In this document: positions 1 through 64,000 of the stretch, in pieces | How positions within the stretch are numbered: position 1 is the stretch's first letter | How the letters are laid out: each line of letters starts with the position of its first letter | From: Clostridia bacterium | GTDB taxonomy: Bacteria > Bacillota > Clostridia > UMGS1883 | DNA length: 64,000 nt | Assembly: GCA_017505525.1 (NCBI GenBank) | Contig: JAFVPB010000039.1 | Span: 124,001 to 188,000 of the forward strand | Direction of reading: 5' to 3' | Program-made: the position numbers and the translations under genes | Notes under the pieces: generated by a model | Databases searched by the model: none | Seen by the model: the letters and a program-made list of their open reading frames with translations, nothing else | Told to the model about the DNA's origin: nothing

Positions 1-93
1 AACATAAAATCTAAAAAAAAGCAATATTTACATTTAAAAAAGATATGGTTTGTAATTTGCCAAAAATATATAATTAAAAAGAGGAGTGATTCT

Positions 94-2463
94 ATGAAAA
101 AAATGCACCTTATCGGAAATGCACATCTTGACCCTGTGTGGCTGTGGAGATGGCAGGAAGGATTTTCAGAAATCCTTGCAACCTTTCGCAGCGCACTCGA
201 CAGAATGAAGGATTTCCCTGATTATATTTTTACAAGTGCCTGTTCAGCCTATTACGAGTGGATAGAAAAGATTGACCCGACGATGTTTGAAGAAATTAAA
301 CAGAGGGTGAAGGAAGGTCGCTGGCATATAGTTGGAGGCTGGTATTTGCAACCCGATTGTAATATTCCTGATGGTGAAAGCTTTGCAAGGCACGGATTAA
401 TCGGACAACGCTATTTTAAAGAAAAATTCGGCATTACAGCTAAAACCGGCTACAATGTCGACTCTTTCGGGCACAATGCCGCCTTGCCTAAAATACTAAA
501 AGCAAGCGGTATGGATAATTATACTTTTATGCGACCTTATCCTGAAGAGCAAGGGAGAAGTGAGTCTCTTTTTAAATGGTTAAGTGATGATGGAAGCTTT
601 GTATACGCTTATCGTCTGCCGTTTTTATACTGCATCACGCTGAACGAAATGGAATTGTTTGAAAAAATCAATGAAATGGTACAAAAAGACAATATGGACC
701 ATATGGCTTTCTTCGGCGTTGGAAATCATGGAGGAGGCCCCACGATAAGATTAATTGACGAGATTAACAAGCTTGATATGAATAAAATACTTTCAACTCC
801 TGATCGCTATTTTAAAGAAGCTGATAAAGATAATCTTCCAGTTTTTAATGGAGATTTGCAGCACCATGCAAGAGGTTGCTACAGTGCAGTTTCAAACATT
901 AAAAAAATGAACAGAAAAGGAGAGCACAACCTTTTGGCTGCAGAGAAGTTGTGCGTTATGGCAAAGGAACTGACGGGGATTCCGTATCCTGCAGAAAAAC
1001 TGAAAGAAGCATGGAAAAATCTTTTATTCAATCAATTTCACGATATTATATGCGGTTGTGCTATTAAAAAAGCATATACAGATGCAGAATATCTCTATGG
1101 TGAAATTATGAGCATCACAGAGCACGCGATAAATTCTGCAATGCAAAGTATTGCCTGGAATATTGATACCCTTAAGGGAGAAAAACTGCCGGCTTATAAA
1201 TTAAAAAATTTTAAATTATGGGAGCACGAGGTGCTTGGTACTCCAATTACTGTTTTTAATCCTCACACATGGGCGGTAAGAACTGTTGTGCAGATAAACC
1301 ATAATGCAACAAGAATTGAAGATTCTAAAAACAGGGAAATTCAATTTCAGCTTGTGCGCGGAGATCAAACAAACAGAAATAACGACATATACCACACTGC
1401 TTTCGTTGCTGAAGTGCCTGCTATGGGTTATGCAACCTATCGTCTCTTTGCAGAAAAAGAGAGTGCGATGCCTCAAAACAGCGATATCAGCGTAACGGAA
1501 AGATGCCTTGAAAACAGTAAGATCAGGGTTGTTTTTGATGAAAAAACAGGGGATATTTGTGAGCTTTACGACAAGGAAGATAAAAAGTATATTATAGAAA
1601 AACCTTTAAGAACTATTCTTTTGGATGAAACCTCGTGTGATACATGGGCGCATGATAAGGAAACTCTTGGAGAGAAAATCGGTGAATTTTCCTCGCCAAT
1701 TTTTAAAATCGTGGAAGCAGGACCTGTTCGTGGAAAGCTTAAGGTAAAAACTAGATATAACGAATCTGAAATTGTGCGAGAATATATTATTATTCCACAC
1801 TCAAAAGAAATACGTGTAAGGACAGTGATCGATTTCCACGAAAAGCACAGAACATTAAAATTTACTTTTCCAATGAAAGATGAAAAGATAACTGTAAAAA
1901 TCCCTTATGGTACAATTGAAAAGCAGGGATATAAAGGGGAAGAGCCTTGTGGAAGTTGGTTTGCAAGCGGAAATTTATGTGTTGCTAACGACTCGAAATA
2001 TGGTTATGATACAATGAACGATGAAGTGCGGATGACTGTTTTAAGAAGTGCCGTTTATGCTGATCATTATGGAGAACGCGATGAATTCTGTGAATATATG
2101 GATTTGGGAGTGAGTGAATTTACTTATTCTTTGTTTCCATATACTACAAAAGCAGATTGCGAAAGAAAGGCTGAAGAACTCAATTTCGATCTTCCTCACA
2201 TTATGGGCAGTTTTCACGGAGGCACACTTTCTGAAACGAAAGGTTTTTGTGAGTGTGAAGATAAAAATATTATTATAACTGCAATTAAAAAAGCGGAAGA
2301 TAATGAGGAAAACATTATTCGTTTGTATGAAACGGAAGGGAAATCATCAGCGTCAGAAATCAGGCTTTTTGATAAGACTATTCCAATAATGCTTTCACAT
2401 AACGAGGTTAAGACATACAGTGAAAACGGTAAAGAATTGAATATGTTGGAATGGCAGGTTTAA
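94..2463 (+). CDS. Alpha-mannosidase, glycoside hydrolase family 38
   Basis: This 789-residue protein should hydrolyse alpha-mannosidic bonds in oligosaccharides. The start carries the GH38 metal and active-site motif NAHLDPVWLW (residues 9-18; His11 and Asp13 are expected zinc ligands). The family nucleophile is visible as Asp123 in VDSFGHN, and a further expected ligand as His316 in FNQFHDI. The remainder matches the beta-sandwich half of the family, although the protein is shorter than many bacterial GH38 enzymes of about 1000 residues. There is no signal peptide, so it probably acts in the cytoplasm on imported oligosaccharides. The start is set by GAGGAGTG about 7 bases upstream. The ROK kinase and SIS isomerase follow within 20 bases and form one operon with it. 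The exact linkage preference cannot be read from sequence. Confidence 0.93.
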   Translation: MKKMHLIGNAHLDPVWLWRWQEGFSEILATFRSALDRMKDFPDYIFTSACSAYYEWIEKIDPTMFEEIKQRVKEGRWHIVGGWYLQPDCNIPDGESFARHGLIGQRYFKEKFGITAKTGYNVDSFGHNAALPKILKASGMDNYTFMRPYPEEQGRSESLFKWLSDDGSFVYAYRLPFLYCITLNEMELFEKINEMVQKDNMDHMAFFGVGNHGGGPTIRLIDEINKLDMNKILSTPDRYFKEADKDNLPVFNGDLQHHARGCYSAVSNIKKMNRKGEHNLLAAEKLCVMAKELTGIPYPAEKLKEAWKNLLFNQFHDIICGCAIKKAYTDAEYLYGEIMSITEHAINSAMQSIAWNIDTLKGEKLPAYKLKNFKLWEHEVLGTPITVFNPHTWAVRTVVQINHNATRIEDSKNREIQFQLVRGDQTNRNNDIYHTAFVAEVPAMGYATYRLFAEKESAMPQNSDISVTERCLENSKIRVVFDEKTGDICELYDKEDKKYIIEKPLRTILLDETSCDTWAHDKETLGEKIGEFSSPIFKIVEAGPVRGKLKVKTRYNESEIVREYIIIPHSKEIRVRTVIDFHEKHRTLKFTFPMKDEKITVKIPYGTIEKQGYKGEEPCGSWFASGNLCVANDSKYGYDTMNDEVRMTVLRSAVYADHYGERDEFCEYMDLGVSEFTYSLFPYTTKADCERKAEELNFDLPHIMGSFHGGTLSETKGFCECEDKNIIITAIKKAEDNEENIIRLYETEGKSSASEIRLFDKTIPIMLSHNEVKTYSENGKELNMLEWQV

Positions 2464-2475
2464 TTGGGGGTAAAA

Positions 2476-3414
2476 ATGAATTATTTAGGTATAGATATCG
2501 GTGGAACAAAGTGCGCTGTTGTGCTTGGTGATGAAAAGGGAAATATATTAAAAAAAGAGTTGTACGCTACATCAACAGTGCATGACACTCTTAACTGGAT
2601 TGTTGATACTGCTGAAAAACTAAAGGGTGAGAGCAGGGCAATTGGTATAAGCTGCGGGGGACCTCTCGATTCAAAAAAAGGAATTATACTATCTCCTCCA
2701 AATCTTCCGGGATGGGATGAAATAGAAATCGTGAAAATCCTTGAAGACAGATTAAATATTCCCGCTTTTCTTTGTAACGACGCCAATGCTTGCGCCATCG
2801 CAGAAATGAAATTCGGTGCGGGAAGAGGATGCAGAAATATGGTGTTTCTCACGTTTGGAACAGGGCTTGGCGCAGGGCTGATTTTAAATGGTGAACTGTA
2901 TGCAGGCGCTTGTGATATGGCGGGAGAGGTCGGGCATATAAGGCTGAGTGAATCCGGACCTGTGGGATATGGAAAATCAGGCTCGTTTGAGGGGTTTTGC
3001 TCGGGCGGAGGAATTAAACAGCTTGGAGCAGCTTACGCCCTGGAAAAGTTGCAGATGGGAAAAAAAGTTTCTTTTTGTGAAGATATTTCAAAACTTGATT
3101 TAATAAGTGCCAAACTGATTGGCCAAAAAGCAGATGAAGGAGAACAAGATGCTATCGAGGTTTTTGAAATCTGCGGAGAAAAGCTTGGACATGGATTAAG
3201 CATCTTGATTGATATTTTGAATCCTGAAAAAATTGTGATTGGAAGCATTTATCAAAGATGTGAACATCTATTAACTCGTTCTATGGATAAGGTTCTTAAA
3301 AAAGAATGCCTTGCGGCTTCGTACGACGCCTGCAAGGTTGTTGCGGCAGAATTAAAAGAAAATATTGGTGATATAGCGGCTCTATCGGTGGCGGCTATGT
3401 TTGGAAAGGAATAA
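2476..3414 (+). CDS. ROK-family sugar kinase
   Basis: This 312-residue protein probably phosphorylates a hexose, perhaps mannose released by the upstream mannosidase. The ATP-binding motif GIDIGGTK is near the N-terminus, the catalytic aspartate lies in LCNDANA, and the second phosphate motif is FGTGLGAG followed by EVGHI. The usual ROK zinc motif (CxCGxxGCxE) is not conserved: the corresponding segment reads GYGKSGSFEGFCSGGG, so the structural zinc site appears lost. An in-frame TTG at 2464 would add four residues, but GGGGG at 2466-2470 is correctly spaced for ATG 2476. The gene starts 12 bases after the mannosidase stop and overlaps no neighbour. Substrate is inferred from context; glucokinase or N-acetylmannosamine kinase are alternatives. 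Confidence 0.88.
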   Translation: MNYLGIDIGGTKCAVVLGDEKGNILKKELYATSTVHDTLNWIVDTAEKLKGESRAIGISCGGPLDSKKGIILSPPNLPGWDEIEIVKILEDRLNIPAFLCNDANACAIAEMKFGAGRGCRNMVFLTFGTGLGAGLILNGELYAGACDMAGEVGHIRLSESGPVGYGKSGSFEGFCSGGGIKQLGAAYALEKLQMGKKVSFCEDISKLDLISAKLIGQKADEGEQDAIEVFEICGEKLGHGLSILIDILNPEKIVIGSIYQRCEHLLTRSMDKVLKKECLAASYDACKVVAAELKENIGDIAALSVAAMFGKE

Positions 3415-3418
3415 AATA

Positions 3419-4015
3419 ATGCAAAATTTATTAAACAGATACCCAAAACTTGAAGCTTGCAAGGAGGATATAGAGAAAGCGTTAAGGCTTGTAATTGATA
3501 CGTACGAAAATGGCGGGAAGATTTTGGTTTGCGGCAATGGCGGAAGCGCGGCAGACAGTGAACATATTGTAGGAGAGCTTATGAAAGGTTTTGTAAGCAA
3601 GCGCACAGTTAAAAATGAAAATATACCATTCGAAATCAAAAAACATCTTCAGGGAGCACTTCCTGCAATATCCCTTCCAAGTCAGGTGGCAGTGCTTTCA
3701 GCTTATATAAACGATGTTGAACCTGAAATGATGTATGCTCAGCTTGTGTATGGCTATGGAAGAAAAGAGGATTTACTGATAGGTTTGTCAACCTCAGGTA
3801 ATTCAAAAAATGTAGTTAATGCCGTGAAGGTTGCAAATGCGCTTGGAATGAAAACTCTATCACTCACCGGTGAAAACGGCGGAGCCCTTGCAAGAATTTC
3901 AAATGTAACAGTAAAAGTTCCTGAAACAGAAACATACAAGGTTCAGGAATATCATCTGCCCGTGTATCATTATCTTTGCCTTAAAGCGGAAGAACATTTT
4001 TTTCAGCATAATTGA
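3419..4015 (+). CDS. SIS-domain sugar-phosphate isomerase, GmhA-like
   Basis: This 198-residue protein has a single SIS (sugar isomerase) domain. Phosphate-binding motifs are CGNGGSAADSEHI and LSTSGNSKNV, in the arrangement seen in sedoheptulose-7-phosphate isomerase GmhA. It ends in a family-typical helix with HLPVYHYLCLKAEEHFF. ATG 3419 is chosen because GGAAAGGA (3403-3410) sits 8 bases upstream; an in-frame TTG at 3401 would overlap the ROK gene. In this operon it more likely isomerises or handles a hexose phosphate than makes heptose for LPS, since a Gram-positive cell lacks LPS, but S-layer glycan heptose synthesis is possible. Its stop codon lies inside the -35 box of the next promoter. 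Confidence 0.85.
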   Translation: MQNLLNRYPKLEACKEDIEKALRLVIDTYENGGKILVCGNGGSAADSEHIVGELMKGFVSKRTVKNENIPFEIKKHLQGALPAISLPSQVAVLSAYINDVEPEMMYAQLVYGYGRKEDLLIGLSTSGNSKNVVNAVKVANALGMKTLSLTGENGGALARISNVTVKVPETETYKVQEYHLPVYHYLCLKAEEHFFQHN

Positions 4016-4040
4016 CTTTTGCCCCCTTTGACTTTATAAT
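4012..4040 (+). promoter_or_regulatory. Strong sigma-A promoter for gdpD, inside a hairpin
   Basis: TTGACT (4012-4017), a 17-base spacer, then TATAAT (4035-4040). The -35 box overlaps the stop of the SIS gene, and the -10 box lies mostly in the loop of the 4022-4054 hairpin. The start point would fall near 4047, giving a leader of about 15 bases. Confidence 0.8.
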
Positions 4041-4054
4041 ATAGTCAAAGGGGG
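4022..4054 (+). terminator. Terminator hairpin whose 3' arm is also the gdpD ribosome binding site
   Basis: A perfect 12-bp stem, CCCCCTTTGACT (4022-4033) against AGTCAAAGGGGG (4043-4054), has a 9-base loop and is followed by TTTT. It should end transcription of the mannosidase operon. The GGGGG of the 3' arm is 7 bases from the ATG at 4062, so it doubles as the Shine-Dalgarno sequence of the next gene. Confidence 0.82.
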
Positions 4055-4061
4055 TTTTATA

Positions 4062-4766
4062 ATGATTAACTTTGCTCACAGAGGTGCAAGTGAATACGCA
4101 CCTGAAAATACATTATCGTCTTTTTATCTTGGTCTTTTACAGGGCGCAAACGGAATAGAAACCGACGTGCAGAGAACTAAAGACGGCGTGCTTGTGCTTT
4201 TTCACGATGATACGGTTGACAGAGTAACCGATGGCAGCGGAAAGCTTTGTGATTTCACGCTTGAAGAACTTAAGAAGCTTAAAGTTTATGGGAACAATAC
4301 CACAGGCTTTTACGATAGAATAGTTACTCTTCGTGAATTTTTAGAAAAGTTTTCAAATTACGATATAACCTTTGCCATAGAATTGAAAGGTGCAGGAGTG
4401 GAAGAAGAAACTCTTTCTATGATTGAAGAATTTGGTATTATGGAAAAAACAACCTTTACAAGCTTTAAATTTGATTACATAAAGAAAATTAAGGAATTAA
4501 ATAAAAATGCAAGGGTTGGATGGCTGACGGATGACATAACAGATGATGCCGTTGAAAGATTAAAAGAAATCGGCGGAGAAGAAATGTGCCCCAAAGCTGA
4601 AACAGTTACAAATGACCTTATGAAAAAGTGGAGAAGTGAAAGCCTTGGAGTAAGAGCGTGGGGAGTTTCTGATGTTTCACTTATGAAAAAAATGTGTGAT
4701 TTAAAGGTTGACGGAATGACAGTTAATTTCCCCGACAGATTATTTCAGTATATCAATTCTTTGTAA
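4062..4766 (+). CDS. Glycerophosphodiester phosphodiesterase
   Basis: This 234-residue protein should cleave glycerophosphodiesters to glycerol-3-phosphate and an alcohol. It has the GDPD-family signature: FAHRGASEYAPENT at the N-terminus (catalytic His-Arg), ETDVQRTKDG with the metal-binding Glu and Asp, and FHDDTVDR with the second catalytic His. The length fits the cytoplasmic single-domain family, and there is no signal peptide. It has its own promoter. No terminator follows directly; instead a hairpin array begins about 60 bases later. Its last 15 codons recur as a diverged copy at 7121-7170. Confidence 0.92.
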   Translation: MINFAHRGASEYAPENTLSSFYLGLLQGANGIETDVQRTKDGVLVLFHDDTVDRVTDGSGKLCDFTLEELKKLKVYGNNTTGFYDRIVTLREFLEKFSNYDITFAIELKGAGVEEETLSMIEEFGIMEKTTFTSFKFDYIKKIKELNKNARVGWLTDDITDDAVERLKEIGGEEMCPKAETVTNDLMKKWRSESLGVRAWGVSDVSLMKKMCDLKVDGMTVNFPDRLFQYINSL

Positions 4767-4769
4767 ATG
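4717..4769 (+). repeat. Direct repeat, copy 1: 3' end of gdpD
   Basis: These 53 bases match 7121-7173 at 47 of 53 positions by eye, with no gaps. Here they are the intact end of the phosphodiesterase gene. The two copies bracket about 2.35 kb of inserted-looking sequence. Confidence 0.9.
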
Positions 4770-4802
4770 AATAAAACAGGTAATAAAATCAGTGCGTTTA
4801 TC

Positions 4803-4831
4803 TTGAATGAATGTAATATTTATGGTAGAAT
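4803..4831 (+). promoter_or_regulatory. Putative promoter reading into the hairpin array
   Basis: TTGAAT (4803-4808), 17-base spacer, TAGAAT (4826-4831). Transcription would start at or just inside the first hairpin (4828-4856) and run through the array into the four-helix-bundle gene. Confidence 0.5.
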
Positions 4832-5035
4832 AGATTTAACAAAGTTAAATCTATTCAGCTAAATTCGCCTGACGGCGAGCTAAATGTGCTAAAGCACGCT
4901 AAATTACTTCGTAGCTAAATTGACCTTCGGTCAGCTAAAAGGCGAATTTAATTTAGCTGTTTTGAAAAAACAATTTAGCTATGGAGCGAAGCGGAATTAT
5001 TTAGCTTTGAACTTTAGTTCAAAATTTAGCTAAAA
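4828..5035 (+). repeat. Array of different hairpins separated by AGCTAAAT / ATTTAGCT units
   Basis: An entry hairpin (13-bp stem 4828-4840 with 4844-4856) is followed by copies of AGCTAAAT at 4857, 4878, 4897 (variant CGCTAAAT), 4913 and 4933. Inverted copies ATTTAGCT lie at 4951, 4973, 4999 and 5024. Short palindromes with unrelated sequences lie between them: CGCC-TGAC-GGCG, GTGCT-AA-AGCAC, TAC-TTC-GTA, TGACC-TTC-GGTCA, TGTTTT-GAA-AAAACA and TTTGAAC-TTTA-GTTCAAA. A longer arm, AGCTAAATTCGCC (4857-4869), can pair with GGCGAATTTA plus ATTTAGCT (4941-4958) and enclose four of the hairpins. The array ends directly before the four-helix-bundle gene, so it is probably an RNA element or a DNA recognition structure of one unit with that gene. 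Confidence 0.85.
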
Positions 5036-5041
5036 AGAATT

Positions 5042-5416
5042 ATGGGATGTGAAGATATGGCAGAAAGCATAATGCTTGATAAAGCAAAAGATTTTGCAGT
5101 TGAAATTATAAATATGTGCAAAGACATAAAGGAAACAAAAAGAGAAAGTGTTTTAACAAATCAGCTTATGCGTTCGGGAACATCAATCGGTGCCAATATT
5201 CACGAATCAAAATATGCACATGGCACAGCTGATTTTATTTCAAAAATGCAAATTGCTTTAAAAGAATGTTATGAGTCAGAATATTGGTTGGAACTTCTTA
5301 GCAGGACAGGATATATTGATGACGAACAATATAAATCAATAATAAACAATTGCGGACAAATTCGTAGGATGTTGATTTCATCAATTAATACAGTTAAAGA
5401 GAAATCTCAAAAATGA
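5042..5416 (+). CDS. Four-helix-bundle protein, 23S rRNA intervening-sequence (S23) family
   Basis: This 124-residue, almost wholly helical protein has the signature of the S23/IVP and bAvd-like four-helix-bundle family: AKDFAVEIINMCK, SVLTNQLMRSGTSIGANIHESKYA, DFISKMQIALKECYESEYWLELL, and a C-terminal helix around CGQIRRMLISSINTVKE. Members were first found encoded in intervening sequences of 23S rRNA, and relatives (Avd) bind RNA and reverse transcriptase in diversity-generating retroelements. No reverse transcriptase or rRNA is seen here. ATG 5042 and ATG 5057 are both possible; neither has a strong ribosome binding site. It follows the hairpin array within 7 bases, suggesting that it binds that structured RNA or DNA. 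Confidence 0.85.
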   Translation: MGCEDMAESIMLDKAKDFAVEIINMCKDIKETKRESVLTNQLMRSGTSIGANIHESKYAHGTADFISKMQIALKECYESEYWLELLSRTGYIDDEQYKSIINNCGQIRRMLISSINTVKEKSQK

Positions 5417-5452
5417 GGTGAAAATTAATGAAGAAAAACTATTTCATTATAT

Positions 5453-5563
5453 ATGCAAGCGAATAATTTAAAATTATCAGTAGGAACGCATAGATTTAAT
5501 AGAGTAGATGGAACATTAGAAGAATATTTGAACGAAGAATTTAAGTTTGAAACTATTAAATAA
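5453..5563 (+). CDS. Short ORF of 36 codons, unknown
   Basis: An ATG-to-stop frame encodes 36 residues beginning MQANNLKLSVG and ending KFETIK. No clear ribosome binding site lies before this ATG; a GAGGTGAAAATTA site upstream instead serves ATG 5428, which opens only 12 codons in another frame. It could be the remnant of a larger gene broken when the block at 4767-7120 formed. I do not recognise it. Confidence 0.3.
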   Translation: MQANNLKLSVGTHRFNRVDGTLEEYLNEEFKFETIK

Positions 5564-5621
5564 ATGTCATCTAAATCGTTCACTGATTCTATAATTATTT
5601 CATCAAAGATGAAATCAAGAT

Positions 5622-5711
5622 ATGAATTCCGGAGAATTTGCTATATCTTATAAACGGCTTGATATGTTGCCTGCAGCAAGAATTTATATCATAAAAGGAG
5701 TAAAAAAATGA
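5622..5711 (+). CDS. Short ORF of 29 codons overlapping the transporter start (ATGA)
   Basis: This frame begins MNSGEFAISYKRLD and ends KGVKK, with its TGA overlapping the transporter ATG at 5708. The transporter ribosome binding site AAAAGGAG lies within it, as in translational coupling or a leader peptide. It has no good ribosome binding site of its own. It may be the last codons of a lost upstream operon gene. Function unknown. Confidence 0.35.
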   Translation: MNSGEFAISYKRLDMLPAARIYIIKGVKK

Positions 5712-7075
5712 ACAGAGAAAAATTTTCTTCACGACTTGGCTTCATTCTGATTTCAGCAGGATGTGCCATTGGATTGGGAAATGTATATCGTTTCCCGATT
5801 TTAGCAGGGTCCTATGGTGGTGCATTATTTGTTTTAATCTACATTGGATTTCTTCTTTTGCTTGGACTTCCAATTATGACAATGGAGCTTTCAGTAGGCC
5901 GTGCAAGCCAGAGAAGTATAGCATCGTCTTTTGACAAATTGGAAAAACCCGGTCAGAAATGGCATTTAATCAAGTATCTTGGTATTGCAGGAAACTATAT
6001 TCTTATGATGTTTTATACCACAATATCAGCTTGGATGATAATATATTTCTGTAAGTATGCATCCGGTTCAATACTTGAGTATACCACAGCTGAAGAACTT
6101 GGAAATGTTTTTGGTGAAGTTGTAAGCAATTCCGGCTTGCTTTTTATGTTTAATGCAATTGTTATTCTTGTTTGCTTTGGAATTTGTTCTTTAGGTCTTC
6201 AAAATGGCGTTGAAAAAATTACCAAGGGAATGATGCTTGCTCTGCTTGTGCTGATGATTGCTCTTGCAATATATTCATGCACACTTTCAAATGCAGCAGA
6301 AGGACTTAAATTTTATCTTATACCTAATACAGATGGCATTAAGCAATATGGATTGTGGCAAGTTATAACAGCAGCAATGGGTCAGGCTTTCTTCACTCTT
6401 AGTATTGGTATAGGTTCTATTGCTATTTTTGGTAGTTATATTGATAAAGAGCGCAGTCTTACAGGCGAAGCTATCACTATTATGTCGCTCGATACGTTTG
6501 TTGCTTTAACCTCGGGACTTATTATTTTCCCTGCTTGTTTCACCTACAACAATGGAGTTACGGCAGATGCCTCCACGGTTGGTGCAAGCTTTCTCTTCAC
6601 AACTCTTTCCAGTATATTCAATGCTATGCCCGGCGGCAGAATAATTGGTGCGCTTTTCTTTGTTTTTATGATTTTTGCGGCACTTTCCACCGTTATAGCA
6701 GTATTTGAGAATATTATTTCATTTTGGCTGGAGCTTACAAAATTCAATAGAAAAACAGTTTCTATAATAAATATAATTCTTATGCTTGTTCTTACTGCTC
6801 CGTGTATTCTTGGATTTACGGCGTGGAGTGGTTTCCAGATTGGTGGAAAAGGAATTATGGACCTTGAAGATTTTCTTGTATCCAATGTTTTGCTCCCTGT
6901 TGGCAGCTTGGTCTATGTTTTATTCTGCACAAGCAGATACGGTTGGGGATGGAACAAGTATTTTGAAGAAGTTAATGCAGGAAAAGGCCTTAAAATGGCA
7001 AAGTGGCTCAGACCTTACTTATCATTTGTGTTGCCGCTTATAATAATAGTGATATTGGTTATATCGGTATTCTGA
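5708..7075 (+). CDS. Sodium-dependent amino-acid transporter, NSS/SNF family
   Basis: This 455-residue membrane protein is a neurotransmitter:sodium symporter homologue that should import an amino acid with Na+. TM1 carries the unwound substrate and sodium motif GCAIGLGNVYRFP (residues 18-30), and TM6 has TLSIGIGSIAIFGSY. About 11-12 hydrophobic segments are visible, and the length equals that of the bacterial MhsT/TnaT/Tyt1 subgroup (about 450), which moves aromatic or other hydrophobic amino acids. AAAAGGAG is well spaced for ATG 5708. It lies alone between the four-helix-bundle gene and the gdpD remnant, so it may have arrived as cargo of that block. The substrate cannot be told from sequence. 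Confidence 0.92.
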   Translation: MNREKFSSRLGFILISAGCAIGLGNVYRFPILAGSYGGALFVLIYIGFLLLLGLPIMTMELSVGRASQRSIASSFDKLEKPGQKWHLIKYLGIAGNYILMMFYTTISAWMIIYFCKYASGSILEYTTAEELGNVFGEVVSNSGLLFMFNAIVILVCFGICSLGLQNGVEKITKGMMLALLVLMIALAIYSCTLSNAAEGLKFYLIPNTDGIKQYGLWQVITAAMGQAFFTLSIGIGSIAIFGSYIDKERSLTGEAITIMSLDTFVALTSGLIIFPACFTYNNGVTADASTVGASFLFTTLSSIFNAMPGGRIIGALFFVFMIFAALSTVIAVFENIISFWLELTKFNRKTVSIINIILMLVLTAPCILGFTAWSGFQIGGKGIMDLEDFLVSNVLLPVGSLVYVLFCTSRYGWGWNKYFEEVNAGKGLKMAKWLRPYLSFVLPLIIIVILVISVF

Positions 7076-7120
7076 TGTAATCAAAACTAAAAAGTGAATC
7101 GATTATTGTAACAGATTAAA

Positions 7121-7170
7121 TGATAGTTTATTTCCCCGACAGATTATTTCAGCATATAAATACTTTATAA
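7121..7170 (+). pseudogene. 3' remnant of a glycerophosphodiester phosphodiesterase gene
   Basis: The last 15 codons, reading VYFPDRLFQHINTL then TAA, match the end of the intact gene (VNFPDRLFQYINSL). The nucleotide repeat spans 7121-7173. Nothing upstream of it belongs to that gene. Its stop codon begins the stem of a strong terminator, suggesting that this is the original end of the gene or of a deleted paralogue. Confidence 0.85.
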
Positions 7171-7213
7171 ATGTTAAAAGCAAGCAGAATTTTCTGCTTG
7201 CTTTTAACATTTA
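7168..7213 (+). terminator. Strong bidirectional-type terminator
   Basis: A perfect 22-bp inverted repeat (7168-7189 with 7192-7213) has AAAAGC/GCTTTT within its arms and a 2-base spacer. It begins with the stop codon of the gdpD remnant and separates the transporter block from the SLH gene. Confidence 0.8.
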
Positions 7214-7216
7214 TGG

Positions 7217-7244
7217 TTGAAAAAATTTTGTTGTATGGTATAAT
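7217..7244 (+). promoter_or_regulatory. Promoter of the SLH protein gene at 7275
   Basis: TTGAAA (7217-7222), 16-base spacer, TATAAT (7239-7244), 31 bases before the ATG. Confidence 0.6.
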
Positions 7245-7274
7245 TAATTTAATATGTATATAGGAGGAATAACA

Positions 7275-8561
7275 ATGAAAAAGATTTTAGCATTAATTAT
7301 GGCGTTTGTTATGTGCCTTGGAATAAGTGCTTTTGCATATTCCGTTGAAGATGCATACGAGGATGTTAAAGAAGAACATCCCGATTTTGTTGAAGCAATT
7401 GAGGGAGCGGGAGTTGATAAATCTCTTTTAATTGATTTTTTCACTGATGTTTGTGATTACATGCAGCAGATGCACAAAACCTCTAAAATAACGAAGAGTA
7501 ATTTTGAAAAAAAGGCAATCACTGCTCTCAGCCGCGTTTCGGCACAAAGCAAGTATTCCACGCTTCAGGATGCACTTTTAATATTATATCCCGAAGCAGT
7601 AGAGCAGGCAGCTACAAAGAACACAGTTCATAAAGATTTTGAACCGATTGTAGAAACTGTTAAGAAAATAGTTTTTGATAATAATATGCTTGGCTCGTCT
7701 TCAGGCGGAGATGGCGGCGGTGGTCTTGGTGGAGGATCATCTTCCGATAAAACAGAAACAAAAACAGAATTAGTAAAAATTAAAGTTCTTGAAGAAACTA
7801 TTGAAGCAGGAAGCGAATATCAACTACCCGAGTTTCTTATTGCATTAACAGAAGATGAGGAAGTTGAAGTAAGCGTTAAATGGAATACAACGGTTGATGT
7901 AAGTAAAGCAGGAACATATACGGCAGAGGGCGTTATAACGGTTCCAAGCGGATATATCCTTGCAAAGAATATGACGAATGCTGTAGTTTATACTATCAAG
8001 GTTACAGACAGCTACGTTGGAAAGATGGTATTTACAGATGTTCCTCTTGAACATTGGGCGTATGAGGCTGTTGGCTATCTTTCAGATAATATGATTATAA
8101 GCGGTTACCTTGACGGAACGTTTAAACCTAATAAGAATATTACACGTGCAGAATTTGCAAAAATTATAGTTTCAGCTATGAAAACTGTTGATTTCGAAGC
8201 AAAAGAAGAATTCAGTGATGTAAGCGAAGATGATTGGTTTGCGCCATATGTTGCTTCTGCTTTTAAGAACGGATATATCACGGGATATCCTGATGGATCG
8301 TTCCGCCCGAATGCTAATATTTCACGTGCAGACATTTGTGCAGTTATTTACAGATGCATAAAAAATACTGTATCAGAAAACAAGGCTGACACAGTATTTG
8401 TTGATGATTCAACTATTCCAAATTACGCTCGTGAGGGAGTTTATGCACTTGCAGGAAGTGGCATTGTAAACGGTATGGGAGATAACAAATTTGCACCTCT
8501 TGAAAATGCTACAAGAGCACAAGCTTCAAAGATAATTTATCTTGCATTATTCGAGAATTAA
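7275..8561 (+). CDS. Secreted SLH-domain surface protein
   Basis: This 428-residue exported protein has a signal peptide (residues 1-21, ending ISAFA), a helical segment to about 140, and a Gly/Ser-rich linker (141-157). An Ig-like beta domain follows (162-245, containing WNTTVDVSKAGTYTAEG), then three SLH domains from about 252 to the end (FTDVPLEHWAYEAV, YPDGSFRPNANISRAD). SLH domains bind pyruvylated secondary cell-wall polymer, so the protein is held on the cell surface. AGGAGG at 7262-7267 fixes the start at ATG 7275 rather than the in-frame ATG at 7254. Its last 15 bases overlap the convergent birA gene. Confidence 0.9.
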   Translation: MKKILALIMAFVMCLGISAFAYSVEDAYEDVKEEHPDFVEAIEGAGVDKSLLIDFFTDVCDYMQQMHKTSKITKSNFEKKAITALSRVSAQSKYSTLQDALLILYPEAVEQAATKNTVHKDFEPIVETVKKIVFDNNMLGSSSGGDGGGGLGGGSSSDKTETKTELVKIKVLEETIEAGSEYQLPEFLIALTEDEEVEVSVKWNTTVDVSKAGTYTAEGVITVPSGYILAKNMTNAVVYTIKVTDSYVGKMVFTDVPLEHWAYEAVGYLSDNMIISGYLDGTFKPNKNITRAEFAKIIVSAMKTVDFEAKEEFSDVSEDDWFAPYVASAFKNGYITGYPDGSFRPNANISRADICAVIYRCIKNTVSENKADTVFVDDSTIPNYAREGVYALAGSGIVNGMGDNKFAPLENATRAQASKIIYLALFEN

Positions 8562-9317
8562 GCTTACTTCTCCCGAATCAAGCTTTAAATTATCCCCGTT
8601 TTCAAGCTTAACATCAAGAAGGAAATCCTTATCAATACCCAGGACAAGGCATTTAATTTCTCTGTCGGGGTAAATAACATTTACCGTTTTGTTTGTGATA
8701 AGAGAACGGGAAACATATTCATCGTAAAAAAGCTTTTTAGTTAAATCCTTATAAAGAGAAGAAAAATTATTCAAAACCTCTGCGATAATCATTTCGCGGA
8801 GGTTTTTATTTTCATCTTTGTTAAATAAATAACCCGCTTTGTTTTTTATATCTTCAGGAAATCCGCCCGAGGGAGCACACACATTTATGCCGATGCCAAG
8901 AATACAACCTGTTATATTGTTTTCTGTATCAGTTATTGATTGGGCAAGTATTCCGCACACTTTTTTGTTATCAACGTAAATATCATTAACCCATTTGATT
9001 TTGGCTTCTTTTTGCGAAATTTTTTCAATGGCACGTGCAGTGCATACAGCAGAAAGGGGAGTGATAAGTAAAAAATCTTGTAATGAAAGCTGTGGCTTTA
9101 AAAGAATACTCATATATATTCCTGTTTTTTCGGGGGAAAAAAAGGTGTTTCCTTTTCTGCCCATTCCATTTGTTTGATGGTCCGAAATTAAAACGGTAAA
9201 TTCGCTTTCACCGTTTGCCAGTTCACGAAGAACAGTATTTGTTGAAGTTACGCTTTCTTTATATATTAAATTGTATTTCTTATCAATCAGATTGTTTTTA
9301 ATTAATTCAATATTCAT
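8547..9317 (-). CDS. birA: Biotin--protein ligase, catalytic domain only
   Basis: This 256-residue enzyme attaches biotin to carboxylase carrier domains through biotinyl-AMP. The family motifs are STNTVLREL, GMGRKGN (the GRGRxGR-type adenylate loop, here with Met) and KWVNDIYVDNKK with the catalytic lysine, followed by a small C-terminal SH3-like domain. There is no N-terminal winged helix, so it is a group I ligase without the repressor function of E. coli BirA. GGAGAA precedes the ATG. Its end overlaps the SLH gene by 15 bases. Confidence 0.9.
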   Translation of the reverse strand: MNIELIKNNLIDKKYNLIYKESVTSTNTVLRELANGESEFTVLISDHQTNGMGRKGNTFFSPEKTGIYMSILLKPQLSLQDFLLITPLSAVCTARAIEKISQKEAKIKWVNDIYVDNKKVCGILAQSITDTENNITGCILGIGINVCAPSGGFPEDIKNKAGYLFNKDENKNLREMIIAEVLNNFSSLYKDLTKKLFYDEYVSRSLITNKTVNVIYPDREIKCLVLGIDKDFLLDVKLENGDNLKLDSGEVSLILE

Positions 9318-9334
9318 ATTTTCTCCAAATAAAA

Positions 9335-9354
9335 CAGGGGCTATAAAGCCCCTG
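9335..9354 (-). terminator. Terminator between the 84-aa gene and birA
   Basis: An 8-bp stem, CAGGGGCT/AGCCCCTG, with a 4-base loop is followed on the minus strand by TTTTATTT. It lies 7 bases after the stop of the 84-codon gene. Confidence 0.65.
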
Positions 9355-9361
9355 AAATTAA

Positions 9362-9616
9362 TTATTTGTCTTCTACCTTACCGTAAAGGTTAAGTCTGAA
9401 AAGACGGCTTTCATCTTCTTCAAGTTCACACTCGATTGTAGCATGGCTGAGGTTACCGCCCTGGATTATGTTCATAAGACCGATAACGCGGCAGAATGAA
9501 GACATAAGGTTGATTTTGTCGCCGTCGCCTGTTGTCATCCAAACCTGGCCTTTGCAATTACCAAGCTCTTTAACAAAAGCTGAAACATCAAGATTATTAA
9601 TTTCGAAACTTCTCAT
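9362..9616 (-). CDS. Small conserved-looking protein, unknown function
   Basis: This 84-residue protein without signal peptide or membrane segment starts after a good AGGAGG site (ATAGGAGGTATTATTT then ATG). The composition is mixed alpha/beta with a central KINLMSSFCRVIGLMNII stretch and an acidic C-terminal part (ELEEDESRLF). Small proteins with this kind of outline are common in Clostridia, but I do not recognise a function. It has its own terminator and sits downstream of typA on the same strand. Confidence 0.7.
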   Translation of the reverse strand: MRSFEINNLDVSAFVKELGNCKGQVWMTTGDGDKINLMSSFCRVIGLMNIIQGGNLSHATIECELEEDESRLFRLNLYGKVEDK

Positions 9617-9707
9617 AAATAATACCTCCTATGATTTTATATATTTAGAATAATATTAAAGGTTAAAAATGTCAATACATATAATAAAATTTTAACTTAC
9701 TTTTAAC

Positions 9708-11543
9708 TTACTGCATCATTTTTTTTATTCTGTTTGCTTCCTTTGCGCGAAGGTCGGTATCCAGAATTCTTTTTCTTATTCTTAAGAAATTGGGAGTTAC
9801 CTCTAAAAGCTCGTCGTCGGCAAGGAATTCAAGTGATTCTTCAAGGCTTAAATTCTTCGGAGGAGTAAGACGAAGCGCTTCGTCGCTTCCTGCAGCACGC
9901 ATATTGGTTGCCTGCTTGCGCTTACACACGTTTACTACTATATCATCTGCGCGGCTGCATTCTCCAACAACCATTCCCTGGTAAACCTTTTCGCCGGGAC
10001 CGATAAAGAGCGTTCCACGGTCTTGCGAGTTAAACAGACCGTATGCAACGGATTCTCCTGTTTCGTAAGCTATGAGGCTTCCGCGTGAACGAATGCTGAA
10101 TTCACCCTGAATAAGAGGCTCGTAACGGTCGAAAACGTGGTTCATAATACCTGTGCCCTTGGTGGCTGTGAGAAGCTCTCCGCGGTAGCCGATAAGGCCA
10201 CGTGCGGGAATTAAGAATTCAAGCTTTGTGTAGCCTGTTGCTCCGGGAGCCATATTTGTAAGTGTACCTTTTCTTGTTCCAATACCTTCCATTACAACGC
10301 CCGTAAATTCATCGGGAACATCAATTGTAAGCATTTCGTAAGGCTCGCACATAATGCCGTCGATTTCCTTGTTGATTGTTTTAGGTTTACTTACCTGGAA
10401 TTCGTATCCCTCGCGGCGCATATTTTCAATCAGTACTGAAAGATGAAGCTCGCCACGACCTGAAACTATAAAGCTATCAGGAGAATCGGTTTCTTCAACT
10501 TTAAGTGCAATATTGCTTTCAAGCTCTTTAATAAGGCGGTCGCGTATATGGCGGCTTGTAACGTAGTCGCCGTCCTGCCCTGCAAAGGGACTGTTGTTTA
10601 CACTGAACGTCATACTTAAAACAGGCTCGTCAACAGGTGTGAAGGGAAGAGGCTCTACAATGCCCGAAGCACAGATTGTATCGCCTATATTGATTTTCTC
10701 TATTCCGCTGATTGCAACAATTTCTCCTGCTCCTGCTTCGTCGATTACTTCCTTGCTTAAATCCTTATAGCAGAAAAGCTTTGAAACGCGGCTATTGTAA
10801 GAATTTTCGCCCTCACGGCTTACTGTTATGGGCATATTTGTTTTTACAACTCCACGATTAATTCTGCCAACAGCAATTCTACCTGTGAAAGTATCGTAAT
10901 CTATATTTGAAACAAGCATCTGGAATTCACCATCAACAGTGTTTTTAGGTGCAGGAATATGTGAAAGAATTATATCGAAAAGCACCTTTAAATCGTCGGG
11001 ATGTTTATCGGGCGAAAGACTTGCCCAACCATCACGCCCCGAAACATATACAACGGGTGAATCGAGCTGTTCCTCTGTTGCATCGAGATCAATGAAAAGC
11101 TCTAAAAGCTCGTCGGTTACTTCGTATGGGCGGGCATTAGGTCTGTCGGCTTTGTTAACAACCATAATGATGGATAAGTTAAGCTCGAGAGCTTTTTTAA
11201 GAACAAATCTTGTTTGAGGCATACATCCTTCAAAAGCATCAACGAGAAGAAGAACACCATCGGCCATTTTAAGTCCGCGTTCAACCTCGCCACCAAAATC
11301 AGCGTGCCCCGGAGTGTCGATAATATTAATTTTAACGCCCTCGTATACAAGGCTTGTGTTTTTTGCAAGAATTGTAATTCCGCGCTCACGTTCTATGTCG
11401 TTAGAGTCCATCACGCGCTCTTCGACCTGTGCGTTTTCTCTGAATACACCACTCTGGCGCAAAAGTGAATCAACAAGCGTTGTTTTGCCATGGTCAACGT
11501 GAGCGATTATTGCAATGTTTCTTATGTTTTCAGGTTTTATCAT
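9708..11543 (-). CDS. typA: Ribosome-associated translational GTPase TypA/BipA
   Basis: This 611-residue GTPase of the EF-G family binds the ribosome and aids 50S assembly and growth under stress or cold. The G-domain motifs are [10 protein letters not shown] (G1), [11 protein letters not shown] (G3) and NKADRP (G4). EF-G-like domains II, III and V and the TypA-specific C-terminal domain follow. The length is typical (about 605-615). AAAGGATG precedes the ATG. The HD-domain gene ends 19 bases upstream on the same strand, so the two are likely co-transcribed. Confidence 0.97.
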
Positions 11544-11562
11544 TGTATGAACATCCTTTCAA

Positions 11563-12144
11563 TTATGCCTTTGTATGTTTTTCTGTTACAAATGTGCTCC
11601 ATGTATCGGCATACTGTAAAAGTAAAAGAAGAGGAGTTTCTTTTGTTGCAACAGATTTATTATCGTCTACATACTGTCCGTCGTGATACATAACTGCCTG
11701 AACTTCACTTTCCGAAAGCTTTATATGCGGAAGCGCAAGATAAAGGCTGCGAAGCGGAACGCTTAGGTAAACTAAGTTATCGTTCATTCTGTAGGGAACT
11801 GAGGGACCAAAGCCGTACTGCTTCTGACGGGCAGTTGGCTCGTTGGGAATATACTGCGGAACGCCCGGCATTCCAGCCTTTCCAAGGTCATGGATAAGGG
11901 CGCAAATAATACAGCTTTCCTCGCTGATTTCAGGAGCAAGTGCTCCGCGAAGACGCAGCATTGTTTCAGCAACGTTCACGCTATGCTCTAAAAGTCCCAT
12001 TTTGCGGCACAGATGAAAGCGTGTGCTTGCAGGACTGTTTAAATAATCTGTTTGATTTTCCATAAAATCAATAAGCTTTAAAAATTCCTCTTTGCGGTCT
12101 ATTACTTTTGATTTAAGCAGTTCGTATCTTTCTGTAACAGTCAT
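11563..12144 (-). CDS. HD-domain protein, probable metal-dependent phosphohydrolase
   Basis: This 193-residue protein contains an HD-type motif set: a leading His in GLLEHSVNVAETML and the His-Asp pair in CALIHDLGKAG, as in metal-dependent phosphohydrolases acting on nucleotides. A later YHDGQYVDDN segment may supply another ligand. There is no membrane segment or second domain. It is the first gene of a probable HD-typA pair. The substrate is unknown. Confidence 0.75.
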   Translation of the reverse strand: MTVTERYELLKSKVIDRKEEFLKLIDFMENQTDYLNSPASTRFHLCRKMGLLEHSVNVAETMLRLRGALAPEISEESCIICALIHDLGKAGMPGVPQYIPNEPTARQKQYGFGPSVPYRMNDNLVYLSVPLRSLYLALPHIKLSESEVQAVMYHDGQYVDDNKSVATKETPLLLLLQYADTWSTFVTEKHTKA

Positions 12145-12214
12145 AAATATTCTCCTTAAAAATCATTTCATTTTATTATATAATAAATGGTGCGTTTTTT
12201 CAACAGTTTTTTTC

Positions 12215-12243
12215 TTGACAAGGCGAATACTGATTGATATAAT
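12215..12243 (+). promoter_or_regulatory. Consensus sigma-A promoter of yitT
   Basis: TTGACA (12215-12220), 17-base spacer, TATAAT (12238-12243), both hexamers perfect, 33 bases before the ATG. Confidence 0.85.
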
Positions 12244-12276
12244 TCATATCGGTAGAATACGTAATGGAGGATATAT

Positions 12277-13131
12277 ATGGTAAGTTCACTTGAAAAATCA
12301 AAAGTAAAATCAATTATTGCTATCATTTTCGGCACATTTATTACGGCTATGGGAATAGAACTGTTTTTGCTTCCCAATAAAATTGTAGGTGGAGGAGTTT
12401 CGGGTTTATCCACGATTTTGTATCACACAATGAAAATCCCCTCTTCAGTATCATTTGCCGTGATAAACATTGTGCTTTTATTAATCGGTTTTAAACTGCT
12501 TGGATGGAAATTTGTTTTAAAAACTATACTTGGTGTTGGCGCATTATCAGTATTTATGGAAATTCTTTCGTATCTTCCAAGTGCAACCGATAATCTTTTT
12601 CTTGCAACGTGCTTTGGCTCTATCCTTTATGGTGCAGGAATTGGTATCACACTTGTGTTTAATGCTTCAACAGGTGGCACCGATATTTTAGGACGGCTGA
12701 TACAAATAAAGTTTCCGCATTTCCCGATAGGGAAAATACTTCTTATGGTTGACGGTGTGATTATTGCTATTTCATTTTGTATGTTTGGAAAAATTGACCT
12801 TACGCTTTTCGGCATAATTTCACTTGCAATTATAAGCTTTACTATTGACTACATAATTAAGGCTTTAAATATTTCAAAGCTTGCATTCATTATAAGCGAA
12901 AAAGGCGAAGAGATAACAAGGCTTCTTATTTCAACCTCTCCGCGCGGAGTAACAATGGTTAATGTTAAGGGCGGCTACACTATGGAAGACAAAAAAATGC
13001 TTGTATGCGCCCTTAAAAACAGTGAAATTCCTGAATTTCAGCGCAAAATTAAAGAGGTGGATAATGAGGCATTCGTAATATACAGTGAATCTCAGCAAAT
13101 AGTAGGAAACGGATTCTACGTATATAAATAA
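12277..13131 (+). CDS. YitT-family membrane protein
   Basis: This 284-residue protein has five or six N-terminal membrane segments (DUF161 region, with LLPNKIVGGGVSGL) and a C-terminal soluble DUF2179 domain from about residue 200 (PRGVTMVNVKGGYTMEDKK, IPEFQRKIKEVDNEAFV). This is the standard architecture and length of YitT/YebE-type proteins in Firmicutes, whose role is not well established. GGAGG lies about 10 bases before the ATG. Its last codons recur almost unchanged at 14161-14232, fused to another start. Confidence 0.9.
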   Translation: MVSSLEKSKVKSIIAIIFGTFITAMGIELFLLPNKIVGGGVSGLSTILYHTMKIPSSVSFAVINIVLLLIGFKLLGWKFVLKTILGVGALSVFMEILSYLPSATDNLFLATCFGSILYGAGIGITLVFNASTGGTDILGRLIQIKFPHFPIGKILLMVDGVIIAISFCMFGKIDLTLFGIISLAIISFTIDYIIKALNISKLAFIISEKGEEITRLLISTSPRGVTMVNVKGGYTMEDKKMLVCALKNSEIPEFQRKIKEVDNEAFVIYSESQQIVGNGFYVYK

Positions 13132-13134
13132 AAG
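13060..13134 (+). repeat. Direct repeat, copy 1: 3' end of yitT
   Basis: About 75 bases match 14161-14234; the last 53 shared bases are identical and the first 21 hold five mismatches. Here they form the end of the intact gene. The copies bracket about 1.03 kb. Confidence 0.92.
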
Positions 13135-13275
13135 GAGACAGAGGGAGACAATAGAACCGTCCCTCTTTCTTCTCGTGAAATTGCCAGAGCAAAGTATGGA
13201 TTTTCCATATCTGGAAGCATAAATTACCCTGATGTTCTAGAGGGGGGGATGTGGAAAATATTTATTCCAAAATAA
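13132..13275 (+). other. Open remnant with REP-like hairpin after yitT
   Basis: Directly after the yitT stop the same frame stays open to TAA at 13275, with the readable segment LSSREIARAKYGFS but no start codon. GAGGGA (13141-13146) can pair with TCCCTC (13160-13165), and the AATAGAACCGTCCCTC string resembles short repeats found around REP-associated transposases in Clostridia. It is probably debris of a mobile or repeat insertion. Confidence 0.35.
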
Positions 13276-13298
13276 GAGGTGAGGTGTAAGGATGTTTT

Positions 13299-13823
13299 AT
13301 GAGGGTTAACAAATTATTTAGAACTTTTAAACTAACAATGTTTATAACTGTTATATCTGTTTTTATTTTATTTGTAACATTTATATTCCCAGTAAAATTT
13401 TGCATGAAATCATATCCTAAAAATACTGATGAAGAGTTTTACGTGATTCGTTATGACGGCATGAAAAATTGGTGGATTTTAACTGGAGATGCAGAGGGAT
13501 TAGATGATTGGAATACTATTTCAGAAATACCTGTTGAAATAAAAGGTGAGGATTTTACAAAAATAATATCTAGCGATCTTTATCTAAGAGATGTGCCAAC
13601 ATATTTTATTCTCTGGGGGAAGGCTGAAATTGAAACAGAATACGATGCGGAATACGATATAACTCTTAAACAATATATTGTAAATTGTACAGATTGGGAT
13701 ATATTAGAGAAAATAGCTAGTCGGAATAAATTTAGAATGAATTTTAGCGACAAATATTTAAATATCTATGATTATAAATGGTTTGATGATTTTCGCAAAT
13801 TGTTTTGGGAATATGAAGAATGA
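13299..13823 (+). CDS. Hypothetical single-pass membrane-anchored protein
   Basis: This 174-residue protein has one N-terminal hydrophobic segment (about residues 13-33), followed by an outward-facing domain rich in aromatic and acidic residues (WWILTGDAEGLDDW, EIETEYDAEYDI). I do not recognise a family. The ribosome binding site AAGGATG lies close upstream. It is the only full gene between the two copies of the yitT 3' end, so it is probably imported cargo. Confidence 0.6.
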   Translation: MRVNKLFRTFKLTMFITVISVFILFVTFIFPVKFCMKSYPKNTDEEFYVIRYDGMKNWWILTGDAEGLDDWNTISEIPVEIKGEDFTKIISSDLYLRDVPTYFILWGKAEIETEYDAEYDITLKQYIVNCTDWDILEKIASRNKFRMNFSDKYLNIYDYKWFDDFRKLFWEYEE

Positions 13824-13856
13824 AGATTCATTTTGACACAGTTTGACGGAGCCAAT

Positions 13857-13962
13857 TGGGGACGTACATTTTTTGTCAACTTTTTCTCTGTGAATGATTA
13901 GTGCACGTCCTCAAAAGTAAATAATGATAATTAAACGGCGTGCCGAGGTCGTCACGCCCTAC
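13857..13962. repeat. Two REP-like inverted repeats
   Basis: TGGGGACGT (13857-13865) opposes ACGTCCTCA (13905-13913). A second hairpin, GGCGTG (13937-13942) with CACGCC (13953-13958), is followed by CCCTAC. The second resembles the CCCTACA-ended hairpins in the gaps at 49565-54936. Confidence 0.6.
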
Positions 13963-13975
13963 TAAAAAAGCGGAT

Positions 13976-14044
13976 AGGGTAGTTCTGCTGCGTGAGTTCT
14001 CTGCAAAAAGAGATTAAAACCACGCTATAGAACTACCCTTTTTT
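13976..14044 (+). terminator. Long nested hairpin ending in a T-run; terminator or attenuator
   Basis: The outer arms AGGGTAGTTCT (13976-13986) and AGAACTACCCT (14029-14039) enclose GCGTG/CACGC and an inner TCTCT/AGAGA stem, followed by TTTTTT. It lies about 33 bases before the broken mini-gene at 14077, whose ribosome binding site GAAAGGAGC follows it. It may attenuate that unit or end the 13299 transcript. Confidence 0.65.
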
Positions 14045-14076
14045 GCTGTTTAAAAAATAACGAAAGGAGCAAAAGC

Positions 14077-14232
14077 ATGTTTTCCTTCTTAAAAAAATAA
14101 AAATACAGATATATATTGATGTTAATTCTGCTCTTTTTCTGCGGCAGTATTGCTTTTGCAGATTACGATGCATTTGTAATTTACAGTGAATCTCAGCAAA
14201 TAGTAGGAAACGGATTCTACGTATATAAATAA
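14077..14232 (+). pseudogene. Chimeric mini-gene: signal-peptide-like start joined to the YitT C-terminus, with an in-frame stop
   Basis: A good ribosome binding site precedes ATG 14077, which encodes MFSFLKK and then TAA in an A-rich run. The same frame resumes with KYRYILMLILLFFCGSIAFA, a convincing signal peptide, and runs straight into the YitT C-terminal residues DYDAFVIYSESQQIVG to a stop at 14232. ATG 14119 could give a 37-residue product without the broken part. It looks like the 5' end of an exported-protein gene fused to a captured yitT tail and later broken by one nonsense codon. Confidence 0.6.
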
Positions 14233-14234
14233 AA
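14161..14234 (+). repeat. Direct repeat, copy 2: 3' end of yitT
   Basis: This is the downstream partner of 13060-13134. It stays in frame with the preceding signal-peptide-like sequence and ends 70 bases before sigK. Confidence 0.92.
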
Positions 14235-14258
14235 AAGTACAGGCACAAAAAAACACTT

Positions 14259-14294
14259 TCGGAATATACTGTTGTATATAAGTTATTCCGGAGG
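14259..14294 (+). promoter_or_regulatory. Hairpin abutting the sigK ribosome binding site
   Basis: CGGAATA near 14259 can pair with TATTCCG (14284-14290), with an inner TATAC/GTATA stem. The 3' arm overlaps the first base of GGAGG (14290-14294), which could limit access of ribosomes to sigK. Confidence 0.4.
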
Positions 14295-14302
14295 TGTTTT
14301 TC

Positions 14303-14968
14303 TTGCTTGAACGTATTTTCAAAAGAGTTTTCGGAATGGGAAGTATTGGCCTGATTTCGAGTGGAAGCTTTCCAAAACCTCTTACAGAAGAAGAGGAAAC
14401 ACGATATTTAGAAAGGTTTAAAGCAGGGGATGAGGATGCTAGAAATATACTTATAGAACATAATTTAAGGCTTGTAGCCCATATAGTTAAAAAGTACAAC
14501 GAAGCAGGAGAGAATGATGATTTGATTTCAATTGGAACAATCGGTCTTATAAAAGGAATATCCTCGTTTAAATCCGATAAAAAAACAAAGCTTGCAACAT
14601 ATGTGGCAAGATGCGTGGAAAATGAGATACTGATGTCGCTTCGCCACGAAAAGAAGTTTTCAAATCAGGTTTCGCTTAACGAGCCTATAGGACTTGACGG
14701 AGAAGGAAATGAAGTTTCGCTTATAGATGTTTTGCAAAGTGAAAATGAGGATATCTGCGAGCGCCTTGATAAAGAAAGTATGATACTTGTGCTTTATAAA
14801 AGGCTGAAAACAAAACTTGGTATCCGTGAAAGAGAAATAATAAAAATGCGTTACGGATTAGTTGACTCAGAGCCACTTACTCAACGCGAGGTTGCAAAAA
14901 CGCTTGGAATAAGCAGGTCATACGTTTCAAGAATCGAGAAAAAGGCGCTCGCAAAACTTCAGGGATAA
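14303..14968 (+). CDS. sigK: Sporulation sigma factor K
   Basis: This 221-residue sigma-70 factor has region 2 (HNLRLVAHIVKKY, DLISIGTIGLIKGI, KLATYVARCVENEILM) and region 4 (REREIIKMRYGL, TQREVAKTLGISRSYVSRIEKKAL) with sporulation SigE/SigK-type sequence. The short N-terminal extension before PKPLTEEEE is the pro-sequence typical of SigK. It should direct mother-cell gene expression late in sporulation. The gene is continuous, with no skin-type prophage break. TTG 14303 is chosen because GGAGG (14290-14294) is 8 bases away; the in-frame GTG at 14294 overlaps the ribosome binding site and cannot use it. It converges on enolase with a gap of 9 bases. Confidence 0.92.
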   Translation: MLERIFKRVFGMGSIGLISSGSFPKPLTEEEETRYLERFKAGDEDARNILIEHNLRLVAHIVKKYNEAGENDDLISIGTIGLIKGISSFKSDKKTKLATYVARCVENEILMSLRHEKKFSNQVSLNEPIGLDGEGNEVSLIDVLQSENEDICERLDKESMILVLYKRLKTKLGIREREIIKMRYGLVDSEPLTQREVAKTLGISRSYVSRIEKKALAKLQG

Positions 14969-14977
14969 TATAGAAAT

Positions 14978-16323
<1,346 letters not shown>

Positions 16324-16336
16324 ATGCTTCGTTTAA

Positions 16337-17533
16337 TTAATTTACTTTGTTATATACTTTGCCGTTTACCGCATATCCGTGGCGTGCGTTGATAAGCTCT
16401 GAAACTGTTACAAGCTGATATCCCTGTTTTAAAAGATAAGGGATAACCATTTCCGCTGCATCGGCAGTGGGGGAATGAATATCATGCATAAGAATTATTG
16501 CTCCGTCAGTTGTGCTTTTTTTCACGGAAGCAAGTGTTTTTTGAGCGTTTCGGGTTTTCCAGTCGAGTGTGTCGACCGACCACATTATAATTGGCATACT
16601 AACACTGTTTTTAACGGTGCTGTTATATGCGCCGTACGGAGGTCTGCATAATGCGGGATATTTTCCAATAGCATTAAAAACAGCATTGTTTGTATTGGAA
16701 ATCTGCGAAGCTATTGTTGAAGAACCGCAGGAAGAAAGGTTAACGTGATTCCAGGTGTGGTTTCCGATTTCGCAGCCAAGCGCATCGGCGCGCTGCAAAA
16801 CGGCTTTGTATCCTGCTACATTTTTTCCCTGAACGAAGAATGTTGCACGTGCATCATATTTTTCAAGGCACGAAAGAATTTTGTCGGTGTATTTTCCAGG
16901 CCCATCATCAAATGTTATAGCAACCATCGGTCGGGAAGGATCAACTTTTCCGCCTCCGCGATACCAACCAACTTTTAAATAATCCTCAACTTTGTTAAAC
17001 GGAACATATATTGTTCTTCCGTCGTCTGCAAACATAAGCTGCATAACATCTTTTTTATTATAGTAAAGATTGTTTTCTTTTTCTTCTTTTTCTGCGTTAT
17101 CTTTAAAAACAGTGTGTTCCTCGCCGTTTGTATCATACATTGTGATTGTAACATCACTCAGATTATAATACCAGCCAACTTCACGGTATAATTCGCCCTG
17201 TGCTTTATAAACGGGGAGAGCTCGTCCGTCCATAGAGTACATTGTGATCATTACTTCTTCTTTTGTGTCGTACCAACCTACCTTTTTGTAGGCATCGCGC
17301 TGAGCCTGAACAATATCAATTGTTCTGCCATCCATAGAGTACATTGTAATAATTTTTGCTTCTTCGGGAGAGTCAAACCAGCCAACTTCTTTATAAAGAG
17401 GAACTTCCTCAGTTGGAACTATAATTGTTCTTCCATCTGAAGAATAAAGTGTTGATCCTGCACTTGCAAGTGGCATAAATGAAACTGCTAACAGCATACA
17501 CATAAGTATTATGCTTATTATTCTTCTGTACAT
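16337..17533 (-). CDS. Secreted polysaccharide deacetylase with five N-terminal repeats
   Basis: This 398-residue exported protein probably removes N-acetyl groups from peptidoglycan or another surface glycan. A signal peptide spans residues 1-25. Five degenerate repeats of about 32 residues follow (about 28-190), built on the pattern MYSxDGRxxxVxxxxxxxYxxVGWY; the fourth is the most diverged. The NodB domain (about 203-385) has TFDDGPGKYT with the metal-binding Asp, HTWNHVNL with the HxxxH-type ligands, RPPYGAYN, and LMHDIHS with the late catalytic His. It is upstream of eno on the same strand and separated from it by the shared hairpin. Confidence 0.9.
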   Translation of the reverse strand: MYRRIISIILMCMLLAVSFMPLASAGSTLYSSDGRTIIVPTEEVPLYKEVGWFDSPEEAKIITMYSMDGRTIDIVQAQRDAYKKVGWYDTKEEVMITMYSMDGRALPVYKAQGELYREVGWYYNLSDVTITMYDTNGEEHTVFKDNAEKEEKENNLYYNKKDVMQLMFADDGRTIYVPFNKVEDYLKVGWYRGGGKVDPSRPMVAITFDDGPGKYTDKILSCLEKYDARATFFVQGKNVAGYKAVLQRADALGCEIGNHTWNHVNLSSCGSSTIASQISNTNNAVFNAIGKYPALCRPPYGAYNSTVKNSVSMPIIMWSVDTLDWKTRNAQKTLASVKKSTTDGAIILMHDIHSPTADAAEMVIPYLLKQGYQLVTVSELINARHGYAVNGKVYNKVN

Positions 17534-17559
17534 AAAATCACCTCTTAAGTATTTAGAGA

Positions 17560-18657
17560 TTAAACGTTAAAGCGGAAAAGAACCACATCTCCGTCGTTCA
17601 TAACATATTCTTTACCTTCGCTGCGGACAAGTCCCTTTTCCTTAGCATTGGCAATCGAGCCGCTATTTATTAATTCATCATAGCTTACAACCTCAGCTCT
17701 TATAAAGCCCTTTTCAAAGTCGGTATGAATTTTGCCTGCAGCCTGTGGTGCTTTTGTGCCCTGCGTTATTGTCCACGCTCTAACCTCGGGCTCGCCTGCG
17801 GTTAGGTAGCTTATTAACCCTAAAAGCTTGTAACTCTTTTTAACAAGGCGGTCAAGTCCCGATTCATTAAGACCAATTTCTTCTAAGAACATTTGCTTTT
17901 CTTCGCCTTCAAGAGTGCTGATTTCTTCCTCAATTTGTGCTGAAATGGGAAGGACTTCTGCATTTTCTTCCGATGCAATTTTTTCTACCTGCTTTATGAA
18001 CTCATTATTTTCAATTCCGTTTTCAAAATCTGATTCTGCCACGTTTGCAGCATAGAGGACGGGTTTCATTGTTAAAAGTGAAATTTCTTTAACGATTTCG
18101 GCTTCGTCTTCTGTTATATCAACAGTTCTTGCACTTTTTCCGTTTTCAAGAGCTTCTTTGAATCTTTTCCATAGCTCAAGCTCGGCGGCGTATTTTTTGT
18201 CGCCTGATTTCATCATTTTAAGAGTTCTGTCAATTCGTTTGTCAACACTTTCAAGGTCGGCAAAAATTAATTCAAGATTAATTGTTTCAATATCACGTAC
18301 AGGGTCGACGCTACCATCAACGTGAACAATATTTGTATCTTCAAAACATCTTACAACGTGAACTATGGCATCAACCTCGCGGATATGGGAAAGGAACTTG
18401 TTTCCAAGACCTTCTCCGCGGCTTGCACCCCTTACAAGACCTGCAATATCAACGAACTCAACTATTGCAGGTGTAACCTTTTTAGGATTATACATTTTTG
18501 TTAAAACGTCAAGACGTTCATCGGGTACGCAAACAACACCTACGTTTGGTTCTATTGTACAAAAAGGATAGTTGGCGCTTTCTGCGCCTGCCTTTGTTAT
18601 TGCATTAAAAAGAGTGCTTTTTCCAACGTTTGGAAGTCCGACTATACCTAATTTCAT
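17560..18657 (-). CDS. ychF: Ribosome-binding ATPase YchF (Obg family)
   Basis: This 365-residue Obg-related P-loop protein prefers ATP and associates with ribosomes. Its P-loop is [15 protein letters not shown], followed by the family switch region, a coiled-coil insert and the C-terminal TGS domain ([25 protein letters not shown]). The frame extends upstream to 18708, but ATG 18657 with GGAGA about 9 bases before it gives the usual YchF N-terminus [13 protein letters not shown]. Confidence 0.96.
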
Positions 18658-18697
18658 TTGTTTCAAATCTCCTTTATTTTCAAGGTTTTCAAATTGG

Positions 18698-18720
18698 CCT
18701 GACACCAATTTGACACCATA
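18698..18720. repeat. CCTGACACC repeat upstream of the radical SAM operon
   Basis: CCTGACACC, a short AT stretch and GACACCAT are repeated in the same orientation at 25306-25330, just beyond the operon. An inverted TGTCAGG lies at 25259-25265. These may be REP-type repeats or edges of an acquired cassette. Confidence 0.6.
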
Positions 18721-18811
18721 TAAATTTGTTTGTTATTAAATTTCTACATAATATATTGTATCACAACAAAAAAAAATAGTCAATTGTTCTGTGAGCTTTT
18801 GTGAGAATATA

Positions 18812-18840
18812 TTGCAAATGTTGGGAGACTATGGTATACT
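18812..18840 (+). promoter_or_regulatory. Promoter of the radical SAM / Cys-rich peptide operon
   Basis: TTGCAA (18812-18817), 17-base spacer, TATACT (18835-18840), 61 bases before the first gene. It is the only strong promoter seen for the seven genes. Confidence 0.65.
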
Positions 18841-18901
18841 ACTTAATATTAGCAATTGTATTCAAAAAGTATAATATTAAAATGATTCGGAGGAGTTAAA
18901 T

Positions 18902-19198
18902 ATGGACATTAAAACACTGATGAACAATCTGATCGAAGAAGAAATCTCAAAAATTGAACAAAATGGCGAAAAGATAAAACTCAAAACACTCTTAAAGAAA
19001 AGAATTATCTATACTTTGATTTTCGGAGCGATATTTGCCGTTTTACTTGTTATCAATAATATCCCTTTAGCATTTGTTGATTTGTTAATCTATTTTATGA
19101 TGCTTTATAAAACAAACAATGTAAGTATAATCACCAATCTTGCTAAACAATCGCCCGACACACCTGTTGTAGACATTATAAAAGGAGATATGAAATAA
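18902..19198 (+). CDS. Small membrane protein, first gene of the radical SAM operon
   Basis: This 98-residue protein has a charged helical N-terminus (EEEISKIEQNGEKIKLK) and two hydrophobic segments (about residues 34-70), followed by a short soluble tail. I do not recognise a family. GGAGGAG precedes the ATG. The final stop base overlaps the start of the next gene (TAATG), so the two are translationally coupled and probably act in the same membrane process. Confidence 0.75.
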   Translation: MDIKTLMNNLIEEEISKIEQNGEKIKLKTLLKKRIIYTLIFGAIFAVLLVINNIPLAFVDLLIYFMMLYKTNNVSIITNLAKQSPDTPVVDIIKGDMK

Positions 19199-20460
19199 TG
19201 AGTAGTACAAAACAACAAAAGAAAAATGTTATCATAGCTGCCATTGTTGCCGTAGTTCTATTCTTTGGATATGTTATTTCTCAAAATGTTTCATTCAAAA
19301 CTGAATGGAAATATGTAGAATACAACAACGGATATAAGCTTGTTTCTTATACCCAAGCATTTAATGATAATACAAAAGAAATATCTATCCCGGCTCAATA
19401 TGAAGGTAAAGATGTTGTAGCTATTGAAGATAAGGCATTTTATAAAAATAAAAAAATCGAAAAAGTAATTATACCCGACACCGTAACCGAACTTGGTGCA
19501 TCTGTTTTTAAGGAATGTAAGAATTTAAAAACTGTTGAGATGAGCAAAAACATATCGGTTATGGGCGGAGAATGTTTTAAAGATTGCAAATCATTAACTG
19601 CTATTATATTACCTGATACACTTACTGAAATTCGTGGAGAAACTTTTATGGGGTGTTCTTCCCTAAAAAAAGTAATTTTACCAAAAAATATCACAGAAAT
19701 CAAAGGCAATACTTTTGAAAATTGTTCATCTTTGGAAAGCATTGAAATCCCAAGTGGAGTAACAAGAATTGCTGCCCACGCATTTTATGGTTGCACTTCG
19801 CTTTCTAATGTATTTGTTCCTGATACGGTTAATGAAATTGGAAGCTCTGCTTTTAGAAAGTGTGATAGCCTGGAGAGTATTGAACTTCCCGCATGGGTTT
19901 CAATAAATGAAAGAGCATTTAAAGAAAGTCCGACTCAAATTAGATATAAAGGTGACGTTAGATCCATTTTGAATTATTATGAAACAGAGATTGAAATTGA
20001 CAAAACTGCTGAAGAAATCATTGCAGAATACAGCTCTGAATTTAATGAAATAGATGATGAGCTATCAACAATAGATTCACAAGAAAAAATCGAATCACTA
20101 TTTGTTGTTTGTAATGTGGTTAACGGAATAAAAATACCGGATATATCTACTTTAGATAATTCTGTTTGGATTAGTGAAACTTCCCGTAGTGACAGATGGG
20201 AAATTATTAATACAAAAAAAGAAATCCTCAGTTTTTTGAAAAAAGCAGAAGTCATTGGGGTTAAAAAAGTGATGTTTATATTAGATAATAAAAAAGTAGG
20301 AGAAAGTTCAGGAACTATCGCAGGATGGTCATTCGAGATAGATGAAGTTATAGACGGTTATTCAAATGGTGATTGGACATTTGATGATGCATATGAATTA
20401 TATGCAGAAGAAAAAGCAGAACGGATGAAAAAAATGGCAGAAAGCATCATTGGAGAATAG
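19198..20460 (+). CDS. Membrane-anchored BspA-type leucine-rich-repeat protein
   Basis: This 420-residue protein has one N-terminal membrane anchor (about 10-30) and an exposed leucine-rich-repeat region of the BspA/LRR_5 type (about 60-245). Repeat units read IPDTVTELGASVFKECKNL, LPDTLTEIRGETFMGCSSL and similar. A helical acidic segment and an unassigned alpha/beta C-terminal domain follow. BspA-type repeats mediate protein binding. In this operon the protein could bind the modified peptide or a target outside the cell; that is inference. Two bases separate it from the radical SAM gene. Confidence 0.82.
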   Translation: MSSTKQQKKNVIIAAIVAVVLFFGYVISQNVSFKTEWKYVEYNNGYKLVSYTQAFNDNTKEISIPAQYEGKDVVAIEDKAFYKNKKIEKVIIPDTVTELGASVFKECKNLKTVEMSKNISVMGGECFKDCKSLTAIILPDTLTEIRGETFMGCSSLKKVILPKNITEIKGNTFENCSSLESIEIPSGVTRIAAHAFYGCTSLSNVFVPDTVNEIGSSAFRKCDSLESIELPAWVSINERAFKESPTQIRYKGDVRSILNYYETEIEIDKTAEEIIAEYSSEFNEIDDELSTIDSQEKIESLFVVCNVVNGIKIPDISTLDNSVWISETSRSDRWEIINTKKEILSFLKKAEVIGVKKVMFILDNKKVGESSGTIAGWSFEIDEVIDGYSNGDWTFDDAYELYAEEKAERMKKMAESIIGE

Positions 20461-20462
20461 TT

Positions 20463-22211
20463 ATGAGCAAATTTATACACATTTTATATGTGCCTACAAT
20501 GAATTGCAATATGAAATGTCGATATTGTTATCTTGGGGAAAATACAAATGAACTTAAAAGCGACAAAGGCTATTTAGAAACATTGGAGTTTGCCGTTAAT
20601 AAGTTCAGAGAAGCTGATGTTATTCCGTTTAACATATCGCTTCACGGTGGTGAGGTTACTACTTTAGCCCCCGACAATTTCAGAGATATTGTAGAGTACA
20701 TAAGCAATTATTATAAAGCAAACGGTCAGATGCTTTCAGAAAATGGATTTAAGACAAATAAACCACACATCAAAACCAATCTTTTTAATATTGAGAAACA
20801 TATTGATGCAATAAGAGAATTTGATGTTAGTATCAGCGGAAGCCTTGACTTACCTTTCTCCCTTCATGATAAATATCGTATTACCAAAGGCGGGAAAGGA
20901 ACTTTAGAAACTATATTAAAAAATGTTTCATTGTTAGCCGAATTACCAAACAGAAAAAAAGTATCGGCTACGATCTTTCAGGAACATTTTGAATATCTTG
21001 ATGAAATAGTTAATGATATAAAGTGGTTAGCAGAAAATACTTGTCTTAACATGAATGACTTTAACTTTATGATTGGGTTTGAACCTCAATTAGAAAGTGA
21101 AGTGAAACTTACGGCTCTACCCGAAGAGAATCAAGTTGCTTTGTATCAGAGGATGCACAAGGAATTTACCGGAACTGACTTAGAAGAAGGATTAAACAAT
21201 GCTTGGTTTGCTGAGTTTACCCCTGCATATTGCACCAACTGCGATAATTGTGGTGAGAAATTCTTCTTGTTAGAGAAAAATGGAGATATTTATTCATGTG
21301 TTAGAGGGCAAGGAAATCCTGATTTTTACTACGGTAACATTTATAATGATTCAGTAGAGGAAATCTTAAAAACAGCTAAAACAAAAATATTCCTTGCTCA
21401 TAATCGTCAAGGAATAAGTGAAGAATGTATCTCTTGTGAACATTTGCACTTATGTAAAACGGGATGTCCTTTCGTCAAGAATGTATATAGCAGCAGCAAG
21501 TCATATACTTGTAGATTACAAAAGGAAATTTACAGGGATAAAGATTATGATGAGATTCCTGATAATTTTGCCTATTACTATTTGCTCAAGAACCATCCAA
21601 CACTTGCTCCTGAACATTTAAAGTATGAACCTGAAGAAAATAGTCTTGAGTATTTAATTAAAAGGGATGCAAAACTTCAGGAAGTATATAATCCAAATGC
21701 CTTTATACTGTCTGTTGATGGACAAGAATATAAGCTTGAATCACAAATTCTAAAAAGAACAAGAGAATTTATATTTATCAGTAAAAAAAGTGTGATTAAG
21801 CTTTATATTAAAGAAGAAACGATGGATGCTCTTTCTGATTATCCAATCAACAACTCACTATTTATTCAGCTTTTAAGTGGCGATACGGTTGTATATGGCG
21901 ATGAGCAGAGAGAAAAACAAGAACACATTATGACACATCAAATTTTCAAAGGTACACTTATGAAGGAATCTTCTGACAAAGATGGATTTTATTGTGTTGA
22001 CTTATCAGGACTTCTTGCTCTGTACGGAGATAAATTATCAAAAACGAACGCAAATAATTTATTCTTCACAACGTCAGCGTTAAGAGATTATCATTACACA
22101 AAACAAAAGAACAATGGATATTATCACATAAATGCAATCAATTTACCATTTCAAAATATTGAATTGTATTATTTAAATTTAGATGATATGGAGGAAGAAA
22201 ATAATGCTTAA
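20463..22211 (+). CDS. Radical SAM/SPASM peptide maturase with an extra C-terminal domain
   Basis: This 582-residue protein probably makes a radical-based modification on a peptide or protein. The SAM-cluster motif CNMKCRYC (Cys15, Cys19, Cys22) is followed by the LHGGE glycine motif. A SPASM-type region (about 255-365) with clustered cysteines (CTNCDNC, YSCVRG, CISCEHLHLCKTGC) would hold auxiliary Fe-S clusters. Residues from about 370 to 582 form an additional beta-rich domain not usual in SPASM enzymes, perhaps for substrate binding. Its last 8 bases overlap the start of the Cys-rich small protein, which makes that protein its likely substrate. Anaerobic sulfatase maturases share the fold, but no sulfatase is nearby. 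Confidence 0.88.
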   Translation: MSKFIHILYVPTMNCNMKCRYCYLGENTNELKSDKGYLETLEFAVNKFREADVIPFNISLHGGEVTTLAPDNFRDIVEYISNYYKANGQMLSENGFKTNKPHIKTNLFNIEKHIDAIREFDVSISGSLDLPFSLHDKYRITKGGKGTLETILKNVSLLAELPNRKKVSATIFQEHFEYLDEIVNDIKWLAENTCLNMNDFNFMIGFEPQLESEVKLTALPEENQVALYQRMHKEFTGTDLEEGLNNAWFAEFTPAYCTNCDNCGEKFFLLEKNGDIYSCVRGQGNPDFYYGNIYNDSVEEILKTAKTKIFLAHNRQGISEECISCEHLHLCKTGCPFVKNVYSSSKSYTCRLQKEIYRDKDYDEIPDNFAYYYLLKNHPTLAPEHLKYEPEENSLEYLIKRDAKLQEVYNPNAFILSVDGQEYKLESQILKRTREFIFISKKSVIKLYIKEETMDALSDYPINNSLFIQLLSGDTVVYGDEQREKQEHIMTHQIFKGTLMKESSDKDGFYCVDLSGLLALYGDKLSKTNANNLFFTTSALRDYHYTKQKNNGYYHINAINLPFQNIELYYLNLDDMEEENNA

Positions 22212-22572
22212 TATCAAACCAAAGACTTATAATGATGTTGTTCGACTTTCGAGATGTATGGAATTAAAAAAATACATTCCGGACTTGACAGACGAAAAAA
22301 TAGAGGAAATGTATGAATATATGAAAAAAGATTCAAATAATAAGATTTCTGTAACACCTGAAATGATTTCTTTTGTAAACGCATCAGGAGAAACAGAAAG
22401 TGCAACTGTTTTAGAAACGGCACCAACAGGTATATCATTTGACCACATTATTCTTGGTGCAGCAGCTTATAATGTTATGCAACGCCCAACGGGTGATTCA
22501 AGTGGTTGTGGAAGTAGTTGTAGCGGTTGTTCAACCAATAATAACAATAACAACAATAATAATAACGGATAA
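22204..22572 (+). CDS. Probable precursor peptide with Cys-rich core and poly-Asn tail
   Basis: This 122-residue protein has a helical, charged N-terminal part (LKKYIPDLTDEKIEEMYEYM) resembling a leader and a middle region ending in HIILGAAAYNVM. The tail is GCGSSCSGCST followed by ten asparagines and a final Gly. The three tail cysteines (102, 106, 109) form Cx3Cx2C. Glycine, serine and cysteine-rich tails next to radical SAM/SPASM enzymes are a hallmark of RiPP precursors such as thioether peptides. The Asn run mixes AAT and AAC codons (22537-22566). GGAGG precedes ATG 22204; the frame also extends to 22183. No protease or dedicated exporter is adjacent. An Fe-S-binding small protein is an alternative. 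Confidence 0.75.
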   Translation: MLNIKPKTYNDVVRLSRCMELKKYIPDLTDEKIEEMYEYMKKDSNNKISVTPEMISFVNASGETESATVLETAPTGISFDHIILGAAAYNVMQRPTGDSSGCGSSCSGCSTNNNNNNNNNNG

Positions 22573-22586
22573 TCCGGAGGAATACG

Positions 22587-23288
22587 ATGCGAAAAAAGAT
22601 ATATCAAATGGTTCATGTGTACGAAGGGAACTTATTAAGTGTAGCTTATAAGTGGTTTATGATAGCAGTAATTGCAATAAGCCTTCTTCCTCTTACCGTT
22701 AAGGGTACAAGCAATATATTTAAGACTATAGACTATACTTGTCTTGCAATATACATAATAGACTATTCTTTAAGGTGGATTGCTGCTGACTATAAATTTA
22801 ATAAACACCATTGGACTTCCTTTGCTCGCTATCCGTTTAGAATAATTTCCATTATAGATTTAATGTCTATAATTGCTTTATTATGTCCTTTACTTGGATT
22901 GTTTAAATATTCTTCATTTACGGAAGTTCTGAAGGTGTTCCGCATTGTGAGAATATTCAGATATTCCAAAGGTATCAGAACCATAATTGATATATTGAAA
23001 AGTTCTAAAAAAGCATTGTTTGCCGTAGGTTCGTTAGCGGTAGGCTATATTCTGATTTCAGCATTGGTTGTATTCAATGTGGAGCCGGATACTTTTAACT
23101 CTTTCTTTGATGCAGTATATTGGTCAACCGTATCACTTACAACAGTTGGATATGGAGACATATATCCGGTAACAGTTATTGGAAGAACTATTGCAATGCT
23201 TTCCTCATTTTTTGGAATAGCCATTGTTGCTCTCCCTGCCGGTGTTGTTACTGCCGAATATATGAAATCACTTAGTGAGAAAGAATAG
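22587..23288 (+). CDS. Voltage-gated potassium channel
   Basis: This 233-residue channel subunit has six membrane segments. The S4 voltage sensor is visible as VLKVFRIVRIFRYSKGIR with Arg/Lys spaced about every third residue. The pore filter is TTVGYGDIYP, followed by S6 with the expected glycines. There is no regulatory RCK domain. Tetramers should pass K+ across the cell membrane. It starts 14 bases after the Cys-rich peptide gene with GGAGG upstream, so it is firmly in the operon. Its place here suggests a link between the peptide and membrane potential, for example target, immunity or sensing; that is inference. Confidence 0.92.
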   Translation: MRKKIYQMVHVYEGNLLSVAYKWFMIAVIAISLLPLTVKGTSNIFKTIDYTCLAIYIIDYSLRWIAADYKFNKHHWTSFARYPFRIISIIDLMSIIALLCPLLGLFKYSSFTEVLKVFRIVRIFRYSKGIRTIIDILKSSKKALFAVGSLAVGYILISALVVFNVEPDTFNSFFDAVYWSTVSLTTVGYGDIYPVTVIGRTIAMLSSFFGIAIVALPAGVVTAEYMKSLSEKE

Positions 23289-23295
23289 GAAAAGT

Positions 23296-23310
23296 GATAA
23301 TCGTTATCGC
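23296..23310 (+). promoter_or_regulatory. Fur-box-like palindrome inside the operon
   Basis: TGATAATCGTTATCG matches the 15-base Fur consensus TGATAAT-N-ATTATCA at 12 of 14 defined positions. It lies between the channel gene and the gene at 23352. No convincing -35/-10 pair was found beside it, so it may be chance. Confidence 0.35.
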
Positions 23311-23351
23311 TGTTAATTCTTAAAATAGAATGAGAATATGGGAGGTTAATT

Positions 23352-24155
23352 ATGTATAAAGAAGAATTACTAAAACAAGAATTATATGTAGTTGTTTTGA
23401 ATATAACCCAAACGCCATATATGATGAATGGTGGATTCTTTATGTTATATACAGACAAGGAAAAAGCAATGAAATTTGCTCGAAATATTAACGGAAAAGA
23501 AAGTATAAAGTATGGCGAAGCAAGCGTAATAAACACGTCGCTAATAACAAATAACGAATTATTTTTTGATATAATGATTCGTATGGGATGCGATAGGTTT
23601 TTACTCAATGGCAATGGAGAAATAATAAAATTTGGAGATTCAAGCTTGCAAGTTGCTAAAGGTCGAAAAGAAATATATGAGAGTTATCTATTACACAAAA
23701 GACTATCTAAAAGTTCTCATATTGGAAAGGCAAAGGCAGCACAAATTCAACGATTAGAAAGCATCTTGAAAGCACCTGCGAACAAAGGAGCAGTTAGTGA
23801 ATTTTTTAATATGTTAGGTCAACTTTCTTCTTGTTTTAAAGCGATAGATAGCGGCATGACCGCAACAACAAGAGTAAATAGTAGTATAGGAACACTTGTA
23901 AATGGTGTTAATGTACAAAATTATAATAAAAAGATGTCTTATGGAAGATTGAGTAGAAATTGGGGTATCGCTTCAATCCTGCTTTATGCATGGTTCTTTC
24001 CGCCGATAGTTGCAATCGTTTATGGAATAAGATCTATATTGTTTACAAAATCTAATAATGAACCAATTGATAAGAAAGCAATATGGGGATTGGTTCTTGC
24101 GGGATTTGGTTTATTTATGTTATATGCTATGATGAGTGGTATGTCTAACAGTTAG
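23352..24155 (+). CDS. Hypothetical protein with two C-terminal membrane segments
   Basis: This 267-residue protein has a soluble N-terminal domain (about 1-105, with YVVVLNITQTPYMM and FLLNGNGEIIKF), reminiscent of small SseB-like alpha/beta domains but too diverged to assign. A helical linker contains GKAKAAQIQRLESIL. Two hydrophobic segments near the C-terminus (about 208-230 and 244-263) hold it in the membrane. GGGAGG precedes the ATG. It lies between the channel and the second radical SAM gene in the same operon. Confidence 0.7.
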   Translation: MYKEELLKQELYVVVLNITQTPYMMNGGFFMLYTDKEKAMKFARNINGKESIKYGEASVINTSLITNNELFFDIMIRMGCDRFLLNGNGEIIKFGDSSLQVAKGRKEIYESYLLHKRLSKSSHIGKAKAAQIQRLESILKAPANKGAVSEFFNMLGQLSSCFKAIDSGMTATTRVNSSIGTLVNGVNVQNYNKKMSYGRLSRNWGIASILLYAWFFPPIVAIVYGIRSILFTKSNNEPIDKKAIWGLVLAGFGLFMLYAMMSGMSNS

Positions 24156-24168
24156 GGGTGGATTTGCT

Positions 24169-25212
24169 GTGATTGAATGTGCGAATAGTAATCGATTGCT
24201 TATGCAATTTCATATTACAGGTAAATGCAATTTGCAATGTAAACATTGTTATAGAGTCGAGGGCGATGTTGAGCCATTATCATATAAAGACATTATAAAT
24301 GTTTTCAACCAATTTTTTGATTTGAGAAATACCTATAACGAAGAACATAAAATCAAAAAAAGAGGTCATATCAATATAACAGGTGGAGAACCCTTTATCC
24401 GAAAAGATATTTATGATATATTACAGTTTCTTGGTGAGAGTAATGATAGGGTTACATATGGTGTCTTATCCAATGGTACACCAATAGATGACACTATGAT
24501 TAAGACACTCATAGAAACGAAAGCTTCATTTGTTCAGCTCAGTATTGACGGTAATCGTGAAACACACGATTTCATGAGAAAACCGGGCGATTACGATAGA
24601 ACATTTAAAACAGCAGCTACTCTTGAGAAAGCAGGTATTAAAACATTTATTAGTTTTACGGCAAATGCGTCTAATTATAAACATATACCCTCTGTTGCTC
24701 GTAAATGCCGACAAGCTAAAATAACAAAGCTTTGGTCTGATAGACTTATTCCAATTGGAAATGGCTCAGAATTATCAGATTTAGAAATAACAAAAGAAAT
24801 ATTGCCTGAATATGTAAAGTATCTTAAAAAGGCACAAGGCAATTTCTTAACAAAAAAACTGTATCCCAAAACTCAAGTCGCATCTGAACGAGCTTTGCAA
24901 TTTTTGAATAATATAAATTCGCAAATTTATTCTTGTAAAGCTGCGGAAAGTTTTTTAACGGTTGATGAGTTCGGGCAAGTAATGCCGTGCCGTAGAATGC
25001 CAATTGTTTGCGGTAATGTGTTTGATTCTACACTTAAAGATATATATTATAACAACGAAGTTTTTATAGATTTAAGAAATGCGTCATTGCCTAAAGAATG
25101 TTCAGGGTGTGTTTATAATGTATTCTGTAAAGGCGGAGCTAAATGTCAAAGCTATGCAAAATATAATGATTATAATCGTGCAGATCCAAGTTGCCCGATA
25201 AAACTAAACTAA
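24169..25212 (+). CDS. Second radical SAM/SPASM protein
   Basis: This 347-residue enzyme has the cluster motif CNLQCKHC (Cys20, Cys24, Cys27), the ITGGEP motif, the strand motif LSIDGNRETHD and a C-terminal SPASM region (YSCKAAESF, VMPCRRMPIVCGN, KECSGCVYNVFCKGG, CPI). It resembles peptide-modifying enzymes of the PqqE/AlbA/HxsC type. GTG 24169 is chosen because AGGGGTGG (24154-24161) is 7 bases upstream; the open frame begins at 24136 but overlaps the previous gene. Two distinct radical SAM enzymes in one operon suggest sequential or double modification of one substrate. Confidence 0.88.
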   Translation: MIECANSNRLLMQFHITGKCNLQCKHCYRVEGDVEPLSYKDIINVFNQFFDLRNTYNEEHKIKKRGHINITGGEPFIRKDIYDILQFLGESNDRVTYGVLSNGTPIDDTMIKTLIETKASFVQLSIDGNRETHDFMRKPGDYDRTFKTAATLEKAGIKTFISFTANASNYKHIPSVARKCRQAKITKLWSDRLIPIGNGSELSDLEITKEILPEYVKYLKKAQGNFLTKKLYPKTQVASERALQFLNNINSQIYSCKAAESFLTVDEFGQVMPCRRMPIVCGNVFDSTLKDIYYNNEVFIDLRNASLPKECSGCVYNVFCKGGAKCQSYAKYNDYNRADPSCPIKLN

Positions 25213-25221
25213 ACAGAACAC

Positions 25222-25253
25222 AAAAGGACAATGGAATTTTCCATTGTCCTTTT
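25222..25253 (+). terminator. Terminator of the radical SAM operon
   Basis: AAAAGGACAATGGAA (25222-25236) pairs perfectly with TTCCATTGTCCTTTT (25239-25253), starting 10 bases after the last stop codon. Confidence 0.85.
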
Positions 25254-25305
25254 AATAATGTCAGGTGTTTTTTAGTTGTGTGTCAAACTCTTTTATCAAA
25301 TTATA

Positions 25306-25330
25306 CCTGACACCATTTCCGACACCATTT
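25306..25330. repeat. CCTGACACC repeat downstream of the radical SAM operon
   Basis: CCTGACACC, TTTCC and GACACCATTT form the partner of 18698-18720. The rest of 25254-25471 is AT-rich with no ORF I can support. Confidence 0.6.
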
Positions 25331-25471
25331 GTTTTGAAAAACCATCAAAATTTTCAATATTTCTTGTATTTATGATACCACAAAATCAATATAAAATCAA
25401 TGTTTTTATAAAGTTTTAAGGGATTAAAGGTCGAAAACTGTGTTTTGAATAAACCATAAAATAAAAAAATA

Positions 25472-25500
25472 TTGACAAGATTGGAAATAACTGCTATACT
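25472..25500 (+). promoter_or_regulatory. Promoter of the TetR-surface protein operon
   Basis: TTGACA (25472-25477), 17-base spacer, TATACT (25495-25500). Confidence 0.75.
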
Positions 25501-25511
25501 AAAACAAAAAG

Positions 25512-25525
25512 TAGAACGCATTCTA
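25512..25525. promoter_or_regulatory. Probable TetR-family operator
   Basis: The palindrome TAGAA-CGCA-TTCTA lies 11 bases after the -10 box and before the regulator gene, where a bound repressor would block transcription. This suggests that the adjacent TetR regulator controls its own operon. Confidence 0.6.
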
Positions 25526-25550
25526 AAACGAAATGCAAGGAGGGAGAGAA

Positions 25551-26231
25551 ATGGTTAAGTTAACCCGGGAACAACAAACAGAGTTAAATCGTAAAACTGT
25601 TTTGTATAACACTGCAAAGCTGTTCCTGAAAAAAGGATATAGTCTTACTACTATAAAGGAAATTGCCACTGCATCAGAATTAAGTGTAGGTTCACTGACA
25701 AACCTATACAGTTGTAAAGAAGATATTATGAGCGCGCTAGTAAAATACGTTCTCGAAGCACAGTTTGCTAAAACAGAAGCATTGCTTCGCGATATCCCAC
25801 ACGACAAAATACAGATGTATGCATCAGAAACCACCCTACAGCTTTATATGGCAGAATCAAGCGAGCATATCAGAGAGTTGTATTCCGTTGCATATTCTCT
25901 GCCGCACACAACAGGAATTATTCAGGAAACTATTACAAAAAAGCTTGAGGAAATATTTAAAGAGCATTTGGCTGACCTTGAAACAAAGGATTTTTATATG
26001 CTTGAAATAGCATCAGGTGGAATAATGCGGGGGTTTATGACAATACCTTGTAATATGTGGTTTTCAATGGAAGAAAAAATTAAAAGCTTTTTAACAACCA
26101 CATTTCGGGTGTATGAACTGCCAAAGGAAAAAATAGAAGATGCAATCAAATTTGTTTCGCAGTTTGATTTTGAAAAAATTGCAAAAGATCTGATAGAGAA
26201 TCTTCTTGAGGAAATAAAGGAAAGAGTTTAA
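25551..26231 (+). CDS. TetR/AcrR-family transcriptional regulator
   Basis: This 226-residue protein has an N-terminal helix-turn-helix of the TetR type (AKLFLKKGYSLTTIKEIA, ASELSVGSLTNLYSCKED) and a divergent all-helical ligand domain. GGAGGGAGAG just before ATG 25551 fixes the start; the upstream in-frame ATG at 25533 lies on that site. The surface-protein gene begins 13 bases after its stop, so it probably represses itself and that gene through the palindrome at 25512. Confidence 0.88.
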   Translation: MVKLTREQQTELNRKTVLYNTAKLFLKKGYSLTTIKEIATASELSVGSLTNLYSCKEDIMSALVKYVLEAQFAKTEALLRDIPHDKIQMYASETTLQLYMAESSEHIRELYSVAYSLPHTTGIIQETITKKLEEIFKEHLADLETKDFYMLEIASGGIMRGFMTIPCNMWFSMEEKIKSFLTTTFRVYELPKEKIEDAIKFVSQFDFEKIAKDLIENLLEEIKERV

Positions 26232-26244
26232 GGAGGAACATTTA

Positions 26245-28950
26245 ATGAAACCTAAAGGATTTAAGAAATATACAGCATTGTTTTTAACCCTTGCTATGTT
26301 TATGACATTTATACCGGGCTTTACGTTGGTGACAAGTGCGGCAGAGGTAGCCAACGTCACAGACCTTCAGACTGCAATCTCTGCCGGTGGCATTGTGATT
26401 TTGGGCGATGCCATTGATTTGGGCAGCACTGTGTTGACCTTTCCGGATAACACACCTGTAACTATTGATTTAAACGGAAAAACCCTTTCCAAATCGAGCA
26501 GTGGGTACGTTTTGGAACTTGGCACGGGAGATGATGTTACCATCACAGGTAACGGCACGGTCTCGAAAGCAGGTGGTTGGTACTTCTTCAAGAACGATTC
26601 CGGGTATCTCAAAATTGAGGGCGGCACATACTCCAAGTCCGGCTATGATTTGGTTTATATGGACGGAACCTCTGAAACTGAAATCACAGGCGGCGAATTT
26701 GAGTTGGATAATATATTCGCAAGACAGAGTGAAGACAGTACTGGTGCCATCGCAGGAGGCTCCTTTAACGTTGACACTATCTCCACAGGTATTTGGAGCG
26801 AAGGCATATCTATAACCGGCGGCACCTATACATTGAATACCAGCGATACTCCGGTTTCAGGATATGTGGATACGGACAATTATAACATAACAACAAATGC
26901 AGACGGTTCTTATACGGTAAGCGAAAAAACCGCAGTTCCTCCTACTTACACCATTACCGTGAACGGCACCACAAACGGCACAGTCACAGCTGACAAGGCT
27001 ACCGCGGCAGAGGGTGAAACGGTAACTCTTACTGTAACACCGACGACAGACTATGAGCTTGACACACTTACAGTTAAGGATGCAGACGACGATGATGTTC
27101 TGCTTATCGGCAATACATTCACAATGCCTGCAAAAAACGTTACAGTAACCGCAACATTTAAGGTGATACCGATAAATCACACAATTACCTTCATTGCAAA
27201 CAACAACACAGGCGAAACAGACAGCATCACCGTTGCAGACGGAAGTAATTATACTTTTAACGATTATACTTTTACATATGGAAAGTGCAAAATAGAAAGC
27301 TGGAATACAAAAGCAGACGGAAGCGGAGATACTTATTATGTTGGTAACGACGTAACCGTAGCCGAAGATATTACTCTATATGCACAGTGGGTTCTTCCAC
27401 TCAACGAGCTTGATGCTTTTATTGACGGCAACCTTGAATGGTCGGGAAATGGTTCTTCGCCATATACATTCACAATGAACAATGGTGCTGTTCTCTATGC
27501 GAGAGTAATATTACCGTCTGCGAGCAGCGAAGATACGACAACAATTACAGTAGACGGCAATTGTGAGATAAAAGGCTCGGTATCCTTTGTTAGTGGCACA
27601 GGCTTTTATGGAAGCAGCTATAAAGGTAATCTTATAATCAAGGGCGACGGTAGTTTAATATTTGACAAAATGGTAGCAACAGGCTCAGGAGATAGCCTTA
27701 CGGTATATGCTGATACAACGATAAATAATGAAATTAATATCGGAGCAAGTGGCGGCATGGATAGCTGCGTTGCTATTGAGGATGCAACGCTGGAAGCGAG
27801 CGGAGTAGTTTTGCTTCAGTATCTTACAATGGAAGGCAAGGCAAAGCTCAGTATTACAAACGGAAGTATGTCGTTTCACAGTGCCCCCGAACTTAAATTG
27901 GATAGCAAGTCGGAAATATATATTACGGGCAACGGAGTCGAGTGCGTGTTGTATAAAGAAGGCGACGCTCATGAATCTTTTGATAATTTGAAAAAGAATA
28001 ATTGGCTGCCTGCGGGTTACGGGTTTAAGTATGACGGCGGTTATTGTTTGTATGATAAAAATAACAATCTTGAAACAGATTCGGTTACCATTAAAAAGAA
28101 AACACAAACTACAACAAAACCTTCAGGCGGTGGTGGAGCAACCTACATTTTAGTTAAGTTTGATTCTAATGAAGGAAGCAGGGTGGAAAACGACTCTATC
28201 AGAATGAATTATAAACTCATAGAGCCGGAGGCACCCGTAAAAGACGGATTTACATTTGCAGGCTGGTACACAGATGAAGAATTAACTATCGCTTACGACT
28301 TTAATTCAAAAGTTACAAAGAGCTTTACCCTTTATGCAAAATGGATCAAGGTTAATCAGGATGATGATGAAAAAGAAACGTCAGGGCATAATTGTCCGTC
28401 TTTAAAATTCAATGATCTCGATATTTCAAAGTGGTATCATTACGATACAGACTATGTTATAGAAAAGGATCTTTTCAGGGGTATAACAAAAACTATATTT
28501 GCACCTGATGAAAATATTACAAGAGCAATGTTTATCACTGTTCTCTATCGTGCAGAAGGAGAGCCTGTTACAAACAAGAGCATTCCATTTGCTGATATTG
28601 ACATGGGGGCATATTATGCAAATGCTGTAGTATGGGCACAGCAAAATGGCATTATAAAAGGTGTTAGTGAAACAGAGTTTGCGCCAAACACAGATATTTC
28701 GCGCCAGCAGATTGCAACGATTATGTTCCGCTATGTGCAGTATAAAGGAATGGATGCGGTGACACTTGAAGAAAATCTTCATTTCGATGACGCAGGTGAG
28801 ATTTCCGAATATGCAGTTTCTGCCATGAACTGGGCAGTCGGAAAGGAAATTATCAAGGGTTACGAAGATAACACTGTAAGACCTATTAATGGTGCAACAA
28901 GAGCAGAGATTGCAGCAATTATTCACAGATTTTTTGAAAACAATAAATAA
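26245..28950 (+). CDS. Large SLH-anchored surface protein with InlB-type repeats
   Basis: This 901-residue exported protein has a signal peptide (about 1-33) and a beta-helix-like segment of Gly/Thr-rich strands (about 40-215). Next come a bacterial repeat domain (ITVNGTTNGTVTADKATA) and an InlB B-repeat ending in LYAQW (about 310-380). A second beta-rich stretch leads to another InlB B-repeat (VKFDSNEGS to LYAKW, about 635-700). Three C-terminal SLH domains follow from about 715. Such proteins act as adhesins or glycan-binding S-layer components. AAGGAGGA precedes the ATG. Control by the upstream TetR protein is likely from operon structure. Confidence 0.9.
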   Translation: MKPKGFKKYTALFLTLAMFMTFIPGFTLVTSAAEVANVTDLQTAISAGGIVILGDAIDLGSTVLTFPDNTPVTIDLNGKTLSKSSSGYVLELGTGDDVTITGNGTVSKAGGWYFFKNDSGYLKIEGGTYSKSGYDLVYMDGTSETEITGGEFELDNIFARQSEDSTGAIAGGSFNVDTISTGIWSEGISITGGTYTLNTSDTPVSGYVDTDNYNITTNADGSYTVSEKTAVPPTYTITVNGTTNGTVTADKATAAEGETVTLTVTPTTDYELDTLTVKDADDDDVLLIGNTFTMPAKNVTVTATFKVIPINHTITFIANNNTGETDSITVADGSNYTFNDYTFTYGKCKIESWNTKADGSGDTYYVGNDVTVAEDITLYAQWVLPLNELDAFIDGNLEWSGNGSSPYTFTMNNGAVLYARVILPSASSEDTTTITVDGNCEIKGSVSFVSGTGFYGSSYKGNLIIKGDGSLIFDKMVATGSGDSLTVYADTTINNEINIGASGGMDSCVAIEDATLEASGVVLLQYLTMEGKAKLSITNGSMSFHSAPELKLDSKSEIYITGNGVECVLYKEGDAHESFDNLKKNNWLPAGYGFKYDGGYCLYDKNNNLETDSVTIKKKTQTTTKPSGGGGATYILVKFDSNEGSRVENDSIRMNYKLIEPEAPVKDGFTFAGWYTDEELTIAYDFNSKVTKSFTLYAKWIKVNQDDDEKETSGHNCPSLKFNDLDISKWYHYDTDYVIEKDLFRGITKTIFAPDENITRAMFITVLYRAEGEPVTNKSIPFADIDMGAYYANAVVWAQQNGIIKGVSETEFAPNTDISRQQIATIMFRYVQYKGMDAVTLEENLHFDDAGEISEYAVSAMNWAVGKEIIKGYEDNTVRPINGATRAEIAAIIHRFFENNK

Positions 28951-28957
28951 TCAATGA

Positions 28958-28996
28958 ACATGGGGTGTAAAAAACTCAGCTTTTTACACCCCATGT
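28958..28996 (+). terminator. Terminator after the surface protein gene
   Basis: ACATGGGGTGTAAAAA (28958-28973) pairs with TTTTTACACCCCATGT (28981-28996), seven bases after the stop. Confidence 0.85.
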
Positions 28997-29147
28997 ATTT
29001 ATATTATTCATCGTTTGTTCATAATTAATAAATAAAATGATAATAACTATCAATTATTATAAAAATAGAAAAAGTAGTAGATTAGAATTGATTTTTGTGT
29101 TATAATAAATTGAAACAACAGAAATTCTGTTGGTGGGAGGAATTTTT

Positions 29148-29840
29148 TTGAAAAATAAACAGAGGATACTCATAGCAGATGATGATGCTAATATTTGCGA
29201 GCTTGTAAGGCTATATCTTGAAAAAGAAGGATATGAAACCACTGTTTGCTTCAATGGGGAAAAAGCCCTTGAAATTTTTCGCACAGGTGGGACTGACCTT
29301 ATTATTCTTGATATTATGATGCCCAAAATTGACGGGGTAACGGTTTGCCGCGAAATAAGAAAAGAAAGCAAGGTTCCCATAATTATTCTTTCTGCAAAAG
29401 GAGAAACCTTTGATAAAGTTATGTGCCTTGAACTGGGGGCAGACGATTATGTTGTTAAACCTTTTGAGGGAAAAGAGCTTATAGCAAGGGTTAAAGCTGT
29501 TTTAAGAAGAACAGGATATGAGAAAGAGGAAGAAAACGAGAAAATCATACAATATGAAGGAATAACAATTAATCTTACAAATTACGAGCTTACACTTGAT
29601 GGTAAAGCTATTGATATTCCTCCAAAGGAACTGGAACTTTTATATTTTCTTGCTTCTCACCCTAACCGTGTTTATACAAGAGAACAACTTCTTGAAGATG
29701 TGTGGGGATTTGATTATTTCGGTGATTCCAGAACAGTTGATGTTCACGTTAAACGTTTAAGGGAAAAAATTGAAAAATTTGAAGACAGATGGGGGATTAA
29801 AACCGTCTGGAGTGTAGGTTACAAATTTGAGGTGAAATAG
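29148..29840 (+). CDS. OmpR-family response regulator
   Basis: This 230-residue two-domain regulator has an N-terminal receiver domain (DDD acidic pocket, phospho-acceptor Asp in LIILDIMMPKIDG, Lys in VVKPFEGKEL) and a C-terminal winged helix (LTNYELTLDG to TVWSVGYKFE). TTG 29148 is chosen with GGGAGGA (29135-29141) six bases before it; an in-frame TTG at 29130 lies upstream of that site. The histidine kinase starts one base after its stop region, so the two form a pair. With HtrA downstream it probably answers envelope or surface-protein stress, by inference. Confidence 0.92.
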   Translation: MKNKQRILIADDDANICELVRLYLEKEGYETTVCFNGEKALEIFRTGGTDLIILDIMMPKIDGVTVCREIRKESKVPIIILSAKGETFDKVMCLELGADDYVVKPFEGKELIARVKAVLRRTGYEKEEENEKIIQYEGITINLTNYELTLDGKAIDIPPKELELLYFLASHPNRVYTREQLLEDVWGFDYFGDSRTVDVHVKRLREKIEKFEDRWGIKTVWSVGYKFEVK

Positions 29841-29841
29841 T

Positions 29842-31305
29842 GTGCGCACACTTTTTTCAAAAATATTTTTAATGCACATAGTTGTTGCAGTAACTGCCAT
29901 TGTAGTAATTATTCCGCTTATTTTCTTTTTGATAGGCAATTACTTTATTGCATCGCAGGAAAAAGACATAATAGAGGATGCAGTGCGTATTTCACAACTT
30001 AGCGAGAGTATAATTGATAAACAAAATAATGCCGATGCATGGAACTATTATAAAATGGCAATTGAATTTGCAAGTCGTGAAAGCAAGATAATAGTTATTA
30101 ATTCAAAAGGCGATGTTGTTGCCTCTTCAAATAATGTTTCGGGTGTTAAATTAAGCAATATTGATGAAGCCTTTGTTAAAGATATTAAAAACGGTAGAAC
30201 GAGCATTAAAGTTTATAATAAAGGAAAAATATTTAATGAACAAACGCTTGTTGCAACTGCTCCTATTATAAGAAATGACGCATACAGCGGCAAAGGAATT
30301 CTTGTTGGAGCAACTCTTGCGGTGAGGGGAATGCCTTATTTAAAGAATATACAAAACGATATTGTTGGAATTGTAATATACACTCAGAGTATAGTCTGGA
30401 TTATAGCTTTTATAATTTCATTTGTTCTTACAAGGCAGATTACATCTCCGATTAAAAAAATGAAAAATGCGGCGAAAAGCATAGCAAATGGTAACTTTAA
30501 AGAAAAAATTCCTATCACAAGTAATGACGAGATAGGTCAGCTTGCAGAAAGCTTTAATTCTATGACGGAATCCCTTCGGGAGCTTGAAAATATGCGGAGC
30601 TCGTTTGTATCCGATGTATCCCACGAACTCAGAACACCTATGACTATTATAAGCGGTTTCGTTGAAGGTATAATAGATGGCACAATTCCGGAGAATGAAA
30701 GAGAAAAATATCTTGGTATTGTGCTTAGTGAAGCCAAAAGGCTTACAAGGCTTGTAAGCGAACTTTTAGAAGCATCAAAGCTTGAACAGGGAAAAGCAAT
30801 TCTTAACAAAGAAAGCTTTGATATGAACAGAATGCTTACGGAAACACTGATTTCTTATGAACAGCAGATAACACATAAGAATATCAAAATAAGTCTTTTG
30901 CTTGAGGGTAATGAGTGTAACGTTTTTGCCGATAAAGATTCTATAAAGAGAGTGCTTATGAACTTAATTGAAAATGCTATTAAATTTACCCCTGTTGAGG
31001 GCAAAATTACTCTTAAAACAGAAACTAATGATAAAAAAGTTTTAACATCGGTTGAAAATACAGGTGAGGGAATAGCCGAAAATGATCTGAAGCATATTTG
31101 GGAAAGATTTTACAAAACAGATAAAAGTCGTGGGGAAGACAAAAAAGGAGCAGGCTTAGGACTTCACATTGTGAAAACAATAATTACAAAACATAATGGG
31201 GAAATCTTTGCGAAAAGTAAAGAAGGAGAGTATACCCGATTTGCATTTACACTTGACAAAGGTGAAGAAAATACTTCAGGAAGGATGATTGATTATGCAA
31301 AATAA
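29842..31305 (+). CDS. Membrane sensor histidine kinase
   Basis: This 487-residue kinase has two membrane segments (about 8-32 and 177-198) enclosing an extracellular sensor domain. A HAMP linker (RQITSPIKKMKNAAKSI), the HisKA phospho-acceptor His in FVSDVSHELRTPMT and a HATPase domain (NLIENAIKFTP, GAGLGLHIVK) follow. It starts with GTG at 29842 right after the regulator stop. The start of htrA overlaps its last 11 bases. Confidence 0.92.
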   Translation: MRTLFSKIFLMHIVVAVTAIVVIIPLIFFLIGNYFIASQEKDIIEDAVRISQLSESIIDKQNNADAWNYYKMAIEFASRESKIIVINSKGDVVASSNNVSGVKLSNIDEAFVKDIKNGRTSIKVYNKGKIFNEQTLVATAPIIRNDAYSGKGILVGATLAVRGMPYLKNIQNDIVGIVIYTQSIVWIIAFIISFVLTRQITSPIKKMKNAAKSIANGNFKEKIPITSNDEIGQLAESFNSMTESLRELENMRSSFVSDVSHELRTPMTIISGFVEGIIDGTIPENEREKYLGIVLSEAKRLTRLVSELLEASKLEQGKAILNKESFDMNRMLTETLISYEQQITHKNIKISLLLEGNECNVFADKDSIKRVLMNLIENAIKFTPVEGKITLKTETNDKKVLTSVENTGEGIAENDLKHIWERFYKTDKSRGEDKKGAGLGLHIVKTIITKHNGEIFAKSKEGEYTRFAFTLDKGEENTSGRMIDYAK

Positions 31306-32407
31306 AAAGGGAATATTAACAGTTATAGCAAGTGTTGTATGCGCAAGCATTGTTTCTTCTGTTATTACTCTTTCACTGGTTGGAGAGAGAAACGTTGCGT
31401 ATACACCGCAGGCAGAAAGCCGGGACTATGGAATAGTAGCAGTAACAGACACAACTGCAGAAAGAAAGAAGCTTACTGTGAACGAAATAGCAAAGCTGGT
31501 GGGTCCGTCAATAGTTGGTATATCGTGTACCACAAAAGTTCAGAGCTATTTTGGAATGCAACAGTCTGAATCAAGTGGCAGCGGAATAATATTAACATCC
31601 GATGGAAATATTGTAACAAATAATCACGTAATAGAAGGTGCGACCTCTATTAAGGTGAAGCTCAACACAGGAAGTGAATACAACGCAGTACTTATCGGAG
31701 CCGACAAAAAAACAGACATAGCAGTTATTAAAATTACTCCAAACGAAGAGCTTCACGTTGCTTCAATAGGAGATTCAGAAGCTGTTGAGGTTGGTGATTT
31801 GGCTGTAGCAATAGGTAACCCTCTTGCAAGCGAACTTTTCGGCACAGTTACTGCGGGTGTTATAAGTGGAGTTAACAGAACAATGGTGATTGATCAGCGC
31901 GAAATGACCCTTATTCAGACGGATGCTGCTATCAGCCCCGGCAATAGCGGAGGTGCTCTTATCAACCATTATGGTGAAGTTATAGGAATAAACAGTGTAA
32001 AGCTTGTGGATGACGCTGCAGAAGGTCTTGGATTTGCAATACCAATGAAAGAGGCAATTCCAATTATAAAAGATTTAACAGATTCAGGATATGTAAAAGG
32101 AAGACCTGTGATAGGTGTAACTGTTCGCGAAATTACACCTGAGCTTGCTTATTATAATAATCTGTTGGTTGATCACGGTCTCTATGTAATGAGTGTTGCA
32201 GAGAACAGTGGAGCTTATAAAGCAGGACTTAAAAGAGGGGATATAATAGTTAAATTTGATGGAAAGAATGTTAATACATCAAGCGAGTTGAATTCTATCC
32301 GTGATAAGCACAAAGCGGGAGATGTTATAATGCTTACTTTTATCAGAGCAGGAAGAGAAATGAATGTTCCTATAGCATTGACAGAAGAAACACCCAATAA
32401 GAAATAA
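31295..32407 (+). CDS. HtrA/DegP-like serine protease with PDZ domain
   Basis: This 370-residue membrane-anchored protease should degrade misfolded exported proteins at the cell surface. It has an N-terminal membrane anchor (about 6-28), a trypsin-like domain with catalytic His in NNHVIEG, Asp in KTDIAVIK and Ser in GNSGGAL, and one C-terminal PDZ domain (GAYKAGLKRGDIIVKFDG). ATG 31295 follows AAGGATG; an in-frame TTG at 31289 is less likely. The overlap with the kinase gene makes it the third member of a stress-response operon. Confidence 0.93.
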   Translation: MQNKKGILTVIASVVCASIVSSVITLSLVGERNVAYTPQAESRDYGIVAVTDTTAERKKLTVNEIAKLVGPSIVGISCTTKVQSYFGMQQSESSGSGIILTSDGNIVTNNHVIEGATSIKVKLNTGSEYNAVLIGADKKTDIAVIKITPNEELHVASIGDSEAVEVGDLAVAIGNPLASELFGTVTAGVISGVNRTMVIDQREMTLIQTDAAISPGNSGGALINHYGEVIGINSVKLVDDAAEGLGFAIPMKEAIPIIKDLTDSGYVKGRPVIGVTVREITPELAYYNNLLVDHGLYVMSVAENSGAYKAGLKRGDIIVKFDGKNVNTSSELNSIRDKHKAGDVIMLTFIRAGREMNVPIALTEETPNKK

Positions 32408-32416
32408 TTGTTAAAA

Positions 32417-32458
32417 TTAAACACCTCTGTTCAGGGAAAACTGAATAGGGGTGTTTAA
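32417..32458 (+). promoter_or_regulatory. Hairpin masking the ribosome binding site of the 63-aa gene
   Basis: TTAAACACCTC (32417-32427) pairs with GGGGTGTTTAA (32448-32458, one G-T pair), with an inner TTCAG/CTGAA stem. The 3' arm holds the GGGG Shine-Dalgarno and ends at the base before ATG 32459. It begins 10 bases after the htrA stop, so it may also act as that operon's terminator, although the T-run is short. Confidence 0.65.
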
Positions 32459-32650
32459 ATGTTTAACAGCACAGATCCGTTTGATACGGAAAAGGGTTAT
32501 CAGTATGATCTGGAAAACGAAATAAACAGCGTTGTTTCTCAAACTGAATGTACAGGGCTTATTCAGGTGCCGCCACAGGATGAAGACGAGGCAGAATCGT
32601 ATACAGAGATATATACTGTACCCAAAAATGATAAACCTTTTAATAAATAA
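32459..32650 (+). CDS. Small acidic protein, unknown
   Basis: This 63-residue protein is rich in Asp/Glu (QDEDEAESYTEIY) and has no hydrophobic segment or signal. I do not recognise it. Its only ribosome binding site is buried in the 32417-32458 hairpin, so it would be made only when that structure opens or when the transcript starts within it. The 104 bases after it, up to the next terminator, hold no supported gene. Confidence 0.5.
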   Translation: MFNSTDPFDTEKGYQYDLENEINSVVSQTECTGLIQVPPQDEDEAESYTEIYTVPKNDKPFNK

Positions 32651-32754
32651 AAAAGTGGATGTAAAAAAGTTCAGACAGCAAAAAGGCTATATTAAAACAG
32701 ATCGCATGTATTTACAGCTAAGTTTGTCCGTTCTGAATTATTTATCCTATCCCT

Positions 32755-32796
32755 AAAAAGCAGGTGTAAAAAACGAGTTTTTTACACCTGCTTTTT
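32755..32796. terminator. Bidirectional terminator between the 63-aa gene and prmC
   Basis: A 19-bp perfect stem (32755-32773 with 32778-32796) has AAAAAGC/GCTTTTT ends and serves the converging transcripts. Confidence 0.85.
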
Positions 32797-33604
32797 ATTT
32801 CATTCCAATAACTACTCTGTCGTTTTCGCCATAGTCTTTATAAACATAAACCGACTTGAATTTGTTCATCAGTTTTGGAACACTTTCGCCCTGATCATAT
32901 CCGATTTCAAGTGCGAGTATACCATTTTCATTAAGAGCATAATATGCTTTTTCTATTATTATTCTATAAAAATCAAGCCCATCTGCACCTCCATCGAGTG
33001 CACGTACAGGCTCGAACCGGCTGACATCCAGTCCCTTTACAACTTCTGTGGGAATATATGGTGGATTTGCAGTAATTATGTCGTAATTATTTTCTATAGC
33101 ATCTGAAATAACGTCGAGCTTATACGCCTTTACTCTGCTATTAAGATTGTGAAGATTTATATTTTCGATGGCAGCATTTAGAGCTTCGAGTGAAATATCG
33201 GTAAGCTCAACCGACGAATTTTTAATCATATATGCAAGGGAAATACCTATACAACCACTTCCTGTGCAAAGATCGAGAATTCGTGGAGCAGAAAAATTAT
33301 TGTGCTCTATCACTTTTTCAACAAGACATTCTGTATCGGGACGGGGGATAAGAGTTGAATTATTTAAAATAAAATTAAGTCCCATAAATTCTTTTTCGCC
33401 CGTTATATATGAAACGGGGATGCCCTGCATTCTTTTTACTATATATTCATTAAAGGTGCTTATTTCTTTATCTGTTAAGTCGCGGAATACAACAAGAGCG
33501 TTTTCGCAGTTTAGTGCTTTCGATAAAAGCACCCTTGCATCCAGCAAGGGTGTGGGTGAGTTTGTAAGTTTTTTAGCTGCTTCGTTAAGAATTTTTCTTA
33601 CCAT
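32795..33604 (-). CDS. prmC: Peptide chain release factor glutamine methyltransferase
   Basis: This 269-residue SAM-dependent methyltransferase methylates the GGQ glutamine of release factors RF1 and RF2. The SAM motif ILDLCTGSGCIGISLA and the catalytic ANPPYIP loop that holds the substrate glutamine are present, with the usual N-terminal helical domain. It overlaps the upstream DUF1385 gene by 7 bases, the common Firmicutes order. Confidence 0.94.
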   Translation of the reverse strand: MVRKILNEAAKKLTNSPTPLLDARVLLSKALNCENALVVFRDLTDKEISTFNEYIVKRMQGIPVSYITGEKEFMGLNFILNNSTLIPRPDTECLVEKVIEHNNFSAPRILDLCTGSGCIGISLAYMIKNSSVELTDISLEALNAAIENINLHNLNSRVKAYKLDVISDAIENNYDIITANPPYIPTEVVKGLDVSRFEPVRALDGGADGLDFYRIIIEKAYYALNENGILALEIGYDQGESVPKLMNKFKSVYVYKDYGENDRVVIGMK

Positions 33605-34530
33605 TTATCTTCCTCTTTATCGCCTGTAAGAACGGCTTTCATAGCCTCAATCGCAACTTCAAGCTGTGAATCGTCAGGCTCACGTGTTGTGATTTTCTGA
33701 AGCCACATTCCGGGGCGGCTGATGATACAAACTATTTTGCTTTCGCTTTTTCCGGCCCAATGAATAACTTCATAGCTTAAGCCTGCTACAACGGGTAGAA
33801 GCAGAAGCCTTAAACCAAGTCTTATCCAGAAACTTTTCCAGGAAATAAATGAAAACAGAATAATACTGATTATCATTACAAACACTAAGAAGCTTGTTCC
33901 GCAACGGGGATGAAGCTTCGACATGGAACGTGCATTTTCAACAGTGAGCTCGAGACCTTTTTCGTAGCAAAAAATTGTTTTGTGTTCTGCTCCGTGATAC
34001 TGGAAAACTCTTTTAATATCTTCCATTTGCGAAACCAAAAGCACATACCCTAAGAAAATTGCCATTCTGAGCACACCTTCAATAACCGTCATTAAAATAT
34101 TTGAATCAATAAATTTCGAGATAAATCCTGTTACAATATTAGGAAGAACAAAGAAAAGACCGATTGATAAAATAAGAGAAATAAAAACTGAAAAATAAAT
34201 TACAATATCCTTTATCTTATCGCCGAATTTATCTTCAAGCCATTTATCGAATTTTGATTCTGATTCCTCGCCCTCAATATCAAAGAATTCAGCACTCCAC
34301 ATAAGCGCACGAACAGAGCAGATCATTGAATCGAAAAATGCAAAAACGCCTCTCACAATGGGAATTTTCTTTAAATGAAGCTTTGCTACAATTGAGCTTA
34401 CAGGCCTTTTATCGAGAACGATTTCTCCATCAGGCTTTCTGACTGCGGTTGCTATATCTTTTGGACCGCGCATCATAACGCCTTCCATAACGGCACTTCC
34501 GCCGATACTTGTTTTATGTTCTTTATTCAT
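33598..34530 (-). CDS. DUF1385 (YqhQ-like) membrane protein
   Basis: This 310-residue protein with about four hydrophobic segments carries the family markers GGSAVMEGVMMRGP at the N-terminus and the central YHGAEHKTIFCYE motif, then HPRCGTSFL. Its biochemical role is not established. The open frame begins with GTG 34539, but ATG 34530 lies at proper distance from AAGGTGAT. It forms an operon with prmC. Confidence 0.9.
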   Translation of the reverse strand: MNKEHKTSIGGSAVMEGVMMRGPKDIATAVRKPDGEIVLDKRPVSSIVAKLHLKKIPIVRGVFAFFDSMICSVRALMWSAEFFDIEGEESESKFDKWLEDKFGDKIKDIVIYFSVFISLILSIGLFFVLPNIVTGFISKFIDSNILMTVIEGVLRMAIFLGYVLLVSQMEDIKRVFQYHGAEHKTIFCYEKGLELTVENARSMSKLHPRCGTSFLVFVMIISIILFSFISWKSFWIRLGLRLLLLPVVAGLSYEVIHWAGKSESKIVCIISRPGMWLQKITTREPDDSQLEVAIEAMKAVLTGDKEEDKW

Positions 34531-34565
34531 TTTCATCACCTTTTATAATTATAACATAAAAAACA

Positions 34566-34595
34566 GTATAGTTCAACACCCAAACAGCATAAAAT
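34566..34595 (+). promoter_or_regulatory. Possible sigma-E promoter of yunB
   Basis: GTATAG (34566-34571) and CATAAAAT (34588-34595) are 16 bases apart. The second box differs from the mother-cell sigma-E -10 consensus CATACAAT at one base. In Bacillus, yunB is recalled as a sigma-E-dependent gene. Confidence 0.4.
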
Positions 34596-34626
34596 TATTA
34601 ACAAAAAGAAAATTCAGGGTGGTACA

Positions 34627-35262
34627 GTGAAAAAAAGAAAACTGAAAAAATTAAAAAACAGAATTATTCTTTTTATGATCAGTTCAGTAGTAATTGTTAC
34701 TCTTTCATTATACCTGTTTTCAAAATACATAAGGCCAAGAGTTATAGTTCTTACACAGAGTTATGCAAAAAACGAAATTTCACAGATACTTGACGATGAG
34801 ATAAAAAAAGTGATGCTTGAAGAGTTTTTCAGCTACGATAAAATCGTGAACATATCGCGAGATAGCGAAAACAGGGTGAATTCCGTATCGTCTGATACAA
34901 CTCTTATAAACAGATTTACTAATGACCTTGGGATAAATGTTGGGGATGAACTCGACAGAAGAAGCCAGATTACCCATCAAATACCTGTTACGAATTTAAT
35001 AGGATTCGATTTATTTGCAGGAATGGGTCCAACAATTCCCATAAGATTTCACCCTATTTCTGTTACAAATGCAGATATTACTCATGTGTTTGAAGAGGCG
35101 GGAATTAATCAGACTCTTCATACAATTAATCTGACCGTCAGTGTGGATATGGCAATTGTTGTTCCTATGGCACACAGCACCATACGGGCAGAATCAACAA
35201 TGCCGATAGCACAAACTTTAATTGTGGGAACTGTGCCCGATACATATTTGAACAGGAAATAG
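34627..35262 (+). CDS. yunB: Sporulation protein YunB
   Basis: This 211-residue protein has one N-terminal membrane segment (about 14-32) and a conserved soluble domain with IGFDLFAGMGPTIPIRF and NLTVSVDMAIVVPM, typical of YunB, a protein needed for efficient sporulation in Bacillus. It starts with GTG-proximal sequence AGGGTGGTACAGTG, with the coding frame MKKRKLKKLKNR. The gene stands alone and ends shortly before a terminator. Confidence 0.88.
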   Translation: MKKRKLKKLKNRIILFMISSVVIVTLSLYLFSKYIRPRVIVLTQSYAKNEISQILDDEIKKVMLEEFFSYDKIVNISRDSENRVNSVSSDTTLINRFTNDLGINVGDELDRRSQITHQIPVTNLIGFDLFAGMGPTIPIRFHPISVTNADITHVFEEAGINQTLHTINLTVSVDMAIVVPMAHSTIRAESTMPIAQTLIVGTVPDTYLNRK

Positions 35263-35280
35263 AGTGAGATAAATATAATA

Positions 35281-35309
35281 AAAAAGCATCGATTTTATCG
35301 ATGCTTTTT
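35281..35309. terminator. Bidirectional terminator between yunB and tRNA-Thr
   Basis: AAAAAGCATCGAT (35281-35293) pairs with ATCGATGCTTTTT (35297-35309). It serves yunB on the plus strand and the tRNA on the minus strand. Confidence 0.85.
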
Positions 35310-35383
35310 GGAGCTGGTGACAAGAATTGAACTTGCAACCTGCGGTTTACGATACCGCTGCTCTGCCATTGAGCCACACCAGC
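35309..35383 (-). tRNA. tRNA-Thr (anticodon CGT)
   Basis: The cloverleaf folds cleanly on the minus strand: acceptor GCTGGTG/CACCAGC, D stem GCTC/GAGC, anticodon stem GCGGT/ACCGC with loop ATCGTAA, and T stem GCAAG/CTTGT with loop TTCAATT. Discriminator T and an encoded CCA follow at 35312-35309. The anticodon CGT reads ACG threonine codons. Confidence 0.95.
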
Positions 35384-35603
35384 AATTACCTATATATTTT
35401 ACTCATAATAGCACGTTTTGTCAATAGAATTATTAAAAATATATCGGCTTTATACAATAGTTGTTTTATTTGTTTCCAATTTTTTTTAATTATGCGTTGA
35501 CGAGATAAGTGATTGATGTTAAAATGTTTGTTGTATAAAGTTTTTTTGTTAAAAGCCATATATTTACGATATAATCACACATTATGAATGCAAGGAGCTT
35601 AAA

Positions 35604-36467
35604 ATGAAGAATGGAATTTTATATGTTATAATAACGGCTGTTTTATTTGTTACATTAGAACCTGTCAGCAAACTTATAGCTGTCGATGTGAATCCATATG
35701 CGATTACGTTCTGGCGATTTATAATAGGTTCTATAGTGCTGATTCCACTTGCAATAGCTAAAATCAAAAAAGAGAAAATACATATAAGTATTAAAGATCT
35801 GGCTATTATGACGCTTCTTGGAATACTCTTTATATGCATTAGTATGATATCTTTGCAGCTTGGTGTTAAAAAGGCCGATTCTCCGTCAATTATTGCAATT
35901 ATTTTCTCGTCAAATTCAATATTTACGATTATATTTGCGATGTTTATATTAAAAGAAAAGCCAAACAGAAACAAGATTATAGCTTTGGTTTTGGGTGCTA
36001 TAGGTGTAATTGCCTGTGCAGATTTATCTGCAGGAACGAATATTGAATCTGTATTACTTGGTGTGTTTGCAGCTTTAACCTTCAGCTTGTATACTGTGTT
36101 AAGCCAGAAATTCACTAAGAAATTTGGCGGTATTATTCAAACTACTGTTGCTTTCTTGATGGGTAGCATAATTCTTCTTATTGCACTGCTTGTGCTTAAG
36201 ACTGATATTTCATTCCCAATGAATGTAAGCACAGTGGGAATATTGATTTACCTGGGAATTCTTGTTACAGGTGTAGGCTATGGATGCTACTTTAAGGCAA
36301 TTGAAAAAGGCGGACCGATTATGGCGTCGCTTGCTTTCTTTATCAAGCCTATTTTAACCCCGTTTGTTACACTTGTTGTTAATGGTATTATACCTGATTT
36401 AAAAGTATTTGTAGCGGTTATATGTGTTGTGCTTGCATCATATTTTGCTACGTATAAAAAAAGCTGA
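35604..36467 (+). CDS. EamA-type drug/metabolite transporter
   Basis: This 287-residue membrane protein has ten predicted helices in two EamA halves (PYAITFWRFIIGS in the first; GYGCYFKAIEKGG in the second), as in DMT-superfamily exporters of amino acids or metabolites. GCAAGGAGC precedes the ATG. A candidate promoter, TTGTTA (35546-35551), 18 bases, TATAAT (35570-35575), lies upstream; 35384-35545 otherwise shows nothing but AT-rich sequence. The substrate is unknown. The oxidoreductase follows after 58 bases. Confidence 0.9.
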   Translation: MKNGILYVIITAVLFVTLEPVSKLIAVDVNPYAITFWRFIIGSIVLIPLAIAKIKKEKIHISIKDLAIMTLLGILFICISMISLQLGVKKADSPSIIAIIFSSNSIFTIIFAMFILKEKPNRNKIIALVLGAIGVIACADLSAGTNIESVLLGVFAALTFSLYTVLSQKFTKKFGGIIQTTVAFLMGSIILLIALLVLKTDISFPMNVSTVGILIYLGILVTGVGYGCYFKAIEKGGPIMASLAFFIKPILTPFVTLVVNGIIPDLKVFVAVICVVLASYFATYKKS

Positions 36468-36525
36468 TATAAACTATACTTAGATATTTTTTTACATATT
36501 TAAAAAATTAATTGGAGGGATTACA

Positions 36526-37569
36526 ATGAAAATTAAATGGGGCGTAATTGGTTGCGGAGGTATTGCACTCAGAAGAACAATACCGGGAATGATGCTTTCA
36601 GAAAACAGCGAATTAGTTGCTGTGATGGATACAAATTTTGAAGCTGCAGAAAAGGTTAAAGAAGAATTTGGTGCAAAATATGCTTTTTCCAGTGCAGAGG
36701 AGCTTCTTAATGTTGAAGAAATAGATGCAGTTTACATAGCTACACCCGTTTTTTGCCATAAAGAACAGGTTAAATTAGCGGCAGAGGCTAAAAAACATAT
36801 TCTTCTTGAAAAACCAATGGGGCTTACTGTGGAAGAATCAATTGAAATAGATGGTATATGCAAGAAAAACGGCGTTAAATTAGGCGTTGGTCTTATGATG
36901 CGCTTTTCTTCATACCATCAGAAGATGAAAGAACTGATTTCAAATGGCGTGATCGGAGATATTGTTTCTATGAGGGGGCAGTTCACCTGTTGGTATCCCG
37001 AAATGCCCGGCGTATGGAGGCAGGATAAAAAACTTTCAGGCGGTGGTGCACTGATAGATATGGGAATCCACGCTATTGACCTGCTTCAGTATATAAGCTC
37101 AACAAAAGCAAAGACCATAGCTTGTTTTTCAAATAATAATGTATTTAAATATTCAGTAGACGATTCATCAGCACTTTTAATGAAGATGGATAACGGTGCA
37201 ACAGCATTTGTTGATGCAAACTTCAATATTCCCGATAATGCGGCAAAGTGTCGCCTTGAATTCTATGGTACAAAGGGAAGCCTGCTCGCCGAGGGAACAC
37301 TTGGTCAGGTTGAAGATGGTACAATTCTTCTCACAACGTCCGACCCTGATGCAGCTTACGATGCTCAGCAAAACAGGGAAGATAAGGCATTTGAAAAGGT
37401 AGAAATAACAAAAACAGGAAATATGTATGAAAAGGAAATTTCTTCTTTTGCAAATGCAATAATAAACGACACAACCCCCGAAATTACAGCAGAAGACGGA
37501 ATTTTCGTGCAGACTATAGTTGAAAAAGCATATCTTGCATCTCAGGATGGCGAATATAAGAGTGTTTGA
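36526..37569 (+). CDS. Gfo/Idh/MocA-family NAD(P)-dependent oxidoreductase
   Basis: This 347-residue enzyme has an N-terminal Rossmann fold (WGVIGCGGIALRRTIPGM) and the family EKPMGLT motif with the catalytic-site Lys-Pro. The C-terminal alpha/beta domain contains GGGALIDMGIHAIDLL with the conserved Asp and His. It should oxidise or reduce a sugar or cyclitol. GGAGGG is well placed before the ATG. The substrate cannot be told, and the only neighbour is the DMT transporter. Confidence 0.92.
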   Translation: MKIKWGVIGCGGIALRRTIPGMMLSENSELVAVMDTNFEAAEKVKEEFGAKYAFSSAEELLNVEEIDAVYIATPVFCHKEQVKLAAEAKKHILLEKPMGLTVEESIEIDGICKKNGVKLGVGLMMRFSSYHQKMKELISNGVIGDIVSMRGQFTCWYPEMPGVWRQDKKLSGGGALIDMGIHAIDLLQYISSTKAKTIACFSNNNVFKYSVDDSSALLMKMDNGATAFVDANFNIPDNAAKCRLEFYGTKGSLLAEGTLGQVEDGTILLTTSDPDAAYDAQQNREDKAFEKVEITKTGNMYEKEISSFANAIINDTTPEITAEDGIFVQTIVEKAYLASQDGEYKSV

Positions 37570-37572
37570 TAA

Positions 37573-37612
37573 AAAAGAGGATGTTTAAAAACTTTTTTTA
37601 ACATCCTCTTTT
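37573..37612 (+). terminator. Terminator after the oxidoreductase gene
   Basis: AAAAGAGGATGTT (37573-37585) pairs with AACATCCTCTTTT (37600-37612), just after the stop codon. Confidence 0.82.
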
Positions 37613-37669
37613 GTTTGTAAAAAATTTTGAATAATTTATGTCTGTTTTGTAACTTTTATGGTTAAATTA

Positions 37670-37698
37670 TTGTAATTAATGATTGCTTATACTATAAT
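37670..37698 (+). promoter_or_regulatory. Promoter of the MacAB-like exporter operon
   Basis: TTGTAA (37670-37675), 17-base spacer, TATAAT (37693-37698), 86 bases before the first ATG. Confidence 0.55.
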
Positions 37699-37784
37699 TT
37701 TAATATACATATAAATAAATTACTATAAAGTTTTAACCAAATATATATTGCAGAATTGATAAATGGCAGGAAAGGAAAGAAAGA

Positions 37785-39455
37785 ATGAAAGAAGTTAAAT
37801 TGTCGCGTTCAAAGAAAATCAAAAAATGGCTGATTGTGATTCTTGTTTTGTTTGTTATAATTGCAATCGCATTTGTTGTTTTGAAGAAGGACAAACAACC
37901 GAAACAAACTTTTTCGGTTGAATCGCTTGATACAACAGTGCAAAAGCACGATATAACATCTTCTGTTACAGGGTCTGCTGTAGTAAAACCTAAAGATCAG
38001 TACTCTATTACAGCACTTGTTTCGGGAAATGTTTTATCGGCAAATTTTGAGCAGGGAGATATGGTTAAAGAAGGAGATGTTCTTTATAAAATAGATTCAT
38101 CTGATGCTCAAAATTCTATTGAAAATGCAGATATATCGTATCAGCGCTCGCAGATGGATTATAACAATGCAATAGACAATCAGAATAAACTGACTGTAAA
38201 ATCGACCATAGCTGGAACTGTTAAAACTATGTATGTTAAAGTTGGAGATTCGGTTAATACAGGAACTAAAATTGCTGATATTTATGATGATTCATCTCTT
38301 ACTTTAACGGTTGCTTTTAACGATGCAGAAGCAATTGATTTTGCAGTGGGAGATGCTGCTTCGGTAAGAGTATCTTCCAACGGAGAACTTCTTGAGGGAA
38401 CTGTAACAGAGGTAGGTGCCTCAGGCTATGCTTCAGAGGGAAATACAAGAAAAAGAAATGTTAAAATCAGTGTGATAAATCCAGGTGCACTTATGAATAC
38501 GGAAACCGCAACTGCACAAATCAACGGATTTGCCTCAACAGATGCCGGCAGCTTTGAATACGCTGCAGAAAAAACTATAGTAGCAGAGGTGATGGGAGAC
38601 ATAGACGAGATTTATGTTTCGGAAAGTGATAAAGTAATAATCGGAAGCAATTTAGTACATATAAAATCACAGTCTGTGGAAAATAATGTGAAATCATCTA
38701 CTTTGTCGCTTCGTTCGTCTGAGCTTTCCCGGCAGAACGCAAAGGATAAACTTGATGATTACACAATAAAAGCACCCATATCGGGAACTGTTGTTGTGAA
38801 AAATATAAAAGCAGGCGACAAACTGGATAATACAAATATGTCGACTGAAATGGCAATAATTTACGATATGTCAAGTCTTGAATGCGAACTTTCGGTTGAT
38901 GAACTTGATATTAAAAATGTAGAGATAGGGCAGAGCGTAATTATAAAATCCGATGCGATTGAAGACAGAATTTATCATGGAGAGGTTTCAAATGTTTCGA
39001 TAAATGGCACAACATCGGGCGGTGTTACAACATATCCAGTAACAATTGTAATAAAGGATTTTGATGAGAAACTGCTTCCGGGAATGAATATTGATGTTGA
39101 GATAACAACATCACAGGCAAAAGATGTAATCTCTGTTCCTGTTAATGCGGTTAACCGTGGAAATATGGTTTATGTTAAAGGTGAGAAAACAGATAAAAAT
39201 GATAAAGCACCTGAGGGATACAAAACTGTAAGGGTAAAAACAGGCGTTTATAATGATGAATTTATCGAAATAAAAGAAGGACTTGAAGTAGGAGATGTTG
39301 TTTATACTCCGCAAGTTAAATCTACGACAGGTATGCCTTCCATGATGGGTGGAATGCCCGGTGGAGGAATGATGGGAGGAAATATGTCGGGAGGTATGCC
39401 AAGTGGCGCAGGGTCAGGTGGAATGCCCGGTGGAATGTCGGGAGGTATGCGCTGA
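37785..39455 (+). CDS. HlyD/MacA-type membrane fusion protein
   Basis: This 556-residue adaptor subunit of an ABC exporter has an N-terminal membrane helix (about 13-33), a barrel-sandwich (biotinyl-lipoyl-like) domain with VSGNVLSANFEQGDMVKEGD, helical hairpin segments and beta-barrel domains. The extreme C-terminus is a Met/Gly-rich tail of GMPGG-type repeats (about 515-556), common in clostridial homologues and of unknown use. The ATPase and permease genes follow at once. Confidence 0.9.
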   Translation: MKEVKLSRSKKIKKWLIVILVLFVIIAIAFVVLKKDKQPKQTFSVESLDTTVQKHDITSSVTGSAVVKPKDQYSITALVSGNVLSANFEQGDMVKEGDVLYKIDSSDAQNSIENADISYQRSQMDYNNAIDNQNKLTVKSTIAGTVKTMYVKVGDSVNTGTKIADIYDDSSLTLTVAFNDAEAIDFAVGDAASVRVSSNGELLEGTVTEVGASGYASEGNTRKRNVKISVINPGALMNTETATAQINGFASTDAGSFEYAAEKTIVAEVMGDIDEIYVSESDKVIIGSNLVHIKSQSVENNVKSSTLSLRSSELSRQNAKDKLDDYTIKAPISGTVVVKNIKAGDKLDNTNMSTEMAIIYDMSSLECELSVDELDIKNVEIGQSVIIKSDAIEDRIYHGEVSNVSINGTTSGGVTTYPVTIVIKDFDEKLLPGMNIDVEITTSQAKDVISVPVNAVNRGNMVYVKGEKTDKNDKAPEGYKTVRVKTGVYNDEFIEIKEGLEVGDVVYTPQVKSTTGMPSMMGGMPGGGMMGGNMSGGMPSGAGSGGMPGGMSGGMR

Positions 39456-39456
39456 T

Positions 39457-40200
39457 ATGAATAAAATCCCTTTTGTTGAATTCAGAAACATATACAAAAT
39501 ATATAAAATGGGTGATTCTGAAGTTCGTGCACTTGATGGTGTTTCTTTTTCAGTATTTGAGGGAGAGTTTGTTGCTATTATCGGTCAGTCGGGCAGTGGT
39601 AAATCAACGTGTATGAATATTATCGGTTGCCTTGATGTTCCTACTGAGGGTACTTATCTTCTGAAAGGAACAGATGTGAGTAAGCTGACAGATGACGAAC
39701 AGGCAGAGATCAGAAACAAAACTCTTGGCTTTATTTTTCAACAATATAATCTGCTTCCAAAACTGAATATTTTAGAGAATGTAAAGCTTCCGCTTATGTA
39801 TAAGGGGTTAAAGGAAAGCGAACAGAACAAACGTGCTATGGAAGCTTTGGAACGTGTTGGAATTGCTGACAAATATCATCACAAACCATCACAGCTTTCG
39901 GGTGGACAACAGCAAAGAGCCTCTATTGCAAGGGCATTGGCAGGCGCACCATCTGTAATCCTTGCAGACGAGCCTACAGGTGCTCTTGATTCCAAGACAA
40001 GTGCAGAGGTTATAGATTTCCTGATTGATTTGAATATGCAGGGAAACACAATAATTTTAATCACACATGATAATTTTATTGCGGCGCGTGCAAAGCGCGT
40101 GATTCGTATACACGACGGAAAAATTATTTATGATGGTGTTGCTGCAAATGATACGATAATACGTCAGACATTGCTTTCTCAAAAGGAGGGCGAAGCATGA
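39457..40200 (+). CDS. MacB/LolD-type ABC exporter ATPase
   Basis: This 247-residue ATPase has Walker A GQSGSGKST, signature LSGGQQQRASIARAL, Walker B VILADEPTGALD and the H-loop ITHD. It belongs to the MacB/LolD/FtsE class that powers exporters of peptides or antibiotics. ATG 39457 lies one base after the stop of the fusion protein gene; GGAGG (39441-39445) is 11 bases away. The last bases overlap the permease start. Confidence 0.95.
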   Translation: MNKIPFVEFRNIYKIYKMGDSEVRALDGVSFSVFEGEFVAIIGQSGSGKSTCMNIIGCLDVPTEGTYLLKGTDVSKLTDDEQAEIRNKTLGFIFQQYNLLPKLNILENVKLPLMYKGLKESEQNKRAMEALERVGIADKYHHKPSQLSGGQQQRASIARALAGAPSVILADEPTGALDSKTSAEVIDFLIDLNMQGNTIILITHDNFIAARAKRVIRIHDGKIIYDGVAANDTIIRQTLLSQKEGEA

Positions 40201-41378
40201 AGCTAACAAAAACAATACATATGGCCTTTGGAAGTATAATGTCGAATAAGCTTCGTTCATTTCTAACAATGCTTGGAATTATTATAGGTGTTGGTGCTGT
40301 AATAATACTTGTAAGTATTATGGATGGTGTTACAGGCCAGATTACAGATGCTTTTGAGAGCTTTGGAATGAATAATATTACTGTTTCTATCACTTCGCGA
40401 GGGAGTACGCGTTATGTAGAACCTGAGGATATGTATGAGGTTCTAGATGAAAACCCTGATTTGTTTACATATTGTACTCCGAATGTTACCTTGCAGGCAA
40501 ATCTGAAATCGCAGACTTCATCAGAAAGCGAGAGAGTTTCAGTAACAGGGATCGATGAAACATACGACAAAATAAACACTCTTGTAACAGAACAAGGCAG
40601 ATTTCTGCAGTTTGTAGATATAGACAAGATGATGAAAGTGTGTGTAATAGGTACATATTATGAACGTGAATATTTCGGCAGAGGAGAGGCTCTTGGAAAA
40701 ACTTTGAAAATTAACGGAGAACCGTTTACTGTTGTTGGAGTTCTTGAGGAAAAAACGGATTCCACGGAAAATTCATCTGACCAGTGTATATATATACCTT
40801 ACACTGTAGCTTCTAAAATGAGCTGGAACCGTACGATTGGCTCGTATACAATTACTATGACAGATGCAAATAAAGTGCAAAGAGCCAAGGCAGTTCTTGA
40901 AAGAAAGCTTACTAAAATCCTGGGTAGCAGCAATTTTTACAGGATCACTGCCACCCAGGAAATTCTTGATGAACTTAATACAATTCTCGATACTATGAAA
41001 ATGGCGCTTGTATGTATAGCGGGAATTTCTCTTCTGGTAGGCGGAATTGGTATTATGAACATTATGCTTGTAACTGTTACTGAGCGGACAAAGGAAATAG
41101 GTATAAGAAAGTCGCTCGGAGCAAAGAAACGAAGCATACTTACGCAATTTGTGGTAGAGGCCGCTACAGTAAGCGGAGCGGGAGGAATACTGGGAATTTT
41201 ATTTGGTGCAGTAGTATCGGCTTTGGCGGGTAAACTTCTGGATATTACAATAATACCTTCATTTTTTGCCGTTATGCTTGCGTTTTCCGTATCTGTTGCC
41301 ATTGGCATTATATTTGGTTTTTTACCTGCCAAGAATGCGGCAAATTTAAACCCAATCGATGCTTTGCGCTTTGAATAG
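40197..41378 (+). CDS. MacB-type ABC permease (FtsX domain)
   Basis: This 393-residue permease has one N-terminal helix (TMLGIIIGVGAVIILVSI), a large extracellular MacB periplasmic-core domain and three C-terminal helices in an FtsX domain (ERTKEIGIRKSLGAKKR). With the upstream ATPase and fusion protein it forms a MacAB-like tripartite unit adapted to a single-membrane cell. It overlaps the ATPase gene by ATGA. Possible substrates are antimicrobial peptides or a self-made peptide. Confidence 0.94.
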   Translation: MKLTKTIHMAFGSIMSNKLRSFLTMLGIIIGVGAVIILVSIMDGVTGQITDAFESFGMNNITVSITSRGSTRYVEPEDMYEVLDENPDLFTYCTPNVTLQANLKSQTSSESERVSVTGIDETYDKINTLVTEQGRFLQFVDIDKMMKVCVIGTYYEREYFGRGEALGKTLKINGEPFTVVGVLEEKTDSTENSSDQCIYIPYTVASKMSWNRTIGSYTITMTDANKVQRAKAVLERKLTKILGSSNFYRITATQEILDELNTILDTMKMALVCIAGISLLVGGIGIMNIMLVTVTERTKEIGIRKSLGAKKRSILTQFVVEAATVSGAGGILGILFGAVVSALAGKLLDITIIPSFFAVMLAFSVSVAIGIIFGFLPAKNAANLNPIDALRFE

Positions 41379-41391
41379 GAAGGGGATAGCT

Positions 41392-43659
41392 GTGAAAAAA
41401 ATATTGTTTTTACTGATTCTAATTTTTGTGTGCAGTACAGTTTGTGTAAGTGCTGCCCCTAAATATACCGACAATGCTGCAGCAATGCTTGCGGAACTTA
41501 AAATCATTGTGGGTGATCCAAACGGAAATATGCGTTATGAAGATTATGTTTCACGTGCAGAATGCACAAAAGTAGCAGTTGCACTGTCGAGTTTTCGCGA
41601 CAATGTTGCAAAGGGCAGCAAAACATCTCCTTACAGTGATGTTACTTACACTCACTGGGCTGCACCTTATGTTACGGTAGCTGTTAAGAACGGGATTTGC
41701 AAAGGGTATTTAGATGCCACTTTTCGCCCTGACAATACTGTTTTATATGAAGAAGCATCCACAATGTTTTTAAGAGTTCTTGGATATAATGAAGAGGACT
41801 TTGGTGCAAGCTGGCCTGACGGTCAGGTTGGTATAGCAAAAAATATTGGGGTGCTGGATAACGTTGATAAAAATATTGGCGATACTCTTACACGGCGTGA
41901 TATCAGCATAATGGCATACAACGCTCTTATGGCAAAGATGAAAGGAACTCAGCAGATTCTGCTTTCTGATCACAACCGTACAATTGTGGATGATGTTGTT
42001 CTTATATCTACATCTGAAGAAGATGCGAATGTGCCTGAGGGTAAAATTTTTACTTCGTCAGGAACATATAATTACAACTCAAGCCTTGATCTTTCACAGA
42101 TAGGAAAAAGGGGAAGTATTGTTCTAAGAAATGCGGATACAATAGTATCATTTATACCTCAGGATTCCAAAGATTCCGATGCAGACGTACAAATGGTGTA
42201 TTCAACCCTTGGAAACGGAATAATAACATATAAAAATGGAGAATTTTCACAGATTGACGTAAATAACAACACAGTGTTTTATAAAGATTCGGCAAGAATT
42301 TCTTCTAATGAGGCAATAGCTTCACTTGAAATGGGAGATACTCTCAGAATTATATACAAATCAAACGGAGAAATAGAATATATAGTATGCACAAAAGGCG
42401 CAACTCAGGGCCCGTTGACTGTTAAATCTTCTTCGTGGTATACATCATTTGGAATAGATTCTTCTTTGGTTACTGTTATGCGTGATGGAGTTAAATCATC
42501 AGTTTCAGAGGTTAAGATAAATGATGTTGTATACTATCTTGACGAGCTTAATATTGCACTTGCATACTCTAAAAAAGTTACAGGTATTTATGAAAAAGCC
42601 GAGCCTAATAAAGATGTGCCATCATCTGTTACCATTTCGGGTATTACTTACAATATTGAGGGTATAGAGGCATTTTCCAAGCTTTCATCAAGCGGTACAT
42701 TCAATCTTGGTGATACCATAACACTTTTGCTCGGTAAATCGGGCGGAGTGGCAGATGTTATAACCAATGTTCAGCTTTCCGATACAATATATGGATTTTT
42801 AACTGAAACTGGGTCAAAAGAAACTATTGTTTTGGGTTCATCAGTTATAAAACCTTATGTTAGAATCGTTTTGCCAACTGGAGAAACACGTGAATATGTT
42901 ACAGCTAATAAAGATTACAGCGACTTTAAGAATAGTGTTGTAGCTATTACATTAAGGGATGGTTTAGCAAATGTTACAAAGGTAACAAGTGAAAAAAGTT
43001 TGTCGGGTGAATTTGTATGGAAGTCGGCAGAAACTAAAATCGGCACATACAATCTTTCGCGCGATATTAAAATAATAGAGGTAAGCACAACAGATTCTGA
43101 AGAAACTTCTGTTAATGCAACGGTGTTTCCGCAAAGATTAAACGGGTTTAAAATTTCAGAATCAGATGTTTTGTATGCGGGAAAAAATTCTGATGGGCTT
43201 ATCGATGCGTTAATTCTTAAAGATATAACGGGAGATATGCATAAGTATGGAATTATTACGTATGTGAAGGATACAAGTAATGCGTTAACTTTATCGGGCA
43301 CATATGAATACATATCAAACGGTAATTCTTATAATACATCATCAATGAACAAGCGTTACAGTGTGAAAGCGGGAGATGTTGTAAAGATTTCATCTGTTGA
43401 CGGAAAATCGGTTTCTTCAATAACTACACTGCCAAAAGCTGAAACAGGAAAAATATCAGCTATAGAAGGCTCGCAGATTATTCTTGAGGGAAAAGCATAT
43501 ACATTAGCTGAAGGTGTGCAGATTTACCTAAGGAAATCTTATGATTATACAATGCTTTCGAAGGATGAACTTGATGATATGAAAGATGAATATACGGCAT
43601 CGGTTTATCGTGATAAAACAAATGAATTGGGAAGAGTAAGAGTAATAGTTTTATATTAA
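41392..43659 (+). CDS. SLH-domain protein with long C-terminal beta-rich region
   Basis: This 755-residue exported protein has a signal peptide (about 1-22), two to three SLH domains at the N-terminus (about 25-190; YSDVTYTHWAAPYVTVAV, YLDATFRPDNTVLYEEA) and a long region of repeated beta-strand modules. The same N-terminal-SLH layout occurs in the gene at 58690, and the two appear paralogous. GTG 41392 is chosen with AAGGGG 5-10 bases upstream; the in-frame start at 41359 lies inside the permease gene. It follows the exporter by 13 bases and may share its transcript. Confidence 0.85.
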   Translation: MKKILFLLILIFVCSTVCVSAAPKYTDNAAAMLAELKIIVGDPNGNMRYEDYVSRAECTKVAVALSSFRDNVAKGSKTSPYSDVTYTHWAAPYVTVAVKNGICKGYLDATFRPDNTVLYEEASTMFLRVLGYNEEDFGASWPDGQVGIAKNIGVLDNVDKNIGDTLTRRDISIMAYNALMAKMKGTQQILLSDHNRTIVDDVVLISTSEEDANVPEGKIFTSSGTYNYNSSLDLSQIGKRGSIVLRNADTIVSFIPQDSKDSDADVQMVYSTLGNGIITYKNGEFSQIDVNNNTVFYKDSARISSNEAIASLEMGDTLRIIYKSNGEIEYIVCTKGATQGPLTVKSSSWYTSFGIDSSLVTVMRDGVKSSVSEVKINDVVYYLDELNIALAYSKKVTGIYEKAEPNKDVPSSVTISGITYNIEGIEAFSKLSSSGTFNLGDTITLLLGKSGGVADVITNVQLSDTIYGFLTETGSKETIVLGSSVIKPYVRIVLPTGETREYVTANKDYSDFKNSVVAITLRDGLANVTKVTSEKSLSGEFVWKSAETKIGTYNLSRDIKIIEVSTTDSEETSVNATVFPQRLNGFKISESDVLYAGKNSDGLIDALILKDITGDMHKYGIITYVKDTSNALTLSGTYEYISNGNSYNTSSMNKRYSVKAGDVVKISSVDGKSVSSITTLPKAETGKISAIEGSQIILEGKAYTLAEGVQIYLRKSYDYTMLSKDELDDMKDEYTASVYRDKTNELGRVRVIVLY

Positions 43660-43686
43660 ATAAAAAGTGGTTAATTGAATTGATAT

Positions 43687-43728
43687 AAAAATGATGGCAG
43701 ACACAAAAATGTGTCTGCCATCATTTTT
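43687..43728. terminator. Bidirectional terminator
   Basis: A 19-bp perfect stem (43687-43705 with 43710-43728), loop AAAA, T-run on both strands, lies between converging transcripts of the SLH gene and the AraC regulator. Confidence 0.88.
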
Positions 43729-43752
43729 ATATTATACTAAATAAAAAAAGTA

Positions 43753-44625
43753 TTAACCTTTGGAGGTTAGTTCATTTTTAAGTGTTTTTTTAAATTCTCT
43801 CGGCGTCATTCCTGTATATTTTTTAAAGATTTTTAAAAAGAATTTAGTGTCGTTATAGCCTATAATTTCGGCGATTTCGGGAACGGTTTTATTTGAGGTG
43901 CTGATAAGAAAAAGAGCTTGCTTAAGCCTTGCTCGTTGAAGAGCTTCTGTGAAATTTATACCGCATTCAGCTTTGAATTTCATAGAAAGATATGTTGGAC
44001 TGTAGTTAAACCTATCGCTGAAAAAAGAAAGAGAAAGGTCTTCGGCATAGTGCTTGTCAATATAGTCGAGCATAAATGTGATTTCTTCGTTGGCTGTTTT
44101 GTAAACTTCTTTTTTTTCTATTTTACGCATTGATAAAATCAGCAACTGTATCAGCATACAACGTATCAATTCCAGGTTCCCCGAAAGTTCATCTGTAAAT
44201 TCTTTAACGATGCGGTTCATAAGAAATAAAATTGATTCATCTGTATCGTGCAAAAGAATCTGAGTTGGGTTGTATGAAAGAGAAGAAAAGCTCGTTCTTA
44301 AGAGATAATGGTTAAGTAAACTGCGGAATTTTCGGCAATCTTTAAGGCCGTAATCTATAAATTCGGGGCGGAAAAGGCAGTTGATAATGCGAAAGTTCTG
44401 CCCATTAATATAGTCGTAGTGATGATATGAATCGTAGTCGATTATAAAGTAATCGCCCTTTTGTATCATTATTTTTTCGCCATCGAGGGTGTGATAGGCT
44501 TTTCCCTCGATTACATAAACCAATTCAAAAAACTGATGAGAGTGCGAACCCTGTGGTTTAGGCGATAAAACTGTAACGTAAATTTCACCGCTTTCTCCAA
44601 TATGGTTAACCCGTAAATCTCGCAT
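43753..44625 (-). CDS. AraC-family transcriptional regulator
   Basis: This 290-residue regulator has an N-terminal cupin sensor domain (GSHSHQFFELVYVIEG, ending in a DGEKIMIQKGDYFIID strand) and a C-terminal double helix-turn-helix (RFNYSPTYLSMKFKAECG, EIIGYNDTKFFLKIFKKY, MTPREFKK). ATG 44625 with GGGGGG nine bases before it is the proper start; the open frame extends to 44880 but runs into the divergent gene. It is divergent from the large glycosidase gene and probably activates it in response to a sugar. Confidence 0.92.
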   Translation of the reverse strand: MRDLRVNHIGESGEIYVTVLSPKPQGSHSHQFFELVYVIEGKAYHTLDGEKIMIQKGDYFIIDYDSYHHYDYINGQNFRIINCLFRPEFIDYGLKDCRKFRSLLNHYLLRTSFSSLSYNPTQILLHDTDESILFLMNRIVKEFTDELSGNLELIRCMLIQLLILSMRKIEKKEVYKTANEEITFMLDYIDKHYAEDLSLSFFSDRFNYSPTYLSMKFKAECGINFTEALQRARLKQALFLISTSNKTVPEIAEIIGYNDTKFFLKIFKKYTGMTPREFKKTLKNELTSKG

Positions 44626-44660
44626 ATTAAAATACCCCCCAAAACATAGAAATATGTACC

Positions 44661-44689
44661 TTGAATTCATTATAGCGAAATTATATAAT
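44661..44689 (+). promoter_or_regulatory. Plus-strand promoter of the glycosidase gene
   Basis: TTGAAT (44661-44666), 17-base spacer, TATAAT (44684-44689). It overlaps the opposing promoter at 44669-44697 almost completely. Confidence 0.75.
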
Positions 44690-44697
44690 AAAGTCAA
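44669..44697 (-). promoter_or_regulatory. Minus-strand promoter of the AraC gene
   Basis: Read on the minus strand: TTGACT (44697-44692), 17-base spacer, TATAAT (44674-44669). Both promoters use the same DNA in opposite directions, so polymerase binding should be mutually exclusive. Confidence 0.75.
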
Positions 44698-44731
44698 GCA
44701 GAAGTGTTTATATATAAAGGCAGGTACCATA

Positions 44732-47700
44732 ATGTTATATTCAAGGAAAGACGAAAAAAAATTAGATAAAGAGCTTTTTAAAAGCCCTACTTCGGAATAC
44801 AGGGGAAAGCCGTTCTGGGGCTGGAATTGCGAGCTAACCCCCGAAATTTTAGAGGAACAGGTTAAATATTTTAGCGACATGGGTTTTGGTGGATTTCATA
44901 TGCATTCGCGAAGCGGTATGGCAACCAAATATCTTAGTAAGGATTATTTGGATTTAATTAAGTTTTGCACAGAATGCGCTAAGGAAAACGATTTGTTTGC
45001 CGGCCTTTATGATGAAGACAGATTTCCATCCGGCTCTGCAGGCGGATTGCTCACAAAAAAGCACGAGTACAGAGAACGTCATCTTGAATTCACAAAAAGA
45101 TGTATTGAAAGCGTAAGTTATGAAGAAGCTAATAAAACAGGAAAACCTTATTTGCTTGGAGCTTACGATGTGATTTTAAATGAAGAGGGAGACCTTTTGG
45201 AATACAGCCTTATATCAGCGCAAGAGAAAGCAAAAGGCAATAAATGGTATGCCTATGTTATAACTGCCGATGATTCGCCTATTCACAATAATCAGGCAGA
45301 CGGCGATACGCTTTCCAAGGAAGCGATGGATGAATTTATAAGGCTTACATATGATTTCTTTTATGATGGCATGGGAGATGAGTTTGGAAAGAACATACAG
45401 GTAATGTTTTCTGACGAGCCACTTTTAAGAGTGCGTAGGATGTTCAACTTTGCAAAAGGTGAAGAAGATGCTCACGTTCCGTGGACAATGAAATTTCCCG
45501 AAAAGTTCACCGAATATTCAGGGCTTGATATAGTAAAAACTCTTCCCGAGCTTTTCTGGGAGCTTCCCGGAGGTAAGGTTTCAAAGATAAGATATTGTTT
45601 TTATGATTTTCTTGCAGAGCTTTTTGCAAGCTCTTGTTACGATAATCTTGGAGATTGGTGCGAAAAGCACGGAATTATGCTAACGGCACATCTTATGGCA
45701 GAAAAGCAACTGAACTATCAGTGCGACTGGAACAGTGAGGCAATGCGCCAATACAGAAAAATGCAGATTCCCGGTATAGATATGCTTTGCAACCGTCTTG
45801 AATTAAACACTGCAAAGCAGTGCCAGAGCGCGGTACATCAATATGGCAGAGAAGGTATGATGACAGAACTTTACGGTGTAACCGACTGGGATTTTGATTT
45901 CAGAGGTCATAAATTCCAGGGAGATTGGCAGGCAGCTCTTGGTGCAACCTACAGAGTGCCGCATCTTACGTGGGTATCTATGGAGGGAGAAGCAAAGCGC
46001 GATTATCCCGCTTCTATTGGGTATCAATCGCCGTGGTTCCGCGAGTATAAGTATATAGAGGACCATTTTGCACGTGTAAACACTGCTCTCACAAGAGGAA
46101 AGCCAATTTGCCGTGTGGCAGTTGTTCACCCGATAGAAACAACGTGGATAAACAGCGGGCCAAACGATAAAACGATAGATGTTCGTAATCACCGCGACCT
46201 TTTATTCAGCAATTTAACAGAGTGGCTTCTCTTTGGATTAATAGATTTCGATTTCATCTGTGAATCGCTTTTACCATCACAGTACGAGGAAAGTGAAACA
46301 GGATTTAAAGTTGGCAAAATGGAATACGATGCAGTGCTTGTTCCCGATTTGCAGACGATAAGAAGCTCTACACTGAATGCACTTAAAAAATTCCGTAATA
46401 AAGGCGGAAAAGTAGTGTTTGCAGGGCAGATTCCACTGCTTGTTGATGCAGAAAACTCAAATGAAGCCCGCGATTTTGCACAAAACTGCGAGTGCATCTT
46501 GCTTGATAAAATATCGGTTCTGAAAGCACTTGAAAATGAAAGATTAATTGAAATCAGAGATGAATTTGGCTCAAGGTCGCACAATCTTATTTACAATATG
46601 CGAGAAGATGGCGACGAAAGATGGCTGTTTATAGCTAATGCCGTAGGTGAAGGCTGGGAAGGAAAGGACATACCAAAGGAGCTTATCAGCAATAATCATA
46701 GCTTCTGCCAGAATTTAAAAATAGAACTTAAGGGCGAGTTCGAGCCTGTGCTTTACGATACGCTTACAGGAGAAATAAAAGAAATTTCATTCGAAATAAA
46801 ATCAGGGAAAACAATTATCCCTTGGGTAAGATATTATCACGATAGCCTGCTTCTTAATTTAAGAAAGCCAAACATAGTTTCGGCCGTAGTGAATAAAGAA
46901 GAGTTTGAGGGAGAGGAGATAGCCGTTCCATATGTGGTGAAGTTCACGCGTGAAGAGGCAAATGTGCTCTTGTTCGACAGAGCAGAGTATTCTCTTAACG
47001 GGGGAGAATTTAATCCCGAAGAGGATATTTTAAGGCTCGACAATATCTGCCGCGAAAAACTCGGACTTCCACCAAGGCAAGATGTTCTTGTGCAACCTTG
47101 GGCAGTAGAAGAAGAAGAAATCAGCCACAGTGTTGCTTTAAGAATGCATTTCGAAAGTAGCATAGAATTGGAAAATGCTATGCTTGGAGTTGAAAATGCT
47201 GAAAATACAGAAATCACATTTAATGGTGAAAAGGTTTTACCAAACATATGCGGTTATTATGTGGACCATTCTATAGCTACAATCAAGTTACCAAAGATAA
47301 AAAAGGGCAAGAATACTATTGAAATAAAAACGCCTCTTAATAAAAGAGTGGGAATTGAAAACTTTTATCTTCTTGGTGAATTTGATGTTTTAATGAAAGG
47401 AAGAAAAGCAACTATCGTTGCAGCCGAAACTGAAATCGGATTTGGCGATATAACAAAACAGGGCATGCCGTTCTATGGTGGAAACATCACATATCACGTG
47501 CCGTTCAAAGTAGAAAACGACGGTAAAATCAATATCCGTGTAAACCATTTTAAAGGTGCACTTTTAAAGCTTGCACTCGACGGTAAGGATCAGGGAATTG
47601 TAACGTTTGACCCGTATACGATTGCGATAGACGGCGTTTCAAAGGGTGAGCATATTCTGGATGTCAGAATGTTTGGTAACCGCCACAACACCTTTGGAGG

Positions 47701-47845
47701 ACTGCATAATATTTCAACAAGCAACTGGGTGTTCTCGAACTACTGGAGAACAACAGACCACGCATGGACCTATGAATATGGTAACCTGCGTGAAACAGGG
47801 CTTCTTTCCGCACCTGTAATAAAGGTGGAAAATATTGTTCGTTGA
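44732..47845 (+). CDS. Large glycoside hydrolase, GH106-like (alpha-L-rhamnosidase type)
   Basis: This 1037-residue protein lacks a signal peptide. The N-terminal half resembles a TIM-barrel glycosidase: KPFWGWNCELTPEILEEQV, GFGGFHMHSRSGM, YDEDRFPSGSAGG and the acidic MFSDEPLL and MTELYGVTDWDFDF segments. The C-terminal part contains galactose-binding-like jelly-roll sequence (EITFNGEKVLPNICGYYV, IKLPKIKKGKNTIEIKTP). This outline matches the GH106-like rhamnosidase superfamily as I recall it, but the exact family should be confirmed. ATG 44732 is chosen over an earlier in-frame ATG at 44654, which lies upstream of the promoter -10 box. It is divergent from its probable AraC regulator. Confidence 0.65.
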   Translation: MLYSRKDEKKLDKELFKSPTSEYRGKPFWGWNCELTPEILEEQVKYFSDMGFGGFHMHSRSGMATKYLSKDYLDLIKFCTECAKENDLFAGLYDEDRFPSGSAGGLLTKKHEYRERHLEFTKRCIESVSYEEANKTGKPYLLGAYDVILNEEGDLLEYSLISAQEKAKGNKWYAYVITADDSPIHNNQADGDTLSKEAMDEFIRLTYDFFYDGMGDEFGKNIQVMFSDEPLLRVRRMFNFAKGEEDAHVPWTMKFPEKFTEYSGLDIVKTLPELFWELPGGKVSKIRYCFYDFLAELFASSCYDNLGDWCEKHGIMLTAHLMAEKQLNYQCDWNSEAMRQYRKMQIPGIDMLCNRLELNTAKQCQSAVHQYGREGMMTELYGVTDWDFDFRGHKFQGDWQAALGATYRVPHLTWVSMEGEAKRDYPASIGYQSPWFREYKYIEDHFARVNTALTRGKPICRVAVVHPIETTWINSGPNDKTIDVRNHRDLLFSNLTEWLLFGLIDFDFICESLLPSQYEESETGFKVGKMEYDAVLVPDLQTIRSSTLNALKKFRNKGGKVVFAGQIPLLVDAENSNEARDFAQNCECILLDKISVLKALENERLIEIRDEFGSRSHNLIYNMREDGDERWLFIANAVGEGWEGKDIPKELISNNHSFCQNLKIELKGEFEPVLYDTLTGEIKEISFEIKSGKTIIPWVRYYHDSLLLNLRKPNIVSAVVNKEEFEGEEIAVPYVVKFTREEANVLLFDRAEYSLNGGEFNPEEDILRLDNICREKLGLPPRQDVLVQPWAVEEEEISHSVALRMHFESSIELENAMLGVENAENTEITFNGEKVLPNICGYYVDHSIATIKLPKIKKGKNTIEIKTPLNKRVGIENFYLLGEFDVLMKGRKATIVAAETEIGFGDITKQGMPFYGGNITYHVPFKVENDGKINIRVNHFKGALLKLALDGKDQGIVTFDPYTIAIDGVSKGEHILDVRMFGNRHNTFGGLHNISTSNWVFSNYWRTTDHAWTYEYGNLRETGLLSAPVIKVENIVR

Positions 47846-47982
47846 CCCACAATATTTCTAATAGATATAATTAAATTATGGAAATATACATAATTAATTT
47901 TGTTGTATGGCAACAGGCGTTGCCTTGATATAAAAAATATTTTCCTATTATATGGGAAGAAATTATGAAAGGACGGATAGAT

Positions 47983-49548
47983 ATGAAAGGTTTATTTGGA
48001 AAAAGATTTCTTGCACTGTGCCTTGGCATGATTCTTGTGGCTTCATGCTTTGTTGGTTGCGGCGGCAAGAAAAAAACAACGGCAATCGTTGAAGATGATA
48101 ACGAGCAGGTAACACTTAAATGGATTCTTAGCGGCCCGGGAATGCTTAAGGATTCCCAGAAGGTTTTTGACGAGTTTAATAAAGAGCTTGTAAATTATCT
48201 TCCCAATACACAGGTTGAATTCGAAGTTATTCCTGCTTCCGACTTTGCAGAGAAATGGCGCCTTATGTCGGCTTCAAGAGAAGAGGCTGACCTTGTTTGG
48301 GTAGGCTGGGTGCTTAATTTAAGAGAAGAAGCAAGAAAAGGCTCTTTCTATCCTATGGATGAACTGCTTGAAGCAGTGCCTGATTTAACGGCAGAAATTC
48401 CATCTCATATTATCGACTTAGGCCGTATAAACGGCAAGCTTTACTGCATACCTAACTATCAGATGATGGTAAATCTTCCCATGGGAGTTAAGGTTCATAA
48501 AGAGCTTGCAGATAAATACGATCTTGATACCGACGGCATTACAGAAATGTTTGCAACAGATGAAATGATTACAAAAGAGGACTACAAGATTTTCGAAGAT
48601 TTCCTCGAAAGAGTTAAACAAGGCGGCGACCTTAAGCAGGGCGTTGCAGCATCAATGCTTGCTACAATTGTTGGCTCTGTAGGAACATTTGGAGAAAATA
48701 TGGAAACGGTTGCAGGAAATGCAGTAATCGATATGAGAGATGATAGCCTCCAGGTTTACGATTTGATAAGCGATTTCCCCGAAAGTGAAGATGCTTATGC
48801 AATTGCTAATGAATGGTTCAAGAAGGGCTATGTTCGTAAGGATATTTTATCCGTTACAGATTTAACAGCAGAAGTTGGTAAGGAAAACGGCTACATTATG
48901 TGGTCTGAATCAGTGTTTAAAGACGATTCCGAGAAGATGACAAAGAAATGGGGCTTCCCGATTCTTTCAATTCCTGCACGTCAGGCACTCTGGATTCCTC
49001 ATTCAACGCCTACAACAAACACAGGTATAGCTGCAACAAGTAAGCATCCAAAGCGCGCTATGAAGTTAATCGAGCTTATGTGCACCGAAAAGGGTAAGGA
49101 TTTATATAACCTGCTTTGCTACGGGCTTGAGGGAGTGCATTACGAAAAGGTTTCTGATACAGAAATTAACTGGCTTGAAGAGGATGTCCCCGGAAGCTCG
49201 AATAACAACTACGGCTATAGTTCGTGGGCTATAGGAAACACATTCAATGCCTATACCACTCAGTATGATGTGGCAGGCTGGAACGAATATATTTTAAACG
49301 ATATAAACGGAAAAGCAAAACCATCTCCTTTGGTTGGCTTCTCGTTCGATCCATCTCCTGTTAAACTCGAACTTGCTCAGTACGAGGCAGTTAAGAAAGA
49401 ATATACCTATTTATATAAAGGTGCAACCGATAACTGGAAAGAGCTTTTAGAAGAACGTAATAAGAAGATGAAAGCTGCAGGAAGCGATAAAATCGTAGAA
49501 GAGGTTCGCCGTCAGATTGAAGAATGGAAAAAAACAGTGGGTAAATAA
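47983..49548 (+). CDS. Extracellular solute-binding lipoprotein, ABC sugar type
   Basis: This 521-residue lipoprotein should capture an oligosaccharide for an ABC importer. The signal sequence ends in a lipobox (VASC, with Cys22; a second Cys at 26 is possible). The mature part follows the family 1 binding-protein pattern (LKWILSGPGMLKDSQKVFDEFN, EADLVWVGWVLNLREEARKG, NTGIAATSKHPKRAMKLIELM). ATG 47983 follows AAAGGACGG; an in-frame ATG at 47965 lies on the wrong side of that site. No permease or ATPase gene is adjacent, so it must use components coded elsewhere. Confidence 0.88.
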   Translation: MKGLFGKRFLALCLGMILVASCFVGCGGKKKTTAIVEDDNEQVTLKWILSGPGMLKDSQKVFDEFNKELVNYLPNTQVEFEVIPASDFAEKWRLMSASREEADLVWVGWVLNLREEARKGSFYPMDELLEAVPDLTAEIPSHIIDLGRINGKLYCIPNYQMMVNLPMGVKVHKELADKYDLDTDGITEMFATDEMITKEDYKIFEDFLERVKQGGDLKQGVAASMLATIVGSVGTFGENMETVAGNAVIDMRDDSLQVYDLISDFPESEDAYAIANEWFKKGYVRKDILSVTDLTAEVGKENGYIMWSESVFKDDSEKMTKKWGFPILSIPARQALWIPHSTPTTNTGIAATSKHPKRAMKLIELMCTEKGKDLYNLLCYGLEGVHYEKVSDTEINWLEEDVPGSSNNNYGYSSWAIGNTFNAYTTQYDVAGWNEYILNDINGKAKPSPLVGFSFDPSPVKLELAQYEAVKKEYTYLYKGATDNWKELLEERNKKMKAAGSDKIVEEVRRQIEEWKKTVGK

Positions 49549-49564
49549 TTGATGTAACAAAGAA

Positions 49565-49637
49565 TTGTAGGGGAGGGTCTCCGCACCCTCCCGCGAAAAG
49601 AAAAAAAGCGGAACGCCACGCAGGGCGTTCCCTACAA
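49565..49637. repeat. Paired-hairpin repeat with TTGTAGGG / CCCTACAA ends
   Basis: The inverted ends TTGTAGGG (49565-49572) and CCCTACAA (49630-49637) bracket two hairpins, GGGAGGGT with ACCCTCCC and GGAACGCC with GGGCGTTCC, joined by an A-rich linker. Related units lie at 52443-52525 and 54766-54936. The remaining gap to 49758 has one further small hairpin, AAAATCGC/GCGATTTT, and no gene. Confidence 0.8.
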
Positions 49638-49758
49638 AAAATGCGATAACGAAAAATGAGAACGGAAAATGAAAATCGCCTGCGATTTTCTGCCACCATT
49701 ACGCACTTCGCATTTCACATTCCACATTTAATTAATCATGCAGAAAGGAGAGATTAGC

Positions 49759-52362
49759 ATGATGAAAAAAATACTTGCGTTTATTCTGTGTGTGCTTATG
49801 ATTGTATCTGCGATTTCAGCACAGGCATATACAGAAAATGCAGGCAGAGTGTATCTTTATGTATCACTCGACGGAAACGACAGTGCTTCAGGCGATATGG
49901 ATGCACCGCTTCAAACTTTTATAGGAGCGCGAAACAAAATCCGCGAGCTGAGAGCCCAGGGGGTAGCACCCGATAAGGGATTTGTGGTATATTTCCGCGA
50001 GGGCAGTTATTCGCTTAAAGAAGCAGTTAAATTCAGCCCCGAGGATTCAGGTACCGAGGAAGCGCCGATTGTTTACCGTGCATATCCCGGAGAAAGCGTT
50101 ACCGTTGTTGGTGGTGCGGCGATTCCCGAAGGGGCATTTAAACCGATTGACGATGCAAAAATCAAAAACAGAATTATCGACGGTACTGCAAGAGGCAAAG
50201 TGCTTTGTGCCGACTTAAAGGCACTTGGTTTTGACTATTTTGGTGAAATAACTCTTCCCGGTGCATACTCTTTCTTTCCATCTACCGTTAAAAAGCCTAC
50301 TGCCGAAGCACCTGAGCTGTTTATTAACGGAAAGCTTATGACAGTAGCACGTTATCCAAATGAAGGGTATATGTCTATTTCCGAGGTAGTGGATGTAGGT
50401 GCATTGCCAACTCTCTGGAATGAATCACGAAAAAGTGAGGGCGACTGGGTTCCTCCTGAAGAGCGTGATGAGTTTGATGGCTTCGAAGTTAAGGTTAAGG
50501 ATAGCCGTGTTCTTAAATGGACAGAATTATCGGAAAACACAGCAGTTTTAACAGGTTATTTCTACTTTACATGGGCAGACGCAAGCACTCCCTTAAAGAA
50601 AGTTAGTGAAGAGGGAATTATAGAATCGGCATATCCCGCACAACATGGTCCCAGAGAAGGCGGAACCTTCTATGTGCAGAACCTTGTTGAAGAAATCGAT
50701 GTGCCGGGCGAATATTATTTAGACCGTGATGCGGGTAAGCTTTATATTTATCCTCCCGCAGATTTCAAGGACTCGGAAATAAATATGTCGTTCATTGAAG
50801 AAAGCCTTATTCAAATGAACGAGGCAAACTACATCACAATTAAGAATATGAAAATAACTGCCGCAAGAGCAAGCGGAGTTTCAATCAGCAACGGCGTAGG
50901 AAATAAGGTTATAGGCTGTGAGGTTGAATACACAGCAGGTAAAGCAATATCCGTTTCAGGAAGAGAAGCAGCTAAAAACGGAGTTATAAGCTGCTATATC
51001 CACGATACAAACGGTGGAGTAATTCTTCAGGCAGGTAAGGAAGAAACTCTTACCCCGGGCGAAAACTACGTTGAAAACTGCCTCATCGAAAGATATTCAA
51101 GAATCAGAACAACGTATAATGCTGCAGTATCGTTCCACAGCGTTGGTAACGAGGCACGTTATAACGAAATACGTGATAACAAGCACCTCGCTATTCAGTT
51201 TGCGGGAAACAATCATAAAGTTCTCTACAACAATATTTACGATGTTTGCCAGGAAGCCGACGATATGGGCGCCATCTACGGCGGCTTCAGCTGGGTAGGC
51301 AGAGGAACCGAGATTAAATACAATTATGTTCACGACCTTAAGCTTGCTCCTCACGTAACAGAGGTCAGCGGTATTCGTGCCTGCTACTTTGATAACAAGC
51401 AAGCGGGAATGATAACAACGGGTAATATTTTCCATAATATTCAGGGCTATGGAGTGCACAGTAACGGTGGCAGAGATACCATTGTAAACAACAATATACT
51501 TATTGATGTAAAATACGGAAACAAGATAACCACTTGTACAACGCTTGATACAACCGACCATATGAACGGACTGAAAAATGCACCTTATTATAAAAACGAA
51601 ATCTGGGCAGAGGCATATCCCGAGCTTGTGAATATTCTTGATGAAAAAGACCCTAACTATCCCAAAAACAATATTGTAATCAACAATGCGCTTGTCAATT
51701 CGGGAAAAGGCTTGTTTGATGCCTACACATCGGCTAACGGCAGAATTGAAAATAATATAGATATCAGTGTGCCTGGTTTTGTGGATGCGGATAACGGAAA
51801 TTATCTTTTAAGAGAGGACTCTGAAATATTTAAGAAAATCCCTGAGTTCAAGGCTCTTCCGTTCACAAGAATGGGCAGATACACAGACAGAGCATTAAAG
51901 CGTGTTGAAAACGGAATTGTTCTTGCAGCAGAAAGCTCGCAGGCAATTGTTGGCGGAGAAGTTAAGTTCATCGACCCAGATAATAAAGCAGTAAAAGCAC
52001 AGATTATCGATGGAAGCACATATGTTCCGATTCGCTTCATAGCCGAAGCACTTGGCGGAGATGTAAATTATGATTCTGCCACACGCACAATTACAATAAA
52101 GGGTGCGGGCACATCGGTTTCAATGAACGTTGACAGCACACAGGCAACAGTTAACAGCGCACCTTATGAGCTTCCTCAGCTTCCGATAATTAAAGAGGGC
52201 AGAACTCTTGTTCCGCTTCGTGCAGTTGCAGAGCTCTTTAATAAAAAGGTAGTATGGGAACCAAGAGGTCTTATCGTGATAGACGACAGAGAGGATGTAT
52301 TCAGCGAAACAAGCGACGAAGAAATAATCCAGTATCTGTATGAATTAATCTGCGCACATTAA
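49759..52362 (+). CDS. Secreted right-handed beta-helix protein with copper-amine-oxidase-type stalk domain
   Basis: This 867-residue exported protein has a signal peptide (about 1-24) and an N-terminal DUF1565-like start (VYLYVSLDGNDSASGDMDAPLQT). A long parallel beta-helix (about 60-680) carries many short strands rich in Asn and Gly (NNYVHDLKLAPH-like rungs, YNEIRDNKHLAIQF, NNHKVLYNNIYDV), as in polysaccharide lyases and glycosidases. The C-terminal domain (about 715-865; YVPIRFIAEALGGDVNYDS, RTLVPLRAVAELF) is the copper-amine-oxidase-N1 or stalk type that attaches proteins to the cell wall. AAAGGAGAG precedes ATG 49759. It probably acts on an external glycan. Confidence 0.88.
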   Translation: MMKKILAFILCVLMIVSAISAQAYTENAGRVYLYVSLDGNDSASGDMDAPLQTFIGARNKIRELRAQGVAPDKGFVVYFREGSYSLKEAVKFSPEDSGTEEAPIVYRAYPGESVTVVGGAAIPEGAFKPIDDAKIKNRIIDGTARGKVLCADLKALGFDYFGEITLPGAYSFFPSTVKKPTAEAPELFINGKLMTVARYPNEGYMSISEVVDVGALPTLWNESRKSEGDWVPPEERDEFDGFEVKVKDSRVLKWTELSENTAVLTGYFYFTWADASTPLKKVSEEGIIESAYPAQHGPREGGTFYVQNLVEEIDVPGEYYLDRDAGKLYIYPPADFKDSEINMSFIEESLIQMNEANYITIKNMKITAARASGVSISNGVGNKVIGCEVEYTAGKAISVSGREAAKNGVISCYIHDTNGGVILQAGKEETLTPGENYVENCLIERYSRIRTTYNAAVSFHSVGNEARYNEIRDNKHLAIQFAGNNHKVLYNNIYDVCQEADDMGAIYGGFSWVGRGTEIKYNYVHDLKLAPHVTEVSGIRACYFDNKQAGMITTGNIFHNIQGYGVHSNGGRDTIVNNNILIDVKYGNKITTCTTLDTTDHMNGLKNAPYYKNEIWAEAYPELVNILDEKDPNYPKNNIVINNALVNSGKGLFDAYTSANGRIENNIDISVPGFVDADNGNYLLREDSEIFKKIPEFKALPFTRMGRYTDRALKRVENGIVLAAESSQAIVGGEVKFIDPDNKAVKAQIIDGSTYVPIRFIAEALGGDVNYDSATRTITIKGAGTSVSMNVDSTQATVNSAPYELPQLPIIKEGRTLVPLRAVAELFNKKVVWEPRGLIVIDDREDVFSETSDEEIIQYLYELICAH

Positions 52363-52442
52363 GATGAATCGCAACCTGCCTTCCCCTTGAGGGGAAGCCT
52401 ACGGAAAGCGCAAAACCGCGTGGGCATTTGCGAATGCCTTGC

Positions 52443-52525
52443 GGGCGGGGATGGAACCCCGCCCCTACAAGAAAATACGGTGTTCCGAAAAACAAAAGCG
52501 TAGGGGAGGGTCTCTGTGCCCTCCC
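52443..52525. repeat. Paired-hairpin repeats in the gap after the beta-helix gene
   Basis: GGGCGGGG (52443-52450) pairs with CCCCGCCC (52457-52464) and is followed by CTACA. GTAGGG then GGGAGGG (52504-52510) pairs with CCCTCCC (52519-52525). A CTTCCCCTTGAGGGGAAG-type palindrome lies just before, near 52379-52397. No gene is seen in 52363-52612. Confidence 0.75.
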
Positions 52526-52612
52526 GAAACGGAACGAATAAATCCGTTGTCTGAAAAAACAAAAATTAATTAATCAAATTAAAATAAAATTATAAATTGA
52601 GGAGTGTAAATT

Positions 52613-54754
52613 ATGAAAAAATTCAGCAAAATTCTTTCTATGATTTTGTGCCTGTCACTCGTTATGGCAAGCACATTGATTCCTACCTCGGCATCAGCAA
52701 ACACAACTGCAGTTGATACATCTGCATACATCTTTTATGATGATGTACAGGGCGAAACTGTAGGTAATGCACCTTCACAGTGGCAGTTGGAACCACAGGA
52801 CGATGCTTACAGATTCTCATTAACAGTTAGAGAAGAATCAGGTAACAAATTTATTCGTGTAACAAGAGGTGCAACAGATACTGCTACGGTAACTGCTGCA
52901 TATGCAAGACCGCACGTTAAGAGCACAACACCTTTTTCAATTCCCGTTACAAACAACACAGACACGATTGTTGTAGAAGCAAAAATGCGTGCAAGTACCC
53001 TTGATTACTACCATATGCTTCGCTTAATGCCTTCAGGAGTTACATCTTACGCTGGTACTAGTAGCTTTGATACAAGTGGTGCTTATGCACTTATCAAAAC
53101 TACAACTGATGGTAAAATGAATGGTGTTACAATGTCATATTCTACTGGGATGATACGTGAAGAGAGCGAAATTACAGCATTTGCAGTGAATACATGGTAC
53201 CCTGTAAAGTGCGTTATCAATTTAGATGCTAAAAAGGTTGATTACTATTATAATGGTACCTGTGTGGCTACAGGAACTTTAACAAATAACAAGGCAATTG
53301 CAGCAGATATTGCAGAAATTGGCTTTACTATTGGACTTACCTCTGCTAACACAGGAAATACAACTGCTTCAACAATGGATATTGATGATATCAAGATTTA
53401 TAAGCCCGCAGGCCGTCCCGCAGTTACAGCTGCATCAAACAACAGCGTAACAAATCCTGAATTCACACTTCAGTTCGACAAGGCTATTGATGAAGCTTCT
53501 TTAAATGCAAACACAGTTAAGCTTTACAAGGGCGCAACAGAGGTTGGCTACACAGGAAGCTACAATGCAACTGCTAAGACATACACATTAACAGATGTAA
53601 ATGCAAGCTTCGCAGCTGGAGATGTTTACCAGATTAAGCTTACAGAGGGCGTTTATGCTGCAAACGATGCTCTTTTCCGCGAAAACGGTAAATTAACAGG
53701 CGGAGAAGCATTTGAAGGCTATATCGGTTATTCTGTTGGAACAACATATTTAAACGATACACTTGAAACAGGCGAAACAACAGGTAATGCACCCACAAAA
53801 TGGATGCTGGCAGATACAGCAAATGCTTCCAGACATAGCTTGACTGTAAGGGAAGAAAACGGCAACAAATATGCGCGTGTAACAAGAGGTACGTCGGATA
53901 CAGATTCTTCAGGAAATGTGAACTACAGACCGCACGTTCATAATACCACTGCATTAGCAATACCCTTTAGTGAAGGCACAGGAAAGCTTGTTATAGAAGC
54001 AAAAATGCGTGCAAGCAACTTAGAATATGATTATATGCTTCGTGTAACAGACGATAGTACTAAATCCAACTATGGCTACCTGAGTAGTGGATTGTGGGAT
54101 GCAGTTAGCCGATTTGCACTTGTAAAGGCTAGAACTGATGGTAAGTTATATGGTCAGGCAAGCGGAACAACACATCCTGCTTTCACAGAGCTTTCTACTT
54201 TTGCTGCAAACACATGGTACCCCGTGAAGTTAGTTATCGATTTAGATACGAAAGATATTCAGTACTATATAAACAATGCATTTGTAGCAAATGGCTCGGT
54301 AAGTCATTCAGATGATATGGCAAGCATTACTAACCTTAACAGACTTGGCTTTACTATTGCATTCTCCGGAGGAACAACGAAGGGAAATGCTGCAACGCTT
54401 GACTTTGACGATGTGGCTGTATATTCATTAAACAGAGTTTATAACAATTCTGAAATAATCTATGGTCAGTCAGCTCTTACAAGCGGCGATGTAACACCAA
54501 GCGTTGTTTGGGTTAACAACACAGGCGAATCAAAGGATATAAAGGTTTATTCTGTTCTTTACAAAAAGGTTGGAGAAGGCCTTGCAATTCAGAGCGTTGC
54601 TTCAACAAACGCTGTAACAGTAGCTGCAGATGGCGTATATGATGGTAAAGCACCAACAGTAAACGTTCCCGAAACAGAAGATGATTTCGTAGTTAAAACA
54701 TTCGTTTGGACAACAGGCTTTGCACCTGTTATGGAAGCAGGTACATTAGATTAA
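52613..54754 (+). CDS. Secreted protein with two copies of a 230-residue beta domain
   Basis: This 713-residue exported protein has a signal peptide (about 1-29) and two similar domains of about 230 residues (about 35-265 and 380-605). Each shows the order GNAPxxW, SLTVREExGNK, RVTRGxxDT, RPHVxxTT, VIEAKMRAS, FAxNTWYPVK, DIDDIKIY or DFDDVAVY, and resembles a laminin-G or concanavalin-like carbohydrate-binding fold. A Big_5-type Ig-like domain (about 270-375) separates them, and a short beta-rich tail follows. No SLH domain or sortase motif is visible, so it may be released or held by binding partners. The same domain opens the next gene. Confidence 0.8.
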   Translation: MKKFSKILSMILCLSLVMASTLIPTSASANTTAVDTSAYIFYDDVQGETVGNAPSQWQLEPQDDAYRFSLTVREESGNKFIRVTRGATDTATVTAAYARPHVKSTTPFSIPVTNNTDTIVVEAKMRASTLDYYHMLRLMPSGVTSYAGTSSFDTSGAYALIKTTTDGKMNGVTMSYSTGMIREESEITAFAVNTWYPVKCVINLDAKKVDYYYNGTCVATGTLTNNKAIAADIAEIGFTIGLTSANTGNTTASTMDIDDIKIYKPAGRPAVTAASNNSVTNPEFTLQFDKAIDEASLNANTVKLYKGATEVGYTGSYNATAKTYTLTDVNASFAAGDVYQIKLTEGVYAANDALFRENGKLTGGEAFEGYIGYSVGTTYLNDTLETGETTGNAPTKWMLADTANASRHSLTVREENGNKYARVTRGTSDTDSSGNVNYRPHVHNTTALAIPFSEGTGKLVIEAKMRASNLEYDYMLRVTDDSTKSNYGYLSSGLWDAVSRFALVKARTDGKLYGQASGTTHPAFTELSTFAANTWYPVKLVIDLDTKDIQYYINNAFVANGSVSHSDDMASITNLNRLGFTIAFSGGTTKGNAATLDFDDVAVYSLNRVYNNSEIIYGQSALTSGDVTPSVVWVNNTGESKDIKVYSVLYKKVGEGLAIQSVASTNAVTVAADGVYDGKAPTVNVPETEDDFVVKTFVWTTGFAPVMEAGTLD

Positions 54755-54765
54755 TTAAAATAAAC

Positions 54766-54936
54766 GTAGGGAATGCATTTATGCATTCCAAAATAGAACG
54801 GATAAATCCGTTCCCTACAATTACAAAGTGCCGAGTTGGCACAATTATAGGAATTAGGAACAAGGAAAAACCATAAGGGAGGGCGTATGCGCCCTCCCGC
54901 AAAAAAAGTGGTGCGTCGAGGACGTCGCACCCTACA
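54766..54936. repeat. Two paired-hairpin repeat units
   Basis: Unit 1: GTAGGG (54766-54771) and CCCTAC (54813-54818) enclose GGAATGCAT/ATGCATTCC and GAACGGAT/ATCCGTTC. Unit 2: GGGAGGGCG (54877-54885) with CGCCCTCCC (54890-54898), an A-rich linker, then GGTGCG with CGCACC and CCCTACA (54930-54936). Stem sequences differ between units while pairing is kept. Confidence 0.8.
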
Positions 54937-54977
54937 TTTAAACGTATCTCAGGGCAAGGCAGAATGGAGATGAGGAT

Positions 54978-57900
54978 TTGAAAAATATATTACATAGAAT
55001 ATTAGTGCTGATTTTATCGGTAGCTGTGCTTTTATCGGGAATGACATTTGTTGCTATGGCTGAAAAAGGAGCAGACTATGTTCCAAAGGGCGGCTTTGGC
55101 GATGATTTTGAAACAGGCGAAACCATTGGTTCAACTCCCACAAAATGGGTGCTTGAAGGCTATGGTGCCGTAAGCATTGCTGAGGAAAACGGCAATAAAT
55201 TCATGCACATTGAAAGAGGTATAGAGGATGGCGGTAAAGGTAAAAGCCAGCAAAGACCGCACGTTCACAATAAAACTAACTTAGGAATTCCTTTTGCAAG
55301 CGGCACAGGAACTCTTATTGTAGAGGCAAAAATGCGCGCAAGTACAACAGGGTACTACCGCAATATGCTTCGTATCACAGGTGATTTATCAAACTATGGC
55401 AGAGATTCAGCAGGGCTTTATGATAATAATGCACCTTATGCTCTTTTTATAACTGAGATTGATGGCTCTTTGCAGTATATGAACGGAAAGTGGAGTCATG
55501 GTTATCCGAAATTTACTAGCTGTTCCACTGGGTTTAGCGCAAACACCTGGTACAAGATGAAAGCCGTTATCAATTTAAATTCTAAAACAGCCAAGTATTA
55601 TGTGGATAACACCTATATGGGTGAAGGAAGCCTTAATTCAAACAATATGGCAGAGATGGCAACGTTTGACGAGCTTGGTTTCACCATAGGTTTTGCAGCA
55701 ACAGTCAATGGTGCTGCAGGTTATGGTATAGTAGAGCCTTCAACACTTGATGTTGACGATGTTAAAGTGTATAAGGTTATTACAGACCCAACGGCAGAGC
55801 TTATCGCAGAAAACGGCACAATTCCAGCAAATAATGCTATCGGCATCAAGTTCGACAAATATATGGATGTTGATTCGCTTACTTCTGATACTGTAAAGCT
55901 TTACGATAGCGAGGGTACAGAAATTATTTGCACCACACGAAGCTACGATGCAGAAAACAGCACATATTACTTAACTTCTAATGAATGGCTTACAGCAGGT
56001 GAAGAATATACAGTTGAGCTTTCGGATGAAATCTATGCTGATAACACTGACGATTACTACAGCCTTGGAGCAATCGCAGGCACAAAAAGCTTTACATTCA
56101 CAGCTACAAATGCTAAAAGCAACAATGCAAAGCTTGCCACATTAATGCTCGACGGCGTGGAAATAGAAGGCTTCGACAGTGCAGTTTACTCTTACGAGCT
56201 TGAAATACCCTTTGTGGAACGCGAAAATATCCCTGTGGTAACAGTTGTTCCCGAGGATGAAAACGCAACTGTTGAAATCACCCAGGTAGAAGAACTTCCG
56301 GGTGTGGCAACAGTTCATATTATGGCAGAAAACGAAATTACAGAGCTTACCTACACTGTTGATATGAAGCTTGGACGCGACTTTTCAAAGATTGGTCTTA
56401 ACCTGCTTACAAATCCGGGCTTTGAAACAGGCGATGCTACAGGCTGGACAGGGCAGAAATCGTTCTCTGTAAGCGATATCGAAGAAGCGGCAGATGGCGG
56501 ATACTACGGCGTTCTTAAAGGACGTACAAACTCTCCGTGGGCACAGTACAGACAAAGTGTTTCTGCAGAGGGCGGAAAAACATATATTGTCAGTGCTAAG
56601 GTAAAACTTTGCAATGCAGCTAATGACGGCGCAAAATTCGACATATTCGTAGGAAGCGACTATACTAAAAGACCTGAAAACACAATTGGCAATCAAACAA
56701 ATCTTGAAATCATACCAATAACTGCTGATGCATGGTATCAGGTTATTTCAACCATTGTAACCACTCGGGACACAACTCTCAGCCCCACAGCTCTTTGCTG
56801 GACGGTTGACGTTGACTATATGGTTGACGACCATTTCATTGGCGAATTGAAGCCAACCGTTAACTACACAGGTAAAAAAGAAATTGCTATACCAAATAGC
56901 GGCAGTGCAACTCTTGCTTTGTCGGCATCTATAACAAATCAGCTTGGTACTATTAACGGTGTTAAAGATGAAAAAATAGAATATTGGGATATAGTAGGAG
57001 AACCATACGGCGTAAGCATTTCAGGCGATAATCTTATCGTACAAGCCGATGCAGATCCCGGTGAAATTGAAATAGAAGCGGTTATGATACCCAAATTTGT
57101 TGGTGCATATACCGATGAATTAAGAGAAAAAGTTATAATTAAGCTTATCTCAAATGGCAATAAAAAACCACAGGCAAAGGAAGTTAAAATCCTTGGTACT
57201 GTGGAAGATGGAAGCCTTGAAGCAAGCTATCGTTACTATCAGGAAGACGGAAAAGAAGAAGGAGAAACAGAAATTCAGTGGTATGAAGCAGATTCGCCCG
57301 AAGGACCTTTCAAAGCAATTGACGATGCTGAAGATATAATCCTTGATTTAGATGAGTATCCTGAATATACAGAAAAGGTTATTAAAGTGGGAGTAACTCC
57401 TGTTTCAGCAGACGGCGAAGAGGGTAAAGAGGTTATGAGTGCTTCTATTGCAAAGGCAAAACCGCCTGTAGCCAAAGATGTTGAAATCATAGGAGATGCT
57501 TATGTTGGAAGCACTCTCACAGGAAGCTATACCTATACAGATATTAACAGCGATGAAGAAAACCTCGATAGCATAGAAGGAACTTCGTTCTGCTGGCTCA
57601 GAGCAGAAAGTGAAGACGGCGACTACGTTCCGATAGACGGTGCTACAAAAATCAGCTACAAATTAACCGACGACGATATTGATTCTTATATTAAATTCAG
57701 TGTAACCCCCGTTGCGGTAAACGATTCAGAGCCTGGTGCTACTGCAGAAAGTCCCAAAGCAGTCAAAGGACCTACAAGGCCGGAAGTTTCAAATGTAAGT
57801 ATCGAATTTAAAGGAAATTCACTTTATGGCGGAAATTATAAGTATAATCATCCGAATGGTGTAGCTGAAGGAAAGAGCATTTGTAAGTGGTATGTAAACG

Positions 57901-58679
57901 ATAAATATGTATCAAGCGGCACTTCGTTCAGCGAAAACGTGAAAAAAGGCGACGTTATAAAGTTTGAAGTAACACCTGTTGCTGCATTTGCGCCTTTTGA
58001 AGGAGAAACAAAATCAGCTACACTTAAAGTTGCAAGTAAGCCAAATCTTGGCGGTGGCAATGGCGGAGGTGGCGGCGGTTCCGTTGCAGGCTCGGCTATT
58101 CTTCCTGTTATCCCCGTAGAACCCGAGATTGTTCCTGTGCCGGAAACACCCGCTAAGCACTGGGCAGCTGATGCAATTGAATTTGTTACAAGCAGAGGCA
58201 TTATGGAAAATGTTGCTGAAAATGATTTCGGTGTAAATCTTCTTGTCGATAGAAAAGATTTCTTAAAATATGTGCTTACAGCTCTTGGCTTTGAGGGCAC
58301 AGAATATAAAGGAGAATTTAACGATATATCAGCAACCGACGAAATTGCACCTCTTTTGCAGACGGCAGTGGACGAGGGAATTATAAGCAAAGATACTCTC
58401 TTTAACCCCGAAAGAAGCGTTTCAAGAGAAGAGGTTTGCAAGATTATAATGCTTGCTTTAGCTAAAAAGACAGAAATTTCTGCAAACGAAGCAGGTGAGT
58501 TGAGTTTTGCTGATAGCACTGCGGTTGCTTCATGGGCAGTTCCATTTGTTACTCAGGCAGTAAACTCAGGTATTTTCAAGGGCGTGAGCGAAACAGAATT
58601 TGCGCCCAAAGGTCAGGTAACAAGAGCGCAAACAGCGACTCTTGTGCAAAGAATTGTAAATTATGCAATGTTGGGATGA
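54978..58679 (+). CDS. Large SLH-anchored multidomain surface protein
   Basis: This 1233-residue exported protein has a signal peptide (about 1-28) and one copy of the 230-residue beta domain found twice in the preceding gene (about 35-265). A Big_5 Ig-like domain (about 277-375), a cadherin-like beta-sandwich domain (about 386-465; LATLMLDGVEIEGFDSAVY) and a carbohydrate-binding module (about 474-630; NLLTNPGFETGDATGWTG) follow. Then come several Ig-like modules, a Gly-rich linker near 1030, and three SLH domains (about 1057-1233). The start is TTG with GGAGATGAGG upstream. The next gene begins 10 bases after its stop, so the two are co-transcribed. It probably holds or binds glycans at the surface. 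Confidence 0.85.
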   Translation: MKNILHRILVLILSVAVLLSGMTFVAMAEKGADYVPKGGFGDDFETGETIGSTPTKWVLEGYGAVSIAEENGNKFMHIERGIEDGGKGKSQQRPHVHNKTNLGIPFASGTGTLIVEAKMRASTTGYYRNMLRITGDLSNYGRDSAGLYDNNAPYALFITEIDGSLQYMNGKWSHGYPKFTSCSTGFSANTWYKMKAVINLNSKTAKYYVDNTYMGEGSLNSNNMAEMATFDELGFTIGFAATVNGAAGYGIVEPSTLDVDDVKVYKVITDPTAELIAENGTIPANNAIGIKFDKYMDVDSLTSDTVKLYDSEGTEIICTTRSYDAENSTYYLTSNEWLTAGEEYTVELSDEIYADNTDDYYSLGAIAGTKSFTFTATNAKSNNAKLATLMLDGVEIEGFDSAVYSYELEIPFVERENIPVVTVVPEDENATVEITQVEELPGVATVHIMAENEITELTYTVDMKLGRDFSKIGLNLLTNPGFETGDATGWTGQKSFSVSDIEEAADGGYYGVLKGRTNSPWAQYRQSVSAEGGKTYIVSAKVKLCNAANDGAKFDIFVGSDYTKRPENTIGNQTNLEIIPITADAWYQVISTIVTTRDTTLSPTALCWTVDVDYMVDDHFIGELKPTVNYTGKKEIAIPNSGSATLALSASITNQLGTINGVKDEKIEYWDIVGEPYGVSISGDNLIVQADADPGEIEIEAVMIPKFVGAYTDELREKVIIKLISNGNKKPQAKEVKILGTVEDGSLEASYRYYQEDGKEEGETEIQWYEADSPEGPFKAIDDAEDIILDLDEYPEYTEKVIKVGVTPVSADGEEGKEVMSASIAKAKPPVAKDVEIIGDAYVGSTLTGSYTYTDINSDEENLDSIEGTSFCWLRAESEDGDYVPIDGATKISYKLTDDDIDSYIKFSVTPVAVNDSEPGATAESPKAVKGPTRPEVSNVSIEFKGNSLYGGNYKYNHPNGVAEGKSICKWYVNDKYVSSGTSFSENVKKGDVIKFEVTPVAAFAPFEGETKSATLKVASKPNLGGGNGGGGGGSVAGSAILPVIPVEPEIVPVPETPAKHWAADAIEFVTSRGIMENVAENDFGVNLLVDRKDFLKYVLTALGFEGTEYKGEFNDISATDEIAPLLQTAVDEGIISKDTLFNPERSVSREEVCKIIMLALAKKTEISANEAGELSFADSTAVASWAVPFVTQAVNSGIFKGVSETEFAPKGQVTRAQTATLVQRIVNYAMLG

Positions 58680-58689
58680 GGTGAAGAGA

Positions 58690-61326
58690 ATGTTTAAAAA
58701 AATATGTGCATTTACAATGCTTGTTTGCATGGTTTTTTCCGTAGTTCCAACGCATGCTGCCATTAAGGTGGAAAATCTTATGGATGATCTTACCTATATG
58801 GACGATGTTTACAAATACGATATGAATCTCTTTGAAAAGGCAGATTCAATCGATTCAGAGGTGGCTGCAAATAACTCCAGAGCAGTTCAGGCTGTGCTTG
58901 CCTTGGGAATTATGGAAAAAAACAAGGAAGGCAAATTTCTTCCTGACGAGTATATTACACTAGGCGACTTTGCCTCTATTGTTTTAAGGCTTATTTCAGG
59001 CTCGGGAGATGTAACACAGGAGTGGTATGCAAACTATGACTCAACCGAGTTCACAACTCAGGCGATGGCGGCAAAATATATAGTTTCAGCCCTCGGCTAC
59101 ACTGTGTTTGAGAAAAAGTATGATACTGCATACCCCGAAATGTCGGTTGCGACTCAGCTGAATCTTTTCAGAGGAATTGCTCAAAAACCCGAAGCATATA
59201 TCACAAGGATGGAGCTTGCCCAGGTGATATATAATTCACTTTCTGTCAGCCTGTTTAAGCAGACATCTTTCGGCAGTGTGGCAGAATACGGTGTAGATGA
59301 AGGTGCAACACTTCTCAGCGAAAAATTCAATGCCATTGAAATTACGGGAACACTCTCAGGTGTTTCAGGCATAAACCTTTATTCAAGCGCTAAAGTGGAA
59401 AATGAAAGAATTATTATCGATAGAACTGAATATATTCTTAAAAACGGTGAGGATTATTCGTCTCTCATAGGAAAGCGCGTTTTAGCGTATGCAAAAAGAA
59501 ACGAAAACTCTGATATATATGAGATTATAGGCGTTATGCAGCACGAACAGGACGAATCAATTGAGCTTTCACTTGATAAAGTGCAGTCAATAACAAAAAG
59601 CGAAATTATCTATGATAAGGACGGAAAAAGAAAGAAGCTTTCTGTTAATAACGTGCAAACCGTTTTATATAACGGCTCTTCTATGAAAAACTATACCTTC
59701 AGCAGTGAACTTTTGGCTTATGAAGGAAGTATTTTACTTGGTAAATCAGGTAAAGGAGGAGCTTATGATATCGCAGTTATCTATGCAATGGAAAGCTACC
59801 CCGTAGCAAGAGTTACATCTCTTGATAAAAAGGTTTACTTTAAGTATGGCATGAAGTTTGAGAATTCAGCATACTTAGATCTTAACGATGAAGACAATGA
59901 TAAAAAGATTGTTGTATTAAGAGACGGTGTTCCTGCCAAGGCTACTGATATTCAGGTGCAGGATATTGTGAGCATTGCTAAAAGTGCGGATGGAAGCTAT
60001 ATAAGAGTTCTTGCATCAAGTAAAACTGCAACAGGTACAATTGTAGAAATGACAAGTGATGGTGCTGCGGTTTTAGAAAGCGGAGCTTCATACTATATTT
60101 CCAAAACCTATCAGGATGAAGTTGATAAAGCGATCTTAAACAACACTACAACGGAATTAAAAGAGATTAAACTTGGCACTGCAGGTACATATTATATATC
60201 TGCAAGCGGAAGAATTGCCGATTGTGTTGTATCGGGTGAGCCTGCATATGCTTTGCTTAAGCAAATAGGTGCGCCTGGAACGAGTCTTGAAAAAACACCT
60301 ATGATAAGAGTGTTTACTGAAAGTCAGCAGTGGATAAACTATGAGCTTTCCGCTAAGCTCACCTTAGATGGCGCATACACAAGCCGTGAAAAAGCATACG
60401 AAATAATGGAAGAATACCGTGATGTTATTGTTATGCAACCGATTCGCTACAGGGTTTCGGAAAATGGTAAAATAACATTCCTCGATACAATGATAGATAC
60501 CACAGAGGAAAAAACTGATCCGAAAAGAATTTACCTTGATTATGTTTACACCGATTTCCAGATAGACTGGACGTTAGGCGAAAACTTAAGACCAACCAAC
60601 TATAACCTTACGAACAATACAATAATGTTTAGTATTCCTACTGACAGAACAAATGAAAAGAAATATAAGGTTATACGCAGATACGATCTTGTAAAAGAAG
60701 ACAGACCTCAGCTGAGTCTTTACTCTCCGAATGAATTCTACACAGTTCCCGTTGTTTTGTATGAAGGTGCTTCTTATCAGGGAGGATGGGAAGGCGGTTG
60801 GGTATTTGCCGTGAATAACGTATTCCACTCAACAAATGAAAACGGTGAAGATGTATGCGTTATAAAAGGTATGATACGTAAATCGTCAAACAACAACTCG
60901 TACTGGGCTGAGGAAGAGCTTGAGGTAAAGCCCGAGGCGCTTGAAATGGCTCCAACTCTTTCAAAGGGAGATGTTATCTGGTATATTCTTAATTCCGACG
61001 GAGCAGTCGACAAGATGAAGGTTCGACTTGAAGATGCCACACTTCCGGAGGTTGATATCTTAGAAAATCCCGGTGCAGGCGGTGAGTTTGCTACAGGAGT
61101 GGTAACAGCTGTTGATTTAAAAGGAAAACAGATTAAAATGGATATAAATACAGGAACTGAAGATAATCCTGTAATTACTACCAGGGTTTTACAATCAGGT
61201 GATATCTGTATTTACGATAGCACAATCAAGAAATATTATCCTGCTTTGCTTGCTGATTTGAATATCGGCGACAGAGTTCTTGTGAGTGGCTTGGTCCGTA
61301 AAATCAACGCTGTTGTTTACAGATAA
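58690..61326 (+). CDS. SLH-type surface protein, paralogue of the 41392 product
   Basis: This 878-residue exported protein has a signal peptide (about 1-22) and diverged SLH-like domains (about 55-185; VQAVLALGIMEKNKEG, RMELAQVIYNSLSV). A long series of beta-rich modules follows (repeated VRDGVPAKATDIQVQDIVSI-like strands), with no recognised catalytic motif. The layout matches the protein at 41392. ATG 58690 follows GAGGTGAAGAG; the earlier in-frame ATG at 58663 lies inside the preceding gene. It probably builds the S-layer or scaffolds the neighbouring surface enzymes. Confidence 0.8.
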   Translation: MFKKICAFTMLVCMVFSVVPTHAAIKVENLMDDLTYMDDVYKYDMNLFEKADSIDSEVAANNSRAVQAVLALGIMEKNKEGKFLPDEYITLGDFASIVLRLISGSGDVTQEWYANYDSTEFTTQAMAAKYIVSALGYTVFEKKYDTAYPEMSVATQLNLFRGIAQKPEAYITRMELAQVIYNSLSVSLFKQTSFGSVAEYGVDEGATLLSEKFNAIEITGTLSGVSGINLYSSAKVENERIIIDRTEYILKNGEDYSSLIGKRVLAYAKRNENSDIYEIIGVMQHEQDESIELSLDKVQSITKSEIIYDKDGKRKKLSVNNVQTVLYNGSSMKNYTFSSELLAYEGSILLGKSGKGGAYDIAVIYAMESYPVARVTSLDKKVYFKYGMKFENSAYLDLNDEDNDKKIVVLRDGVPAKATDIQVQDIVSIAKSADGSYIRVLASSKTATGTIVEMTSDGAAVLESGASYYISKTYQDEVDKAILNNTTTELKEIKLGTAGTYYISASGRIADCVVSGEPAYALLKQIGAPGTSLEKTPMIRVFTESQQWINYELSAKLTLDGAYTSREKAYEIMEEYRDVIVMQPIRYRVSENGKITFLDTMIDTTEEKTDPKRIYLDYVYTDFQIDWTLGENLRPTNYNLTNNTIMFSIPTDRTNEKKYKVIRRYDLVKEDRPQLSLYSPNEFYTVPVVLYEGASYQGGWEGGWVFAVNNVFHSTNENGEDVCVIKGMIRKSSNNNSYWAEEELEVKPEALEMAPTLSKGDVIWYILNSDGAVDKMKVRLEDATLPEVDILENPGAGGEFATGVVTAVDLKGKQIKMDINTGTEDNPVITTRVLQSGDICIYDSTIKKYYPALLADLNIGDRVLVSGLVRKINAVVYR

Positions 61327-61366
61327 CCAAAACATAAATTTTGGCTACGGAAATGTAGAATAGCAC

Positions 61367-61404
61367 ATTAAGCCCTGAACACCAAAAATTGTTCGGGGCT
61401 TAAT
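61367..61404 (+). terminator. Terminator after the surface protein genes
   Basis: ATTAAGCCCTGAACA (61367-61381) pairs with TGTTCGGGGCTTAAT (61390-61404, one wobble pair). Confidence 0.75.
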
Positions 61405-61473
61405 TAATCACAGGGAAAGGATGCAGGCATCGCATTCTGTAACGTAAAGAAAAATCTAATAGGAGTTGAAACT

Positions 61474-62211
61474 ATGCAGTATTTAAAAATGCTTCCATAT
61501 CAGATTCGTAAAGCAATAGAGGATAACACACCCGTTGTGCTTCCGCTTGGCGTAGTTGAATACCACGCAGAGCATCTGCCTTTGGGGGTGGATACCTTTG
61601 TTGTGCAAAATATTATCGAAAGAGTGGAAAACCGTCGCAACGAACTTATAGTCCTTCCCACTTTTTATTATGGCTCTGCATCTAACGCTGTGGCTGCACC
61701 AGAAGGTCATGGAACGGTAAATGTTGATGCGAAAAATATTATGCCAGTTGCAGAAGATATTTTCCGGGGACTTTTGCGTGTTGGTTTCAGAAACATCCAC
61801 GCTTTTGTAGCACACCAAACAGAAGAATTTTATCAGGGTATGCCAACTGACCTTGCATTTCGCTTTGCAGGAAGACAGGTTGTTATGGAATATCTTGATA
61901 AAACTGCCGGTGAAGGCTGGTGGGGAACTGAAAAATACAGTTCGTATTATTCAGGAAATAACAATCCGTTTTCGTGGATTCAGGTTCATCCAGTGCGATT
62001 TGTGGAAGAAACAGCAAAGCGTTTCAAAGGCGACCACGCAGGACTTTTAGAAACAAGCGAAACAATGGCAATGTATCCTGATTTAGTTGAAATCGATAGG
62101 ATTGATGGCGCTCTCTGGTATGCCCGTCCGGCAAAAGAAGCCAATGCCGAATACGGTGAGGCTGCACTTGAAGCATGCTCGCAGGATATGGAAAAGCTTC
62201 TTTTTGGATAA
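61474..62211 (+). CDS. Creatininase-family amidohydrolase
   Basis: This 245-residue protein is of the creatininase/MftE fold, whose members are metal-dependent amide hydrolases. The N-terminal motif LPLGVVEYHAEHLPLGVD contains the Glu, His and Asp metal ligands, with further conserved PEGHGTVN and GDHAGLLETSETM segments. True creatinine use is not implied; relatives act on other small amides or on peptides. GGAGTTG precedes the ATG. The DUF4838 gene follows after 36 bases, linking it to glycan breakdown. Confidence 0.85.
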   Translation: MQYLKMLPYQIRKAIEDNTPVVLPLGVVEYHAEHLPLGVDTFVVQNIIERVENRRNELIVLPTFYYGSASNAVAAPEGHGTVNVDAKNIMPVAEDIFRGLLRVGFRNIHAFVAHQTEEFYQGMPTDLAFRFAGRQVVMEYLDKTAGEGWWGTEKYSSYYSGNNNPFSWIQVHPVRFVEETAKRFKGDHAGLLETSETMAMYPDLVEIDRIDGALWYARPAKEANAEYGEAALEACSQDMEKLLFG

Positions 62212-62247
62212 TAATTTGCTACTGAAGAATTAAAGGAAAAAAGAATA

Positions 62248-64000
62248 ATGAAAGTTAAATGTCTGAACAATCAAAAAACTATAGTTTTTGCAAAGGAAGA
62301 ACTTGTAAAGTATCTTTTGCTTACTGGAACAAATATTAATGAAAATAATAAAGAGGTTATGCTCGGGCTGTATAGCGATTTTAATAAATTAAAAGAAAAA
62401 GATGATGAAAAAGAAGATTCCTATACTATAAATATTAAAAAAGGAAACGGGTTTATAGCAGGTTCAAATCCGAGAAGTGTGCTCTATGGTGTGTACAAGT
62501 ATTTGAAAGAACTTGGATGTGATTGGGTGCGTCCTGGAGCGGATGGCGAAATAATTGCGCAATGTGATGCTGAAAAAGTAAACGTTATGCTAAGTGAAAA
62601 AGCATCATATAACTATCGCGGAGTTTGTATTGCAGGAAGCGTAAGTCTTGAGCATGTGATTTGCCAAATCGAGTGGTGCGCAAAAATGTTTTACAACAGA
62701 CTTTTTATGGAACTGGTTGATCCGTCTGTTTTCTTTGAAAAATGGTATAATCATACTGATAATCCCAAAAGAAAACCTGAGGGAATAACAAAAGAAAAAA
62801 TTGACGAGTATATGAACATAATAAGTGAAGAAATAAGAAAGCGCGGTATGATTTTCCAAAGAGCAGGACATGGATTTATGTGTGAACCTTTTGGAATAAA
62901 TGTTTATGAATGGGGAAAAACTGTGGGAGAAAATTTTCTTATTGATAACGATACAAGGGAAATGCTTGCTCAAATTAATGGCAAAAGAGGACTTCACAAA
63001 AACATTCCAATGATAACCAACATATGTATGTCGAACTCAAAGGCAAGAAAAAAGGTTGTAGAATATGTGGTTGAATATGCAAAAAACAACAAAGATATTC
63101 CTGAAATTCATTTTTGGCTTGCAGATGGATATGATAATCATTGTGAATGTGAGGAATGCCAAAAGGCGCTTCCAACAGATTTCTACATAATGATTTTAAA
63201 TGAAATTGATGAAGAATTAACAAAAGAAGGCATTGATACAAAAATTATGGCGCTTTCATATGTTGAACTTCTATGGCCTCCAATCAGGGAAAGGCTTATA
63301 AATCCCGAAAGATTTGGGATAATGTTCTGTCCGATAACCCGGGATAATTCAATATCCTATAAAATGGAAAATCCATATGAAAGGGAATTGTTTCTTCCGG
63401 AATTTAAAAGAAATAATATCGATTGGGCTATGTCAGCTGCAGAAAATTTTGCATTTATAAAAGAATGGCAAAAATGTATGCCAAATTTTAATAATTTTTA
63501 TGAATTCAGCTATCATTTTTATTGGCGTGGACTTATCGACTACGGATTTTATAATACATCGCGAAATCTTTTTGAAGATGTTGTGTATTTAAAAAATGCT
63601 GGTATGGATGGAATGATATCTTGTCAGCTGACAAGGTCATATTTCCCAACAGGTCTTGGTCTGTATTCCTATGCTAAAGCTCTTTGGAACAGGGAACTTA
63701 ATTTTGAGGACGTTAGTAAAGAGTATTTAAAATCTTCGTTTGGAGATGGATGGGAGTTTGTGTATAAATATCTTCAAACTCTTTCTGAAACGAGCGAGTA
63801 TTCTGAAAACAGATATCCAAATGATGTACCGCCCAAATATGTCAAAAAAAGATGCGGTTGGGTACGTGAGTTTCTGGTTCAAACAAAAGAAGAAAGAGAA
63901 AAATATATCGGTAGTAATATAGTCGAGATAAATTCGTGGAAATATTTAAACGAGCACGCAGAATTTTTGATGTATTTCACAAAGCTTCTTGAGACTATAG
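62248..64000 (+). CDS. DUF4838-type protein, probable glycosidase, truncated by the window edge
   Basis: An open frame from ATG 62248 (AAAGGAAAA upstream) runs to the end of the window, giving at least 584 residues. The N-terminus has the GH20-like accessory domain (VKYLLLTG, SNPRSVLYGVYKYLKELGCDWVRPG). The main region contains the family-typical HFWLADGYDNHCECEEC motif, followed by FYIMILNEI and then DWAMSAAENF. This matches DUF4838 proteins as I recall them; they occur in polysaccharide-degradation loci and are thought to be glycosidase-like. No signal peptide is seen. The C-terminal part is missing. Confidence 0.75.
   Translation, partial: MKVKCLNNQKTIVFAKEELVKYLLLTGTNINENNKEVMLGLYSDFNKLKEKDDEKEDSYTINIKKGNGFIAGSNPRSVLYGVYKYLKELGCDWVRPGADGEIIAQCDAEKVNVMLSEKASYNYRGVCIAGSVSLEHVICQIEWCAKMFYNRLFMELVDPSVFFEKWYNHTDNPKRKPEGITKEKIDEYMNIISEEIRKRGMIFQRAGHGFMCEPFGINVYEWGKTVGENFLIDNDTREMLAQINGKRGLHKNIPMITNICMSNSKARKKVVEYVVEYAKNNKDIPEIHFWLADGYDNHCECEECQKALPTDFYIMILNEIDEELTKEGIDTKIMALSYVELLWPPIRERLINPERFGIMFCPITRDNSISYKMENPYERELFLPEFKRNNIDWAMSAAENFAFIKEWQKCMPNFNNFYEFSYHFYWRGLIDYGFYNTSRNLFEDVVYLKNAGMDGMISCQLTRSYFPTGLGLYSYAKALWNRELNFEDVSKEYLKSSFGDGWEFVYKYLQTLSETSEYSENRYPNDVPPKYVKKRCGWVREFLVQTKEEREKYIGSNIVEINSWKYLNEHAEFLMYFTKLLETI

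Follow-up and report, generated by a model that had tools for sequence, protein, structure and literature searches.

The window, by which we mean the whole 64,000-nucleotide stretch of DNA analysed, contains a run of seven genes whose products include two radical SAM/SPASM proteins, a K+ channel and a 122-aa protein ending in asparagines. Which of these genes belong together, and on what does the radical SAM enzyme act? Comparison of related sequences and loci leads us to place a probability of roughly 60% on the reading that the first enzyme, rSAM1, is dedicated to modifying asparagine tails at protein C-termini; that rSAM1 acts on the Asn tail appears very likely.

The seven-gene operon and its recurrent core

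The seven ORFs (18902-25212) all lie on the + strand, as first described, and form a genuine operon. The first two encode a 98-aa membrane protein (18902..19198) and a membrane-anchored BspA-type LRR protein that belongs to the core operon (19198..20460; PF13306 3e-89). They are two halves of one TM-LRR protein, fused in relatives such as those at loci L004 and L007: the 98-aa protein, the N-terminal TM-hairpin half, aligns with the N-terminal section of the L007 fusion (44%, 6e-11) and also with a split copy in L008. rSAM1, an anSME-like radical SAM/SPASM enzyme and the conserved enzyme of the system, follows at 20463..22211, and its stop codon is overlapped by the start codon of the 122-aa poly-Asn protein, the predicted substrate (22204..22572). 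The ten-Asn codon run at 22537..22566 is the predicted modification site. Downstream lie three accessory genes, encoding a six-TM voltage-gated-type K+ channel (22587..23288; PF00520, Ion_trans, 5.8e-25), a 267-aa protein with a C-terminal TM pair (23352..24155; weak DUF4190 match, PF13828 0.0017, below cut-off) and a second radical SAM/SPASM protein, rSAM2 (24169..25212; best NCBIfam model TIGR04340 (ACGX), 145.6 bits).

The K+ channel and BspA LRR (LRR_5) assignments of the preliminary description hold, and of its two small membrane proteins the 267-aa one stands, the 98-aa one being half of the TM-LRR protein. The site at 18812, taken for a good promoter, scores 9/12, and the 45 promoter-like sites of the region are no excess over chance (35.8 +/- 6.4 expected). 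The supposedly perfect 3′ terminator stands in part. A genuine inverted repeat of 15 pairs with T/A-rich flanks, resembling an intrinsic terminator, occupies 25221..25254 (strand not assigned), but the scan put the terminator on the - strand, and the + strand T run falls inside the stem.

The operon that recurs across loci comprises the TM-LRR protein, rSAM1 and the poly-Asn protein, often with an added Zn-ribbon membrane protein. Most bacterial loci have an LRR homologue upstream of rSAM1 (the LRR cluster covers 47 loci), and the poly-Asn protein gene holds the same position downstream of rSAM1 in bacterial loci. The accessory genes behave differently. The K+ channel recurs once among the sampled loci (L047, 64%), the 267-aa protein has no homologue in the other loci, and close relatives of rSAM2 are absent both from the other sampled loci and, at a threshold of E<=1e-60, from 98 related genomes. 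Both putative SPASM enzymes do match Radical_SAM (PF04055 in rSAM1) and SPASM (PF13186 in rSAM1), but rSAM1 alone recurs. The suggested role in membrane potential is unsupported, because its basis, the K+ channel, recurs only in L047.

There are signs in the genome comparison that the operon is accessory. No rSAM1 was found in the same genus, and the sister genome G004 carries YchF with different neighbours, so that it offers no clean insertion site for an empty-site comparison. An assignment as a defence system was rejected, since PADLOC matches were limited to viperin-type radical SAM (rSAM1 1e-7, rSAM2 5e-18), with no match for the remaining operon genes. TIR-domain-like ORFs adjoin the genes in some Bacteroidales loci only (L029, L031 and L046).

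Linkage of rSAM1 to Asn-ended proteins across phyla and in phages

Across some 50 loci, in gut bacteria as well as in unrelated Campylobacter viruses, the enzyme nearly always adjoins an Asn-ended protein. One genome scan yielded 54 rSAM1 loci, and in 45 of them the neighbour ends in a run of at least 6 Asn. The run is cut by a contig edge in three loci, the contig ends before the gene in two, three are Campylobacter prophages (fibre ends NNNNY/GNNS/GNNF), and the run is missing in one (L018). None of the 743 other ORFs of the same loci ends in NNNN; an NNNN-end scan of rSAM1 loci gave five matches, every one the partner gene itself. (AAY)8 tracts are present in 49/382 genomes, and among the 30 genomes fetched an ORF ending no more than one residue from such a run was found in the rSAM1 genome only. 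The 743 ORFs and this survey led us to reject poly-Asn C-termini as a common background. Searching from the precursor side through 391 genomes recovered the carrier domain in G000 and G159 only, the only two rSAM1 genomes in that set, plus one weak match (a 1,003-aa ORF). Homologues of the 122-residue gene are thus not found mostly without radical SAM neighbours, the carrier domain being confined to rSAM1 genomes bar that weak match, and the proposed link between a radical SAM SPASM enzyme and the 122-residue protein is borne out for rSAM1.

The 122-aa protein consists of a carrier domain (residues 1-91), an S/G/C linker and the Asn tail, and terminates in GCGSSCSGCST, ten Asn and a Gly. Alignment of 38 homologues revealed five invariant central Asn columns, and bacterial tails contain 6-20 Asn. 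All 47 tails use both AAT and AAC for Asn (328/274), with alternation at about the frequency expected from random mixing or slightly above it. This mixture rules out microsatellite slippage as the source of the run and argues for selection on Asn itself. Cys, taken earlier to be the defining trait of the protein, is absent from the last 45 residues of 35/38 homologues; the three tail Cys of the window protein are private to it, its closest relatives (L007 and L047) having none, and we rejected Cys as the defining feature of the tail. Judged from the alignment, the conserved, informative feature of the family is the C-terminal Asn run.

The carrier, by contrast, changes: the conserved tail is borne by three proteins with no detectable similarity to one another, in three deep rSAM1 clades. 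In Campylobacter prophages, tail fibres encoded beside an rSAM1-type enzyme end in NNNNY or GNNF, and a phage fibre at L154 ends in SCNNNNN. A phage control gave Asn motifs at the ends of 9/9 fibres with the cassette, and no Asn end at 17 Campylobacter loci with the same fibre N-terminus and no rSAM1. The LRR protein is missing from the phage loci, although these retain the enzyme and Asn tail. Two observations weigh against a dedicated tail enzyme: phage motifs are far shorter, with 2-5 Asn (down to GNN), and L158, a divergent phage relative (34% over the C-terminal domain), is without an Asn-ended neighbour, the tail protein encoded upstream of it ending in a Cys-rich stretch. Although radical SAM genes are numerous in the Campylobacter phages CP220/CPt10 (PMC2853527), CAM-P21 was the sole full-length relative recovered when the phage collection was searched with protein queries.

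rSAM1 architecture and the predicted chemistry

rSAM1 has the motifs, seven-Cys SPASM and barrel fold of the radical SAM/SPASM class. Its CxxxCxxC cysteines (C15/C19/C22), AuxI ligands (C257/C263/C279/C335) and AuxII ligands (C322/C325/C331/C350) are invariant in 51 sequences, so that an anSME-type fold (model pLDDT 90.8; Z 27.6 to anSMEcpe 4k38 over 331 residues) retains every ligand needed to bind three [4Fe-4S] clusters. An additional Cys, C260, is retained in 48/51 enzymes. The Asp directly after the AuxI Cys of anSMEcpe (C276-D277) is the catalytic base of anSME; the corresponding rSAM1 position, 280, is V in 45, H in 4 and P in 2 of the 51. Residues 386-582 (21618..22208, + strand; model pLDDT 93.0, pTM 0.87) form the extra domain, a predicted beta-sandwich conserved as far as the phage enzymes; a winged-helix RRE is not listed, although one may still be present. 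At E<=0.001, Foldseek retrieved no structure for this domain from PDB or BFVD, and its best VIA-align Z score was 6.4, to assorted beta-sandwiches; the lack of a clear match to a known fold does not by itself show a new one. It is probably a recognition module for the tail or carrier.

In the mechanism we propose, rSAM1 would bind the carrier domain, probably at the added beta-sandwich, and receive the flexible Ser/Gly-Asn tail in its barrel. There the 5′-deoxyadenosyl radical would abstract an H atom from Asn residues, often repeatedly along the run. A Ser, Thr or Cys close by would most likely trap the resulting Asn radical through its hydroxyl or thiol, by the precedent of the radical SAM bonds in NxxcA, from Asn Cbeta to Cys, and TQQ, an ether from Thr O to Gln Calpha (PMC8326336). 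Ser, Thr or Cys occupies position -1 in 36/38 bacterial tails and lies within three residues of the Asn motif in the phage tails examined, but the linker is 40% Ser/Thr regardless, which makes this donor idea weak. The outcome would be a crosslinked, protease-resistant tip, for which Cys could serve as donor in the window protein. In phages the product would sit at the tail-fibre end, and in bacteria on a membrane-linked protein made together with the TM-LRR protein and often the Zn-ribbon membrane protein. We hold a crosslink as the chemistry only tentatively, on analogy with those enzymes.

It is similarly possible, though doubtful, that rSAM1 alters Asn in place with no crosslink, by D-Asn epimerisation, desaturation or Calpha/Cbeta oxidation along the homopolymer, so that the tail gains protease resistance or a new backbone shape. 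A uniform homopolymer fits a repeated identical reaction, Cys is rare in the tails and no aromatic is conserved there (none occurs in bacterial Asn runs, some linkers contain Tyr, and phage tails can end in Y/F), C260 could donate the H atom, and the structural matches include EpeE epimerases (Z 14). However, rSAM1 is far nearer anSME/CteB (Z 23-28) than EpeE in both fold and sequence, and 2-5 Asn in phages leave little homopolymer. Thioether formation on tail Cys, of the sactipeptide or ranthipeptide kind implied by the preliminary description, would suit GCGSSCSGCST, the SCNNNNN fibre end and the Cys-rich neighbour at L158, but is improbable given that a donor Cys is found in the precursor core of just 3/38 homologues, the window protein itself having three.

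A classical RiPP, in which the 91-residue carrier is the leader and the modified tail is cleaved off and secreted to act in signalling or as an antimicrobial, seems unlikely, even though a dedicated precursor gene does lie beside the modifying enzyme and its conserved N-terminus is leader-like: no recurrent protease or exporter occurs near the genes in the compared loci (such genes may lie elsewhere in the genome), the tail lacks a variable core, and in phages the tail terminates a structural fibre, for which cleavage is unnecessary. Alternatively, rSAM1 could target the carrier or another operon protein. We give little credence to the version in which the tail is a docking or aggregation element only and the target is, for example, the LRR protein, as phage loci without that protein keep the enzyme and Asn tail, and the 17 fibres without rSAM1 have no Asn tail.

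Our literature search, largely confined to journals open without subscription, turned up no study that connects radical SAM enzymes to poly-Asn tails, in keeping with the original statement that no described system with this gene set was known. The pairing suggests that Asn tails of proteins undergo a chemical modification that appears not to have been described before. We judge it slightly better than an even bet that this is a hitherto undescribed post-translational modification system in which a radical SAM family uses a C-terminal Asn homopolymer as a portable tag on unrelated carriers, namely a membrane-linked bacterial protein and phage fibre ends, altering receptor binding or stability. 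If true, this would add a radical SAM substrate class, a homopolymer tag instead of a peptide with a defined core, and would predict enzymatic modification of phage tail fibre ends. It would also propose a substrate for the phage family phrog_1802, listed without specific function, and replace the loose label of a Cys-rich RiPP with a well-delimited system that can be searched for in gut anaerobes.

Relation to known radical SAM systems

Among the closest known systems is anSME (PDB 4k36-4k39), with which rSAM1 shares the fold and all 11 Fe-S Cys. It differs in the V/H/P at the Asp277 position, the added beta-sandwich domain of ~200 residues and an operon without a sulfatase, and it scores 107 bits against a cut-off of 349.45 for the anSME model TIGR03942. 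The NxxcB/NxxcA and PapB-type ranthipeptide maturases are SPASM enzymes like rSAM1 but need Cys, whereas the tails here are mostly Cys-free; rSAM1 reaches 90 bits on the PapB model (cut-off 340). The CXXX-repeat and ACGX systems (TIGR04115, TIGR04340) likewise pair a SPASM maturase with a small repetitive partner. Their repeats differ, and rSAM1 falls far under the cut-off (41 versus 350), as does rSAM2 for ACGX (145.6 versus 400). The rotapeptide TQQ provides a precedent for a hydroxyl-to-Gln Calpha ether, with a precursor that differs from the Asn-tail protein. In cyclophane/triceptide systems the crosslink partner is an aromatic residue close to the acceptor; here, the aromatics are Tyr in some linkers and the terminal Y/F of phage tails, with none in the bacterial Asn runs. 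phrog_1802, a phage radical SAM domain-containing protein, is the same family as rSAM1, full-length matches linking it both to the enzyme of the window (1.9e-41) and to that of Campylobacter (6e-142); its entry gives no specific function and no link to Asn tails or a bacterial operon, the two associations described here.

The operon and its relatives

The preliminary description read seven genes here, including two SPASM radical SAM proteins, rSAM1 (20463-22211, + strand) and rSAM2 (24169-25212, +), a 122-residue Asn-tail protein (22204-22572, +), a K+ channel and an LRR protein. All lie at the positions claimed, but sites as good as the promoter proposed before the operon are expected by chance. 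The start codon of the Asn-tail gene (22204) overlaps the rSAM1 stop (22211), and genes one and two are represented in relatives by a single membrane-anchored LRR protein (TM-LRR).

Scanning approximately 85,000 species genomes with the rSAM1 alignment yielded at least 54 family loci; those listed are mostly from rumen and gut Bacilli and Clostridia, with Bacteroidales, Slackia, Campylobacter, a Campylobacteraceae genome and Beggiatoa also among the matches listed. The bacterial loci are mostly metagenome assemblies with uncertain taxon labels. The core order among listed loci is TM-LRR, rSAM1 and poly-Asn protein, joined in 26 of them by a Zn-ribbon membrane protein that the window lacks. Among the other sampled loci, only L047, a close relative, has the K+ channel, and none has the 267-aa protein or rSAM2. 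The L047 rSAM1 frame (8001-9734) carries one in-frame stop (after RLD), reflecting either an assembly error or a decaying copy. In the closest relative, the LRR-rSAM1 operon is immediately preceded by genes resembling a Ser/Thr kinase and a PP2C-type phosphatase (L007:4552-6407). In several Bacteroidales genomes, ORFs of one family adjoin the system (L029:7185-9557, L046:11811-14117, L031:3851-6502), one of them showing a TIR-like motif (KVFISYR).

An Asn tail beside rSAM1

Directly 3′ of rSAM1 in the listed loci lies a gene whose product terminates in a run of 6-20 Asn after a Ser/Gly-rich linker, with no more than one residue beyond the run in most. A run of at least six Asn is present in 45 of the 54 listed loci; three contigs break within the run, three loci belong to Campylobacter prophages, whose Asn end takes a form of its own, two contigs end too early to show the partner gene, and in L018 the ORF stops ahead of the run. 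In L019, a near-identical sister copy of L018, the contig ends after eight Asn. Contigs from several assemblies end inside the Asn codon run (L013, L019, L020, L027, L031 and L044), and public genomes therefore probably under-represent Asn-tail genes.

All neighbour counts took rSAM1 as their starting point, except in the (AAY)8 tract survey, the phage fibre control and the carrier-domain search. Within rSAM1 loci, none of 743 other ORFs of at least 100 aa has an NNNN C terminus. Of 382 genomes belonging to the class, 49 have (AAY)8 tracts; among 30 inspected, only G159, which carries rSAM1, has an ORF that stops no more than one residue from such a run. The genome of the window itself gave three overlapping matches, as many as its single ten-Asn run should produce. 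Searching from the precursor side with just the carrier domain returned G000 and G159, the only rSAM1 genomes of 391, plus a weak match inside a 1,003-aa ORF of G216.

In an alignment of 38 homologues, five columns are invariant, each of them Asn, and carrier domains share only 16-44% identity with that of the window; the alignment indicates that the tail, not the carrier, is the conserved part. Every tail mixes AAT and AAC (328/274 overall), with alternation near or slightly above random expectation, so selection acts on Asn at the protein level.

Carriers and phage tail fibres

The rSAM1 tree contains three deep groups, whose joins are uncertain because the branches are long, and each has its own carrier: a tail fibre (P0006) in Campylobacter phages, a 137-156-aa protein in Campylobacteraceae/Beggiatoa and a 120-aa protein in gut bacteria. 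The two Campylobacteraceae/Beggiatoa carriers are significantly similar to each other; comparison with the gut-bacterial carrier gave no significant similarity.

In Campylobacter Mu-like prophages, rSAM1 (31-35% identity) sits in the tail-fibre module, two genes downstream of an Asn-ended fibre protein (STNNNNY, SSNNNNY, ATNNNNY, STGNNF, SMGNNF, SMGNNS or SCNNNNN). All nine matched loci with rSAM1 and its preceding 211-aa gene have the Asn end, and 17 viral contigs with the same fibre N terminus and neither gene have different ends (SFMELR, LNRGHV, ILNVR and others); the on/off pattern is complete across these related contigs, which are not independent events. The 211-aa protein (phrog_10241; L005:9351-9986), encoded between fibre and rSAM1, is missing wherever rSAM1 is missing and is possibly a fibre chaperone or enzyme adaptor. 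A divergent phage relative of rSAM1 (L158) has no Asn-ended neighbour. On this 97-kb viral contig, the relative comes after a tail-type protein (L158:5507-8564 for the pair) that has a Cys-rich end (CALCASCSGCPCSYSFPACKRDIYYNRYEWR) in place of an Asn run, which may reflect an ancestral or alternative substrate.

Predicted chemistry and known enzymes

Comparative sequence data thus far support the pairing of rSAM1 with an Asn tail well; a search of open-licence papers gave no description of the system. We favour a reading in which rSAM1 would abstract hydrogen from Asn, with crosslinking and in-place change of Asn about equally favoured. The residue just before the run bears a hydroxyl or thiol in 36 of 38 tails, which is suggestive only, because the linker is 40% Ser/Thr. 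Known radical SAM enzymes form bonds at Asn or Gln in NxxcA (Asn Cβ-Cys) and TQQ (Thr O-Gln Cα) (PMC8326336), and radical SAM epimerases epimerize many residues in proteusins (PMC5682303).

An additional 200-residue rSAM1 domain has a confident stand-alone predicted fold, a β-sandwich (pLDDT 93), for which structure searches gave no clear match. Its conservation from gut bacteria to phages makes a role in binding the tail or carrier plausible. Arg281 and Gln283 are invariant in the family, and an extra Cys260 nearly so. The nearest solved structure is anSME, both by sequence (4k36, 1e-12) and by fold (Z 27.6, 3.5 Å over 331 residues). Like anSME, rSAM1 has all 11 Fe-S cysteines, invariant in its family; unlike anSME, it has Val, His or Pro at the catalytic Asp position.
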